The notes beneath the pieces are model-generated. The model was not told where the DNA came from. It searched no databases and saw nothing but the letters and a program-made list of their open reading frames with translations. The translations under genes and the position numbers were made by a program. This document shows, piece by piece, positions 1 to 45,812 of a stretch of DNA of 45,812 nt. The stretch's first letter is position 1; each line of letters starts with the position of its first letter. The stretch comes from Bryobacterales bacterium. Its GTDB lineage: Bacteria; Acidobacteriota; Terriglobia; Bryobacterales; Bryobacteraceae. The DNA lies in contig PMTT01000949.1 in assembly GCA_003167275.1 (NCBI GenBank), positions 1 to 45,812 of the forward strand, in the 5' to 3' direction.

Positions 1-26
1 CTGCTGAATTTTGCGCCGGAAAGGAG

Positions 27-1059
27 CTAAGGATAGTCGCCGAACAGGGTATTCACGTGCAACTGCCCGTCCGCGTCGAATTCGGCCGGGAACAGGCCGA
101 GGCGCCGTTCGAAATCGTGCTTCACCGAGATTCGCATGGTGGCAATGTGCCAGTAGCGCCCCTGCTTGTCGGCAAAAGTAGCGCTGTGGCCAGCGGCGGC
201 GATGAATCCCGTGGGCTTATGAGAGAACGGGCTGTACGGCGCGTAGGTGAATGGTCCGCGGGCTCGCCGAGGTGTAGACACCGTCCGCATAGCCGCGGAA
301 TTCAGTCCCTGGGGCGGCATATTGCAGGTAGTACGTGCCGGCGTGTTTGGTCATCCAACTGCCCTCGAGCCAGGGACCCTCCTGAAAACCGGGTCCGGTG
401 GGCGCTCCCAGATTGTCCTCGCCGCGCCGTTCCCACCCGTGCCGCGCGTAATCCGCACGGAAGCAGACCCACGGCTGTCCGACGGGACGGAACTGATTCT
501 TGGAGTCCAACTCCATGCCGGATATCGCGCCGTTGTATGACAAGCCATAGTAGAGATACACTTTGCCATCGTCGTCGGCGAACAGGTCGGGGTCGCCCAC
601 GTCGAAGGGCTTGCCGAGGGATTCCCACTTGCCGGTTTTGGGGTCGGCCGCACGGTACAGGCCGATATTGCAGGCGGTGTAGTACAGCGCGCCATCCAGC
701 ACCATCACAGCAGGAGCATAAGCTTCGATCGGAAGGCCTTCCGGCTTCACGAATTTCCAGTCCACCATGTCCGCGGAATGCCAATATCCGCCGGATTTGG
801 ACGCAAACAGATAGTAGTCGTCCTTGAACAGGACGATGACCGGATCGGCGGCCTCCCGCCGGCTCGGAGAATCGAGCACGAAGCGGTAATCGATGTTGAT
901 GGGGTTGGCGAAGGTGGCCGGCCTGTCAGGGGGCACGGCCATCATGAAGGAAGCCGCCGCGATTGTCAGCGCCAGGCAGAAAAGGAGCAACGGCCGGGAG
1001 ATCGAGCGGACGCTCTTGCGGCGGGGATCCGGCGTGTCGGACGGACAGGGACATGGCAC
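27..1059 (-). pseudogene. GH43-family glycosidase, exported, interrupted by a frameshift near 255-268
   Basis: ORF 217-1059(-) has a signal-like N-terminus and GH43 features (REAADPVIVLFKDDYYLFASKSGGYWHS...DPDLFADDDGKVYLYYG...EGSWMTKHAGTYYLQYAAPGTEFRGYADGVYTSASPR). The GH43 sequence continues in a different frame in ORF 27-320(-) (GPFTYAPYSPFSHKPTGFIAAAGHSATF...FERRLGLFPAEFDADGQLHVNTLFGDYP). Confidence 0.8.
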
Positions 1060-1097
1060 GATAATGACCTCTCACCCACCCGTTCACTTGGAGGCGG

Positions 1098-4000
1098 ATG
1101 TGTAAGCGCAATGTAAGAACCCGGCTGTTCCTTGTAGGATGTGTACTGCTTGCGGCTCAAACTGTCTTCGCGCAAACCGTGGGGTCGATCGCGGGCGAAA
1201 CCAGGGATGCCACGGGGGCGAGCGTACCAGGGGCGAGCATCAGCCTGACGAACATCGCCACCAACGCAGTGCGAATGGCGGCCACCAACGAGGCTGGCGC
1301 CTACGCCTTTCCTTCACTTGCCCCCGGAGTCTATGTGGTCAAGGCTGAGAAGCCCGGCTTCAAGACTTTGATCCGGAATCAGGTGGAAATCCAGGTCCAG
1401 CAGAATGCCCGCATCGATTTTGAGTTCGAAGTCGGGCAACTCTCCGAATCCGTCGAAGTGAAAGCCAGCGCGGCCATCGTCACCGAGAACGCCACCGTCG
1501 GTACGGTGATCGAAAACAAGCGCATCGTCGAGTTGCCGTTGAACGGGCGGAACTATCTCCAGTTAGTCTCCCTGGCGCCGAACGTATCGACCGGGTTCTC
1601 CACCCAGGGGCAGGCGGGAGCGCGCCAGGGTGGAATTCGCTCTTCCCAGACGATTTCGGTCGCCGGCCAGCGAACCAATTTCAATCACTACACCCTCGAC
1701 GGGGTGGAGAACACCGACCCGAACTTCAATACCTTTGTGGTCATGCCTTCGGTGGACGCGCTCCAGGAATTCAAGGTGCAAACCGGGATTTACCCCGCGG
1801 AGTTCGGCCGCATGACTACGCAGATCAACGTACTGACCAAGTCGGGCACAAATCAGTACCACGGCTCGGCGTTTGAGTTCCTTCGCAACGACAAACTGGA
1901 TGCCACCAGCTATGCGTTCACCGCCCTCCGGCCCGTCAAGGACCCGTTCAAGTGGAACCAGTATGGATTCACCCTGGGCGGACCGGTCTGGCTGCCCAAG
2001 ATTTTCAACGGCAAGGACAAGCTGTTCTTCATGGGGAACTACGAGTCGTTCCGGAAACGGGGAAGCACCACCGGCCTGTTCTCCCTGGCGCCGGCAGCAT
2101 TTCAAAGCGGAGACTTTTCCACCCTGGCCAATCGAATCTACGATCCTCTTTCCCGAGCTCAGGCGGCGGATGGAAGCTTCACGGGGACGCCGTTTCCAGG
2201 CAACGTCATTCCGGCCAACCGGATCAGCCCGGTTTCGAAAAAGCTCCTCGAGTTCTACAACACCCCCACCTTGCCGGGGGTAACCAACAACTTCGTGCAA
2301 GCTTTGGGCCGGCCGCAGAATCGCGATCAGTTTATCCTGCGCCTGGATTATGTCGAGTCCGCCAAATCCACCTGGACCGGCAGGTATAGCTGGGGCGACG
2401 AAAATGAGTCCAGCCCCGGCCTCAACCAGAACGGCACAAAGCTGGTCACCAACCTCGAACAGTATATGGGAACCAACACCCGGATTCTCTCGCCTTCCGT
2501 GGTTACCGAGACGCGCTTCGGCTACCCCCGCTTTTACAATTCAGTAGGAACGCTGCTGGCCTTCCAGCGCAACGTGGTGGACGAGTTGGGAATCCCCGGC
2601 CTGAAAGGCGGCGACCCGGTATCCTGGGGCATTCCCGCCATCAGCATCCCCAACTACCAGGGCATCAGCGACAGCACCGACGGACCGTTCGAAAACAAAA
2701 ACAGCACCCTACAGTTCCTGAACAACACTTCGATCGTGCGAGGCAAGCACGCCTTGCGGTTCGGCGGGGAGATCCGCAAAGATCAGTTCAACCAGGTGGG
2801 AAACCAGTATGGCCGCGGCAGCTTTACCTTCTCGACCACGCCGACGCAGGATCCCAAGGCGCTGACGGTCAGCGGCCTGCCCCAGCAGGGCGACGCATTC
2901 GCCTCCTTCCTGCTTGGGAACGTCACGCTGACCGAAGTGGCCGCGCAGATCGCCGCCGTTCAGTTCCGCGCCACCGACTTCGCATTCTACCTGGATGACG
3001 TTTGGAAACTCAGCCCGACGCTCACCATCTCCATGGGACTGCGTTACGAGAACAACCCGCCGTGGGAAGACATATCCGGCAACCTGACCACCGTCTTCTT
3101 CAACGCGTTCGACAACACGCCAAACGTCACCGACCAGAGCCGCTACCCGGTCTTTCTCCGCCAGGGAAAAAGCTCGGGCGACCCGTACGCGGGACTGAAG
3201 GTTCGTTGGCCCAACATTCCGCTGGTTCAGGATGGTCGGCTGGGCAACCGCCTCGTGCAACGCGACAACAACGATTTTGCCCCGCGACTTGGAATCGCCT
3301 GGGCTCCCAACTCCAAGTGGTCGATTCGTACCGGCGCGGGCATGTTCTATAACCAGGACCAAGGCAATCCACGCTTCGACGTGGCGCGGAACGCAGCCGG
3401 GCCAACCCGCAACGACGACAACCCGAACTTCCCGGCCGAAACCTGGTCGAACGGTGCGGCCAGCCTGGCCGGCTCAGTCGCCAATATCCTGACGCCGCAG
3501 GCCTTCTCGAATAAGTTCGACCGCCGCACACCGTACACGTATCAATGGCTATTTAACGTGCAGCGGCAGCTTTCGACGGACCTCGTATTCGAAGCCGGTT
3601 ACCTCGGCTCCGTCAGCCGCCATCTGGAATCCTACCGGGGGGTGAGCGCCGCTGTGCCTGGTCCAGGTACCGTTGCCAGCCGTTCGCCATACCCCAATTG
3701 GGGTCTCCTGGTGCTGGTGGAAGACGGGGGCCGCGGAAACTACAACTCGCTGGGAACCAAGCTGACCAAGCGCTACTCGAGTGGCTTGACGGCGCTGGTG
3801 TCTTACACGTGGTCGAAGTCGATCGACACCACCAGTGGAATCCGGACCTCCGACACGGACACCCTGTTCTCGCAGGACGGCCGGTGCATGCTCTGCGACC
3901 GCGGCCCGTCGGCATTCGACAACCGGCACCGCCTGGTGATCTCCGGCCTGTACGACCTTCCGGTGGGCAAGGGCAAGAAGGTAAACATCGGCAATCCCGT

Positions 4001-4457
4001 CCTCAACGCGGCGATCGGCGGCTGGCAGTTCGGAGGCATTTCCACCTGGCGCTCGGGATTCCCCATCAACCCCACCGCCGGCGTGAACCGCGCCAACACC
4101 AACATCAACAACGACCGTCCGGACGCCACGGGGCAAAGCGTACACGTCGACACCTCGACCACCGAACGCTGGTTCAATACGGGGGCGTTCGCCCTGCAGC
4201 CGCTTTATCAGTTCGGCAATGCCGGGCGGAACTCCGTCACGGGACCTGCTGGCTTCATTCTGGATTCGAACCTGCAGAAGAACTTCCGCCTGAAGGAATC
4301 GCACGAAATCCAGTTCCGGTGGGAGGCGTACAACCTGCTGAATCATCCTGTGTGGGGATTCCCGACTACGAATTTCAGCAGCCCGAACTTCGGCCGGATC
4401 ACTTCGACGGCGATCAGCATGCGCCAGATGCAGTTTGCTCTCAAGTACGTATTCTGA
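1098..4457 (+). CDS. TonB-dependent receptor, Oar-like, with N-terminal carboxypeptidase-regulatory-like domain
   Basis: 1119 aa; signal peptide; GSIAGETRDATGASVPGASISLTNIATN...GVYVVKAEKPGFKT domain; plug-like ELPLNGRNYLQLVSLAPNV; large beta-barrel ending in LKYVF. Upstream GGAGG. Confidence 0.93.
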   Translation: MCKRNVRTRLFLVGCVLLAAQTVFAQTVGSIAGETRDATGASVPGASISLTNIATNAVRMAATNEAGAYAFPSLAPGVYVVKAEKPGFKTLIRNQVEIQVQQNARIDFEFEVGQLSESVEVKASAAIVTENATVGTVIENKRIVELPLNGRNYLQLVSLAPNVSTGFSTQGQAGARQGGIRSSQTISVAGQRTNFNHYTLDGVENTDPNFNTFVVMPSVDALQEFKVQTGIYPAEFGRMTTQINVLTKSGTNQYHGSAFEFLRNDKLDATSYAFTALRPVKDPFKWNQYGFTLGGPVWLPKIFNGKDKLFFMGNYESFRKRGSTTGLFSLAPAAFQSGDFSTLANRIYDPLSRAQAADGSFTGTPFPGNVIPANRISPVSKKLLEFYNTPTLPGVTNNFVQALGRPQNRDQFILRLDYVESAKSTWTGRYSWGDENESSPGLNQNGTKLVTNLEQYMGTNTRILSPSVVTETRFGYPRFYNSVGTLLAFQRNVVDELGIPGLKGGDPVSWGIPAISIPNYQGISDSTDGPFENKNSTLQFLNNTSIVRGKHALRFGGEIRKDQFNQVGNQYGRGSFTFSTTPTQDPKALTVSGLPQQGDAFASFLLGNVTLTEVAAQIAAVQFRATDFAFYLDDVWKLSPTLTISMGLRYENNPPWEDISGNLTTVFFNAFDNTPNVTDQSRYPVFLRQGKSSGDPYAGLKVRWPNIPLVQDGRLGNRLVQRDNNDFAPRLGIAWAPNSKWSIRTGAGMFYNQDQGNPRFDVARNAAGPTRNDDNPNFPAETWSNGAASLAGSVANILTPQAFSNKFDRRTPYTYQWLFNVQRQLSTDLVFEAGYLGSVSRHLESYRGVSAAVPGPGTVASRSPYPNWGLLVLVEDGGRGNYNSLGTKLTKRYSSGLTALVSYTWSKSIDTTSGIRTSDTDTLFSQDGRCMLCDRGPSAFDNRHRLVISGLYDLPVGKGKKVNIGNPVLNAAIGGWQFGGISTWRSGFPINPTAGVNRANTNINNDRPDATGQSVHVDTSTTERWFNTGAFALQPLYQFGNAGRNSVTGPAGFILDSNLQKNFRLKESHEIQFRWEAYNLLNHPVWGFPTTNFSSPNFGRITSTAISMRQMQFALKYVF

Positions 4458-5269
4458 TGAGACTCTCGTTCCGAACGGCGATCCTTCCGACCCTGATCCT
4501 CGCCTGCGCCGGCTCCGTGCCGGCGCAGGACAACGAGACCTGGCACGAGCCCTTCTCTCCCCACCGCGTGGTCGGCAACGTCTATTACGTGGGCACCAGA
4601 GGGCTCGCCTCGTTCCTGATCACCACACCCGACGGCCACGTCCTGATCAACAGCGGACTGAAGAGTTCCGTGCCCATGATCCGGGCCAGCGTCGAAAACT
4701 GGGATCACAACGCCGGCAGCGCCCTGGTCAAGCAACTGACCGGCGCGAAATACCTGGTCATGGAACAGGACGTGGCGGTCACCGAAGACGGCGGAAAGTC
4801 GGACTTCGAGTACGGCGCGATGCCCTCGTCCCTATACGAGCCGGCCAAGGTCGATCGAGCTCTTCACGATGGCGACGAGGTGAAACTGGGCGGGTCTACG
4901 CTGAAGGCCCATCTCACTCCGGGGCACACCAAAGGCTGCACCACCTGGACCATGACGGTTCAAGAGGGGGGCAGAAGCTATGACATTGTGATCGTGGGCA
5001 GCCCCAACGTGAACGCCGGCTACAAGCTGGTAAATAATGGCCGGTACCCGGGCATCGCGGAGGACTTCGCCCGCACGTTTCAAACGCTCAAGTCCCTGCA
5101 CTGCGACATTTTTCTGGGGGCGCACGGAGACTATTACGGGATGGAGGGCAAAGTTGCCAGGATGACCGCCGCCGCACCCGACGTGTTCGTCGACCCGGAC
5201 GGCTACCGTGCCTACGTGTCGGAGAGACAGCAGGCATTCTTGGCGGCGCTCGAACGGCAAAAGAAGTGA
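4457..5269 (+). CDS. Subclass-B3-like metallo-beta-lactamase-fold protein, apparently missing the HxH part of the HxHxDH motif
   Basis: Start MRLSFRTAILPTLILACAGSVPAQ overlaps the TBDR stop (TGATG). HRVVGNVYYVGTRGLASFLITTPDGHVLINSGLK, LTPGHTKGCTTWTM and FLGAHGDYYGM are B3-like. The provided ORF 3698-5269 includes an out-of-gene 5' extension. Confidence 0.82.
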   Translation: MRLSFRTAILPTLILACAGSVPAQDNETWHEPFSPHRVVGNVYYVGTRGLASFLITTPDGHVLINSGLKSSVPMIRASVENWDHNAGSALVKQLTGAKYLVMEQDVAVTEDGGKSDFEYGAMPSSLYEPAKVDRALHDGDEVKLGGSTLKAHLTPGHTKGCTTWTMTVQEGGRSYDIVIVGSPNVNAGYKLVNNGRYPGIAEDFARTFQTLKSLHCDIFLGAHGDYYGMEGKVARMTAAAPDVFVDPDGYRAYVSERQQAFLAALERQKK

Positions 5270-5375
5270 AGGGGTGGCGAGGATGAGCTGTGTGGATCGG
5301 AATGGGCCGGACGAACGTGATTCTGGACAAGCTGCTGGCCGCGGGGGAAGGCAAGGCCATGATCGTGGTCGATGG
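5268..5375 (+). pseudogene. Remnant of a PF00756-type (enterochelin/feruloyl esterase-like) esterase
   Basis: GGEDE (one frame) followed by WIGMGRTNVILDKLLAAGEGKAMIVVDGN (another frame). This resembles the '[26 protein letters not shown]' segment of these esterases. No other parts of the gene are present. Confidence 0.55.
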
Positions 5376-5430
5376 AAACCAGCGCCGTGGGTGGCCCACT
5401 CGCCGAGCCAAGCGGGATTCCCGGCCTAAG

Positions 5431-5682
5431 CACTCATCGTCTCCTGGTAGCAGCAGGCGGCCCAGGAGGATTTACGCCCGATTCCTCGGGTTGCTCCACC
5501 ATCGGCATGGCCGTGGCCCGTGGCATGCCGGGCAACGCCAGCAGAGGAACCGCCGAATTCTCCAAACTCTGGCGAAAAACTCCCTACGAGGCCGTCGCCG
5601 CTTCCCCATGGTCTTTTAGGACTCACGGGTTTTTGCTTCCAAGTCCTCCTGCACGCCTGCTGCTACCAGGAGACGATGAGTG
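5431..5682. repeat. Inverted repeat: arms 5431-5470 and 5644-5682, about 173-bp spacer
   Basis: The reverse complement of 5431-5470 (tcctcctgggccgcctgctgctaccaggagacgatgagtg) matches 5644-5682 (tcctcctgcacgcctgctgctaccaggagacgatgagtg), including a 29-nt perfect block. Confidence 0.9.
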
Positions 5683-6300
5683 CCGAACGGGCCGAGATTC
5701 TGCTTACCCGTTGGCGGCTTTCGCCATGCCCTCGGCCGCTGCCGGCGTCGTGGTGATCTTCCGCTTGTGGTGCGATTTCGGGTTGAACGCGTTTTTCCAC
5801 CCTTCCCGCACAACGTTATTTGCCCTCCATCACTGTGCTGCCGGACGTTGCGCCAGCGCAGATTGCAGGCTTCGGAGACACGCAAACCGGCCCTGTGAAT
5901 CAAACAAAGCAAAAGCTGGTCGCGTTCTTTGGCATCCGCCGCCAGGAGCCTGCCAACCTCGGCCTCACCGACAATCCGTTCCGCCCAGACGTTGCTCGTA
6001 AGCTGGTAACGTCAGCTCCTCAGCGGGATTGGCGGGCAGATAGCGCGTCCTGCAACAGAATGAAAACAAGCTGTTTACGGCTGCCAGCGCCCGAACACGA
6101 GAGACCGGAGCCAGTTCGTCACTGATTAGGGATTGGTCGAAATCCTGGAGGTCGCCAAGTCCGATGTCATTCAGCGGCTTGCCGGCGAACGCCATGAGGC
6201 GGTCAGCATCACGCCGGTAGCCTGAACGCGTATGGGTGCTGGTCTGGCTGTTCAGCCAAAGCCCCAAAGTGGTTGAATCGGAAGGAGTTGAGGATAACAT
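5616..6300 (-). pseudogene. Degraded tyrosine recombinase/phage integrase (XerC/D-like)
   Basis: N-terminal SAM-like region in 5965-6300(-) (HTRSGYRRDADRLMAFAGKPLNDIGLGDLQDF...RVRALAAVNSLFSFCCRTRYLPANPAEEL). A frameshift leads to WAERIVGEAEVGRLLAADAKERDQLLLCLIHRAGLRVSEACNLRWRNV...QITLCGKGGKTR. The C-terminal catalytic part is absent. Confidence 0.8.
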
Positions 6301-6742
6301 TACCGTCCTTATGGAGTGCTCCAGTCAATGTCATGCCTCACACTGTTGTGGAGAAGGTTTGCGAATCGCCCCGAGCTTAATCATGCCGCAATTTTCGATT
6401 TCAGCGATTCGAATGCCCTATGAGAAGACGCTATGTGCGTCGGCGGAATTGTTCCTTTTTTGACGCGACAGTAAAACCGCGCGGAAGATCGACAGACCCG
6501 AATGGCTTTTAACAAAACTTAAAGATCCGCGCTCCCCAATTCGGCTACTGTAATCATATTGCAACAAAAGGTAAGTTCATGCCTCCGGATGGGAAGGATA
6601 CCGGGGAACTTCTTAGCTCAAGCCAACGAGAGCTCCACGAATTGGGTCCGCCCACTTCTATCGGCAATGAGGGCATCGCAGAGACCCGTTACGCTGAGAA
6701 TCGTCACAACGGCTACAGACCGAATGGCAGATTTGATGTGTC

Positions 6743-8671
6743 GTGGATAAGGTCATGTTAAAAAAACAGACTTTCGCTTTGAGCATCGGAGTGATTCTCG
6801 CAGCGACCGGCGTTATGCAGAGCCGCCGTTCGCTTCGGGAATGGCCCATCAAAGATTTGGCGCGAGCCGTGCTCACGGGCCCACGAGTAACGGCCACGAA
6901 CGGAATTACGGGAAACGCCTTCTGCCACTCAGCGAACTTCGCCGGCAGCTGCAGGCTCACCCGTTTCAAACCAAGTCCGCCAACGTGCAAAGCTTTACAG
7001 CCGGGCTTGCCTGGAAGGCTCCTTTGCGAATGGGAGTTGGCTGGCAGTGGCCACCCGGATCGCCGGCCTACGAACAATCTCGCCGTGGTCCCGATTATCA
7101 TCAACACGGGCGCCGCGCTGTTTCCCACACTCCTGGCTTTCCTGGCGAATATCGCGGCGCTCGTATTCAATCCAAAGGCGTTGGGCCGTTTGTTGCGGCA
7201 ACGTTGGCGGTTGGCCGTCGCAGTCACTGCGTCGCTGGCCTTCGTCATTTTCGGCGCGGTGCCGCTGTTGCGCACTGCTCCTCTATCCCGGACTACTGCC
7301 TCGGCGGGGGCACTGTCCGCCGGACAAATCAATTGGGCGAAAGTGGCCGAAGACCTGATTGCTCAGGAGAAACTGCACCAGACAGCTGCCGTACTTGCGC
7401 CGGCGCCGGCGTCGCCCGCGCCCGCCAATGCGGTACCGGCCGACGCACCGGCTAGGACAGGGCAAGTAGCTCCCGCCTCCGTTTCCGATGCGGGAATGTC
7501 GCCTTCAGGACTGACGCCCCTGTGGAGGTTTCAGCCCGAGGATGGGCTATTCCTCGGCAAACCGGCGATCGCCGGAAAGCGAATATACGTCTCCGCCAAC
7601 CAAACGGATCTCGGTGGCTACACCGGTCTTCTGGCCAGTCTCGATCTCGATACGGGAAAGCCGCTCTGGCAGGTGACAGAAATAGGAAAGGACGCGTTGC
7701 CACCGTTCTTCAGTTCTCCTGCGGTGACGGCAGACGGAGAGTTCGTGATCATCGGGCAAGGACTGCATCAGGATCGAGATAGTTCGCTCCTTTGTTTTGA
7801 AACTGCGACCGGCAAATTGCACTGGGCAGTTAAGACCCAGCTGCACATCGAGTCGTCCCCAGCCATTTTCGGGGACATGGTAGTCGTCGGGGCGGGCGCG
7901 ATCGAGGGCAACGACGGCAAACCCGTCGGCGATCCGGGATACGTCTTCGCCGTGCGGATCTCGGACGGCAAGCAGCTCTGGAAACAGGCCGTCAATGATC
8001 CCGAGAGCTCACCTGCGATTGACGACGCCGGCATAGTCTACATCGGAAGTGGCTTCAACGGCAAAGCAGTCGTCGCGCTACGCAGTGGTTCCGACGACGA
8101 ATTGCGCGAGCAGAAACTCGACCGGCTTCTCTGGCGGACCGCCCTTGCCTATCCGATTACGGCGCCGGTAACGCTAGCGGGCGACTTGGTAATCGTCGGA
8201 GGGGGAAATGGCGACATGGTCCACTCCGATCCCAATCCGCAGGGTTTGGTCGTCGCACTGAACCGAAAGACCGGCCAGGTCGTTTGGCAGACGAAGTTCG
8301 AAGATGCGGTCCTGGGACGGATTGCCGTGCGCGACGGCATGATGCTCTGTCCTTTGCGAACCGGTGAAGTAGCGGCGCTCTCGGTTGCGGATGGCCATAT
8401 TCTGTGGCGTTCCCGGGTGAGCGGGACAGCCCCGGTGCTCGCCGGCGGCGCCCTCACAAAAGAGAGGGCGTATGTGGTCAGTAGCGACGGATATCTGGTG
8501 GCGTTCGCCGCCTCCACCGGAAAGATGCTGGAAAAGGTTTATCTCAACGATCAGGGGAAGCCGGGCTCGGGGTTATCGATTTCGTCACCGCAGGTTGTCG
8601 GCAACCGGATCGTCGTCGGCAGCGAAACCGGCGGGTTGCGAGCGTTCTTGGGAACCGGTAACGCCAAATGA
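6743..8671 (+). CDS. Membrane-anchored PQQ-type beta-propeller repeat protein (start uncertain; possible GTG at 7085)
   Basis: N-terminal hydrophobic segments (AVVPIIINTGAALFPTLLAFLANIAALVF...RLAVAVTASLAFVIFGAVPLL), then repeated blades such as LLASLDLDTGKPLWQVTEIG, LLCFETATGKLHWAVKTQ, LVVALNRKTGQVVWQTKFE, VAALSVADGHILWRSRV. Confidence 0.82.
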   Translation: MDKVMLKKQTFALSIGVILAATGVMQSRRSLREWPIKDLARAVLTGPRVTATNGITGNAFCHSANFAGSCRLTRFKPSPPTCKALQPGLPGRLLCEWELAGSGHPDRRPTNNLAVVPIIINTGAALFPTLLAFLANIAALVFNPKALGRLLRQRWRLAVAVTASLAFVIFGAVPLLRTAPLSRTTASAGALSAGQINWAKVAEDLIAQEKLHQTAAVLAPAPASPAPANAVPADAPARTGQVAPASVSDAGMSPSGLTPLWRFQPEDGLFLGKPAIAGKRIYVSANQTDLGGYTGLLASLDLDTGKPLWQVTEIGKDALPPFFSSPAVTADGEFVIIGQGLHQDRDSSLLCFETATGKLHWAVKTQLHIESSPAIFGDMVVVGAGAIEGNDGKPVGDPGYVFAVRISDGKQLWKQAVNDPESSPAIDDAGIVYIGSGFNGKAVVALRSGSDDELREQKLDRLLWRTALAYPITAPVTLAGDLVIVGGGNGDMVHSDPNPQGLVVALNRKTGQVVWQTKFEDAVLGRIAVRDGMMLCPLRTGEVAALSVADGHILWRSRVSGTAPVLAGGALTKERAYVVSSDGYLVAFAASTGKMLEKVYLNDQGKPGSGLSISSPQVVGNRIVVGSETGGLRAFLGTGNAK

Positions 8672-10284
8672 TCGTTTCCAAGAAGTACACCCGATCGCTC
8701 GTTAACTGCCGCGACTCCGCGCTGGTCGGAGGTAAGGGCGCCAACTTGGGAAGGCTACTGCGTGCGGGTTTTCAGGTGCCCGGCGGTTTTGTCGTAAACA
8801 CCCACGCCTACCGCCTGGCATACCTCTCGCGGGCCCAGTACGGCAAGGCCGTGTCGGTTCCGTCGGAGGTTGCGGAGGAAATCCGGTGCCGGTATGAGCA
8901 GATGGGGCGCGGGACAGTCGCGGTTCGCTCCTCGGCTACCGCAGAGGATCTGGCCGCGGCGTCGATGGCGGGCCAATGCGAGACTTTCCTGGATATCAAT
9001 GGCGAGGAGGCCCTGCTGGCGGCCATACAGAACTGTTGGGCGAGCCTCGACACCGAGCGGATTCGCGCTTATCTGCATGAGCACGGGATCGATCGGTCCG
9101 TGGTTGCCATGGCGGTAGTGGTGCAGCGGTTGATCCCGGCGGATGCGGCGGGGGTGATGTTTACCGCGGATCCCAATGGCGACCGGCGCAAGGAGATGCT
9201 GATCGAAGCCAATTGGGGCTTGGGCGAGACGGTCGTGGGCGGCCGTGTGCAGCCGGATGTGCTCCGACTCGACGGCGTCACGGGCCGCGTTTTGTCCGCG
9301 TCGATTGCCGACAAGACAGTTTATCTATCGGCGGGCAACGTTGGGGAGAAGCCGGTAGAGGAGTCGCGCAGAAAACAGCCATGCCTGAACAGTCGGGATG
9401 TCCACAACTTATGGTTACTGGGTAAGCAGACTGAACATTACTTCGGTCCTCCGCAGGACATCGAATGGGCGATCCATGCCGGCAAATTGCATTTGCTGCA
9501 GGCCCGGCCGATTACGACCCAAAGCGAGATAGAGGCGAGGCAAGAAGTATTAACTTCGACACGCGAGCACTTGCGGAACGAAATCGCGGGGCAACGCGGA
9601 CCATGGGTACAGCACAACCTGGCCGAAACACTGCCGCATCCCACTACACTCACGTGGAGCGTGATCAAGCCGTTCATGGCCGGGGCTGGGGGCTTCGGCG
9701 CCATGTACCGGCGCGCGGGGTTTGAGCCGTCTCCGGCGATTGCCCAGGATGGGTTCCTCGAACTCATCGCCGGCCGGGTCTACATGGATGTAACGCGGTC
9801 GCCGCAAATGTTCTGTCAAGACTTTCCGTTCGTGTACGATTTGCAGAAGCTGCGCCGCGATCCCGACGCCTCCCAGAAACCTCCAACTTTGCCGCACGGA
9901 TCATTTTCGACGCGCCTGAAGGCATCGAGCTTCCTTGCCAAGGCCGGCTCGACCATCAGGTCCCTCTCCGAGAGTGCCGCCACGGACTTTCGCCAGAAGA
10001 CCGTCCCGGAGATCGAGTCCTGGGTCGGGCGATCGCGCGGGCTGAACCTGTCCTCGTTGTCGGTGGAAGATCTGATTGCAGTCTGGTGGGAACGTGAGAA
10101 GCAGGTGCTGGACGTGTTCGGTCCGGAGACGCTCCTGCCAAGCTTGGTCTGCGGCATGGTGTGGGCCGATCTCGAGACCTTCCTGCACGAGAATTTCTGG
10201 GACGAGCATGCGGATGCACTATTGCGACTGATAGGCGCCGGACTGCACGGTCATTGCGAACGCCGAATTGTTCGAAGTTGGTAA
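8668..10284 (+). CDS. PEP synthase/PPDK-like, N-terminal ATP-grasp-type domain plus linker (5' part of a frameshift-split gene)
   Basis: LVGGKGANLGRLLRAGFQVPGGFVVNTHAY, GTVAVRSSATAEDLAAASMAGQCETFL, VVQRLIPADAAGVMFTADPNG, LIEANWGLGETVVGG, LLQARPITT. Overlaps the upstream stop by 4 nt (ATGA). Confidence 0.85.
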   Translation: MIVSKKYTRSLVNCRDSALVGGKGANLGRLLRAGFQVPGGFVVNTHAYRLAYLSRAQYGKAVSVPSEVAEEIRCRYEQMGRGTVAVRSSATAEDLAAASMAGQCETFLDINGEEALLAAIQNCWASLDTERIRAYLHEHGIDRSVVAMAVVVQRLIPADAAGVMFTADPNGDRRKEMLIEANWGLGETVVGGRVQPDVLRLDGVTGRVLSASIADKTVYLSAGNVGEKPVEESRRKQPCLNSRDVHNLWLLGKQTEHYFGPPQDIEWAIHAGKLHLLQARPITTQSEIEARQEVLTSTREHLRNEIAGQRGPWVQHNLAETLPHPTTLTWSVIKPFMAGAGGFGAMYRRAGFEPSPAIAQDGFLELIAGRVYMDVTRSPQMFCQDFPFVYDLQKLRRDPDASQKPPTLPHGSFSTRLKASSFLAKAGSTIRSLSESAATDFRQKTVPEIESWVGRSRGLNLSSLSVEDLIAVWWEREKQVLDVFGPETLLPSLVCGMVWADLETFLHENFWDEHADALLRLIGAGLHGHCERRIVRSW

Positions 10285-12274
10285 AGGTAAACGAAGCCTG
10301 GAGGCGTGGTTGGTAGTCCACGGGCACCGCGGTGCGGGTGAATTTGACTTGGCTGCGCCACGCTGGCGAGAGCAACCCAACCTGCTGCGCGACTTGGCGG
10401 CCCGGCTGGCCACGGGAGAACCGCCATTGGAGCGCTTCCAGCGCGGAAAGGATGTGGCGGCGGCCGAGGCCGCGAAGCTGCGCGCCCAATTGACCCCGGG
10501 GCGTGCGAGCGAATTCGATCGCCGCCTGGAGCTAGTCCACCGCTTTATGCCTTTCCGGGAAGAGGGGAAAGACTACCTCGTGCTTGGCTACGATCTCCTA
10601 CGGGACGTGGCCCTGGAATTGGGGTGCCGGCTGGATGTGGGCGAAGGTGTATTCCACCTGACCCGGGATGAGATCTTCGATGCGTTGCGCGTGGGCTTTG
10701 CGCCTCACCACCTGATCGAGCAGCGCCAATTATGCTACCGCGCTGAGATCAAGCTCCCGCTGCCACGAGTGATCGACGGTGAGGCCATCGAGCGCCTCGG
10801 CGAACCGCCTGAGGTCGAAATAACGGCCGGCGCCTACCAGGCACTTTCCATTTCGGCTGGACGCGCATCCGGACCGGCGAAGGTTCTACACGAGCCGACC
10901 TGGACGGCGGACCTTGGCAGGGGCTATATACTAGTGTGCCCGAGCACGGATCCCGCATGGACCCCCTTGTTCGTCAATGCGGCTGGACTCGTTCTAGAGT
11001 GTGGCGGGGCACTTTCGCACGGAGCTGTCGTTGCCCGCGAGATGGGTTTGCCGGCCGTCGTCCTGGCCGACGCAACTCTTATCTTCCGAAACGGCGAACA
11101 GGTAGAGATCGACGGAAACAAAGGTCGAGTAGGCCGGCCGCAGAAAGACGCCGGCAAACCTGCCAATGTAGAGGTAATCGACCCCTCCGATACACGAATT
11201 CCACGAGCACTGATGCCGCCCCCTCCCGGTGAGAGGGACAGGCAGGCGGCGTCGTGGTGCAAGGCGGCACTCGGAATCTGGATGGTGTACCTGCTGGGCT
11301 TTTTCCTGCTGCCAAAAGCCTATGTCCAACGGCCATCTCTGCTCCTCTTGGATAACGTTCTGTGGCCAGTGGTTGTTGCTTTGGGCCGGCCGGCCACAGT
11401 TGCCGTCGCCGCCGCAGGCGTCGCTGCGATGACGCTGCTCGTGCAAAAGCTCATTACCAATAACGGCGCATTGGGGGAAGCGAAACGCCGGGCAGCGAAG
11501 CTGGTCCAACAAGCCAAGTCTCTTCCGGCGAACTCACCCAGACGGGAAGCCATGATGGAGTTGGCGGCACCCGTGAACGGCCGCCTTCTGAGGGCACGGT
11601 TGGTGCCTGTTTGTGTACTCCTGGGGTTTCTGATGATGCCATTGGTCTGGTTCAAGGACCGCATCGATCCGTCAGTGCCAGTTGCTGCCGCCGGGTCTGC
11701 TGTGCAGATTGTGGCTACCATCGATGGCGAGTGGACCAAGCCGGTTCGCCTTGAGGTTCCCCCCACCGTGGCCTTGGACGAAACTACGGTTGCTTCCCGC
11801 ACGCTACCACCGCTCCGTAAAACCTTGGAACACTTGCTGACGATCTACCGCGAGCCAACGAGCAACGCTGGCGGCCCTTGGGAACTCCAGGTGGCACCAG
11901 ACGTCGCCAGACTGCAGACCGTGAACAATCTCAAGAATTACCTGGACGCCGGCCTGCCACCACAAGGTATAACGTGGACAATCCGTCCAACATCAGGCGC
12001 ATCCGACCGTTTTCCGGTGAGTGTAGTGGCTGAAGGGCATCCGCCGGTTGAGCTCACGGTTGTGCTTGGGAACCAATACCCTCCCGGCTCGCTTGCCGCC
12101 GCCGGTGGGGCGGATACGCCGGTCAAAGAAGTGCGTGCCGTCTATCCCAATTCTGCTACGAAGCAGGTTTTCTGGCGTCCGTTCGGAGCCGTGGATATCG
12201 GCTGGTTGGCGGTGTATCTTCTCACCTACCTTCCAGTGCTTGTCATTCTCCAGGCATTACTGAAGGTTGCCTGA
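10268..12274 (+). CDS. PEP-utilising enzyme mobile (phosphohistidine) domain fused to an EMC3/TMCO1/DUF106-like membrane module (3' part of a split gene)
   Basis: VCPSTDPAWTPLFVNAAGLVLECGGALSHGAVVAREMGLPAVVLAD is the swivelling His domain. It is followed by multiple TM segments around a charged helix (MTLLVQKLITNNGALGEAKRRAAKLVQQAKSLPANSPRREAMMELAAPVNGRLLRARLVPVCVLLGFLMMPLVWF). Confidence 0.78.
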   Translation: MFEVGKGKRSLEAWLVVHGHRGAGEFDLAAPRWREQPNLLRDLAARLATGEPPLERFQRGKDVAAAEAAKLRAQLTPGRASEFDRRLELVHRFMPFREEGKDYLVLGYDLLRDVALELGCRLDVGEGVFHLTRDEIFDALRVGFAPHHLIEQRQLCYRAEIKLPLPRVIDGEAIERLGEPPEVEITAGAYQALSISAGRASGPAKVLHEPTWTADLGRGYILVCPSTDPAWTPLFVNAAGLVLECGGALSHGAVVAREMGLPAVVLADATLIFRNGEQVEIDGNKGRVGRPQKDAGKPANVEVIDPSDTRIPRALMPPPPGERDRQAASWCKAALGIWMVYLLGFFLLPKAYVQRPSLLLLDNVLWPVVVALGRPATVAVAAAGVAAMTLLVQKLITNNGALGEAKRRAAKLVQQAKSLPANSPRREAMMELAAPVNGRLLRARLVPVCVLLGFLMMPLVWFKDRIDPSVPVAAAGSAVQIVATIDGEWTKPVRLEVPPTVALDETTVASRTLPPLRKTLEHLLTIYREPTSNAGGPWELQVAPDVARLQTVNNLKNYLDAGLPPQGITWTIRPTSGASDRFPVSVVAEGHPPVELTVVLGNQYPPGSLAAAGGADTPVKEVRAVYPNSATKQVFWRPFGAVDIGWLAVYLLTYLPVLVILQALLKVA

Positions 12275-12469
12275 ATGAGGTGTTTTAGAAACTCCGATGC
12301 GACAGTTTTTGTGGAGAACCGTATGAATGATCAACGTCCAACGAATGGCCCTAACCGGGCGTGGCCCGGCCGGCTGGCAAAGCCCGCGACAGACCTCTCG
12401 CCCAAACTAGAACTTCACCCCAATATACAAAGGCTCCCCACCAAGACCGTCATGCAAGGAAGAAGACAT

Positions 12470-13207
12470 ATGCTCGCCGGAATTTGCCTTCTCATGTCTT
12501 TCGCGATCCCGGTCATTGCCCAACCTGCAACTCAGCCAACTCCAGCCACACCAGCGGCGCCCCCGCCGGCCGGAGCCAGCGCCAAAGCTCCCGACGCGGC
12601 GAACGGCGGGATCGAAGGCGTCAAGGCGCTGATCAAGGCGACCGACGAGGAATGGAAGGTCATCGGCCCCAAGTTGCAGGCGTTGGTCGCAGCCCGGCAG
12701 ACGGTGACGACATACACGACACCCGCTGCCGGCCGAGGCGGCTTCGGCGGCCCGGGGTTCCCGAATATGGGCACCGACAGTTTTGCGGGCCCGAGCAATA
12801 ATAATGGCCCCGGAGGACGCGGGCGCGGCGGTTTTCCCCCTGGTTTCGATCCAGCGAATCCCGCCGCGGGCCGTGGAATGCCCCCTGGCTTCGATCCGGC
12901 GAATCCCGCCGCGGGCCGTGGATTCCCGCCTGGTTTCGACCCGGCCGCGATGGCGGCAATGCGCGGCGGCCGCGGAGGGCCGGGAGGCTTTGGCGCCGAC
13001 AATGCCGTCAGCAGTGCTTTAGCGGAACTGAAAAAGACCGTGGACGACCCGACCACTCCCCCTGCGCAGGTGAAGGACAAGTTGGCCGCGGTTCGCGGCG
13101 CACGCCAGCGGGCGGCGCTCGATCTCGCCACAGCGCAAAAGGCGCTACTCGCGCTGTTGACCGCAGACCAGGAAGTGATACTGGTGAGCTTAGGTTATCT
13201 CGACTAA
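12470..13207 (+). CDS. Secreted small helical protein with Gly/Pro/Arg-rich repeat linker
   Basis: ATG at 12470 preceded by GGAAGAAG; signal peptide MLAGICLLMSFAIPVIAQ. Helical ends (DEEWKVIGPKLQALVAARQTV ... VKDKLAAVRGARQRAALDLATAQKALLALLTADQEVILVSLGYLD) flank a repeat linker. The ORF opens at 12275 in the same frame. Confidence 0.75.
   Translation: MLAGICLLMSFAIPVIAQPATQPTPATPAAPPPAGASAKAPDAANGGIEGVKALIKATDEEWKVIGPKLQALVAARQTVTTYTTPAAGRGGFGGPGFPNMGTDSFAGPSNNNGPGGRGRGGFPPGFDPANPAAGRGMPPGFDPANPAAGRGFPPGFDPAAMAAMRGGRGGPGGFGADNAVSSALAELKKTVDDPTTPPAQVKDKLAAVRGARQRAALDLATAQKALLALLTADQEVILVSLGYLD
12836..12950 (+). repeat. 45-nt tandem repeat (PPGFDPANPAAGRGx), about 2.5 copies, in coding sequence
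   Basis: Units start at 12836, 12881 and 12926; near-identical by direct reading. Confidence 0.9.
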
Positions 13208-13243
13208 GAGCGCCCGCCATCCACGGACTCGCAATCGAAAAAC

Positions 13244-15190
13244 ATGGAATTTTGGAAACGGAATATGAAGCTCTCAAATCATCCAAGTCTCAAGCGCCAG
13301 CTTTTTCGTCTGGCGCTCGCCTGTTCATGTCTGGGCATTGTCACTCAGATCGGAGCCTACATCGACCTGGCTCCCACTCTCAGCAAGGTCATTGGCGATG
13401 CACAGAAGGTCGCTCTCGTCGAGGTAGCCGGATTCAACCAGACCACCCACGTCCTGACTCTGAAGGAAGTCCGCGTCCTGAAGGGCGCGGCGAACCAGAC
13501 TCCCGTCCTTCACAATGTGGGGTCGTCCGACGGCAATATCGTTCCGCCCGCGATTGTCCAATGGGCTGAACCCGGCAACAGGGGTGTCCTCTTCTCTACG
13601 CGGGCGACTTCGCTGCTCTGTTTTGGCAACGGATGGTATCAGGCTAAGTCTTCCGGTGGTGAATGGAAGTTGGGAGTCGACCGCGCCGATCTTCCGCTGG
13701 CTTATTACGGTTCGATCTCGCGTCTCACGGATGCGATCGCCACGATGCTCGCCGGTGGGACGGCGACCCTGACCATGGTCCGGCACGGCAACGACGGTGA
13801 GAGTGCCAGCTTCGATCTGGCTCTGAACCGCATGAATCTCCCGAGTGTGATCCGCGTTCAGCGCATCCGGGCCACCATGTCCATGCCTGGCATGGTAATG
13901 GCCGTGTCGACGAATCCCGTTTACGTGATCGGGGCGGGCCTGATCGGCGAGGAGGAGATCCCTACGCTTTTGCAGCGTCTATCGTCCCCGGATGCCGTGG
14001 CACGGGCCGAGGCGGCGGAGGATCTGCAGCAACTTGGCCGCAAGGCCGGCACCGCCGAGGCTTCCCTGGTCAAACTCCTAGCCGACCCGGCCGAGCGTGT
14101 ACGTATTTCGGCGGCCTCCGCCTTGCTTCGTATCACCGGCGAAAACGACGAGGCGGTCAATGTGATCACGCGCGGATTGGCCAGCGCCGATGCCTCCGTG
14201 CGGCGCGCGGCTGCCGATGCAGTCGGCCGGGCGGGCCAAGGCGCCGCTCCGGTGGTTGGCCGGCTCGCCGCCGTGCTCCAGGATCAAAACATTCAAACTC
14301 GCCGGTCCGCGGTTCGGGCTGCAGCCACCCTCGGGCCCATCGCCACAAGTGCAGCCGGCGCTTTAGTGCCGTTGCTGAAGGAACCCGGGTTGATGATTGA
14401 GGCGGCGGACGCTCTCGGGCGGATCGGGCCGGCCGCGCGTCCGGTTCCCGCGCCTCTGGCTAAAATGCTGGACGCCGATCAGCCGACAGCGGTGCGCATG
14501 GCTGCCGTTCGTGCGATGTCACAGATTGGCGGACCAGAAGCCCGGCCCGCGGTGGATTACATCATTAAGACTCTGCCCGACATGGAGGAGATTGACGCTT
14601 ACAACATGGAGATCTATCTGGCCTTGCTGGGACCGATGGCGGCTGACGCAATCCCCGTTTCGCAAAGCACAAAACTCGCCAACCCGGTATTGCCGACGGC
14701 CACCCTGTGGGCGATCAAGTCCGACAGCCTTCCCTGGCAGTTTACGGGTAATCGTGGCAGGGGCGGTTTCCCCGGGTTTGGCGGTGGGCCTCCGGGAATG
14801 GGTGGCCCTCCGGGAATGGGTGGGCCTCCGGGAATGGGATTTGATATCAATTCCACCATGTACGTTGCCTATTTCCGCGAGTTGGGGGAGCGCCTGCGCC
14901 CGGTCGCAGTGATGCTCTTGAAACAACTCCAGGAGGGCAAAGGAAACGACACTCCAGCGTGGGGTTACAAATTGCTGGCCTGTGCTCCTTCTGAGTCTAT
15001 CGCGCAACTCTCGGCATTGCTCGCTTCCGATAACCTGGCGACTCGCGAGGGTGCGACGGTTGCAATCGGCTACATGGGGAACGCAGCTTTTCCGGCTCAG
15101 GCCAAGCTTCAGGCTGCACTCGACAAAGCTCCGACGGAGCGTGAGAAGCGGCTCGTCGAATGGGCCTTGCGCGAAATCTCAGCCGACTAG
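13244..15190 (+). CDS. Exported HEAT-repeat protein
   Basis: Signal-like N-terminus; HEAT-like repeats (LLADPAERVRISAASALLRITGENDEAV, GLASADASVRRAAADAVGRAGQGA, VLQDQNIQTRRSAVRAAATLGPIA, LDADQPTAVRMAAVRAMSQIGG). Confidence 0.85.
   Translation: MEFWKRNMKLSNHPSLKRQLFRLALACSCLGIVTQIGAYIDLAPTLSKVIGDAQKVALVEVAGFNQTTHVLTLKEVRVLKGAANQTPVLHNVGSSDGNIVPPAIVQWAEPGNRGVLFSTRATSLLCFGNGWYQAKSSGGEWKLGVDRADLPLAYYGSISRLTDAIATMLAGGTATLTMVRHGNDGESASFDLALNRMNLPSVIRVQRIRATMSMPGMVMAVSTNPVYVIGAGLIGEEEIPTLLQRLSSPDAVARAEAAEDLQQLGRKAGTAEASLVKLLADPAERVRISAASALLRITGENDEAVNVITRGLASADASVRRAAADAVGRAGQGAAPVVGRLAAVLQDQNIQTRRSAVRAAATLGPIATSAAGALVPLLKEPGLMIEAADALGRIGPAARPVPAPLAKMLDADQPTAVRMAAVRAMSQIGGPEARPAVDYIIKTLPDMEEIDAYNMEIYLALLGPMAADAIPVSQSTKLANPVLPTATLWAIKSDSLPWQFTGNRGRGGFPGFGGGPPGMGGPPGMGGPPGMGFDINSTMYVAYFRELGERLRPVAVMLLKQLQEGKGNDTPAWGYKLLACAPSESIAQLSALLASDNLATREGATVAIGYMGNAAFPAQAKLQAALDKAPTEREKRLVEWALREISAD
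14786..14839 (+). repeat. 18-nt tandem repeat (GPPGMG), 3 copies, in the HEAT-repeat gene
   Basis: gggcctccgggaatgggt / ggccctccgggaatgggt / gggcctccgggaatggga. Confidence 0.9.
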
Positions 15191-15296
15191 CGACGTCTTG
15201 ACCGTACCGCACCGCATCCGGCAACCGATTGCGCATGGGCTAATGACAAGCAGTAAAAAAAGATCGAATTCATGAGGCCTTCACAGGCCGGCCGCT

Positions 15297-15917
15297 TCAG
15301 CGCTCAAAAACGAACTCACGCAGCAGATTGACCGCCGGCTGCAGCGCGAGCGAGACACTGCCGGTCTTCACTGTCGCTTTCCAGTTGGGACAGTTCGGGT
15401 ACCAGGCGTAGGTGCTGTAGATCGCCCCGAAGTACGGCGCCGCCAGGGACGGCACCGAAACGATGGTGTGGCCGCCTCGAGTGCGCGCGATAAAGCTCTC
15501 TCGGATTGCGTGGCGGATGCGTGGCTTGATACCGGTGGCGGAACTCTTGTGGAAGGTCGTATCCAGACGGAACGACTCGCTCATCGCGAAGCGCGTGGTT
15601 TCGCTGGTCCAGTTCTCCGCCCACCACCATCCGAGGCGCTTGCCGAAGGCACCGGAGCCCTGCCCCCATCCCGCGGGATGATCGACCGCCTGTGCCACGC
15701 CGGCTTTCGCGGCGATTCCCAAATCTGCAGCCGGCCCGGCGACTGTGTACAGATAATCCGTGAATCTTCGCTTGAATTTGGGAAACGAAGCATCCGCCGG
15801 GTGCGGGGAAGAAGAGGCTGTCGGCGCGGACGCGGACTGCTGCGTATCCTGCGCGTCGCCGGCGGCGGCAAATAAACCGTAGAGGACGGCGAGATAGATC
15901 AGTACGTGGTATTTCAT
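15297..15917 (-). CDS. Exported hypothetical protein
   Basis: 206 aa with signal peptide MKYHVLIYLAVLYGLFAAAGDAQ; coherent protein composition; no family confidently recognised. Confidence 0.65.
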   Translation of the reverse strand: MKYHVLIYLAVLYGLFAAAGDAQDTQQSASAPTASSSPHPADASFPKFKRRFTDYLYTVAGPAADLGIAAKAGVAQAVDHPAGWGQGSGAFGKRLGWWWAENWTSETTRFAMSESFRLDTTFHKSSATGIKPRIRHAIRESFIARTRGGHTIVSVPSLAAPYFGAIYSTYAWYPNCPNWKATVKTGSVSLALQPAVNLLREFVFER

Positions 15918-15934
15918 GGTTTTGCTCCGTTGGG

Positions 15935-16426
15935 TTATCGCTTCACGGCGATGAATGCGCCCGAAGGCGAGGCTGTTCCGTTGATCGAAATCAGTACAGG
16001 CTGGTCTCCGTCAGGCGTCGTATCGGGAACTCGGATGTTGAGCTGGTAGAGTCCTGCGTTGTTGGGCGTGACCCCTGCATACAAAGCGTTGACGGCAGGC
16101 AGGACAGTCGAACCGAGCGTGATCTGCACGGTTCCCGTAACCTGTGCGGCATCGCCTGGCAGTTCTCCGGCGGCATATGACGGGCTGGTCGCGCCGAATC
16201 CCGTGCCATAGATCGTCAAAATGTCGCCGGGTTTGGCCGGCGCAAACGTGACGTTGGGGATGAGCCCGGCCTGCCCGACATAGGTGCTGGTGCTCAGGTT
16301 GACGGCGGCTACTGGATTCTTACCACCCTGGTTCTGCACCAAGTAAAAGAACTCGGGTGCGGCGGGTTGGAACGAAACGTTTTCCGCAACGCTGCGAAAT
16401 TCGTTCGCCGCCCCGCATCTCGTCAA
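15935..16426 (-). pseudogene. 5'-truncated gene carrying a TIGR03437-type (Solibacter) C-terminal domain
   Basis: FFYLVQNQGGKNPVAAVNLSTSTYVGQAGLIPNVTFAPAKPGDILTIYGTGFGATSP...LYAGVTPNNAGLYQLNIRVPDTTPDGDQPVLISINGTASPSGAFIAVKR. This is a C-terminal domain, with no signal peptide or upstream domain. Confidence 0.75.
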
Positions 16427-16958
16427 ACTCGCGAACGACCGTGTGTGGGCTTACACCAGCAATACCGATTCGGGCACGGTGTCCGCCGTGAACCTCGAAA
16501 CCGGGGAAGTTCAGGTTATCCAGATCGGCGAGCGTCCGCAGGGCATGGCCTTCTCTCCGGACAACCGCCGCCTCTACGTGACGAATATGAACAGCGACTC
16601 GATCAGCGTCATCGACACGCAGTCGAAAATGCGCATCGGCGAGATTCCAACCGGCAAGGGGCCTGTGCGGATCAGGGTCACGCCCGACGGCAGGACGCTG
16701 GTCTATGCACTGCAAACCGGTGAGGCCGTGGGGTTCGCCAATGCCGAGACCCGTAAGGAAGAGACGCAGGTGAAGCTGACCGGGCAACCCGTCTCGCTCA
16801 CCTTTTCGAAAGACAACCAGTACGCGTTCTCAGCGGTGCAGTCGCAGGACAAAATCTTTGTGATCCCGTTACGAACGCGCAAAATCGAAAGGATCATCTC
16901 CACGCCGCCAGGTTCGGGCCCAGATCCCTACTTGCCCCTCCGGCAGGGCGCCGCATGA
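16380..16958 (+). pseudogene. 5'-truncated YVTN-type beta-propeller protein
   Basis: RVWAYTSNTDSGTVSAVNLETGEVQVIQIGERPQGMAFSPDNRRLYVTNMNSDSISVIDTQSKMRIGEIPTGKGPVRIRVTPDGRTLVYAL. No signal peptide; the frame runs into the antisense TIGR03437 fragment. Confidence 0.7.
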
Positions 16959-17282
16959 AAGGCGGCGGGTAGGGCGGAAGCCCCGGCCCGTCGTGAGCAC
17001 AGTGGCCGCTCCGCTCTGCGGTTACCTCAAGGGTTCGCCAGCGCTGGGGCGAGTGGCCGTCGGCCTGATTCGAATCGTTGCGTCACACGATGGACGGATT
17101 CGCGATCTCTCAGAGGATGGGGTATGCGCCCTGGTGCGCGCCCGCGCCTCGCTCCCTCCCAGCAGCTTGGGCCTTCCGGAAGCGTCTCTGCGGCGGGCCG
17201 GCCTGCGGCTCCGATATGCGGAGCGAACGCCAGCGCCAAGACAGACAGAAGCGAGGTGACGTATCGATGCAAAGCGGGAAGG

Positions 17283-18782
17283 CTAGCGCTTCGCGGCTTC
17301 ACCGAAGACCGTGAACTCAGCCACGCCCGGTGTGATCCCTTTCGGAGCGCCCAGGATAACCAACCGCGCGGCTTTGCCCGGCATCGGGGGGCACTCGCGA
17401 TAATCGACCAGGAGATCGTCGACGCTCTTGCTGCGGTCTAGTGCCGTGACCCACGAACCGGACGCGTTCTGCACCTCCACCTTATACCAGAAGGGGCCAG
17501 GCGCAATTCCCTTCGATGTATTGAGGCCGATATCGCGCCAGACGATGCGGATCGCGCGCACCGTCGCGTTACTCACCAGCGCACTCGTGAGCGCCGGAAC
17601 CGCATCCCCGGCCTGCGGTTGCCACCAGGTCCGTAGATCGTTATCGACAGCAAGACGGCTGGAGAGATTGCCGGCCGCGACGGCGCCCTCGGGCGTGCCC
17701 GTGATTCGCTGCGGCGTCGATGATGGAGGCTTGACGTGCAGTTCCCCGTCTTCGGCAATATATGCCGGGTCCATGCCCAGGCGACGCTCGAAACCATGCA
17801 CCACGCCGGCGCGCACCGTGTAGAAAGCCCAGAGGGAGTGGTTGGGTCCTTCGGCAAAACTGCCGTGGGCAGTACCGGTGATTAGTCCTTCCGTAGAGCG
17901 CAGGATTGGGTTGTTCTTCTGCGGCGTGAACGGTCCCATCGGCGATTTCGAAGTGAGGGCACCCACCGCGTACGTGCGGTTCTCAGTGCCGCCGGCGCTG
18001 TAGGTAAGGTAATAGGTACCGTTTCGCTTGAGCATCCACGAGCCCTCAATCCACCCCTGGTTCGCGTCTTCATTCCAGTCGCCGGCGCGTTGCCAGGGAA
18101 AGCGCTCTGGTTCGAATCCCATAAGCTTCACGGGTTTGCCGAGCAGGCGCGTGGGATTATCGGGATCGAGTTCCACAACATAAATACCGTCGGTGGGGGT
18201 GCAGCCCCAGTAATAATACAGGCGGCCGTCGTCGTCGGAGAAGAGCATGGGATCGATCTGGGAGGGGAGGCCGGGCGGCAACGGAATCTTGCCTATGGGC
18301 TTGAACGGTCCGAGCGGCGAATCGGAGGTGTAGACCTCCGATTCAGACGCCATCAGAAGGAACCTGCCCTTGTGACGCACGATGGTCGGGGCGTATCCGA
18401 TATCGCGTATGTTGAGCGGATGGTGCTGCCATGAGATACCGCCGTCGCTGCTGACCCAGGCCATGTCCACCGATGGATACATGTACCATTTGCCCTCGTG
18501 CCAGAGGACCGTGACATCGGCGAGTTCGCGGAACTGCTCCATATGGTCCTGCAACCAGAGGTCGGTCGCGCCCACGGGCGTGCCGGGTACGATGTCGCGA
18601 ACGCGTTTGCCGATGGGATAGTTGGGAATTGCCAGCGGATTGCAGTACGTCGTGGCTGGGTGAACCGGGGCGCCGGCCGGCGAGGATTGTTCCGCGCACA
18701 ATAAGATTGCGGCCGCGGAGCAGAACGCTACGAGGGCGAGGACGGAGAGGACAGCACGCTGCATAAGGAACGATGTTCTCAT
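17283..18782 (-). CDS. GH43-family glycosidase with C-terminal discoidin-like domain
   Basis: 499 aa; signal peptide; ADVTVLWHEGKWYMYPSVDMAWVSSDGG, QIDPMLFSDDDGRLYYYWG, EGSWMLKRNGTYYLTYSAGGTENRTYAVG, GTAHGSFAEGPNHSLWAFYTV; a discoidin-like C-terminal region (RLAVDNDLRTWWQPQAGD...). Confidence 0.88.
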   Translation of the reverse strand: MRTSFLMQRAVLSVLALVAFCSAAAILLCAEQSSPAGAPVHPATTYCNPLAIPNYPIGKRVRDIVPGTPVGATDLWLQDHMEQFRELADVTVLWHEGKWYMYPSVDMAWVSSDGGISWQHHPLNIRDIGYAPTIVRHKGRFLLMASESEVYTSDSPLGPFKPIGKIPLPPGLPSQIDPMLFSDDDGRLYYYWGCTPTDGIYVVELDPDNPTRLLGKPVKLMGFEPERFPWQRAGDWNEDANQGWIEGSWMLKRNGTYYLTYSAGGTENRTYAVGALTSKSPMGPFTPQKNNPILRSTEGLITGTAHGSFAEGPNHSLWAFYTVRAGVVHGFERRLGMDPAYIAEDGELHVKPPSSTPQRITGTPEGAVAAGNLSSRLAVDNDLRTWWQPQAGDAVPALTSALVSNATVRAIRIVWRDIGLNTSKGIAPGPFWYKVEVQNASGSWVTALDRSKSVDDLLVDYRECPPMPGKAARLVILGAPKGITPGVAEFTVFGEAAKR

Positions 18783-19181
18783 GGTGCGCCACGCTTCTCA
18801 ACCCGAGGCGATTTTGCGAATCATTTTTGGTATGTATTCGCCGTCCAGATGGTTTCGTTCAGGACGCGGTCCGGCGACATAAGGATAGGCCGAGGTTTTC
18901 TTCACGCTCGGAATACGAGAGCAGACCGTGGAAATCGGCGGTATCGAGGTCGTCAATTACCGCGCGGACAAGAAGATCGACCACTTGAGTTCGCCAAGCT
19001 CGGATATCCGGAAGCGGGCCCAACGCCGCGTGGCCCAAAGCCGCCGAAGGCGGATCGAGAAGATCCGCAAAGGCAATCTCACCGTCATTGTAAAGACAAT
19101 CGCGGTGATGAAAAACGAAATGGAATGGCCCAGTGGACCCGCGTGGCGTCCCGCCGCTGCGGAGCTTACGGCTTATGGTTG

Positions 19182-20129
19182 TCATTTAATGTAAGGATCC
19201 ACGTTTTCTGAGCAACAGGGTTTCTGGACGGGTTTGCGCACCATGATTTCGGTCCGCGTGCCGTTTTTGTCATAAAGCTGTAACAGCCATCGCCCGTCGC
19301 GAGCGTTAATGCCGGGTTCCTTCGGAGGCGTGTAACCGCGATCGATCACCGTTTTATAGACGGCCTGAATATCGAGAGTACCGAGGCAGACGTGATGCCA
19401 CACGCCGAGTTGCTGCGGAGTGGGTGGGCCCTCGTGCTGCACCATGTACTCGACCCAGTTATCGCCATCCGGCGTCAGATACGAAATCCAGTCGAGGCGA
19501 TCGTCTCGAGGCCCGCCCTGCCAAAGAAAGCGAAAGCCCAGAAGGTCTTTGTAAAACTTATCCTGATCCGCCGGGCTCTTCACATGTACGCCGACATGCA
19601 GGATGTGATCGGAAATGCGCCGATCCGAGATTCCTTTGCCGCGGTATCTCGACTGAAGCGAACCCTCGAGATACTGAACAAACTCGATGGTGTGTCCCTC
19701 AGGGTCTTTGAGGATAAAGCTGTAATTGCCGTCCGAATCCTTCGTAACTCGTGAAGGCACAGCCATGCCATGAGCCGCGAGATAGTCGCGCAGTTTGCGG
19801 GCGTCCGCCGTCGCATACCCGATCTGAATCAGCTTGTCGTCCGATAGATTTTGAAGCGTGGGACAGACTTCGATGTATTGACGCTCATTCACCTTGAAGA
19901 CAGACAGGTCAGCCGGGCCGCAGACCGCCCGTTTGTGGCGGAATACCTCGTCGTACCCGAGAACGCCCACGTAGAACCTGCGGGCCTCGTCGAGGTTATC
20001 CGTCTTCACGATGAAATTCGCGATATTGCCGATCGGCGGCCTCGCCGCGGTGGCGGCCGTCAACGGCATGATTCCTGAAACCGTGGGAATCAAAAGGAAG
20101 AGCGCGCGTATCGGATGAACCCTCCTCAA
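19182..20129 (-). CDS. VOC-superfamily (glyoxalase/dioxygenase-like) protein with two VOC modules, signal-like N-terminus
   Basis: IANFIVKTDNLDEARRFYVGVLGYDEVF...FILKDPEGHTIEFVQY and DHILHVGVHVKSPADQDKFYKDLLGFRFLWQ...WHHVCLGTLDIQ. Confidence 0.85.
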   Translation of the reverse strand: MRRVHPIRALFLLIPTVSGIMPLTAATAARPPIGNIANFIVKTDNLDEARRFYVGVLGYDEVFRHKRAVCGPADLSVFKVNERQYIEVCPTLQNLSDDKLIQIGYATADARKLRDYLAAHGMAVPSRVTKDSDGNYSFILKDPEGHTIEFVQYLEGSLQSRYRGKGISDRRISDHILHVGVHVKSPADQDKFYKDLLGFRFLWQGGPRDDRLDWISYLTPDGDNWVEYMVQHEGPPTPQQLGVWHHVCLGTLDIQAVYKTVIDRGYTPPKEPGINARDGRWLLQLYDKNGTRTEIMVRKPVQKPCCSENVDPYIK

Positions 20130-20222
20130 ACGAACTCACCTATCATATACCGGGGAATCGGCGCCGATGGCAACGCGCGAACCCGATATTCGAAACTCAA
20201 AAGTCTTATAGTTGATTTCAGC

Positions 20223-22493
20223 ATGACCTTACGAATCTCCACGCTTCTTCTCCTGCCTGCTTTGGTCATCGGCTCCGCCCTGCGCGCGCAACCCGTCTTC
20301 CACGATAGTCAAGCGCCGCAGGTCTCGTTCGCCTCCGCCCAAATTGCTCGCGCCCTTGGACCGAAACGGGCCACGGCGGACCGCGGCCTCCGCGACCTCA
20401 ACTCCTTCGCAGGCTCCCTCCGCTTCGCCATCGCCGGCGACGCCGCCGAATCGAATGCGCTTGCCCAAACGTTGCACGTCGCCCCGCTGAAGACCACGGC
20501 GCCGCAGGCGTACGCCATCCGCCGCGCGGAACAGCGCGGCAAGGTCACCATCGCCGTCCTGGGCGCCGACGCCAATGGCGCAATGTACGGCGGCCTCGAT
20601 GTCGCGGAAGCCATCCGCCTCGACTGGATCGGCAAGACCGGCGATTCCGACCACTCGCCCGACATCGCGCAGCGTGGAATCAAATTCAACATTGCGCTCG
20701 ACCGCCGAACCCCCACCTATTCCGATAGCAGCGATTCGGCGCAATCGAATATTCCCGAAATGTGGAGCATGGATTTCTGGCGGGAATTGCTTGACGAGAT
20801 GGCGCGGCAGCGCTTCAACACGCTCTCTCTCTGGAACCTGCATCCTTTTCCGTCCATCGTCAAAGTGCCCGAATATCCCGACGTCGCGCTCAACGACGTG
20901 TGGGGCAACAGCGAACCCTTCGACCTGAAGTTCAACATGAACGCCAAGGTCATGTCTCAGCCGTTCAAACTCGGCCAGGTTGCCATCGTCAACCACCTGA
21001 CCGTCGACGACAAAATCCGCTTCTGGCGAAATGTCATGCAGTACGCCAAGGACCGCGGGATCGACATGTACTGGTACACCTGGAATATCTTCGTTTGGGG
21101 GACGGAAGGCAAACACGGCATCACCGAAGACGGCAACAATCCCGAGACCATCGCTTACTTCCGCGCGAGTGTCCGGGAAACAGTCAAGACCTATCCGCTG
21201 CTGGCAGGCATCGGCATCACCGCGGGCGAGAACATGACCAGCGCGCGGGGACCCTTCGATCACGAAGCGTGGCTATGGAAGACCTACGGCGAAGGCGTCC
21301 GCGACGCGCTCAAAGACCAACCAAACCGCCCGTTCCGCCTGATTCACAGGTATCATCAGACGTCGCAGTCGGAATCCATCGACGCTTTCAAAGAGTACCC
21401 GGGCCCGTTCGACTTCAGTTTTAAGTACTCCGTCGCGCATATGTATTCCGAGCCGAATCCGCCGTTCATCGCGCCCGTGCTGGCGGAAATGCCGAAGAAT
21501 CTCCGCACGTGGCTCGAAGTGAGAAACGACGATATTTACAGCTTCCGCTGGGGCGACCCCGACTTTGCGCGAGCTTACATCAAGAACATGCCCGGACCGG
21601 ATCGCATGGCGGGCTTCAACATGGGACCCGATGGCTACACCTGGGGCCGCGAATTCATCGACAAGGACCCGGAAAACCCGCGGCAGCTCGTGATGCAGAA
21701 GCAATGGTACAGTTTTTCCCTCTGGGGCCGCCTGAGCTATGACCCCGATTTGCCGAACGCGCTTTTCGAGCGGATGCTGGCCGCGCGCTTTCCCGGCGCG
21801 CCTGCCGTCAAAATATATGGGGCGATGGCCGCCGCCTCGAAAGCCATGCCGCAGATCACCCGCTTTTTCTGGCGCGATCTCGATTTCAAATGGTTCCCCG
21901 AAGCCAACATCCAAAGCGGACACGGCACCGGCTTCTTCACCGTCGCTGATTTCATCCAGGGCCAGACTATGCCCGGAAGCGGCATTCTGAATGTGCGCCA
22001 GTGGCGAACGCGATTGCTCAAAGGTGAAAAGATGAACGGGATCACCCCGCTTGAAGTAGCCGCGGAACTGCAAAGTAGCGCCGCAACGGCGCACCGCCTG
22101 GTGGAAGAAGTAAGGCCAGCCGCGGGAAAAAACAAGGAACTGCGCCTCACCCTCGGCGATGCAGACGCCATGGCCGATCTCGCCGAATACTACGCCGAGA
22201 AGATACTCGCGGCGGGCGACCTCGCGTTGTTCGACAGCGATGGCAAAGCGGAACGCCGCGCCTCCGCGGTGCGCCATCTCGAAGCCGCGATGGCTCATTG
22301 GAAGGCCTATGCCGGCGTCGCGACCGGTCAGTACAAACCGCAGTACCTCGGCCGGCTGAACCGGCTGGTCGATCTGAACGCGCTGACTGCCTCTGCCGTT
22401 GCCGACATCGATGTTGCCCGCGAGTGGCATCCGGGAACCATCACGGATAACGGCGAGGGCCCCGTGGTGGGCGATACGAATTTCCGCAAGTGA
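20223..22493 (+). CDS. Exported GH67-like (alpha-glucuronidase-type) glycoside hydrolase
   Basis: ATG 20223, signal peptide MTLRISTLLLLPALVIGSALRAQ; N-terminal alpha/beta domain; TIM-barrel-like MDFWRELLDEMARQRFNTLSLWNLHPFPSIVKVPEYPDVAL...RGIDMYWYTWNIFVWG...PLLAGIGITAGENM. Assignment by overall resemblance. Confidence 0.65.
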   Translation: MTLRISTLLLLPALVIGSALRAQPVFHDSQAPQVSFASAQIARALGPKRATADRGLRDLNSFAGSLRFAIAGDAAESNALAQTLHVAPLKTTAPQAYAIRRAEQRGKVTIAVLGADANGAMYGGLDVAEAIRLDWIGKTGDSDHSPDIAQRGIKFNIALDRRTPTYSDSSDSAQSNIPEMWSMDFWRELLDEMARQRFNTLSLWNLHPFPSIVKVPEYPDVALNDVWGNSEPFDLKFNMNAKVMSQPFKLGQVAIVNHLTVDDKIRFWRNVMQYAKDRGIDMYWYTWNIFVWGTEGKHGITEDGNNPETIAYFRASVRETVKTYPLLAGIGITAGENMTSARGPFDHEAWLWKTYGEGVRDALKDQPNRPFRLIHRYHQTSQSESIDAFKEYPGPFDFSFKYSVAHMYSEPNPPFIAPVLAEMPKNLRTWLEVRNDDIYSFRWGDPDFARAYIKNMPGPDRMAGFNMGPDGYTWGREFIDKDPENPRQLVMQKQWYSFSLWGRLSYDPDLPNALFERMLAARFPGAPAVKIYGAMAAASKAMPQITRFFWRDLDFKWFPEANIQSGHGTGFFTVADFIQGQTMPGSGILNVRQWRTRLLKGEKMNGITPLEVAAELQSSAATAHRLVEEVRPAAGKNKELRLTLGDADAMADLAEYYAEKILAAGDLALFDSDGKAERRASAVRHLEAAMAHWKAYAGVATGQYKPQYLGRLNRLVDLNALTASAVADIDVAREWHPGTITDNGEGPVVGDTNFRK

Positions 22494-22512
22494 ATTCAGG
22501 CAGGACCAACAT

Positions 22513-25149
22513 ATGAACAGAATCCCGAGACGCAGTTTTCTAAAACATGCCGCCGCGGCCGGTTGTCTCTCAGGTCGTCTGACGGCCGCATCCGGCCGGA
22601 TTGCCATCGTCACCGGCGCCCCAGGCGGAATCTCGTCGTCGGAGCCCGTCCGCTGGGCGGCCGCCGAGTTGCGGCGCGCGGTGGAAGAGAAAGGCGACTC
22701 GTGCGTCATAGTGTCTTCGCCTGGCGAAGCGGGAGATTTTCAGGCGGCCGTAATGGTGGCGCTCGCAACCGGCTCGCCCGCGGAAAGCTTTCGCCTCGCA
22801 CCGGAAAAGATCAGCGGCAAGCAGGCCGTGCGCGCCTCCGCCTCCGATAACCGCGGCCTCGTGTACGCCATCACCGAGCTTGCCGACCGCGTACGTCACG
22901 CGACCGATCCCGTGGCCGCGCTCACGCTCGCCGCGCCTCTCGAGGAACAACCCGCCAACCGCGTCCGAAGCATCAACCGCGCCTTCGTCAGCGACGTCGA
23001 GGATAAGAGCTGGTTCTACGACCGGGACTATTGGCGCGATTACCTTTCGTACCTCGTCACGAACCGCTTCAATCGCTTCAGCCTCGCCTTCGGCTGGGGC
23101 TACGATTTTCCGCGGGGTGTCACCGGCGACTATCTGCATTTCCCCTACCCGTATCTGGTCGACGTTCCCGGATACAAGGTCCGCGCCGTCCCGCTTGACG
23201 ACGCCGAACGGGACCGTAACCTGGAGGCGCTCCGCTTGATCGTCGAGCAGACCGCGGCGCGCGGCCTGGATTTCCAGCTCGCTCTCTGGACTCACGCTTA
23301 CCAGTGGACCGATAGCCCGCGCGCACACCACCACATCGAAGGGCTGACGCCTGAAACCCATGCGCCGTATTGCCGCGACGCCCTCGCGCTGCTTTTGAAG
23401 ACCTGTCCCGGCATACGCGGCCTCACTCTGCGGGTACACGGCGAGAGCGGCGTTCCCGAAGGCAGCTACGATTTCTGGCGGACGCTGTTTAAAGGGATCA
23501 GCGGCGCGGGTCGGCCTATCGAGATCGACATGCACGCCAAGGGGATCGATCGGAAGATGATCGATGTCGCCATGGAAACCGGCATGCCGGTCAAGATTTC
23601 GCCGAAATATTGGGCGGAACATCAGGGATTGGGTTACCACCAGGCGGCGATCCGCGAACTCGAAATGCCGCGCGAAAGCGACAGGATCGATCCCGTTTTC
23701 AGCCTTTCGAACGGCTCGCGCCGCTTTCTCCGTTATGGCTACGGCGATCTGTATCAACAGGGGCGCCGCTACGGATTGCTCTACCGCATGTGGGCTGGGA
23801 CTCAGCGCATGCTGCTTTGGGGAGATCCCGCGTCCGCCGCGGCATTCGGCGAGGCGTCGCACTTTCTCGGCGCGGACGGCGTGGAACTCTGCGAGCCTCT
23901 CTTCTTCAAGGGCCGCCAGGGTAGCGGCCGCCCCGGAGGACGCTGCGGTTACGCGGACGCTTCGTTGAATCCCGCCGGCGGCGACTGGCGCAAATACGAA
24001 TACACCTACCGCGTTTGGGGCCGTCTGCTCTACAATCCCAAGGCGGATCCCGATCAGTGGCGGCGCTATTTGCGCTCCACCTTCGGGCCGGCAGCCTCTC
24101 ACGCCGAGACCGCGCTCGCCAATGCGAGCCGCGTGCTGCCGCTGCTGACTACGGCGCATCAGCCGTCCGCGTCGAATCTGGAGTACTGGGTGGAGGTTCC
24201 GCCCAACATGCCGATGGCGGATGGAGGCCGAGTGCCTTACAACGATACTCCGTCGCCCAAGCGATTCGGCACCGTGAGCCCGCTCGATCCCGAGATGTTT
24301 TCCTCGGTTGAGGAGCACGTCGCCGAACTGCTGTCCGGCAATGCGAGCGGGAGGTATTCGCCGGTCGAGGTGGCGCAGTTCTTCGAAGATTCGTGCGCAA
24401 AGTCTGCGCGGGCGGTTGAAGCGGCCGGGGACGCCGTGCCGTCGCGCGCCGATCCGGCGTTCCGCAGATGGCAGGAAGACATTCTGATTCAAGTGGCGTT
24501 AGGGCGCTTCTATGCGGCCAAACTGCGCGCCGGCGTATTGTTCGATATTTACCGCCACACTGGAGACTCCACTGCGCACGAACGCGCGGTGGCCGCATAC
24601 CGCGACGCCCGCGCGACCTGGGAGGCCATGGCGGAACGTGCGGGACGCGTCTATGTCGCGGACCTGACTTACGGCGAACCACCCGCCCGCCGCGGCCACT
24701 GGCTGGACCGGCTGCCGGGAATCGACCGCGACCTCGCGGCAGTTGAGAGCGCAAAATTCGATCCCAATCCGGAAATGCAAGGCCGCCTCAAAGAGGCGAT
24801 GGCGCGCGCTTCGGGACGCCCCGCGCGCCCGGCGTTTTCCTGCACGCACACCCCGCCGCGCGCCTTCCAGGCAGGCCAGGCCGTTACCGTAACTCTCAAG
24901 GTAAGCGGCGCCGCTTCGCCGGCGGTGACTCTCCGATACCGGCGCGTGAATCAGGCGGAGCGCTGGCAATCCGCCGCGATGCGGAACGAGGGACAGACTT
25001 ATCGCGCGGCAATACCGGCGGCCTACACGCAGTCGCCGTTCGCGCTTCAATATTACTTCCATCTCGCGCAGGATGGTTCGGCGGGATTATACCCGGGATT
25101 CAACGAGGGCTTTGCAAACCAGCCGTATTTTGTCGTAACGCGGGGATGA
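22513..25149 (+). CDS. Tat-exported GH67-like glycoside hydrolase, distant paralogue of 20223-22493
   Basis: MNRIPRRSFLKHAAAAG Tat signal; N-terminal RIAIVTGAPGGISSSEPVRWAAAELRRAVEEKG; RDYWRDYLSYLVTNRFNRFSLAFGWGYDFPRGVTGDYLHFPYPYL; C-terminal Ig-like part. Confidence 0.62.
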   Translation: MNRIPRRSFLKHAAAAGCLSGRLTAASGRIAIVTGAPGGISSSEPVRWAAAELRRAVEEKGDSCVIVSSPGEAGDFQAAVMVALATGSPAESFRLAPEKISGKQAVRASASDNRGLVYAITELADRVRHATDPVAALTLAAPLEEQPANRVRSINRAFVSDVEDKSWFYDRDYWRDYLSYLVTNRFNRFSLAFGWGYDFPRGVTGDYLHFPYPYLVDVPGYKVRAVPLDDAERDRNLEALRLIVEQTAARGLDFQLALWTHAYQWTDSPRAHHHIEGLTPETHAPYCRDALALLLKTCPGIRGLTLRVHGESGVPEGSYDFWRTLFKGISGAGRPIEIDMHAKGIDRKMIDVAMETGMPVKISPKYWAEHQGLGYHQAAIRELEMPRESDRIDPVFSLSNGSRRFLRYGYGDLYQQGRRYGLLYRMWAGTQRMLLWGDPASAAAFGEASHFLGADGVELCEPLFFKGRQGSGRPGGRCGYADASLNPAGGDWRKYEYTYRVWGRLLYNPKADPDQWRRYLRSTFGPAASHAETALANASRVLPLLTTAHQPSASNLEYWVEVPPNMPMADGGRVPYNDTPSPKRFGTVSPLDPEMFSSVEEHVAELLSGNASGRYSPVEVAQFFEDSCAKSARAVEAAGDAVPSRADPAFRRWQEDILIQVALGRFYAAKLRAGVLFDIYRHTGDSTAHERAVAAYRDARATWEAMAERAGRVYVADLTYGEPPARRGHWLDRLPGIDRDLAAVESAKFDPNPEMQGRLKEAMARASGRPARPAFSCTHTPPRAFQAGQAVTVTLKVSGAASPAVTLRYRRVNQAERWQSAAMRNEGQTYRAAIPAAYTQSPFALQYYFHLAQDGSAGLYPGFNEGFANQPYFVVTRG

Positions 25150-25189
25150 GAAGTATTGACTTCGAATATAGGGTGGCCTCCGTCTTACG

Positions 25190-25206
25190 CCCGGCCTCGT
25201 GCCGGG
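25190..25206. terminator. Possible bidirectional hairpin between convergent genes
   Basis: CCCGGC-CTCGT-GCCGGG between the convergent ends of 22513-25149(+) and 25228-26304(-); no obvious T tract. Confidence 0.3.
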
Positions 25207-25227
25207 GTGGACGCGACGCGAGCGCCA

Positions 25228-26304
25228 TCATCGCTGCGGTTTGTAATCGAGCCAGACGTACTCCAGTGCCTGCGGGAGAGTATCGTCGATCACCTTCCGC
25301 TGCGTGTGGCCCGCACCCTTGGAATAGACGAACTGGTACGCGTAGCCTTTGTCCTTGAGGACTTTCGCCAGCCGCGAGTTGGCGATGACCCAATTGCGGC
25401 GGCCTTCGGAAGGCGTCTTGGAGCCGTTATCGTTCTCCGAAACCTGGATCCACAATCGAAACGGCTTCTTCTCGCTTGAGGGGAAGAGGTGCTCGATGTA
25501 TTCATAGGCGCCGAGTGGGGCTTCGGGACCGTTGCGAAGGTTTACGAACGTCCCGGAATAGGTGAGGATGCGGTGATAGAGGTCAGGCCGGAACCAGGCC
25601 ATTGCCAGCGCGACTGCTCCGCCCGAACTGCCCCCCAGTGTCATCCGGGCATCGGGATTCTTGGAGAGCTTTACGTTCGCCTCCTGTTCGGCGCGCGGCA
25701 GGACTTCGGCTTCCACGAATTCCACGTACTTGGAGCAAACAGTGTCGTATTCCAGGCTCCGTTCGGCGCCGCCATTATCGATCATGACGGCAGCCATGGC
25801 GGGCAGGCGCTGGTCATAAATCATATTATCGAGAATGGTCGGTAGGTTATAGCGCATGCCGTAGGCGTCGGCGGACACGATCACCGGAAGTTCGGCGCCC
25901 GCATATCCCGCCGGAACATAGACGCAGACATGCCGCTGAAACGCGCCGTTCACGCCCGGGTAGAACTTGCTCTCAGAGGAGTCCATTACGAACTCGATCA
26001 CCTTGCCCTCGGGAACGCCGGCCCGTTTAGCGAGTTCGGGCGCCGTGGGATAGGCGGGTCCATTGGAATAGTCGCCATCCGCGAGGTTCTGTCCCCATGG
26101 GGGGAGGGACATCAGCTTGGCGATTTCGGCCACGTCCGCAGCGGATTGCTGTGGGGGAGTTCGAGGCGTCCCTGGGCCCCGGCCCCGCCCTTGGCCCGCG
26201 GCATTTGCAGCGGGCGGAGGCGCCGGCGGCGGCACGCAGGGAAGGTTCGCCATCTGGGCCAACGCAGGGGGAATCAGGAGAAGAGCTATGGTAAAGAACT
26301 TCAT
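25228..26304 (-). CDS. Exported esterase, PF00756 type (enterochelin/feruloyl esterase-like)
   Basis: Signal peptide MKFFTIALLLIPPALA; FQRHVCVYVPAGYAGAELPVIVSADAYG; MTLGGSSGGAVALAMAWFRPDLYHRILTYSG (GxSxG); catalytic His candidate GAGHTQ. Confidence 0.88.
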   Translation of the reverse strand: MKFFTIALLLIPPALAQMANLPCVPPPAPPPAANAAGQGRGRGPGTPRTPPQQSAADVAEIAKLMSLPPWGQNLADGDYSNGPAYPTAPELAKRAGVPEGKVIEFVMDSSESKFYPGVNGAFQRHVCVYVPAGYAGAELPVIVSADAYGMRYNLPTILDNMIYDQRLPAMAAVMIDNGGAERSLEYDTVCSKYVEFVEAEVLPRAEQEANVKLSKNPDARMTLGGSSGGAVALAMAWFRPDLYHRILTYSGTFVNLRNGPEAPLGAYEYIEHLFPSSEKKPFRLWIQVSENDNGSKTPSEGRRNWVIANSRLAKVLKDKGYAYQFVYSKGAGHTQRKVIDDTLPQALEYVWLDYKPQR

Positions 26305-26616
26305 TGTTTCAGGACGCCTCCAGGCTTTAACAACTTTACAGCACTTTCAGTTCTGCCGGCGAACATGCTCAGCACGCCGTCGCGCATCGGAGGCTGTAGC
26401 GCACGTTCTGCGTGCACCCGCGCCCGAATTGGGACGTATCGCACACGTCTGTCCAGGGACCGGGTTTGAGGGCGGCATGAAGCGATTCTAACCGGCGGTC
26501 GAAGCGCCATGTGTCGAAGCGCCATATTGCAGAAGGCGGCGCATTGGCTTACGATATCGGTTCGCCGCCTGCGATTGCGCGGACGAGCGATTCGAATTGC
26601 GGAGGTTTCGTCTGTC

Positions 26617-27861
26617 ATGTCTTCTAAGAGACTCCATGCCGCCACGCTGATCGCGCTGTTGCTTCTTGCGGGTGTTCCTGCTTCCGCGCAGCGCCGTGTC
26701 CCCAAGAACCTGTCGGGCGTCCGAGGGTTTAACTATATGGCCGCGGGAGGCAGCGGACACCTGGAGCACTGGCAGAAGTACAGCGCGGCCGAGACCGAGC
26801 GCGACCTGGATTGGGCCCAGCGCCTCCAGTTGAACCAGATGCGCGTGCTCATTCCTTACCAGGCGTGGGCCCAGGATAAGGCGGCGCTCAAGAAGAACCT
26901 GCAGCACCTGGTGCGCGCAGCCAACCAGCGCGGAATCGGCGTGATGCCGACGCTCATGTACGCGCGCGGCCAGGCAGCCGACAAGAGCCTCTGGCCGGAG
27001 ACCCGGGCATTCGCCGCCGACTTGATTTCAGCCGTGGGCAAGGAGCCTGGGCTGACGTTCTGGGACGCTTCGAACGAACCCGACTGCTGCGCGCTGCCCC
27101 CAAGCCCCGCCAATCGCCAGCGGATGGAGCACGCGCTTTACATGGTCAAGGCTTTGCAGGAACTGGACCCGGTCACTCCCGTCACCATCGGCGCCACCTT
27201 CGCCGACAACCTGCCCGAATACGGCGACACCGAGGACGTGCTGTCCTTCCACAACTACCTGCCCACTCGCGGAGCCATCGCCGCCGACATCGCCAAGGCC
27301 AAAGCTTATGCGGCGAAGGTCAACAAACCGCTGATCAACACCGAGATCGGCTGTATCGCGCGCGCCAATCCTTATGACGTGGCGCTCGAAGAGCACATGA
27401 AGGCCGGCGTGGGCTGGTACATCTGGGAGTTGATGATCACGCATTCGTGGGGCACCATCCACGGCGTGTTTCACCCGGACGGCGCCATACGCGATCCAAC
27501 GATAGTGGCCGCGCTTCTCGGCATGTTCCGGGACCGGCACGAGGACGTGATGCCCTCGGTTCCGGACCGCGAGGGGTTCGTGACGCGCGCCGTCGCCAAC
27601 AACAAGAAGTGGCTGGCGGACGCCGGCGCAACATGGGAAAGAGGGCTTGACCTGGCCGAGATTTCGGCGAACCTCTTGGAAGCAGGCCAGCTCATCGCGA
27701 TGTACGATCCGCCCACTCGAACGGTGGATTTGTTGCGAAAGGGTGCGCCGAACATGCCTGCTTTGCGTGGGGCCATTGAGAAGTACACCGCCATCCTCGA
27801 ACCATTCCAGTTGCCGTCAAACGACCCGACGCGCGGCCGCCCGCCGGCAAATTCTCATTGA
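26617..27861 (+). CDS. Exported GH5-like/cellulase-superfamily glycosidase
   Basis: ATG 26617 after GGAGG; signal MSSKRLHAATLIALLLLAGVPASAQ; GVRGFNYMAAGG, FWDASNEPDCC, LSFHNYLPTRG, KPLINTEIGCIARANPYD (acid/base and nucleophile-like positions). Confidence 0.8.
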   Translation: MSSKRLHAATLIALLLLAGVPASAQRRVPKNLSGVRGFNYMAAGGSGHLEHWQKYSAAETERDLDWAQRLQLNQMRVLIPYQAWAQDKAALKKNLQHLVRAANQRGIGVMPTLMYARGQAADKSLWPETRAFAADLISAVGKEPGLTFWDASNEPDCCALPPSPANRQRMEHALYMVKALQELDPVTPVTIGATFADNLPEYGDTEDVLSFHNYLPTRGAIAADIAKAKAYAAKVNKPLINTEIGCIARANPYDVALEEHMKAGVGWYIWELMITHSWGTIHGVFHPDGAIRDPTIVAALLGMFRDRHEDVMPSVPDREGFVTRAVANNKKWLADAGATWERGLDLAEISANLLEAGQLIAMYDPPTRTVDLLRKGAPNMPALRGAIEKYTAILEPFQLPSNDPTRGRPPANSH

Positions 27862-28159
27862 TCGGACGCCGGGGGGCAGCCGCTGGCGCCACGCAACATG
27901 CTGTACCCTGCCGCGCTTCGCGTTTTCCGACTCAATATGACAGTTCAAACCTAATATTCGATCGTTGCTGGCTCGATTCAGGAGCTTCACGGTTTGCAAC
28001 TCTCGGGGCTTGCGATGGTAATCGGTGTTCCCGCAGAGGGCGGAGTCGCCCATTCTGCTTCCAGGCAGCGTGCGGATTTCTGCTGGCTTACGCGCGCCTG
28101 CTTCAAGCGAGCGACGGCCAAGATGGGCAGCCCCGCCTTGCCTTGAGGGGCGAAGGGTC

Positions 28160-29797
28160 TTAAGCCAACGGGTTGATCTTAAATACATACGCGAAATCGC
28201 ACGGCGGCTTCTCCGGCAAGGTGATTGCGACGCCGTCCGCGATACGCGACCACACGAGGTTGGACTCCGAACCCAGCAATCCTACTCTGGCAATCTCGCC
28301 GCCGTGATGAGGCGAGCCCGTGGCAAGCGACTTAATGAGGAGCTTGCCGTCTGCAGGCCAAGCCAATGCAATGGCGTAGAGGGAGTCGCCCTTGGTGGTA
28401 AATCGCATATCGCCCGGAGCGAATTGCGGGAGCCGGCCATACGGCGTGGCGCCGGAACTCTGGGTCGGTCCCTCGCCGGCAATCTTCCAGGGCCGGGTAG
28501 AGTAGATCGCCTCGCTATTGATGGCCATCCAGGCGCCGAACTTGTCCAGGAAAGCGAATTCATCGTCGTCCGGCCTGCCATGGCCGGGCAGAGGAATGTT
28601 CAGCAACAGATTGCCGTTCTTACTGACGACATTTACGAGTAGCTGGACCATGGCCTGGGGCGTTCGATACCTATGATTTTCCAGGAGCGAGCGATTGTAA
28701 TGCCAGCTTCCGATGCAGGCGTCAGTTTGCCATGGATCCGGTTGGATCGCGTCCGCCTGGCTCATTTCAAAGTCGCGAACCAGCGTGTTCAGAACCGCGG
28801 CGGGAACATTCTTAATATTGAACACCGCGTCCAACTTACCAGAGTTCCGCCGGACATTAGCGTTGTAGTAATACACCATGATATGCGGTGTGAGTTCCGG
28901 CATGCCGAGCCAGACGCCCCCGCCTCCCCGGTCGAAGTCCCAATCGGAGTTGTCGTCAAAATAGAGGAGGTCCGGGTTGTACAGATCGATCACGTCCTGA
29001 ACCCGTAACATGAAACTCTCGACGAACTCCGGACAGGGATCGCTCTTGTCGTGCGGGCGCCCATTCAGATCCTGAGGATCCATGCCGTTCCACCACTTGC
29101 CCTTGCCATCGGCTTTCGTCAGAACGCCATCGTAGGGCACGTCCTTCAGCGGACCGGTCTTGTCGCTGCCGTAGCGGACCGGCATAAATTCCCGCCAGGT
29201 CCGTCCTGGCGTGCCGTGATAGGTGATCCCGAACCTGAGCTCGTGCGCGCGCGCGATCTTTGCCCAGGTTCCCACAATGTCCTTCTTCGGTCCGACGTTT
29301 ACGCAGTTCCAGGGCTGATGCTTCGAGTTCCAGCAGTCGAAGTTGTCATGGTGATTCCCGAGTGCCACGAAATATTTGGCGCCCGTCTTCGCGTAGAGCC
29401 GGATCAACTCTTCCGGATCCCAGTTCTCCGCACGCCAGATATGGCAGATGTCCTTATAGCCGAATTGCGACGGGTGCCCGTATGTCTTGACGTGGTAGTT
29501 GTATTGGGCGTTGCCCTGTACGTACATGCCGCGGGCGTACCAATCTCCCTGCTCGGGGACGCACTGCGGACTCCAATGAGCCCAGATCCCGAACTTGGCG
29601 TCGCGAAACCAATCGGGGTACCGGTAAGCCTTTAAGGATTCCCAATTGGGCCGGAACGGCCCCGGGATCGGGCCGCCCGCGAAATTGCTGTCTGCGTATG
29701 AATTCCGCTGCCCTGACGCGAGCTTCGCGGCCGCCAGCAAACCCGCGCCGCCAGCAATGAACTTCCTGCGGTCGAAGCCTTCAGCTTTACGATTCAT
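28160..29797 (-). CDS. GH29-type alpha-L-fucosidase, Tat-exported
   Basis: MNRKAEGFDRRKFIAGGAGLLAAAKLASG; WFRDAKFGIWAHWSPQCVPEQGDWYARGMYVQG; AKTGAKYFVALGNHHDNFDCWNSKHQPWNCVNVGPKKDIVGTWAKIARAHELRFGITYH; NPDLLYFDDN. Provided ORF extends to 29827. Confidence 0.9.
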   Translation of the reverse strand: MNRKAEGFDRRKFIAGGAGLLAAAKLASGQRNSYADSNFAGGPIPGPFRPNWESLKAYRYPDWFRDAKFGIWAHWSPQCVPEQGDWYARGMYVQGNAQYNYHVKTYGHPSQFGYKDICHIWRAENWDPEELIRLYAKTGAKYFVALGNHHDNFDCWNSKHQPWNCVNVGPKKDIVGTWAKIARAHELRFGITYHGTPGRTWREFMPVRYGSDKTGPLKDVPYDGVLTKADGKGKWWNGMDPQDLNGRPHDKSDPCPEFVESFMLRVQDVIDLYNPDLLYFDDNSDWDFDRGGGGVWLGMPELTPHIMVYYYNANVRRNSGKLDAVFNIKNVPAAVLNTLVRDFEMSQADAIQPDPWQTDACIGSWHYNRSLLENHRYRTPQAMVQLLVNVVSKNGNLLLNIPLPGHGRPDDDEFAFLDKFGAWMAINSEAIYSTRPWKIAGEGPTQSSGATPYGRLPQFAPGDMRFTTKGDSLYAIALAWPADGKLLIKSLATGSPHHGGEIARVGLLGSESNLVWSRIADGVAITLPEKPPCDFAYVFKINPLA

Positions 29798-29858
29798 CGG
29801 ACTACTCCTTTGCCTCGCGGCCGACATGCCGCCCTGACATCCACTCTCTCCGCCGCAC

Positions 29859-32453
29859 TTACAACTCGCCTGTTAAGTGCGGTATGTTTGGCAGCGGCTG
29901 ACCGCCGCCAAGGCCGATTTTCACCTTCTCCTTCGGAAGGTCGTCGGAAGCCACCGTGAAAGTCACCTGCCGGCTCTCGCCCGCGCGGAGATGGATGCGT
30001 TGGAAGCCGCGGAGATTGCGGATCGGAGCTTCTTCTCCGGGGCCGCCCTCGATGTACAGCTGCACTACTTCATCGCCATCCACCTTCGAAGTGTTCTTGA
30101 CCGTCGCGCGAATCTCAGCGCCCTTCGCCGTGCGCTTCGCGCTCAGACCCGAATACTCGAACGTCGCGTAGCTCAATCCGAAGCCGAACGGATAGAGGGG
30201 CTCGTCTTTGAAATAGCGGTAGGTGTGGCCCTTCATGTTGTAGTCGGTGAACTCGGGAAGCTGGCTGGTGCTCTTGTAGAAAGTTACGGGGAGACGGCCC
30301 GCCGGGTTGTTCGTACCCGCCAGCGTCTCCGCGATGGCTGTGCCGGCTTCTTCTCCGCCGTACCAGGCGGAGAGAATCGCGGCCGCATGCTCCGCGGCGT
30401 AGTTTACGGCCAAGGCGCTGCCACTGGTCAAGACAACTACCACGGGCTTGCCGGTGGCGACCATCGCCTTCACGAGGTTCTCCTCCGTCTCGGGCAGCTC
30501 AATGGCCGAGCGGTCGTGGCCCTCGCCTTCCTGCGACCCGTTCAGCCCAACGCAGACGATCGCCACATCCGAATCCCTCGCGATCTTCTCGGCCTCGGCT
30601 ATCAAAACCGGGGCGGGCGGAATCCAGTTGAGTTCGGCGGAGCCTTCGGGGCCGGTCTGCTGAAACTCCACCCGCAAGGCGTACTTATGGCTGCCCTCCA
30701 ACTGCATGGGCGCAGGCGTACCGCGGCCCCCTCGCCCCTGGCCTTGCCCCGGCCCGAGGCCGGCCGGTCTGGCGCCGGCGGGTCCGCTGGGGTTCACTTC
30801 CTTGTCATCGAGGAACAGCTTGATCTTCCCATTGCGGTTCCACTGTCCGGTGCGCGCGGAGACAACGTAGTCGCCGGTCACCGGCGGCATGAGCGTGCCG
30901 ATCCAGCGGATCGAATACTTGTCGCCATTGATGGCCGCCATCACGGCGGGCTCTTCCATGAAGGAATCGAAATACACACGCGGCTCAGTCCGGCGCAGCG
31001 TCGGCTGGCCCTGGAAATCGGGATTGTCCCAGTACTCGACCAGCATTCCCGGCTCTTTGCCATCCGGTGTAGTCAACACATTCGAAGCTACCAGCGCCGG
31101 CGTGCTGGACGTGTAGTTCGCGCCCAGCGCGTATTGCACGTTGGCTTTGGCAAACTGTTTCGTGATCCCTTCGAGCGGCGTGACCTGCTTGGAGGAGATG
31201 CCATTGTAGTTGCCCAGCAGGCCGACCGGATCGTCGGCGGATGGGCCAATCACCGCAATCCTGCCCACGGTCGATTTGAGCGGAAGGATCCGGCCCTCGT
31301 TCTTCAGCAGAACAATGGCCTCCCGCTCCGCATCGCGTGCGAGTTGCCGATGCGCCGCGGAATCGTTCTCGGAATACGGGATCTTCGTGTACGGCACGCG
31401 CTCGGGAGGGTCGAACAGGCCCAAGCGGATGCGCGCCACGAACAGCCGTTCGGCGGAACGGTTAATTTCAGCTTCCGTGATGGTGCCGGCCTTCACCTCA
31501 TCGAGCAAGCTGCGGTATTCGCTGCCGCACGTCAGGTCCGTTCCCGCCTTCACCGCAGCTACCGAAGCCGCGCCCTGCGTCGCGACGTATTTGTGGCTGC
31601 GGACGATGTCGCCGACCGCGCCGCAATCGCTCACTACGTAACCCTGGAACCCCCACTGTTCCCGCAAGCGCTTCTGAAGGAGATCCGTGCTGGCGCAGCC
31701 GGGCACTCCGTCCACCGAGTTGTAGACGCACATAACGGAATCGGCCTTGCCTTCCATCACCGTGGCCTTGAACGCGAACAAATACGTATTCACCAGGTCG
31801 TACTCGCTCACCTTGGCATCGAAGGTGTGGCGCAACGGCTCCGGGCCGCTGTGCACGGCATAGTGCTTAGGAGTGGCGATGGTTTTGAAGTACCGCGGAT
31901 CGTCACCTTGCATGCCCTTGACGAATGCGACGCCCATGCGGCTGGTCAGAAATGGATCTTCGCCGTAGGTCTCCTGCCCGCGGCCCCAACGCGGGTCGCG
32001 GAAGATGTTGACGTTCGGCGACCAGTAATCCAGGTAAGCGATGCGGCCCGGTGCGGCGCCCGGGCCCACCTCGGTGATGGGCGGCCGGCGCATAGCCTCA
32101 TGGAACTTGGCGCGCGCTTCGGTGGAGATGACGTCGGCTATCTTGTGCACCAACTCGGGATCGAAGCTCGCGCCCAGACCGATCGGCTCGGGGAACACGG
32201 TGGCGCGATGCTGGGCCACTCCGTGCAGGGCCTCGTTCCACCAGTTGTAGACCGGCACGCCGAGACGCGGAATGGCGGGAGCGCTGTTCTGCATCTGCAG
32301 CACCTTCTCCTCCAGCGTCATGCGCGAAACGAGATCCGCCGCCCGCTTTTCGGGCGACAGAGTGGGATCGAGGTACGGGGCGTTGGCAGGCTGTTGACCG
32401 AACGACGCGGCGGACAGCGCCAGGAAAGCAATTGCGGATAAAGTGGATCTCAA
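29859..32453 (-). CDS. GH3-family beta-glycosidase with PA14-like insert (probable TTG start at 32453)
   Basis: KRAADLVSRMTLEEKVLQMQNSAPAIPRLGVPVYNWWNEALHG; GYVVSDCGAVGDI (nucleophile region); PA14-like GMLVEYWDNPDFQGQPTLRRTEPRVYFDSF...IRWIGTLMPPVTGDYVVSARTG; fibronectin-III-like C-terminus. Signal LRSTLSAIAFLALSAASFGQ begins at a TTG with upstream GGAG. Confidence 0.92.
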   Translation of the reverse strand: MRSTLSAIAFLALSAASFGQQPANAPYLDPTLSPEKRAADLVSRMTLEEKVLQMQNSAPAIPRLGVPVYNWWNEALHGVAQHRATVFPEPIGLGASFDPELVHKIADVISTEARAKFHEAMRRPPITEVGPGAAPGRIAYLDYWSPNVNIFRDPRWGRGQETYGEDPFLTSRMGVAFVKGMQGDDPRYFKTIATPKHYAVHSGPEPLRHTFDAKVSEYDLVNTYLFAFKATVMEGKADSVMCVYNSVDGVPGCASTDLLQKRLREQWGFQGYVVSDCGAVGDIVRSHKYVATQGAASVAAVKAGTDLTCGSEYRSLLDEVKAGTITEAEINRSAERLFVARIRLGLFDPPERVPYTKIPYSENDSAAHRQLARDAEREAIVLLKNEGRILPLKSTVGRIAVIGPSADDPVGLLGNYNGISSKQVTPLEGITKQFAKANVQYALGANYTSSTPALVASNVLTTPDGKEPGMLVEYWDNPDFQGQPTLRRTEPRVYFDSFMEEPAVMAAINGDKYSIRWIGTLMPPVTGDYVVSARTGQWNRNGKIKLFLDDKEVNPSGPAGARPAGLGPGQGQGRGGRGTPAPMQLEGSHKYALRVEFQQTGPEGSAELNWIPPAPVLIAEAEKIARDSDVAIVCVGLNGSQEGEGHDRSAIELPETEENLVKAMVATGKPVVVVLTSGSALAVNYAAEHAAAILSAWYGGEEAGTAIAETLAGTNNPAGRLPVTFYKSTSQLPEFTDYNMKGHTYRYFKDEPLYPFGFGLSYATFEYSGLSAKRTAKGAEIRATVKNTSKVDGDEVVQLYIEGGPGEEAPIRNLRGFQRIHLRAGESRQVTFTVASDDLPKEKVKIGLGGGQPLPNIPHLTGEL

Positions 32454-32588
32454 CTTCCAATCTCCTGTCAGTATTCGGGGCTCCCTACTTCCTCGCCGAA
32501 CCCTCATGGTAAATGAATTGGCCGATGGGGCCGGCGGACTCGAATCGCGCGGTCCGCTGCAGATGAACAACCGGCCCCACGGCAAACG

Positions 32589-35333
32589 TCAAGCGTGGGC
32601 CGCCTGCTTGACCCAATCGAGCGGATTGCGGCGGCCCAGTATCAGGCGGAACGTGACCGGTCTGTTCTCTGGCAGATGAAGATCGACATCGGCCCTGCCC
32701 GTCTGGAGCGGCGCCGCCAGGACGCCCGCCGGACCGGTAATCGCCTCGATCCCGTGCCGCGCGATCAGGGTAATGTCCTGCTTTCTCGCGGAGGTGACCG
32801 TCAGGTCCACGGTTCGCGCTTCCATGTCCCAGGCCAGTTTGTCGAGCTTCGCAAACGTGCGCAGCCGGATCCCCTGGATTGAGCCTTTCACCAGCGAAGG
32901 TGGAAGGGCGGGAAGGACTTCAATCACGCCCGGGCGCGAGTAAGCCAACATTTCCATGACGATCGCGGGGATGCCGCCGTGCGCATCCGGGACAGGCACG
33001 GCATAGGGCTCGCGCGCACAGCGGAGCGAGGCGCTGATGTAGCCCTGCTCCAGCAATTGGCGCAGTTGGACGTCCACGATGACGTTGTCTTTGAGCCGCG
33101 CCCCAACCAGAGCGCGATGGCAGCGATCGTAGGCAGGCATGGTCTCGCCTGCGACCGCCGTCGCTAACGCATCGAACGTGCGCCTTCGAACGGCGATGTC
33201 GGCGGCTCGAGCCAGTTGCGGCGTGCGATCGGGATCGATATCGTCGCCGGGCCAGACTCCGTAGAGATGAGAGACATGCCGATGGATGTAACGCTCTTGC
33301 AGCGTGGGCCAAGCCCATTCCTTCAGAGTCCCGTCCGGTTCCAGCATGTAAGGCGGTATCTTGGCCAGCATCGCCTTCCATTTCGGAACGCTGTCGGCAT
33401 CGGCGCCCAGTATCTCCGCGGCCTGGATCAAATGGGTGAGCGCTTCCCGGCACACGGCAATATCCATGGTGGCGTTGATCAGAGTGGGCCCGGACGGGTC
33501 CGTGCTGGCAGGCATGTTTTCGGGCGAGATGGATGGCACGAAAATATAGTTCCCGTTCTTGTCGGTGACGCTGAGGAAATCTTCGTAGAACAGCGCCAGC
33601 TCCTTATACGCCGGCACCACGCGGTTGCGAAGGAATTCCGTGTCGCCGGTGACCAGATAGTGGTCCCAGAACTGGCGCAGACGCCAGCCTCCGGCGGAGA
33701 TCCAATAGGGCCAGATTCCGATGGGGGTGTTTCCGGTGTAATAGTGATTAACGCCGATGCCCTTGTCAGGAAACAGGGGATAAGAGGCGCCGCGCATGCC
33801 GAAGATGTTCTTCGCGTTGGCGCGGTGATCCGGGGCCAGGCTTTCCATCCAGTTGAACCAGGCCTCCATGCCTTCCCGCAAGTTGCCCTGCACGGCGCCC
33901 GCGGTCTGCAGGTCGATGGTCGAATTGACTTCGGCCGCGATGCTGGGATGCTTGCCGCTCGTGAGGATAAACCAGTGGCGTCCCATCTGGAAGGTCTCCT
34001 CCAGCAGCGCGGGCGAGTAGTCCGGCCTCGACCGCTGATCGGCCAGAAGCTCTTCCGTGGACATGCCGTATTGCGACGCGCCGCCGAAATCCACGGTGAC
34101 GCGGTTGAAGACCTCCGACTGAACTTTCTGTTGCCGGTCAAGCAAGCCCGGATAATCCACGGCGATCTGTTCGAGGGCCTGCCGTAAGGCATCCACCTTC
34201 TGCTCGCTGTAGTCCGCGAACCATTCGATGCGCGTCAGAAGCATCACCGACGATGCGCCCTCGACAACCAGCGTTTCGCTATCCACCCGGGCCGAGCCGC
34301 CGTTCGGCACCACGCGAACCACTCCGGCGTAGCCGCTGTTGTCCACGGAAGGATCCAGGCGGCACCTGAAAATCAACCGCTGTTCGTTCGAGTCCTGGCG
34401 GAACTCGCAGGCTTCGACGCCCTTCGGAGGCGTCGCTTTCGGCGGCGAGCCTGAGTTTCCCGGAGTGAACGCTGCCCGGTCGGGCGCGGTGGAGCCGATT
34501 CCCGCGTGGCTGCCCCAGTCCATTCCGGAACGTACGCTCCATTCGGCGGACTTCTGCAATGAGATTCGGACGTTCACCTTCTGGCCCGCGGGCGCCGTGA
34601 GCCACTGAACGATGACGTTGTCAGGCCGGGAAGCGAAGGTCCGGCGAAACCAGTCGCCGTGCTCATCGGTCCAGGCGACCTGTATCTCGCCGTTCTCGAA
34701 ATTAAGCGTCCGGATGTAGTCTTTCGCCGACGCTCGTTTGGGAGAATCGAGTTGCATCAGGAACGCGGGGACGGTCAGGTGCGGCTCTGTATCCTGCTTC
34801 ATCGGGCTGTTATTCATGTGCTGCAGGGCGAGCGCCACGGCGTCGCGGGTCTTCCCTTCCAGCGCCAATTGCCGCACCTGCGGGAAAATGTCCGCCACGT
34901 TCGGCGCCTCCAAGGGCCGCTTCCACGGCATGAGCAGGCTCTGGTGGCGGAAAAGAATCTGTTCCGTGAAGGGATCTCCCATCAGCTCGATGTTCATGGC
35001 TCCATTGCCGGAGGTGAGAGCGTCGCTGACCAGGGTGCCGGGCGCGGTGCTCGAAAAGCCCCGTTGCGGTACGATCTTCCGGCGGACACGTTCGGCCAGC
35101 GGCATCGGCGAGATGGCATACGAGGTCGCCGGCGCCGGTGGGTTCGGCAGGAACGGGTCCTTTCGCACGCGGCGAAGATACTTAGACGGGCGATTGTCCG
35201 CCGGCGGCGCGGTTCCCTGTTGGGCTGTTTGTTGCGGGGCGTCCTCAGCCGCGGCAAGCGCCGGCGATGCTTCGAGGGACCCCATCAGGCCGGCGGCGGC
35301 CCCGCTCGTCGTTAGAAAATCTCTGCGTTTCAC
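32589..35333 (-). CDS. GH95-like glycoside hydrolase, Tat-exported (paralogue A)
   Basis: MKRRDFLTTSGAAAGLMGSL; VPSISPENMPASTDPSGPTLINATMDIAVCREAL; LYGVWPGDDIDPDRTPQLARAA; VPDAHGGIPAIVMEMLAYSRPGVIEVLPALPPSLVKGSIQGIRLR. Confidence 0.82.
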   Translation of the reverse strand: MKRRDFLTTSGAAAGLMGSLEASPALAAAEDAPQQTAQQGTAPPADNRPSKYLRRVRKDPFLPNPPAPATSYAISPMPLAERVRRKIVPQRGFSSTAPGTLVSDALTSGNGAMNIELMGDPFTEQILFRHQSLLMPWKRPLEAPNVADIFPQVRQLALEGKTRDAVALALQHMNNSPMKQDTEPHLTVPAFLMQLDSPKRASAKDYIRTLNFENGEIQVAWTDEHGDWFRRTFASRPDNVIVQWLTAPAGQKVNVRISLQKSAEWSVRSGMDWGSHAGIGSTAPDRAAFTPGNSGSPPKATPPKGVEACEFRQDSNEQRLIFRCRLDPSVDNSGYAGVVRVVPNGGSARVDSETLVVEGASSVMLLTRIEWFADYSEQKVDALRQALEQIAVDYPGLLDRQQKVQSEVFNRVTVDFGGASQYGMSTEELLADQRSRPDYSPALLEETFQMGRHWFILTSGKHPSIAAEVNSTIDLQTAGAVQGNLREGMEAWFNWMESLAPDHRANAKNIFGMRGASYPLFPDKGIGVNHYYTGNTPIGIWPYWISAGGWRLRQFWDHYLVTGDTEFLRNRVVPAYKELALFYEDFLSVTDKNGNYIFVPSISPENMPASTDPSGPTLINATMDIAVCREALTHLIQAAEILGADADSVPKWKAMLAKIPPYMLEPDGTLKEWAWPTLQERYIHRHVSHLYGVWPGDDIDPDRTPQLARAADIAVRRRTFDALATAVAGETMPAYDRCHRALVGARLKDNVIVDVQLRQLLEQGYISASLRCAREPYAVPVPDAHGGIPAIVMEMLAYSRPGVIEVLPALPPSLVKGSIQGIRLRTFAKLDKLAWDMEARTVDLTVTSARKQDITLIARHGIEAITGPAGVLAAPLQTGRADVDLHLPENRPVTFRLILGRRNPLDWVKQAAHA

Positions 35334-35363
35334 AATTGCCCTCCTGGAGTTCTACGCGAGCCG

Positions 35364-37997
35364 TCAAGCGGTCCAATGGACCCAATCCATGGGGTTGCGG
35401 CGCCCCAGCTTCAAATGAACTTCCACCGCCTTGCGTTCCGGCAGGTGCAGTTCGCAGGCGGCCTTCCCGGGCTGCAGTTTCGCTGCCAGGACGCCGGGCG
35501 AGCCGGACACGGCTTCGATGCCGTGCCGCGCAATCAGGGTGACGTCCTGCTTCCTGACCGAGGTGATCGTCATATCCACCGTCCGGGCGTCCATGTCCCA
35601 GGACATTTTGTCGAGCCTCGCAAAGGTGCGCAGCAGCATCCCGTTGATGGATCCCTTGACGAGCGAGGGCGGTAGTGCTGGAATCGGCTCGATGACACCG
35701 GGCCGCGAGTAGGCGAGCATTTCGATCATGATCATCTGCAGCCCTCCTTGCGCATCCGGCATGGGCCCGGCATAGGGGTCGTGAGAGCACCGGAGCGTCG
35801 GGCCGACGTTGCCTTCTTCAATCAGTTGCCGGAACTCCGTATCCACGATGTAGCTGTCTTTGAGTCGCGCCCCCACCAATGCGCGATGGCAGCGGCCATG
35901 AGCGGCCAGCCGCTCCGGAACCCGATGCCGGTTGGCGATTACAACAGACTTTGCCAGTTGCGGGGTGCGGTCCGGGTCAATCTCGTCGCCCGGCCACGCG
36001 CCGTAGAGATGCGAGATATGGCGCTGGTTGTAACGCTCCGCCAGCGAGGGCCAGGCCCATTCCTTCAGGGCGCCGTCCCGCTCCATCAGATAGGGCGGCA
36101 ACCTGGCCATAATCGCCTTCCATTTCGGCACGCTGTCGGCCTCAATGCCCAACAGTTCGCTGGCCTCCACCAGATTGGCCAGCACTTCCCGGCACACCGC
36201 GATGTCCATGCTGGAGTTGATCACCAACATGCACGAGGGGTCCAGGTTGCCAGGATTGTTCTCCGGAGAGAAGGATGGAACGAAGATGTAGTTCCCATTC
36301 TTGTCGGTGACCGTCAGGAAGTCCTCGTAAAACAGCGCCAGATCCTTATAAGCCGGAACCACGCGCTTGCGGAGGAAATCCAGATCGCCCGTAACCAGGT
36401 AGTGGTCCCAGAACAGGCGCACGCACCAGCCTCCGGCCGAGAGCCAGTAGGGGTGCGGCCAAATCTCCTCGGTCGAGCCGGCGTGATCGTACATCTTATC
36501 GACACCCTCGTCTTTGGTCGGCGTGAGGGAGTAGTGGGCGCCGCGCATGCCGTAAATGTTTTTCGCATTGGTGCGGTAGTCCGGGTACAGGCTCTCCATC
36601 CAGTTGAAGTAGGCGTCCATGCCTTCCCGGTGATCGCCCTGCGGACCCGGCGCAATCTGCAGGTTGATGTTGGCATTGGTTTCGGCCGACATGGTGCAGT
36701 ACTTGCCGCTGGTCAGGATGAACCAATAGCGGCACATCTCGAACAACTTCTCGAGGAAGGCCGGCGAATAGCCCGGGCTCGACCGCTGATCGGACAGAAG
36801 TTCCTCCGAGGACATGCCGTATTGCGCGGCGCCTCCGAAGTCAACCGTCACGCGGTTGAGCATTTCCGACTGGACCTTGCGGGCCCGCGCGAGCAGCGCC
36901 GCGTAGTCCGGCGTGACCGCTTCCACGGCCCTCCGTACGGCCTCCACCTGAGCCTCGCTGTAATCGGGAAGCTGTTCGATGCGCGTAAGCAGCATCACCG
37001 ACGATGCATTCTCGATTACTACCGTGTCGCCGTCCACTCGGGCCGTGCCACCGTTGCGGATTACGCGGGTCACGCCGGCGTAGCCGCTGTTGTTCACCGA
37101 GGGATCGAAAACGCCTTTGAAGATCAGCCGCTGCTCGTTGAAGTCCTGCTGGGCATTGCTTAGTCCGGGCGCTCCTTCTCTCCCTCCCGCCATTCCTCCA
37201 CCGCGGCCGCCCGCCGCCAACCTTCCCATGGTGATCCGGACGTTCAGAGGCTGTCCTTCGGGGGCGGTGAGCCATTGAACCACGAGGTTGTCGGGCCGGG
37301 ACGCAAAGAGGCGACGAACCCATTCGCCGCGCTCGTCCGTCCAGTGAACCTTCAACTCGGTACTTTCGAAATCCACCGTTCGGAGATAGTTCTTCACCGA
37401 CGCGGTCCTGGGATACTCCAGGTGCATAGAGAATCCCGCGCCTCCGCCCCTCCCCATGCCGCCGCTGATGGCGGTCTTGTGCCATTCGTCGTAACCAAGT
37501 CTCGCGGCTTCATGGTATCGTCCGTCCAGCAGCAGTTGCCGCACTTGCGGAAAAATACTCGCGATCTCAGGCGCCTCGAAGGGCCTCCTATGCGGCGTGA
37601 ACAGGCTTTCGTGGCGGAAGGCGATCTGCTCCGAGTAGGGGTCGCACGCGGTCTCAATGCTCATCGCCCCATTGCCTGAGAGGAGAAGCGCATCGCTGGC
37701 GAGCGAGGCGCTGCAGAAGCCTCGCCGCGGCACGATCTTGCGCTGGACCCGATCCGCCAGCGGCATGGGTGAGATTCTCACTTCCGTTCCGCTCGAATCC
37801 CGGATTGCCGGCGGCTTAGGCAGGAACTCATCCCGCCGCACGCGGCGAAGATAATCGGCGGAACGGTTGTCGGCCGGCGGGACGCCGGTTGTCTGTTGGG
37901 GACGACCGTCGCTTTGCGCCAACGTCGGCGGCGTCTCCACGGAACCCGCCAACCCGACGGCGATGGCACTTTTCTTGATAAAGCCTCTGCGATTCAT
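35364..37997 (-). CDS. GH95-like glycoside hydrolase, Tat-exported (paralogue B, tandem duplicate)
   Basis: MNRRGFIKKSAIAVGLAGSVETPPTLAQ; collinear with paralogue A over its whole length (e.g. ADNRSADYLRRVRRDEFLPKPP vs ADNRPSKYLRRVRKDPFLPNPP). Confidence 0.82.
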   Translation of the reverse strand: MNRRGFIKKSAIAVGLAGSVETPPTLAQSDGRPQQTTGVPPADNRSADYLRRVRRDEFLPKPPAIRDSSGTEVRISPMPLADRVQRKIVPRRGFCSASLASDALLLSGNGAMSIETACDPYSEQIAFRHESLFTPHRRPFEAPEIASIFPQVRQLLLDGRYHEAARLGYDEWHKTAISGGMGRGGGAGFSMHLEYPRTASVKNYLRTVDFESTELKVHWTDERGEWVRRLFASRPDNLVVQWLTAPEGQPLNVRITMGRLAAGGRGGGMAGGREGAPGLSNAQQDFNEQRLIFKGVFDPSVNNSGYAGVTRVIRNGGTARVDGDTVVIENASSVMLLTRIEQLPDYSEAQVEAVRRAVEAVTPDYAALLARARKVQSEMLNRVTVDFGGAAQYGMSSEELLSDQRSSPGYSPAFLEKLFEMCRYWFILTSGKYCTMSAETNANINLQIAPGPQGDHREGMDAYFNWMESLYPDYRTNAKNIYGMRGAHYSLTPTKDEGVDKMYDHAGSTEEIWPHPYWLSAGGWCVRLFWDHYLVTGDLDFLRKRVVPAYKDLALFYEDFLTVTDKNGNYIFVPSFSPENNPGNLDPSCMLVINSSMDIAVCREVLANLVEASELLGIEADSVPKWKAIMARLPPYLMERDGALKEWAWPSLAERYNQRHISHLYGAWPGDEIDPDRTPQLAKSVVIANRHRVPERLAAHGRCHRALVGARLKDSYIVDTEFRQLIEEGNVGPTLRCSHDPYAGPMPDAQGGLQMIMIEMLAYSRPGVIEPIPALPPSLVKGSINGMLLRTFARLDKMSWDMDARTVDMTITSVRKQDVTLIARHGIEAVSGSPGVLAAKLQPGKAACELHLPERKAVEVHLKLGRRNPMDWVHWTA

Positions 37998-38354
37998 ATG
38001 TGCTTCCTCATCGATGCAATCGCACACTGGAACAGTTGCGGCGCGAACTCAATTAGATAGTTCCGCCGGTTGAACCAACTGTGCGCTCCGGGGCTCTCCT
38101 TGAGCACCGGCTCGAAGCCTTGCCCGGACCAGGTAATTCGCCATGCGGACGGGAGCACTACCGGTGAGGGCCCGACCCCGCCACGCCAGGTCCAGCCGTC
38201 GTCGGACACCAAGGGAGTGCCGCCCGCTTCCGTAGGTGTAATACTTGCCGTCGCACAGCGCGACAGTGGAGGGGTCGTGGATTCCGAAGTGGCCGTCCCA
38301 AGCAAAGGCGATGGAAGCCAGGGCGAGGACCGTTGCTGGAATCGCGTATGTCAT
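37994..38354 (-). pseudogene. GH43/arabinanase-type N-terminal remnant, frameshifted
   Basis: MTYAIPATVLALASIAFAWDGHFGIHDPSTVALCDGKYYTYGSG (ORF 38049-38390) continues in another frame as GGTPLVSDDGWTWRGGVGP (ORF 37994-38305). No GH43 catalytic core follows. Confidence 0.65.
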
Positions 38355-38579
38355 TGGGCTATTGCTCGTTGGCGCATGAGATTCGACCAAATGCTATCAC
38401 GGGGCTAGATCTGCTGCAAGCGCATACATTGCGCATTCAGTGCGCGGCGGGGTAACGGCATGCGCTGGCAAACAACGCGGAAATCGTTGTGGAGGTGCAT
38501 CGGCTTTGATCTTGAGCTGATCTCTGTCGCGGTGGAGTGACGGGTTGTACCTCCACGACTGCATAGAGTCCGTCGAACA

Positions 38580-38690
38580 CATTGTCGCGTTCCTTTCCAT
38601 GACAATCGCCGTAATTCCAGCGTGTGCATCCGGCACAGGCCGGCCGTAAGGCACGCGCGAAACCAGTAGCGCGGCACGGACCGGCGGGAA
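38580..38690 (-). pseudogene. Remnant of a third GH95-like C-terminal segment
   Basis: Minus-strand VRAALLVSRVPYGRPVPDAHAGITAIVMER resembles SASLRCAREPYAVPVPDAHGGIPAIVMEM of paralogue A; it is flanked by stops. Confidence 0.6.
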
Positions 38691-38850
38691 GCTTCACGGA
38701 AAACGGTCCCGCGCAGAGCCGGCGGAGACGCCGGGTCGGGATGGGCGCCCATCGGGCCGCGCGACCGGCGGATCTCCAGGACCAATTGAAACAGAGATCG
38801 CAGCCCTTGCTATGCTTGAGGTCGTACACGCCAACGAGAAAGAGAATTCG

Positions 38851-38973
38851 ATGAGCGAACTGGCTCGACGGGATCTGTTCAAGACCACTCTGGCCGCACC
38901 GGCTATAGCGGCCGCATCGGCTGAAACCGCTGACGCGGAGCAAGAACGTAGTCCGTTCTTGGGGAACCTGTAA
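38851..38973 (+). other. 40-aa orphan Tat-signal mini-ORF (possible truncated leader)
   Basis: MSELARRDLFKTTLAAPAIAAASAETADAEQERSPFLGNL* : twin-arginine RRDLF plus hydrophobic stretch, then stop 30 bp before the GH29 start. Confidence 0.5.
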
Positions 38974-39003
38974 AAAGAGAATACTCGGATTTGGAGGAGT
39001 CTC

Positions 39004-40545
39004 ATGACGATCACCAGACGCCAGGCGCTGGCCGCCATTGGAGCGCCAGCGATTCTCAAGCGCGCGCTGGCCGCCGGCGTGCAATTGGATATCACGCAGG
39101 GCCCGTTCCAGGGTACTCGCGAATCGCTCAGAGCGTGGAAGGTTCCCGACTGGTATCGCGACGCAAAGTTCGGCATCTGGGCTCACTGGGGACCGCAATC
39201 CGCCGCCGAATACGGCGACTGGTACGCCCGCAACATGTACATCCAGGGCAATAGGCAGTACGAATATCACGTCAAGACATACGGCCATCCCACGAAGTTC
39301 GGCTTCAAGGACGTGATTCCCACCTGGAAGGCCGATAAGTTCGATCCCGAGCATCTCATCGCGCTCTACAAGAAGGCCGGCGCGAAGTACTTTTGCAGCA
39401 TGGCGGCACATCACGACGGCTTCGATCTGTGGAAGTCCGCGCACCAGCCGCGCTGGAACGCGGTCGCCATCGGTCCCAGGAAGGATATCGTCGGGCTCTG
39501 GAAGAAAGCCGCCCAGAAGGCGGGACTGCGGTTCGCCGTCAGCGAGCACCTGGCGCCCAGCTATCACTGGTTCTCCACTTCGCACACGAGCGATAAGACC
39601 GGTCCGCTCGCAGGTGTTCCCTACGACGGCGCCGACCCCGCCTACGCCGACCTGTATCACGAATTGCCGGCTGACTATCCCTATGGCCAGCGGATTAACG
39701 ATCGCCAGGCGCCGGACCCCTGGAAGCAACACTACTTCAAACGCATCAAGGACCTTGTAGATAACTACCAGCCCGACCTCCTTTACACCGACGGCGATAT
39801 TTTCTTCGAAGAGTACGGCTTGGCACTCGTGGCGAACCTATACAACACGAGCGCCAAGATTCACGGCGGACGCGCGGAGGCGGTATACACCAGCAAGCTG
39901 GCCAGCGATTGCGAAACCGGGACCTGCGTTCTCGACTGGGAACGAGGAGTCGCCGGCGGTATCCCTGCCAACCCCTGGCAGACCGATACGTGCATCGGTG
40001 ACTGGCATTACAACAAGGAAGCGAAGTACAAAAGTCCAAAGTCGGTTATCGATATGCTGGTCGACATTGTCAGTCGCAACGGCAACCTGATGCTGAACTT
40101 CCCGCTGCCCAACAGCGGCGCGCTGGACGATCAGGAACTGAAGATCCTGGATGAGATCACCAAGTGGATGGCCGTCAACAGCGAGGGCATCCACGCGACC
40201 CGCCCGTGGAAGATCTTCGGCGACGGCCCGGTGGCTTCGGCGCCGCAATCGGGCCGCGGCACGAGATTCAACGAGTCGAGCCGCCGGGACTTCACAGCCG
40301 AAGAGGTGCGTTTCACGGCTAAAGGCAACACGCTGTACGCATTCGTGATGGGCTGGCCGGAAAAACAGGCGGTGATCAAGCCCCTGGCGACCACCGGCAG
40401 CGCGACGCCAACGAAAGTCAGGAACGTGGAACTGCTGGGCTTCAAGGGCAAAGTGAGGTGGACCCAGGATGACAAAGGGCTCGCTGTGCAAATGCCTGAA
40501 CAGCAGCCCTGCGCTCACGCGATTACGCTGAAGATCGCGGTATAG
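39004..40545 (+). CDS. GH29-type alpha-L-fucosidase, Tat-exported (second copy)
   Basis: MTITRRQALAAIGAPAILKRALA; WYRDAKFGIWAHWGPQSAAEYGDWYARNMYIQG; AGAKYFCSMAAHHDGFDLWKSAHQPRWNAVAIGPRKDIVGLWKKAAQKAGLRFAVSEH; QPDLLYTDGDIFFEEYG. Upstream GGAGG. Confidence 0.9.
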   Translation: MTITRRQALAAIGAPAILKRALAAGVQLDITQGPFQGTRESLRAWKVPDWYRDAKFGIWAHWGPQSAAEYGDWYARNMYIQGNRQYEYHVKTYGHPTKFGFKDVIPTWKADKFDPEHLIALYKKAGAKYFCSMAAHHDGFDLWKSAHQPRWNAVAIGPRKDIVGLWKKAAQKAGLRFAVSEHLAPSYHWFSTSHTSDKTGPLAGVPYDGADPAYADLYHELPADYPYGQRINDRQAPDPWKQHYFKRIKDLVDNYQPDLLYTDGDIFFEEYGLALVANLYNTSAKIHGGRAEAVYTSKLASDCETGTCVLDWERGVAGGIPANPWQTDTCIGDWHYNKEAKYKSPKSVIDMLVDIVSRNGNLMLNFPLPNSGALDDQELKILDEITKWMAVNSEGIHATRPWKIFGDGPVASAPQSGRGTRFNESSRRDFTAEEVRFTAKGNTLYAFVMGWPEKQAVIKPLATTGSATPTKVRNVELLGFKGKVRWTQDDKGLAVQMPEQQPCAHAITLKIAV

Positions 40546-40756
40546 GCGAGTCGAATCCCAGCCGGTCCGCGCGCCTGCGTCCTGTGCGGCATGTCTTGAC
40601 GGCTCTGAACCGCGATTTGCCGTCTATTCGCTGGGCTCAGGCAGCCACATCCGCTTTTGGTCGACTGGGAATCTCGGACACGCGCGGGTTGCTTACATCA
40701 ACGCAAGTTGCGACTATTTGTTCGGAATGACACTCTCATCGAGGATGGAGATTCAA

Positions 40757-42736
40757 ATGAACGAGAAGCCCGAATGGACCAGGCGGATCTTTGCGGCAGC
40801 CCTCGCGGGTGCGCCGGCCATTGCTCAGACTCCGGCCGCCCCTCAGGCGGCGCCGCCGGCCGGCGCTGCGCAGGCCCCGGCCGCGCCGCCGCGGAGGCCG
40901 CAGCAGCCCGAGCCGCTGCCGTTCGCGGAGGCACTGGTCTTCACGCGCAAGGACTTCGAGCCGCATACCACGCCGTACCCGCTCTCGCAGGTTCGCCTGC
41001 TGGCAGGCCCGTGCCTGACGGCCGCGGATGCAAACCGCGCCTACCTGATGCGCATCGCGCCGGACCGGCTCCTGCACACGTTTCGATTGAACGCCGGGCT
41101 GGCGAGTTCGGCGCAGCCGCTCGGGGGATGGGAAGAGCCCAAGGGCGAGCTTCGCGGCCACACCATGGGGCACTACCTCTCGGCGTGCGCACTGAGGGCC
41201 GCCTCGGCGGGAGATAGGGAAATGAAGGCACGGGGGGACGAACTTGTCGCTGAACTCGCCAGGTGCCAAGCCAAACTGGCGGGCGGCTACCTGAGCGCGT
41301 ATCCAACCGAGTGGTACGATCGCTTGGAGAAGCGGCAGCGGGTCTGGGCGCCTTTCTACACCTACCACAAGATCTTCGCGGGCCTGCTCGATATGCACGT
41401 CCACACCGCCAACAGGCAGGCGCTGGAAGTCGCAACCGGCATGGCGGCATGGGCGGACCAATGGAGCGCCTCCAAACCCGAAGCCCAGATGCAGGACATT
41501 TTGCGGGAAGAGTTCGGCGGGATGAGCGAATCTTTCTTCAACCTCGCCGCCCTGACCAGCGACCTGCGCTGGGCAAAGGCGGGCGACCGGTTCCAGAAGA
41601 AGGAGTTCCTCACGCCGCTCGCGCAACACCGCGACGAACTGCGCGGGTTGCACATGAACACGCACGTCCCGCAGGTGATTGGCGCGGCGCGGCGCTACGA
41701 GCTCACTGGCGATCCGCGGTTCCGCGCGGCGGCGGAATTCTTCTGGTACGCGGTGTCATCCGCGCGCACATTCGCGACCGGCGGAAGCAGCACCCAGGAA
41801 TTGTGGCGGACCTCTCCGGGCAGGCTGGCCGCCGAGTGGCGGACAGGGCCAAACCACCAGGAATGCTGCTGCTCGTATAATATGATGAAGTTGACGCGCC
41901 AGCTCTACTCCTGGACCGGAGATCCGCGTTACTTCGACTACTACGAGCGCAACCTGCTCAACCACCGCCTGGGCGCCATACATCCCGAAACAGGTCATTC
42001 GGTCTACTTCCTGTCAATGGCCCCCGGCGCCTGGAAGGGGCTCTGCGACGAAGAGAAGTCATTCTGGTGCTGCACCGGCACGGCGTTCGAAGAGTTCTCA
42101 AAACTGAACGACAGCATCTACTACCGTGACGAGCGCGGCATTTCGGTGAATTTGTTCATTGCGTCGGAGTTGGACGACAGCGCGCGCGCGATCGGTCTGC
42201 GGCAGGACACGCGCTTTCCCGACGAGCCTCGCACGACGCTCACGATCACGAAAGCGCCCGCGTCCTCATGGAAGCTGCGCCTGAGGATCCCGTCGTGGGC
42301 TTCCGCGGCGGCGGCCAAGGTGAACGGCCGTGCCCTGGAAGTTACCCCCGGCCCGAGCAGTTATCTGAGCATCACCCGCGCTTGGAGAAAGGGCGACCGC
42401 GTCGATATCGAGATGCCCATGGCCCTCGCGGCCGAACCATTTGCGGATGAATCGGGCGTGCAAGCGTTTCTGTACGGACCCATGGTCCTGGCGGGCGATT
42501 TGGGCAATGAAGGGCTGACGGATGCCCTGGTCAACAATCAACAGGGCCCGGCGGTGGCCAAAGTCCCGATGAGCGTGCCCGAATTGCGCGCGCCAGGGAA
42601 GAAGTTGGAAGACTGGATCAAGCCGGAAGGCTCATCGCCTATCGCTTTTCGCGCCGCCACTGCGAGCGGCAGCGTCACGCTCAAGCCGCTGAACCAGTTG
42701 TGGGGAAGGTTCGCCACTTACTGGACGGTGTCGTAA
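40757..42736 (+). CDS. GH127/DUF1680-family (beta-L-arabinofuranosidase-like) protein
   Basis: MNEKPEWTRRIFAAALAGAPAIAQ; RLLHTFRLNAGL, LRGHTMGHYLSACALRAAS, GWEEPKGELRGH, YTYHKIFAGLLDMH, ECCCSYNMMKLTRQLYSWTGDPRYFDYYERNLLNH, FWCCTGTAFEEFSKLNDSIYY. Confidence 0.92.
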   Translation: MNEKPEWTRRIFAAALAGAPAIAQTPAAPQAAPPAGAAQAPAAPPRRPQQPEPLPFAEALVFTRKDFEPHTTPYPLSQVRLLAGPCLTAADANRAYLMRIAPDRLLHTFRLNAGLASSAQPLGGWEEPKGELRGHTMGHYLSACALRAASAGDREMKARGDELVAELARCQAKLAGGYLSAYPTEWYDRLEKRQRVWAPFYTYHKIFAGLLDMHVHTANRQALEVATGMAAWADQWSASKPEAQMQDILREEFGGMSESFFNLAALTSDLRWAKAGDRFQKKEFLTPLAQHRDELRGLHMNTHVPQVIGAARRYELTGDPRFRAAAEFFWYAVSSARTFATGGSSTQELWRTSPGRLAAEWRTGPNHQECCCSYNMMKLTRQLYSWTGDPRYFDYYERNLLNHRLGAIHPETGHSVYFLSMAPGAWKGLCDEEKSFWCCTGTAFEEFSKLNDSIYYRDERGISVNLFIASELDDSARAIGLRQDTRFPDEPRTTLTITKAPASSWKLRLRIPSWASAAAAKVNGRALEVTPGPSSYLSITRAWRKGDRVDIEMPMALAAEPFADESGVQAFLYGPMVLAGDLGNEGLTDALVNNQQGPAVAKVPMSVPELRAPGKKLEDWIKPEGSSPIAFRAATASGSVTLKPLNQLWGRFATYWTVS

Positions 42737-42830
42737 TCGCCGATCGGAGCACGGCCGTGGGAACGACAATGCCAATCCGTAATTTCCTTCCAAGGCCCGC
42801 GGCGACGCTCCTCGTTGCGTTTGCGCACAA

Positions 42831-42849
42831 GCCCCGCACCGAACGGGGC
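42831..42849. terminator. GC hairpin between GH127 and GH95 genes
   Basis: GCCCCG-CACCGAA-CGGGGC followed by CTTCAT; weak T tract. Confidence 0.35.
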
Positions 42850-42888
42850 CTTCATGCGACTCGGGTTGACTTACTCTTCGAACGCATT

Positions 42889-45255
42889 ATGAGACGGCTC
42901 TGTTTATTGGCTCTTGCGTGCGCCGGCGCGATCCTCGCCCAGCCGGGAAACCAGCCGGGAATGAAGTGGTGGTACGGAGAACCGGCGGCGAAGTATTGGG
43001 AAGCGCTACCGCTTTCGAACGGCTGGCTGGCCGCGATGGTATACGGCCGCACGCGCGACGAACTGATTCCGCTCAACGACGCTTCGCTGTGGAGCGGGGG
43101 GCCGTACGATCCGAACAACCCGGGCGGACGGGACGTGCTGCCCGAGATCCGGCGGCTTCTGCTCGCCGGCGAATACGTGAACGCCCAGGCGCTCTGCCAA
43201 AAGCTGCTGAGCACGCCGCGTTCCGTGCAGCACTATCAGCCGCTGGGCGAATTGCGGCTTCGGTTTGAAGGTGCTGATGACGCGACGGCGTACCGGCGCG
43301 AACTCGATATGGACAGCGCCATCGCGCGCGTCACATATACGGCCGGAGGAGTGCGCTACACACGTGAAGTGTTCGCGAGCTACCCGGACCAGGTTCTCGT
43401 CATACGGGTGACGGCGGATAAGCCGGGCACGGTTTCGTTCGCGGCGCGATTGGCAAGCATTCAGCCGAGCGGGCGCAGCGCGATGGCGGGCCGCGACGGA
43501 ATCGAAATGATGGGCACGGCCGAGACGGTGACGTCAGGGGCCTCGGCCAATCCGACGATTTCCGCAAAGATGCGCTGGGACGCGAGGCTGCGGATAGTGA
43601 TGGAAGGCGGCATGCTTGCGCCATGCCGGATCGCCGGCGATCAAGACCGCACCTCCGCATGCGTGGCGGTTTCAGGAGCGAATGCCGCCACCGTGATCGT
43701 GTCCGCGGCGACAAGTTGCAAGAGCTGGCAGGATACGAGCGGCGATGCGCGGGCGCTCGCGGCCGCGCGGATGGCGGGCGCCGCCGGGAAGCCGTATCGG
43801 GATCTCCTGTCGCAGCACTTGCGCGATTGGCGGCCGCAGTTCCGCGCCGTGAGCTTGGATCTGGGCGGTTATGACGCGGCCCAGGTGGATACCACCGCCC
43901 GGATGGAACGGCTCCGCAAGGGTGGAAAGGATTCTCTGTACACGGCGCAATATTTTCAGTACGGGCGGTATTTACTGCTGGCGGTTTCCCGCGCGGGCGC
44001 GCTGGCCTTCAACAATCACAATGTCTGGCTCGACAACATGCAGGGACGCTGGCAGGGGCGCTGGACGCTGAACATCAATTTGCAGGAGTGCTACTGGCCC
44101 GCTGAGAACACGCACATGGCGCAGACAAACCAGGCGCTGCTGGAATTCGTGGAGAATCTGGCGCAAGCCGGCGCGCGAACGGCGAAGGAGCTATACGGCT
44201 GCCGCGGTTGGGTCGCGCATCATGGAACAGACGTGTGGCTGAACACCGCGCCTACCGATTTTACCGGTCCCGGCATATGGCCCACTGGCGGCGCCTGGCT
44301 GGTGGATCAGCTCTGGGAGCACTACGCGTTTCAGCCGGATACCGCGTATTTGAAGCGGCTGTATCCGCTGCTCAAAGGGGCGTCCGAGTTCTTTCTGGAT
44401 TACCTGATCGAAGAACCGGCGCATCGCTGGCTGGTAACCGCTCCATCAGTCTCGCCGGAGAATTCGTTTTTCACGCCCTCACACGTTTCGACGCAGGTGG
44501 GCCTTGGCCCAACGTTGGATAACCAGTTGCTGCGCGACCTGTTCGACCGGACGGCCGAGGCCGCCGCGCTGCTGGGAGTGGACCCGGAGCTTCGAGCGCA
44601 AGTGCAGGAAGCGCGCAAGCGGCTGCCGCCCGACCGCGTCGGGAAGCACGGGCAATTCCAGGAATGGCTGGAAGATTTCGACGAGCCCGAGGTGACGCAT
44701 CGTCATCTCTCGCCTCTTTATGCATTCTTCCCCTCGAACCAGGTAACGGAGAACACGAATCCGGAACTGGTAAACGCGGTGAGGGTGACGCTCGAGCGGC
44801 GAACGGATCGGGACCTGGGGTGGTCCGGCGCCTGGAAGATCAACCTGTACGCGCGGCTGCGGGAGGGCGACCATGCCGAGAGCCTCCTGCGGAGGATGCT
44901 GACCGATATCAGCCTTCATCCGGCGGCGGAAGACAGCGATCGAGTGCCCTCATTCGACGGCAACCAGGCGATTCAGGGCGTAACGGCGGGAATCGCCGAA
45001 ATGCTGTTGCAGAGCCACAAAGGAGAACTGGATGTGTTGCCGGCTTTGCCTAAGGCGTGGCCGCGCGGCCGCGTCTCCGGTCTGCGGGCGCGCGGCGGAT
45101 TCACGGTTGACCTGACATGGGACGGCGGAGCACTGACCAGCGTGCGGGTGCGGTCCACGGCCGGTAAACAGTGCACGCTTCGGTATCGGGAAGACCGGGT
45201 GAGCTTTCCGACGCGAACTGGCGGCGTGTATGTGCGAAATGCGAAGTTGCAGTAG
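42889..45255 (+). CDS. Canonical GH95-family glycosidase (alpha-L-fucosidase/galactosidase type)
   Basis: Signal MRRLCLLALACAGAILAQ; AKYWEALPLSNGWLAAMVYGRTRDELIPLNDASLWSGGPYDPNNPG; TLNINLQECYWPAENTHMAQTN; VTAPSVSPENSFFTP; LGWSGAWKINLYARLREGDHAESLLRRML. Confidence 0.92.
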   Translation: MRRLCLLALACAGAILAQPGNQPGMKWWYGEPAAKYWEALPLSNGWLAAMVYGRTRDELIPLNDASLWSGGPYDPNNPGGRDVLPEIRRLLLAGEYVNAQALCQKLLSTPRSVQHYQPLGELRLRFEGADDATAYRRELDMDSAIARVTYTAGGVRYTREVFASYPDQVLVIRVTADKPGTVSFAARLASIQPSGRSAMAGRDGIEMMGTAETVTSGASANPTISAKMRWDARLRIVMEGGMLAPCRIAGDQDRTSACVAVSGANAATVIVSAATSCKSWQDTSGDARALAAARMAGAAGKPYRDLLSQHLRDWRPQFRAVSLDLGGYDAAQVDTTARMERLRKGGKDSLYTAQYFQYGRYLLLAVSRAGALAFNNHNVWLDNMQGRWQGRWTLNINLQECYWPAENTHMAQTNQALLEFVENLAQAGARTAKELYGCRGWVAHHGTDVWLNTAPTDFTGPGIWPTGGAWLVDQLWEHYAFQPDTAYLKRLYPLLKGASEFFLDYLIEEPAHRWLVTAPSVSPENSFFTPSHVSTQVGLGPTLDNQLLRDLFDRTAEAAALLGVDPELRAQVQEARKRLPPDRVGKHGQFQEWLEDFDEPEVTHRHLSPLYAFFPSNQVTENTNPELVNAVRVTLERRTDRDLGWSGAWKINLYARLREGDHAESLLRRMLTDISLHPAAEDSDRVPSFDGNQAIQGVTAGIAEMLLQSHKGELDVLPALPKAWPRGRVSGLRARGGFTVDLTWDGGALTSVRVRSTAGKQCTLRYREDRVSFPTRTGGVYVRNAKLQ

Positions 45256-45623
45256 GGATCTGAATTCAGTTGGCTGGCAGACCCGCTCGACAGAATGGTG
45301 GGCTTCCCGCGGGGGTCCGCCATGGGGCTTGAGCGCATACATTGCAATCGGCCCGCTCCAAAATCTGATGGTGTGGAAACTGAGCGACTTGTCTTGGCCG
45401 CTAGGTTTCCCGGCAGGCAAACCGACTCCATCGTCTTCGACAGCCAGTTCACAGCATCCCGGTGCGGGCTTGCAGAAACCAGAATTCTCCCGGTCCTCCC
45501 GTCGGGAGACTTGACCTGTCGTCCAGCGATCTGGCCAAATTGCCAACGAAAATGCTCGTCACGGATGCCTGGCGTTACCATATCGACAGGAGTCAGCCGC
45601 GGCGACGGAAGTTAAAGGACGCA

Positions 45624-45812
45624 TATGTCGAAGACCAGAAGAACCTTCCTGCAATCAGGCGCGGCTTTGGCGGCTGGTTTGACCGCCGCCGCGTCGGCGG
45701 TACACGCCCAGGCTACGGGGCAAGGGCGGACACGGGAGTCCGCGCCACTCCAGCCCGCTTCCGAGATCCAGGTTCCCAAGATGAAGTTCTTCCACGCCGA
45801 GATCAGCCGCAT
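45624..45812 (+). CDS. Tat-exported protein, 3'-incomplete at the window edge (function not determinable)
   Basis: ATG 45624 after AAAGGACG; MSKTRRTFLQSGAALAAGLTAAASAVHAQ... Tat signal, open to the window end. Absent from the ORF track because it is truncated. Confidence 0.7.

Follow-up and report, generated by a model that had tools for sequence, protein, structure and literature searches.

DUF106 proteins have been described as archaeal, EMC3, TMCO1 and GET1 as eukaryotic, and YidC as the bacterial member of the Oxa1 superfamily (PMC8887752, PMC8675477). In the EMC3/TMCO1/DUF106 family (PF01956), to which MJ0480 (5C8J) belongs, a first transmembrane helix (TM1) is followed by a cytosolic helical hairpin, TM2 and TM3, and in the eukaryotic ER membrane complex (EMC) an EMC3-type subunit occurs together with an extracytoplasmic beta-propeller protein. 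RPH and PigC-RedH-type dikinases consist of an ATP-binding domain (PPDK_N), a middle domain and a C-terminal phospho-histidine domain and have no PEP/pyruvate barrel, whereas PEP synthase (PpsA) combines ATP-binding and phospho-histidine domains with a PEP/pyruvate-binding TIM barrel. Here we describe a locus in which an RPH-type dikinase is joined to an EMC3/DUF106-like membrane module and preceded by a PQQ propeller gene. It lies in the window, that is, the whole 45,812-nt contig PMTT01000949.1 of a Bryobacterales bacterium (GCA_003167275.1).

Gene layout of the locus

All ORFs of the region 6743-15190 lie on the plus strand, as stated in an earlier annotation made from the sequence alone (first-pass annotation); their starts are mechanical calls not based on homology. 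Two further claims of that annotation were confirmed: the ATG of the dikinase gene at 8668 overlaps the stop of the PQQ gene at 8671 by 4 nt, and the HEAT gene starts at 13244, 36 nt past the end of the preceding Gly-rich ORF at 13207. The 310-aa Gly-rich ORF indeed opens at 12275, directly past the 12274 stop, but the gene may well not abut it, its signal peptide beginning only near 12452-12470. Pfam matches fall in the expected ORFs, including those for the PQQ and HEAT domains claimed earlier. The features are:

7085..8671 (mechanical ORF 6743-8671), plus strand: membrane-anchored PQQ-type beta-propeller protein (PQQ_2, 4e-34; TM prediction)
Within it, plus strand: short N-tail, predicted TM helices at about 7112-7168 and 7211-7267, then predicted periplasmic propeller
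8668..10284, plus strand: RPH-type dikinase, first part, with the ATP-binding domain and the beginning of the middle domain (PPDK_N, 6e-78; GGKGANL, AVRSSATAED), ended early by a frameshift
10233..10252, plus strand: frameshift site, a net 11-nt deletion relative to L037 (from sequence; relatives have one ORF)
10250..11194, plus strand: RPH-type dikinase, second part, with the remaining middle domain and the swivelling phospho-histidine domain (PEP-utilizers, 6e-21; alignment)
11195..12274, plus strand: EMC3/DUF106-like membrane module (AF2 pLDDT 85; profile match to 5C8J; hhalign 96%)
Within it, plus strand, predicted: TM0 11231-11308; TM1 11387-11455; cytosolic helical hairpin 11462-11617; TM2 11621-11662; beta-rich periplasmic insert about 11687-12184; TM3 12200-12262
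12275..13207 (likely start near 12452-12470), plus strand: secreted Gly/Pro-rich protein, an acidobacterial accessory (signal peptide)
13244..15190, plus strand: exported HEAT-repeat protein (HEAT_2, 7e-22)
About 13319-13756, plus strand: conserved N-terminal domain of the HEAT protein (N-domain HMM)

Homology of the PQQ protein starts near 7085 (GTG) and not at the mechanical start 6743, and its N-terminal motif VVPI...GAAL.P...KP..L is conserved across phyla. An EMC1-like identity of the propeller was considered and dropped: the window protein scores 27.3 bits for PF25293, below the cut-off of 34, and this domain was absent at E<=1e-4 from the other family members scanned.

The dikinase and its interruption

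The first-pass annotation described a single PEP synthase gene at 8668-12274; neither part of this description holds. The dikinase-EMC3 region comprises two ORFs in different frames (8668-10284 and 10268-12274), while the same protein is uninterrupted in relatives, four of which read through as a single protein of approximately 1220 aa. The first part of the dikinase is 77-78% identical to L036-L038, and both halves are about 77-79% identical to intact relatives. The motifs with the catalytic Lys, Arg and His are all present (GGKGANL, AVRSSATAED and, in the second part, GGALSHGAVVAR, with the His codon at 11018-11020). Pfam, NCBIfam and alignment give the domain order PPDK_N, middle domain and terminal phospho-histidine domain. 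PEP synthase was rejected as its identity, since among the Pfam matches only PPDK_N and PEP-utilizers were found and the C-terminal PEP/pyruvate barrel was absent from both the Pfam and the NCBIfam matches. The best NCBIfam matches were PRK06241, RPH and PEPS models, all far under their equivalog cut-offs (for RPH, 241 and 157 bits versus 999). Judged by its sequence, the enzyme is RPH-like in layout and is not a rifampin phosphotransferase; it further differs from RPH and PigC-RedH enzymes in its attached membrane module and its conserved operon with a PQQ protein. As a fusion, the copy in the window has probably lost activity through the frameshift, unless the latter is an assembly error.

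An EMC3-like membrane module

The membrane module claimed in the first-pass annotation is borne out by AF2 secondary structure (pLDDT 85) and hydropathy, which predict TM1, a cytosolic helical hairpin, TM2 and TM3 in this order, with TM0 ahead of TM1 and the beta insert between TM2 and TM3. Its likeness to EMC3/TMCO1 holds at the level of profile homology. Searching PDB sequences with a profile of fusions only gave archaeal MJ0480 (5C8J) as the sole significant match (E=3.2e-7), which improved to 8.7e-14 with TM3 aligned collinearly when two split proteins were added; no YidC chain appeared at E<=10 with the module profiles. L079, a stand-alone protein from this operon family, exceeds the Pfam EMC3_TMCO1 (PF01956) cut-off (32.7 versus 27.1 bits), and another, L082, is slightly under it (25.5 bits). 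Direct hhalign comparison with three archaeal sequences was weak (13%), and larger sets were used instead: the module set (A4) aligned to an acidobacterial EMC3-like set (A5), in which nine of nine proteins match PF01956 at E<=0.01, with 96% and E=2.3e-9. PF01956 matches in the phylum with frames of about 530 aa were mostly YidC and were set aside. Foldseek with AF2 models of the full module and of TM1-hairpin-TM2 found no significant PDB match. Since the window module alone gives no PF01956 match at E<=10, and no Pfam match at all, it is filed on sequence profiles as a putative distant Oxa1-superfamily homologue and not as a PF01956 member.

As in EMC3/DUF106 proteins, most copies carry (T/S)(D/N)(Q/N) after a basic residue that lies close to where TM1 ends on the cytosolic side. 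In contrast to those proteins, window-type modules are bacterial, share a polypeptide or an operon with a dikinase, and carry between TM2 and TM3 a large beta insert; the insert of the nanoarchaeal DUF106 protein L055 is smaller. The fusions have one additional helix, TM0, absent from stand-alone proteins, as would be required for connecting an enzyme in the cytosol with a TM1 of N-out orientation.

Conserved synteny in three phyla

Recurrent synteny in distant phyla, set beforehand as a test of the unit, was observed for three components: the order of a PQQ propeller gene with two N-terminal TM helices, an RPH-type dikinase and an EMC3-like module recurs in Acidobacteriota, Planctomycetota and Verrucomicrobiota, in every locus with sufficient flanking sequence, in fused and split forms alike. 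In a tree rooted at the midpoint only, one clade has dikinase and EMC3 as a fusion and another has them as separate adjoining genes; the 4-nt overlap of the PQQ and dikinase genes was found in 12 of 18 loci measured. An enzyme lacking TM segments and unlinked to its partners had been named in advance as evidence against the unit. Such a TM-less enzyme exists in the split clade, but the genes are not unlinked: the EMC3-like protein is encoded by the very next gene, which strengthens the link. Component identity and synteny are well supported.

Relatives (45-78% identical) were found through the dikinase sequence. Single-sequence searches of family and phylum genomes with the TM module and the partners returned the window itself only, an initial contig scan with the C-terminal half gave no match, and plasmids yielded generic PEP-utilising domains only. 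One candidate (L070, genome G707) was a false match to an unrelated 867-aa ORF. Two loci, L076 and L077, adjoin pectate-lyase-like genes.

The first-pass annotation was largely right in proposing a conserved unit of the envelope that includes an EMC3-like component, except in two details, the PEP synthase discussed above and the number of proteins, given as four. The Gly-rich and HEAT genes accompany only the acidobacterial copies of the unit: the Gly/Pro-rich protein, with no Pfam or NCBIfam match, has homologues in L037 (two) and L038 only. They are an acidobacterial add-on, of which the HEAT N-terminal domain alone recurs more widely; it is common to FG-GAP proteins adjoining the unit in other phyla, and outside the acidobacterial copies it usually carries FG-GAP repeats instead of HEAT. 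The glycan-degradation setting claimed for the locus was not reproduced either, the nearest relatives L037 and L038 being not obviously in such loci.

Possible functions of the unit

According to the predicted topology, the enzyme would be cytosolic and the propeller periplasmic. A cytosolic RPH-type dikinase would bind ATP, bear the swivelling His and transfer an ATP phosphate to a hydroxyl substrate bound by the middle domain; it would be fused to an EMC3/DUF106-type Oxa1-superfamily module that also has a periplasmic beta domain or, in the sister clade, be encoded immediately upstream of such a module. The upstream, translationally coupled gene would supply a PQQ propeller whose anchor is an N-out TM hairpin with a short tail, the type of segment inserted by Oxa1-superfamily proteins. 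We tentatively favor, at close to even probability, a three-part unit in which the EMC3-like module is a dedicated insertase or anchor that places and holds the propeller and is coupled to the dikinase. This would yield a complex that spans the membrane, its dikinase on the inner side and the propeller and N-domain repeat proteins on the outer side. In comparison with the EMC this is an analogy only, as the propeller is below the EMC1 cut-off and no EMC2, EMC5 or EMC6 equivalents were identified.

That unrelated genes are adjacent by accident is very improbable. The distribution is patchy, with the fusion in one of 365 sampled Acidobacteriota genomes, but the order is identical in three phyla, which is more than chance would give, in fused and split forms and with overlapping genes. 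The pairing is also specific: where EMC3-like genes stand alone elsewhere in Acidobacteriota, their neighbors were phosphodiesterases instead of dikinases in all 24 loci inspected. For the window copy itself, decay to a pseudogene or an assembly error, leaving no working complex in the local cluster as read, is a real possibility somewhat short of even. The net 11-nt deletion breaks the fusion, and sampled family and genus mates carry no copy; against this, both halves keep their catalytic motifs and their identity to intact relatives, the flanking genes are open, a two-piece split enzyme is conceivable and intact relatives span three phyla. This explanation concerns the window copy alone and fits either mechanism for the family.

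The mechanism just proposed competes with a membrane-coupled phosphotransferase, in which the EMC3-like module is an anchor or a lipid-access path with a scramblase-like groove, and not an insertase, the dikinase acts on a lipid, glycolipid or membrane-delivered sugar, and the propeller is a periplasmic binding or sensing partner. We regard this as possible, though on the doubtful side. The ATP and His motifs are retained in nearly all family copies, which suggests that catalysis matters and which pure insertion would leave unexplained; the RPH-type middle domain suits a hydroxyl substrate; phospho-ester enzymes, the phosphodiesterases, are likewise found in the second bacterial EMC3-like operon; and the pectate-lyase-like neighbors of L076 and L077 point the same way. 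YidC is also expected in these bacteria, which weighs against an insertase. Insertases of the Oxa1 superfamily, moreover, scramble lipids (PMC10491306). On the other hand, neither the full hairpin nor the beta insert would have to be conserved in a plain anchor, and one locus of Verrucomicrobiota (L131) has lost the ATP and His domains but kept the PQQ protein, the middle domain and the EMC3-like module, suggesting that the membrane part and the propeller can stay paired after the kinase chemistry has gone. A stronger form of the insertase reading, namely the first bacterial EMC3-type insertase machine, with handling of N-out substrates driven or gated by the attached ATP-dependent dikinase and with a second bacterial EMC3-like system coupled to type I phosphodiesterases, seems unlikely at present.

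Implications

The PQQ-dikinase-EMC3-like unit is apparently undescribed so far; a search of the open-access literature, which takes in only a minority of subscription journals, returned no bacterial fusion of DUF106 and dikinase. There are hints of a dedicated membrane machine whose type has not been reported from bacteria before. Three bacterial phyla have DUF106/EMC3-like proteins, which occur in two types of conserved operon with constant partners in each, and the occurrence of fused and split forms provides a gene-fusion argument for joint action of an ATP-phosphotransferase and an insertase-type module. This raises the question of whether bacteria may possess dedicated, client-specific insertases, or scramblases, that could be controlled by phosphotransfer.

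Gene content of the window and identity of the dikinase

The ORFs listed by the first-pass annotation are present in the window, all in one strand direction, and Pfam assigned a PQQ propeller, PPDK_N, PEP-utilizers and HEAT repeats among them, with no family found for the Gly-rich protein. The gene annotated there as a single "PEP synthase", by contrast, proved to be two ORFs in different frames:

8668-10284, shared strand, first dikinase ORF
10268-12274, shared strand, second dikinase ORF

The equivalent stretch is a single ORF of 1175-1221 aa in the related loci L037-L040, and relative to the acidobacterial contig L037 a net 11 nt are missing from the window near 10233-10252. The frame may be broken by a true mutation or by faulty assembly; no close relative was found to have a second copy.

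The enzymatic identity had to be revised as well, as the PEP/pyruvate barrel, the defining domain of PEP synthase, is missing from the window protein, which comprises ATP-binding, middle and swivelling phospho-His domains followed by the membrane module. Rifampin phosphotransferase (RPH) and related dikinases have the same domain layout, but the window enzyme scores far under the RPH equivalog cut-off. It keeps the motifs GGKGANL, AVRSSATAED and GGALSHGAVVAR; among solved structures, its sequence is closest to entries that bear the name phosphoenolpyruvate synthase, the match covering the ATP-binding domain.

The membrane module and its topology

On its own, the module sequence of the window matched no Pfam family. 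Three lines of sequence comparison connect it, as a distant homologue, with EMC3/DUF106. When eleven fusion modules were combined in a profile and searched against all PDB sequences, archaeal MJ0480 (5C8J) was the sole significant match (E=3.2e-7), with none to YidC; addition of two split-clade proteins gave E=8.7e-14 for MJ0480, with TM3 now aligned as well. The split-clade protein L079 exceeds the Pfam EMC3_TMCO1 cut-off, and profile-profile comparison with nine acidobacterial EMC3-like proteins, every one matching PF01956 at E<=0.01, gave 96%, E=2e-9. Direct comparison with three archaeal sequences yielded a weak match, and Foldseek with both AF2 models of the module gave no support for the link.

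In the AF2 model (pLDDT 85), TM0 and one more helix precede TM1; a helical hairpin and TM2 come next, and a beta-rich insert separates TM2 from TM3. The nanoarchaeal DUF106 protein L055 also appears to carry a beta-like insert at this place, after TM2 and before TM3. Three TMs are predicted in the stand-alone EMC3-like proteins, and the fusions have a fourth, TM0, in front. Since exactly one additional membrane crossing is required to link a cytosolic enzyme to a TM1 whose start lies outside, the fusion architecture itself argues for an Oxa1-type orientation. In the PQQ protein, a short N-terminal tail leads into a conserved TM (VVPI...GAAL.P...), which a basic loop (KP..L) connects to a second TM ahead of the propeller; the predicted arrangement is therefore an N-out hairpin that places the propeller outside.

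All components of the unit are from known families. DUF106 has been reported as archaeal and EMC3/TMCO1/GET1 as eukaryotic, with bacteria represented by YidC (PMC8887752, PMC8675477); no bacterial dikinase fusion was found among the open-access papers covered.

Recurrence of the unit

Of the gene neighbourhood proposed for checking in Acidobacteriota, Planctomycetota and Verrucomicrobiota, the part PQQ propeller, dikinase and EMC3-like module, in this order, was found in all three phyla. A scan with the first dikinase ORF identified five contigs: three are acidobacterial (77-78%), one belongs to Phycisphaerales (54%) and the fifth to a different planctomycete (45%). All five have PQQ immediately upstream and the gene order of the window. 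In Acidobacteriota the fusion was otherwise found in one of 365 genomes, the window's own. Profile search of 392 Planctomycetota genomes detected fusions in six, of which two had multiple copies or fragments, and a dikinase followed by a separate EMC3-like gene of ~285 aa in two genomes; in one planctomycete class, four of the nine genomes have the split form. Seven of 195 genomes sampled from Verrucomicrobiota, the phylum of a Kiritimatiellae genome, had matches: three fusions (two also with a split copy), three split forms and one variant (L131).

HMM annotation confirmed the gene order at every locus with enough flank (L078, L081, L082 and L096 lost theirs at contig ends); at L079 the PQQ-like neighbour is on the opposite strand. 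At 12 of 18 loci, the PQQ and dikinase genes overlap by 4 nt. In the tree of the dikinase part, fused and split forms are separated with full support, Planctomycetota and Verrucomicrobiota are mixed within both groups, and Acidobacteriota form one tight clade, a pattern that fits horizontal spread.

The accessory genes are distributed differently: the Gly-rich protein and the HEAT repeats proper are found in Acidobacteriota only, and the N-terminal domain of the HEAT protein is detected close to the operon in Planctomycetota and Verrucomicrobiota as well, where FG-GAP repeats often come after it. At L037 (11671-17152) the Gly-rich and HEAT gene pair is present in two tandem copies downstream of the unit.

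Other neighbours and a second EMC3-like operon

Further features of the window are:

1098-4457, large TonB-type outer-membrane protein, adjoining the next gene
4457-5269, subclass B3 metallo-beta-lactamase-like gene (272.5 bits; NCBIfam cut-off 240)
17283-45255, long series of large secreted-type ORFs, putative glycoside hydrolases and enzymes related to them, in line with the first-pass annotation

At two similar planctomycete loci (L076, L077), genes of LacI-type regulators and pectate-lyase-like proteins adjoin the unit, which hints at a plant-polysaccharide setting in some hosts.

A second bacterial EMC3-like operon is present in Acidobacteriota (L083-L091, L132-L146), where, in 24 of 24 inspected loci, a stand-alone EMC3-like gene of ~275 aa has genes for type I phosphodiesterases (PF01663), two or three per locus, as neighbours. 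EMC3-like matches occur in 42 of 365 sampled acidobacterial genomes, not counting that of the window.

Possible function

It is highly probable that the parts and the conserved unit are correctly identified. As to its role, we tentatively favor the EMC3-like module as a dedicated insertase or anchor for the propeller partner, which would be coupled to the cytosolic dikinase. The main rival, a somewhat less probable one, is a membrane-coupled phosphotransferase whose module would give access to a lipid-like substrate; in its favor, nearly all copies of the dikinase keep the catalytic motifs, and lipid scrambling is known for insertases of this superfamily (PMC10491306). In the verrucomicrobial variant L131 (4241-6931), the gene after PQQ encodes the RPH middle domain together with the EMC3-like module, and its product has lost the ATP-binding and phospho-His domains (no Pfam match at E<=1e-4). 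L131, which speaks for the insertase or anchor reading, shows that propeller and membrane module are able to persist without kinase chemistry.
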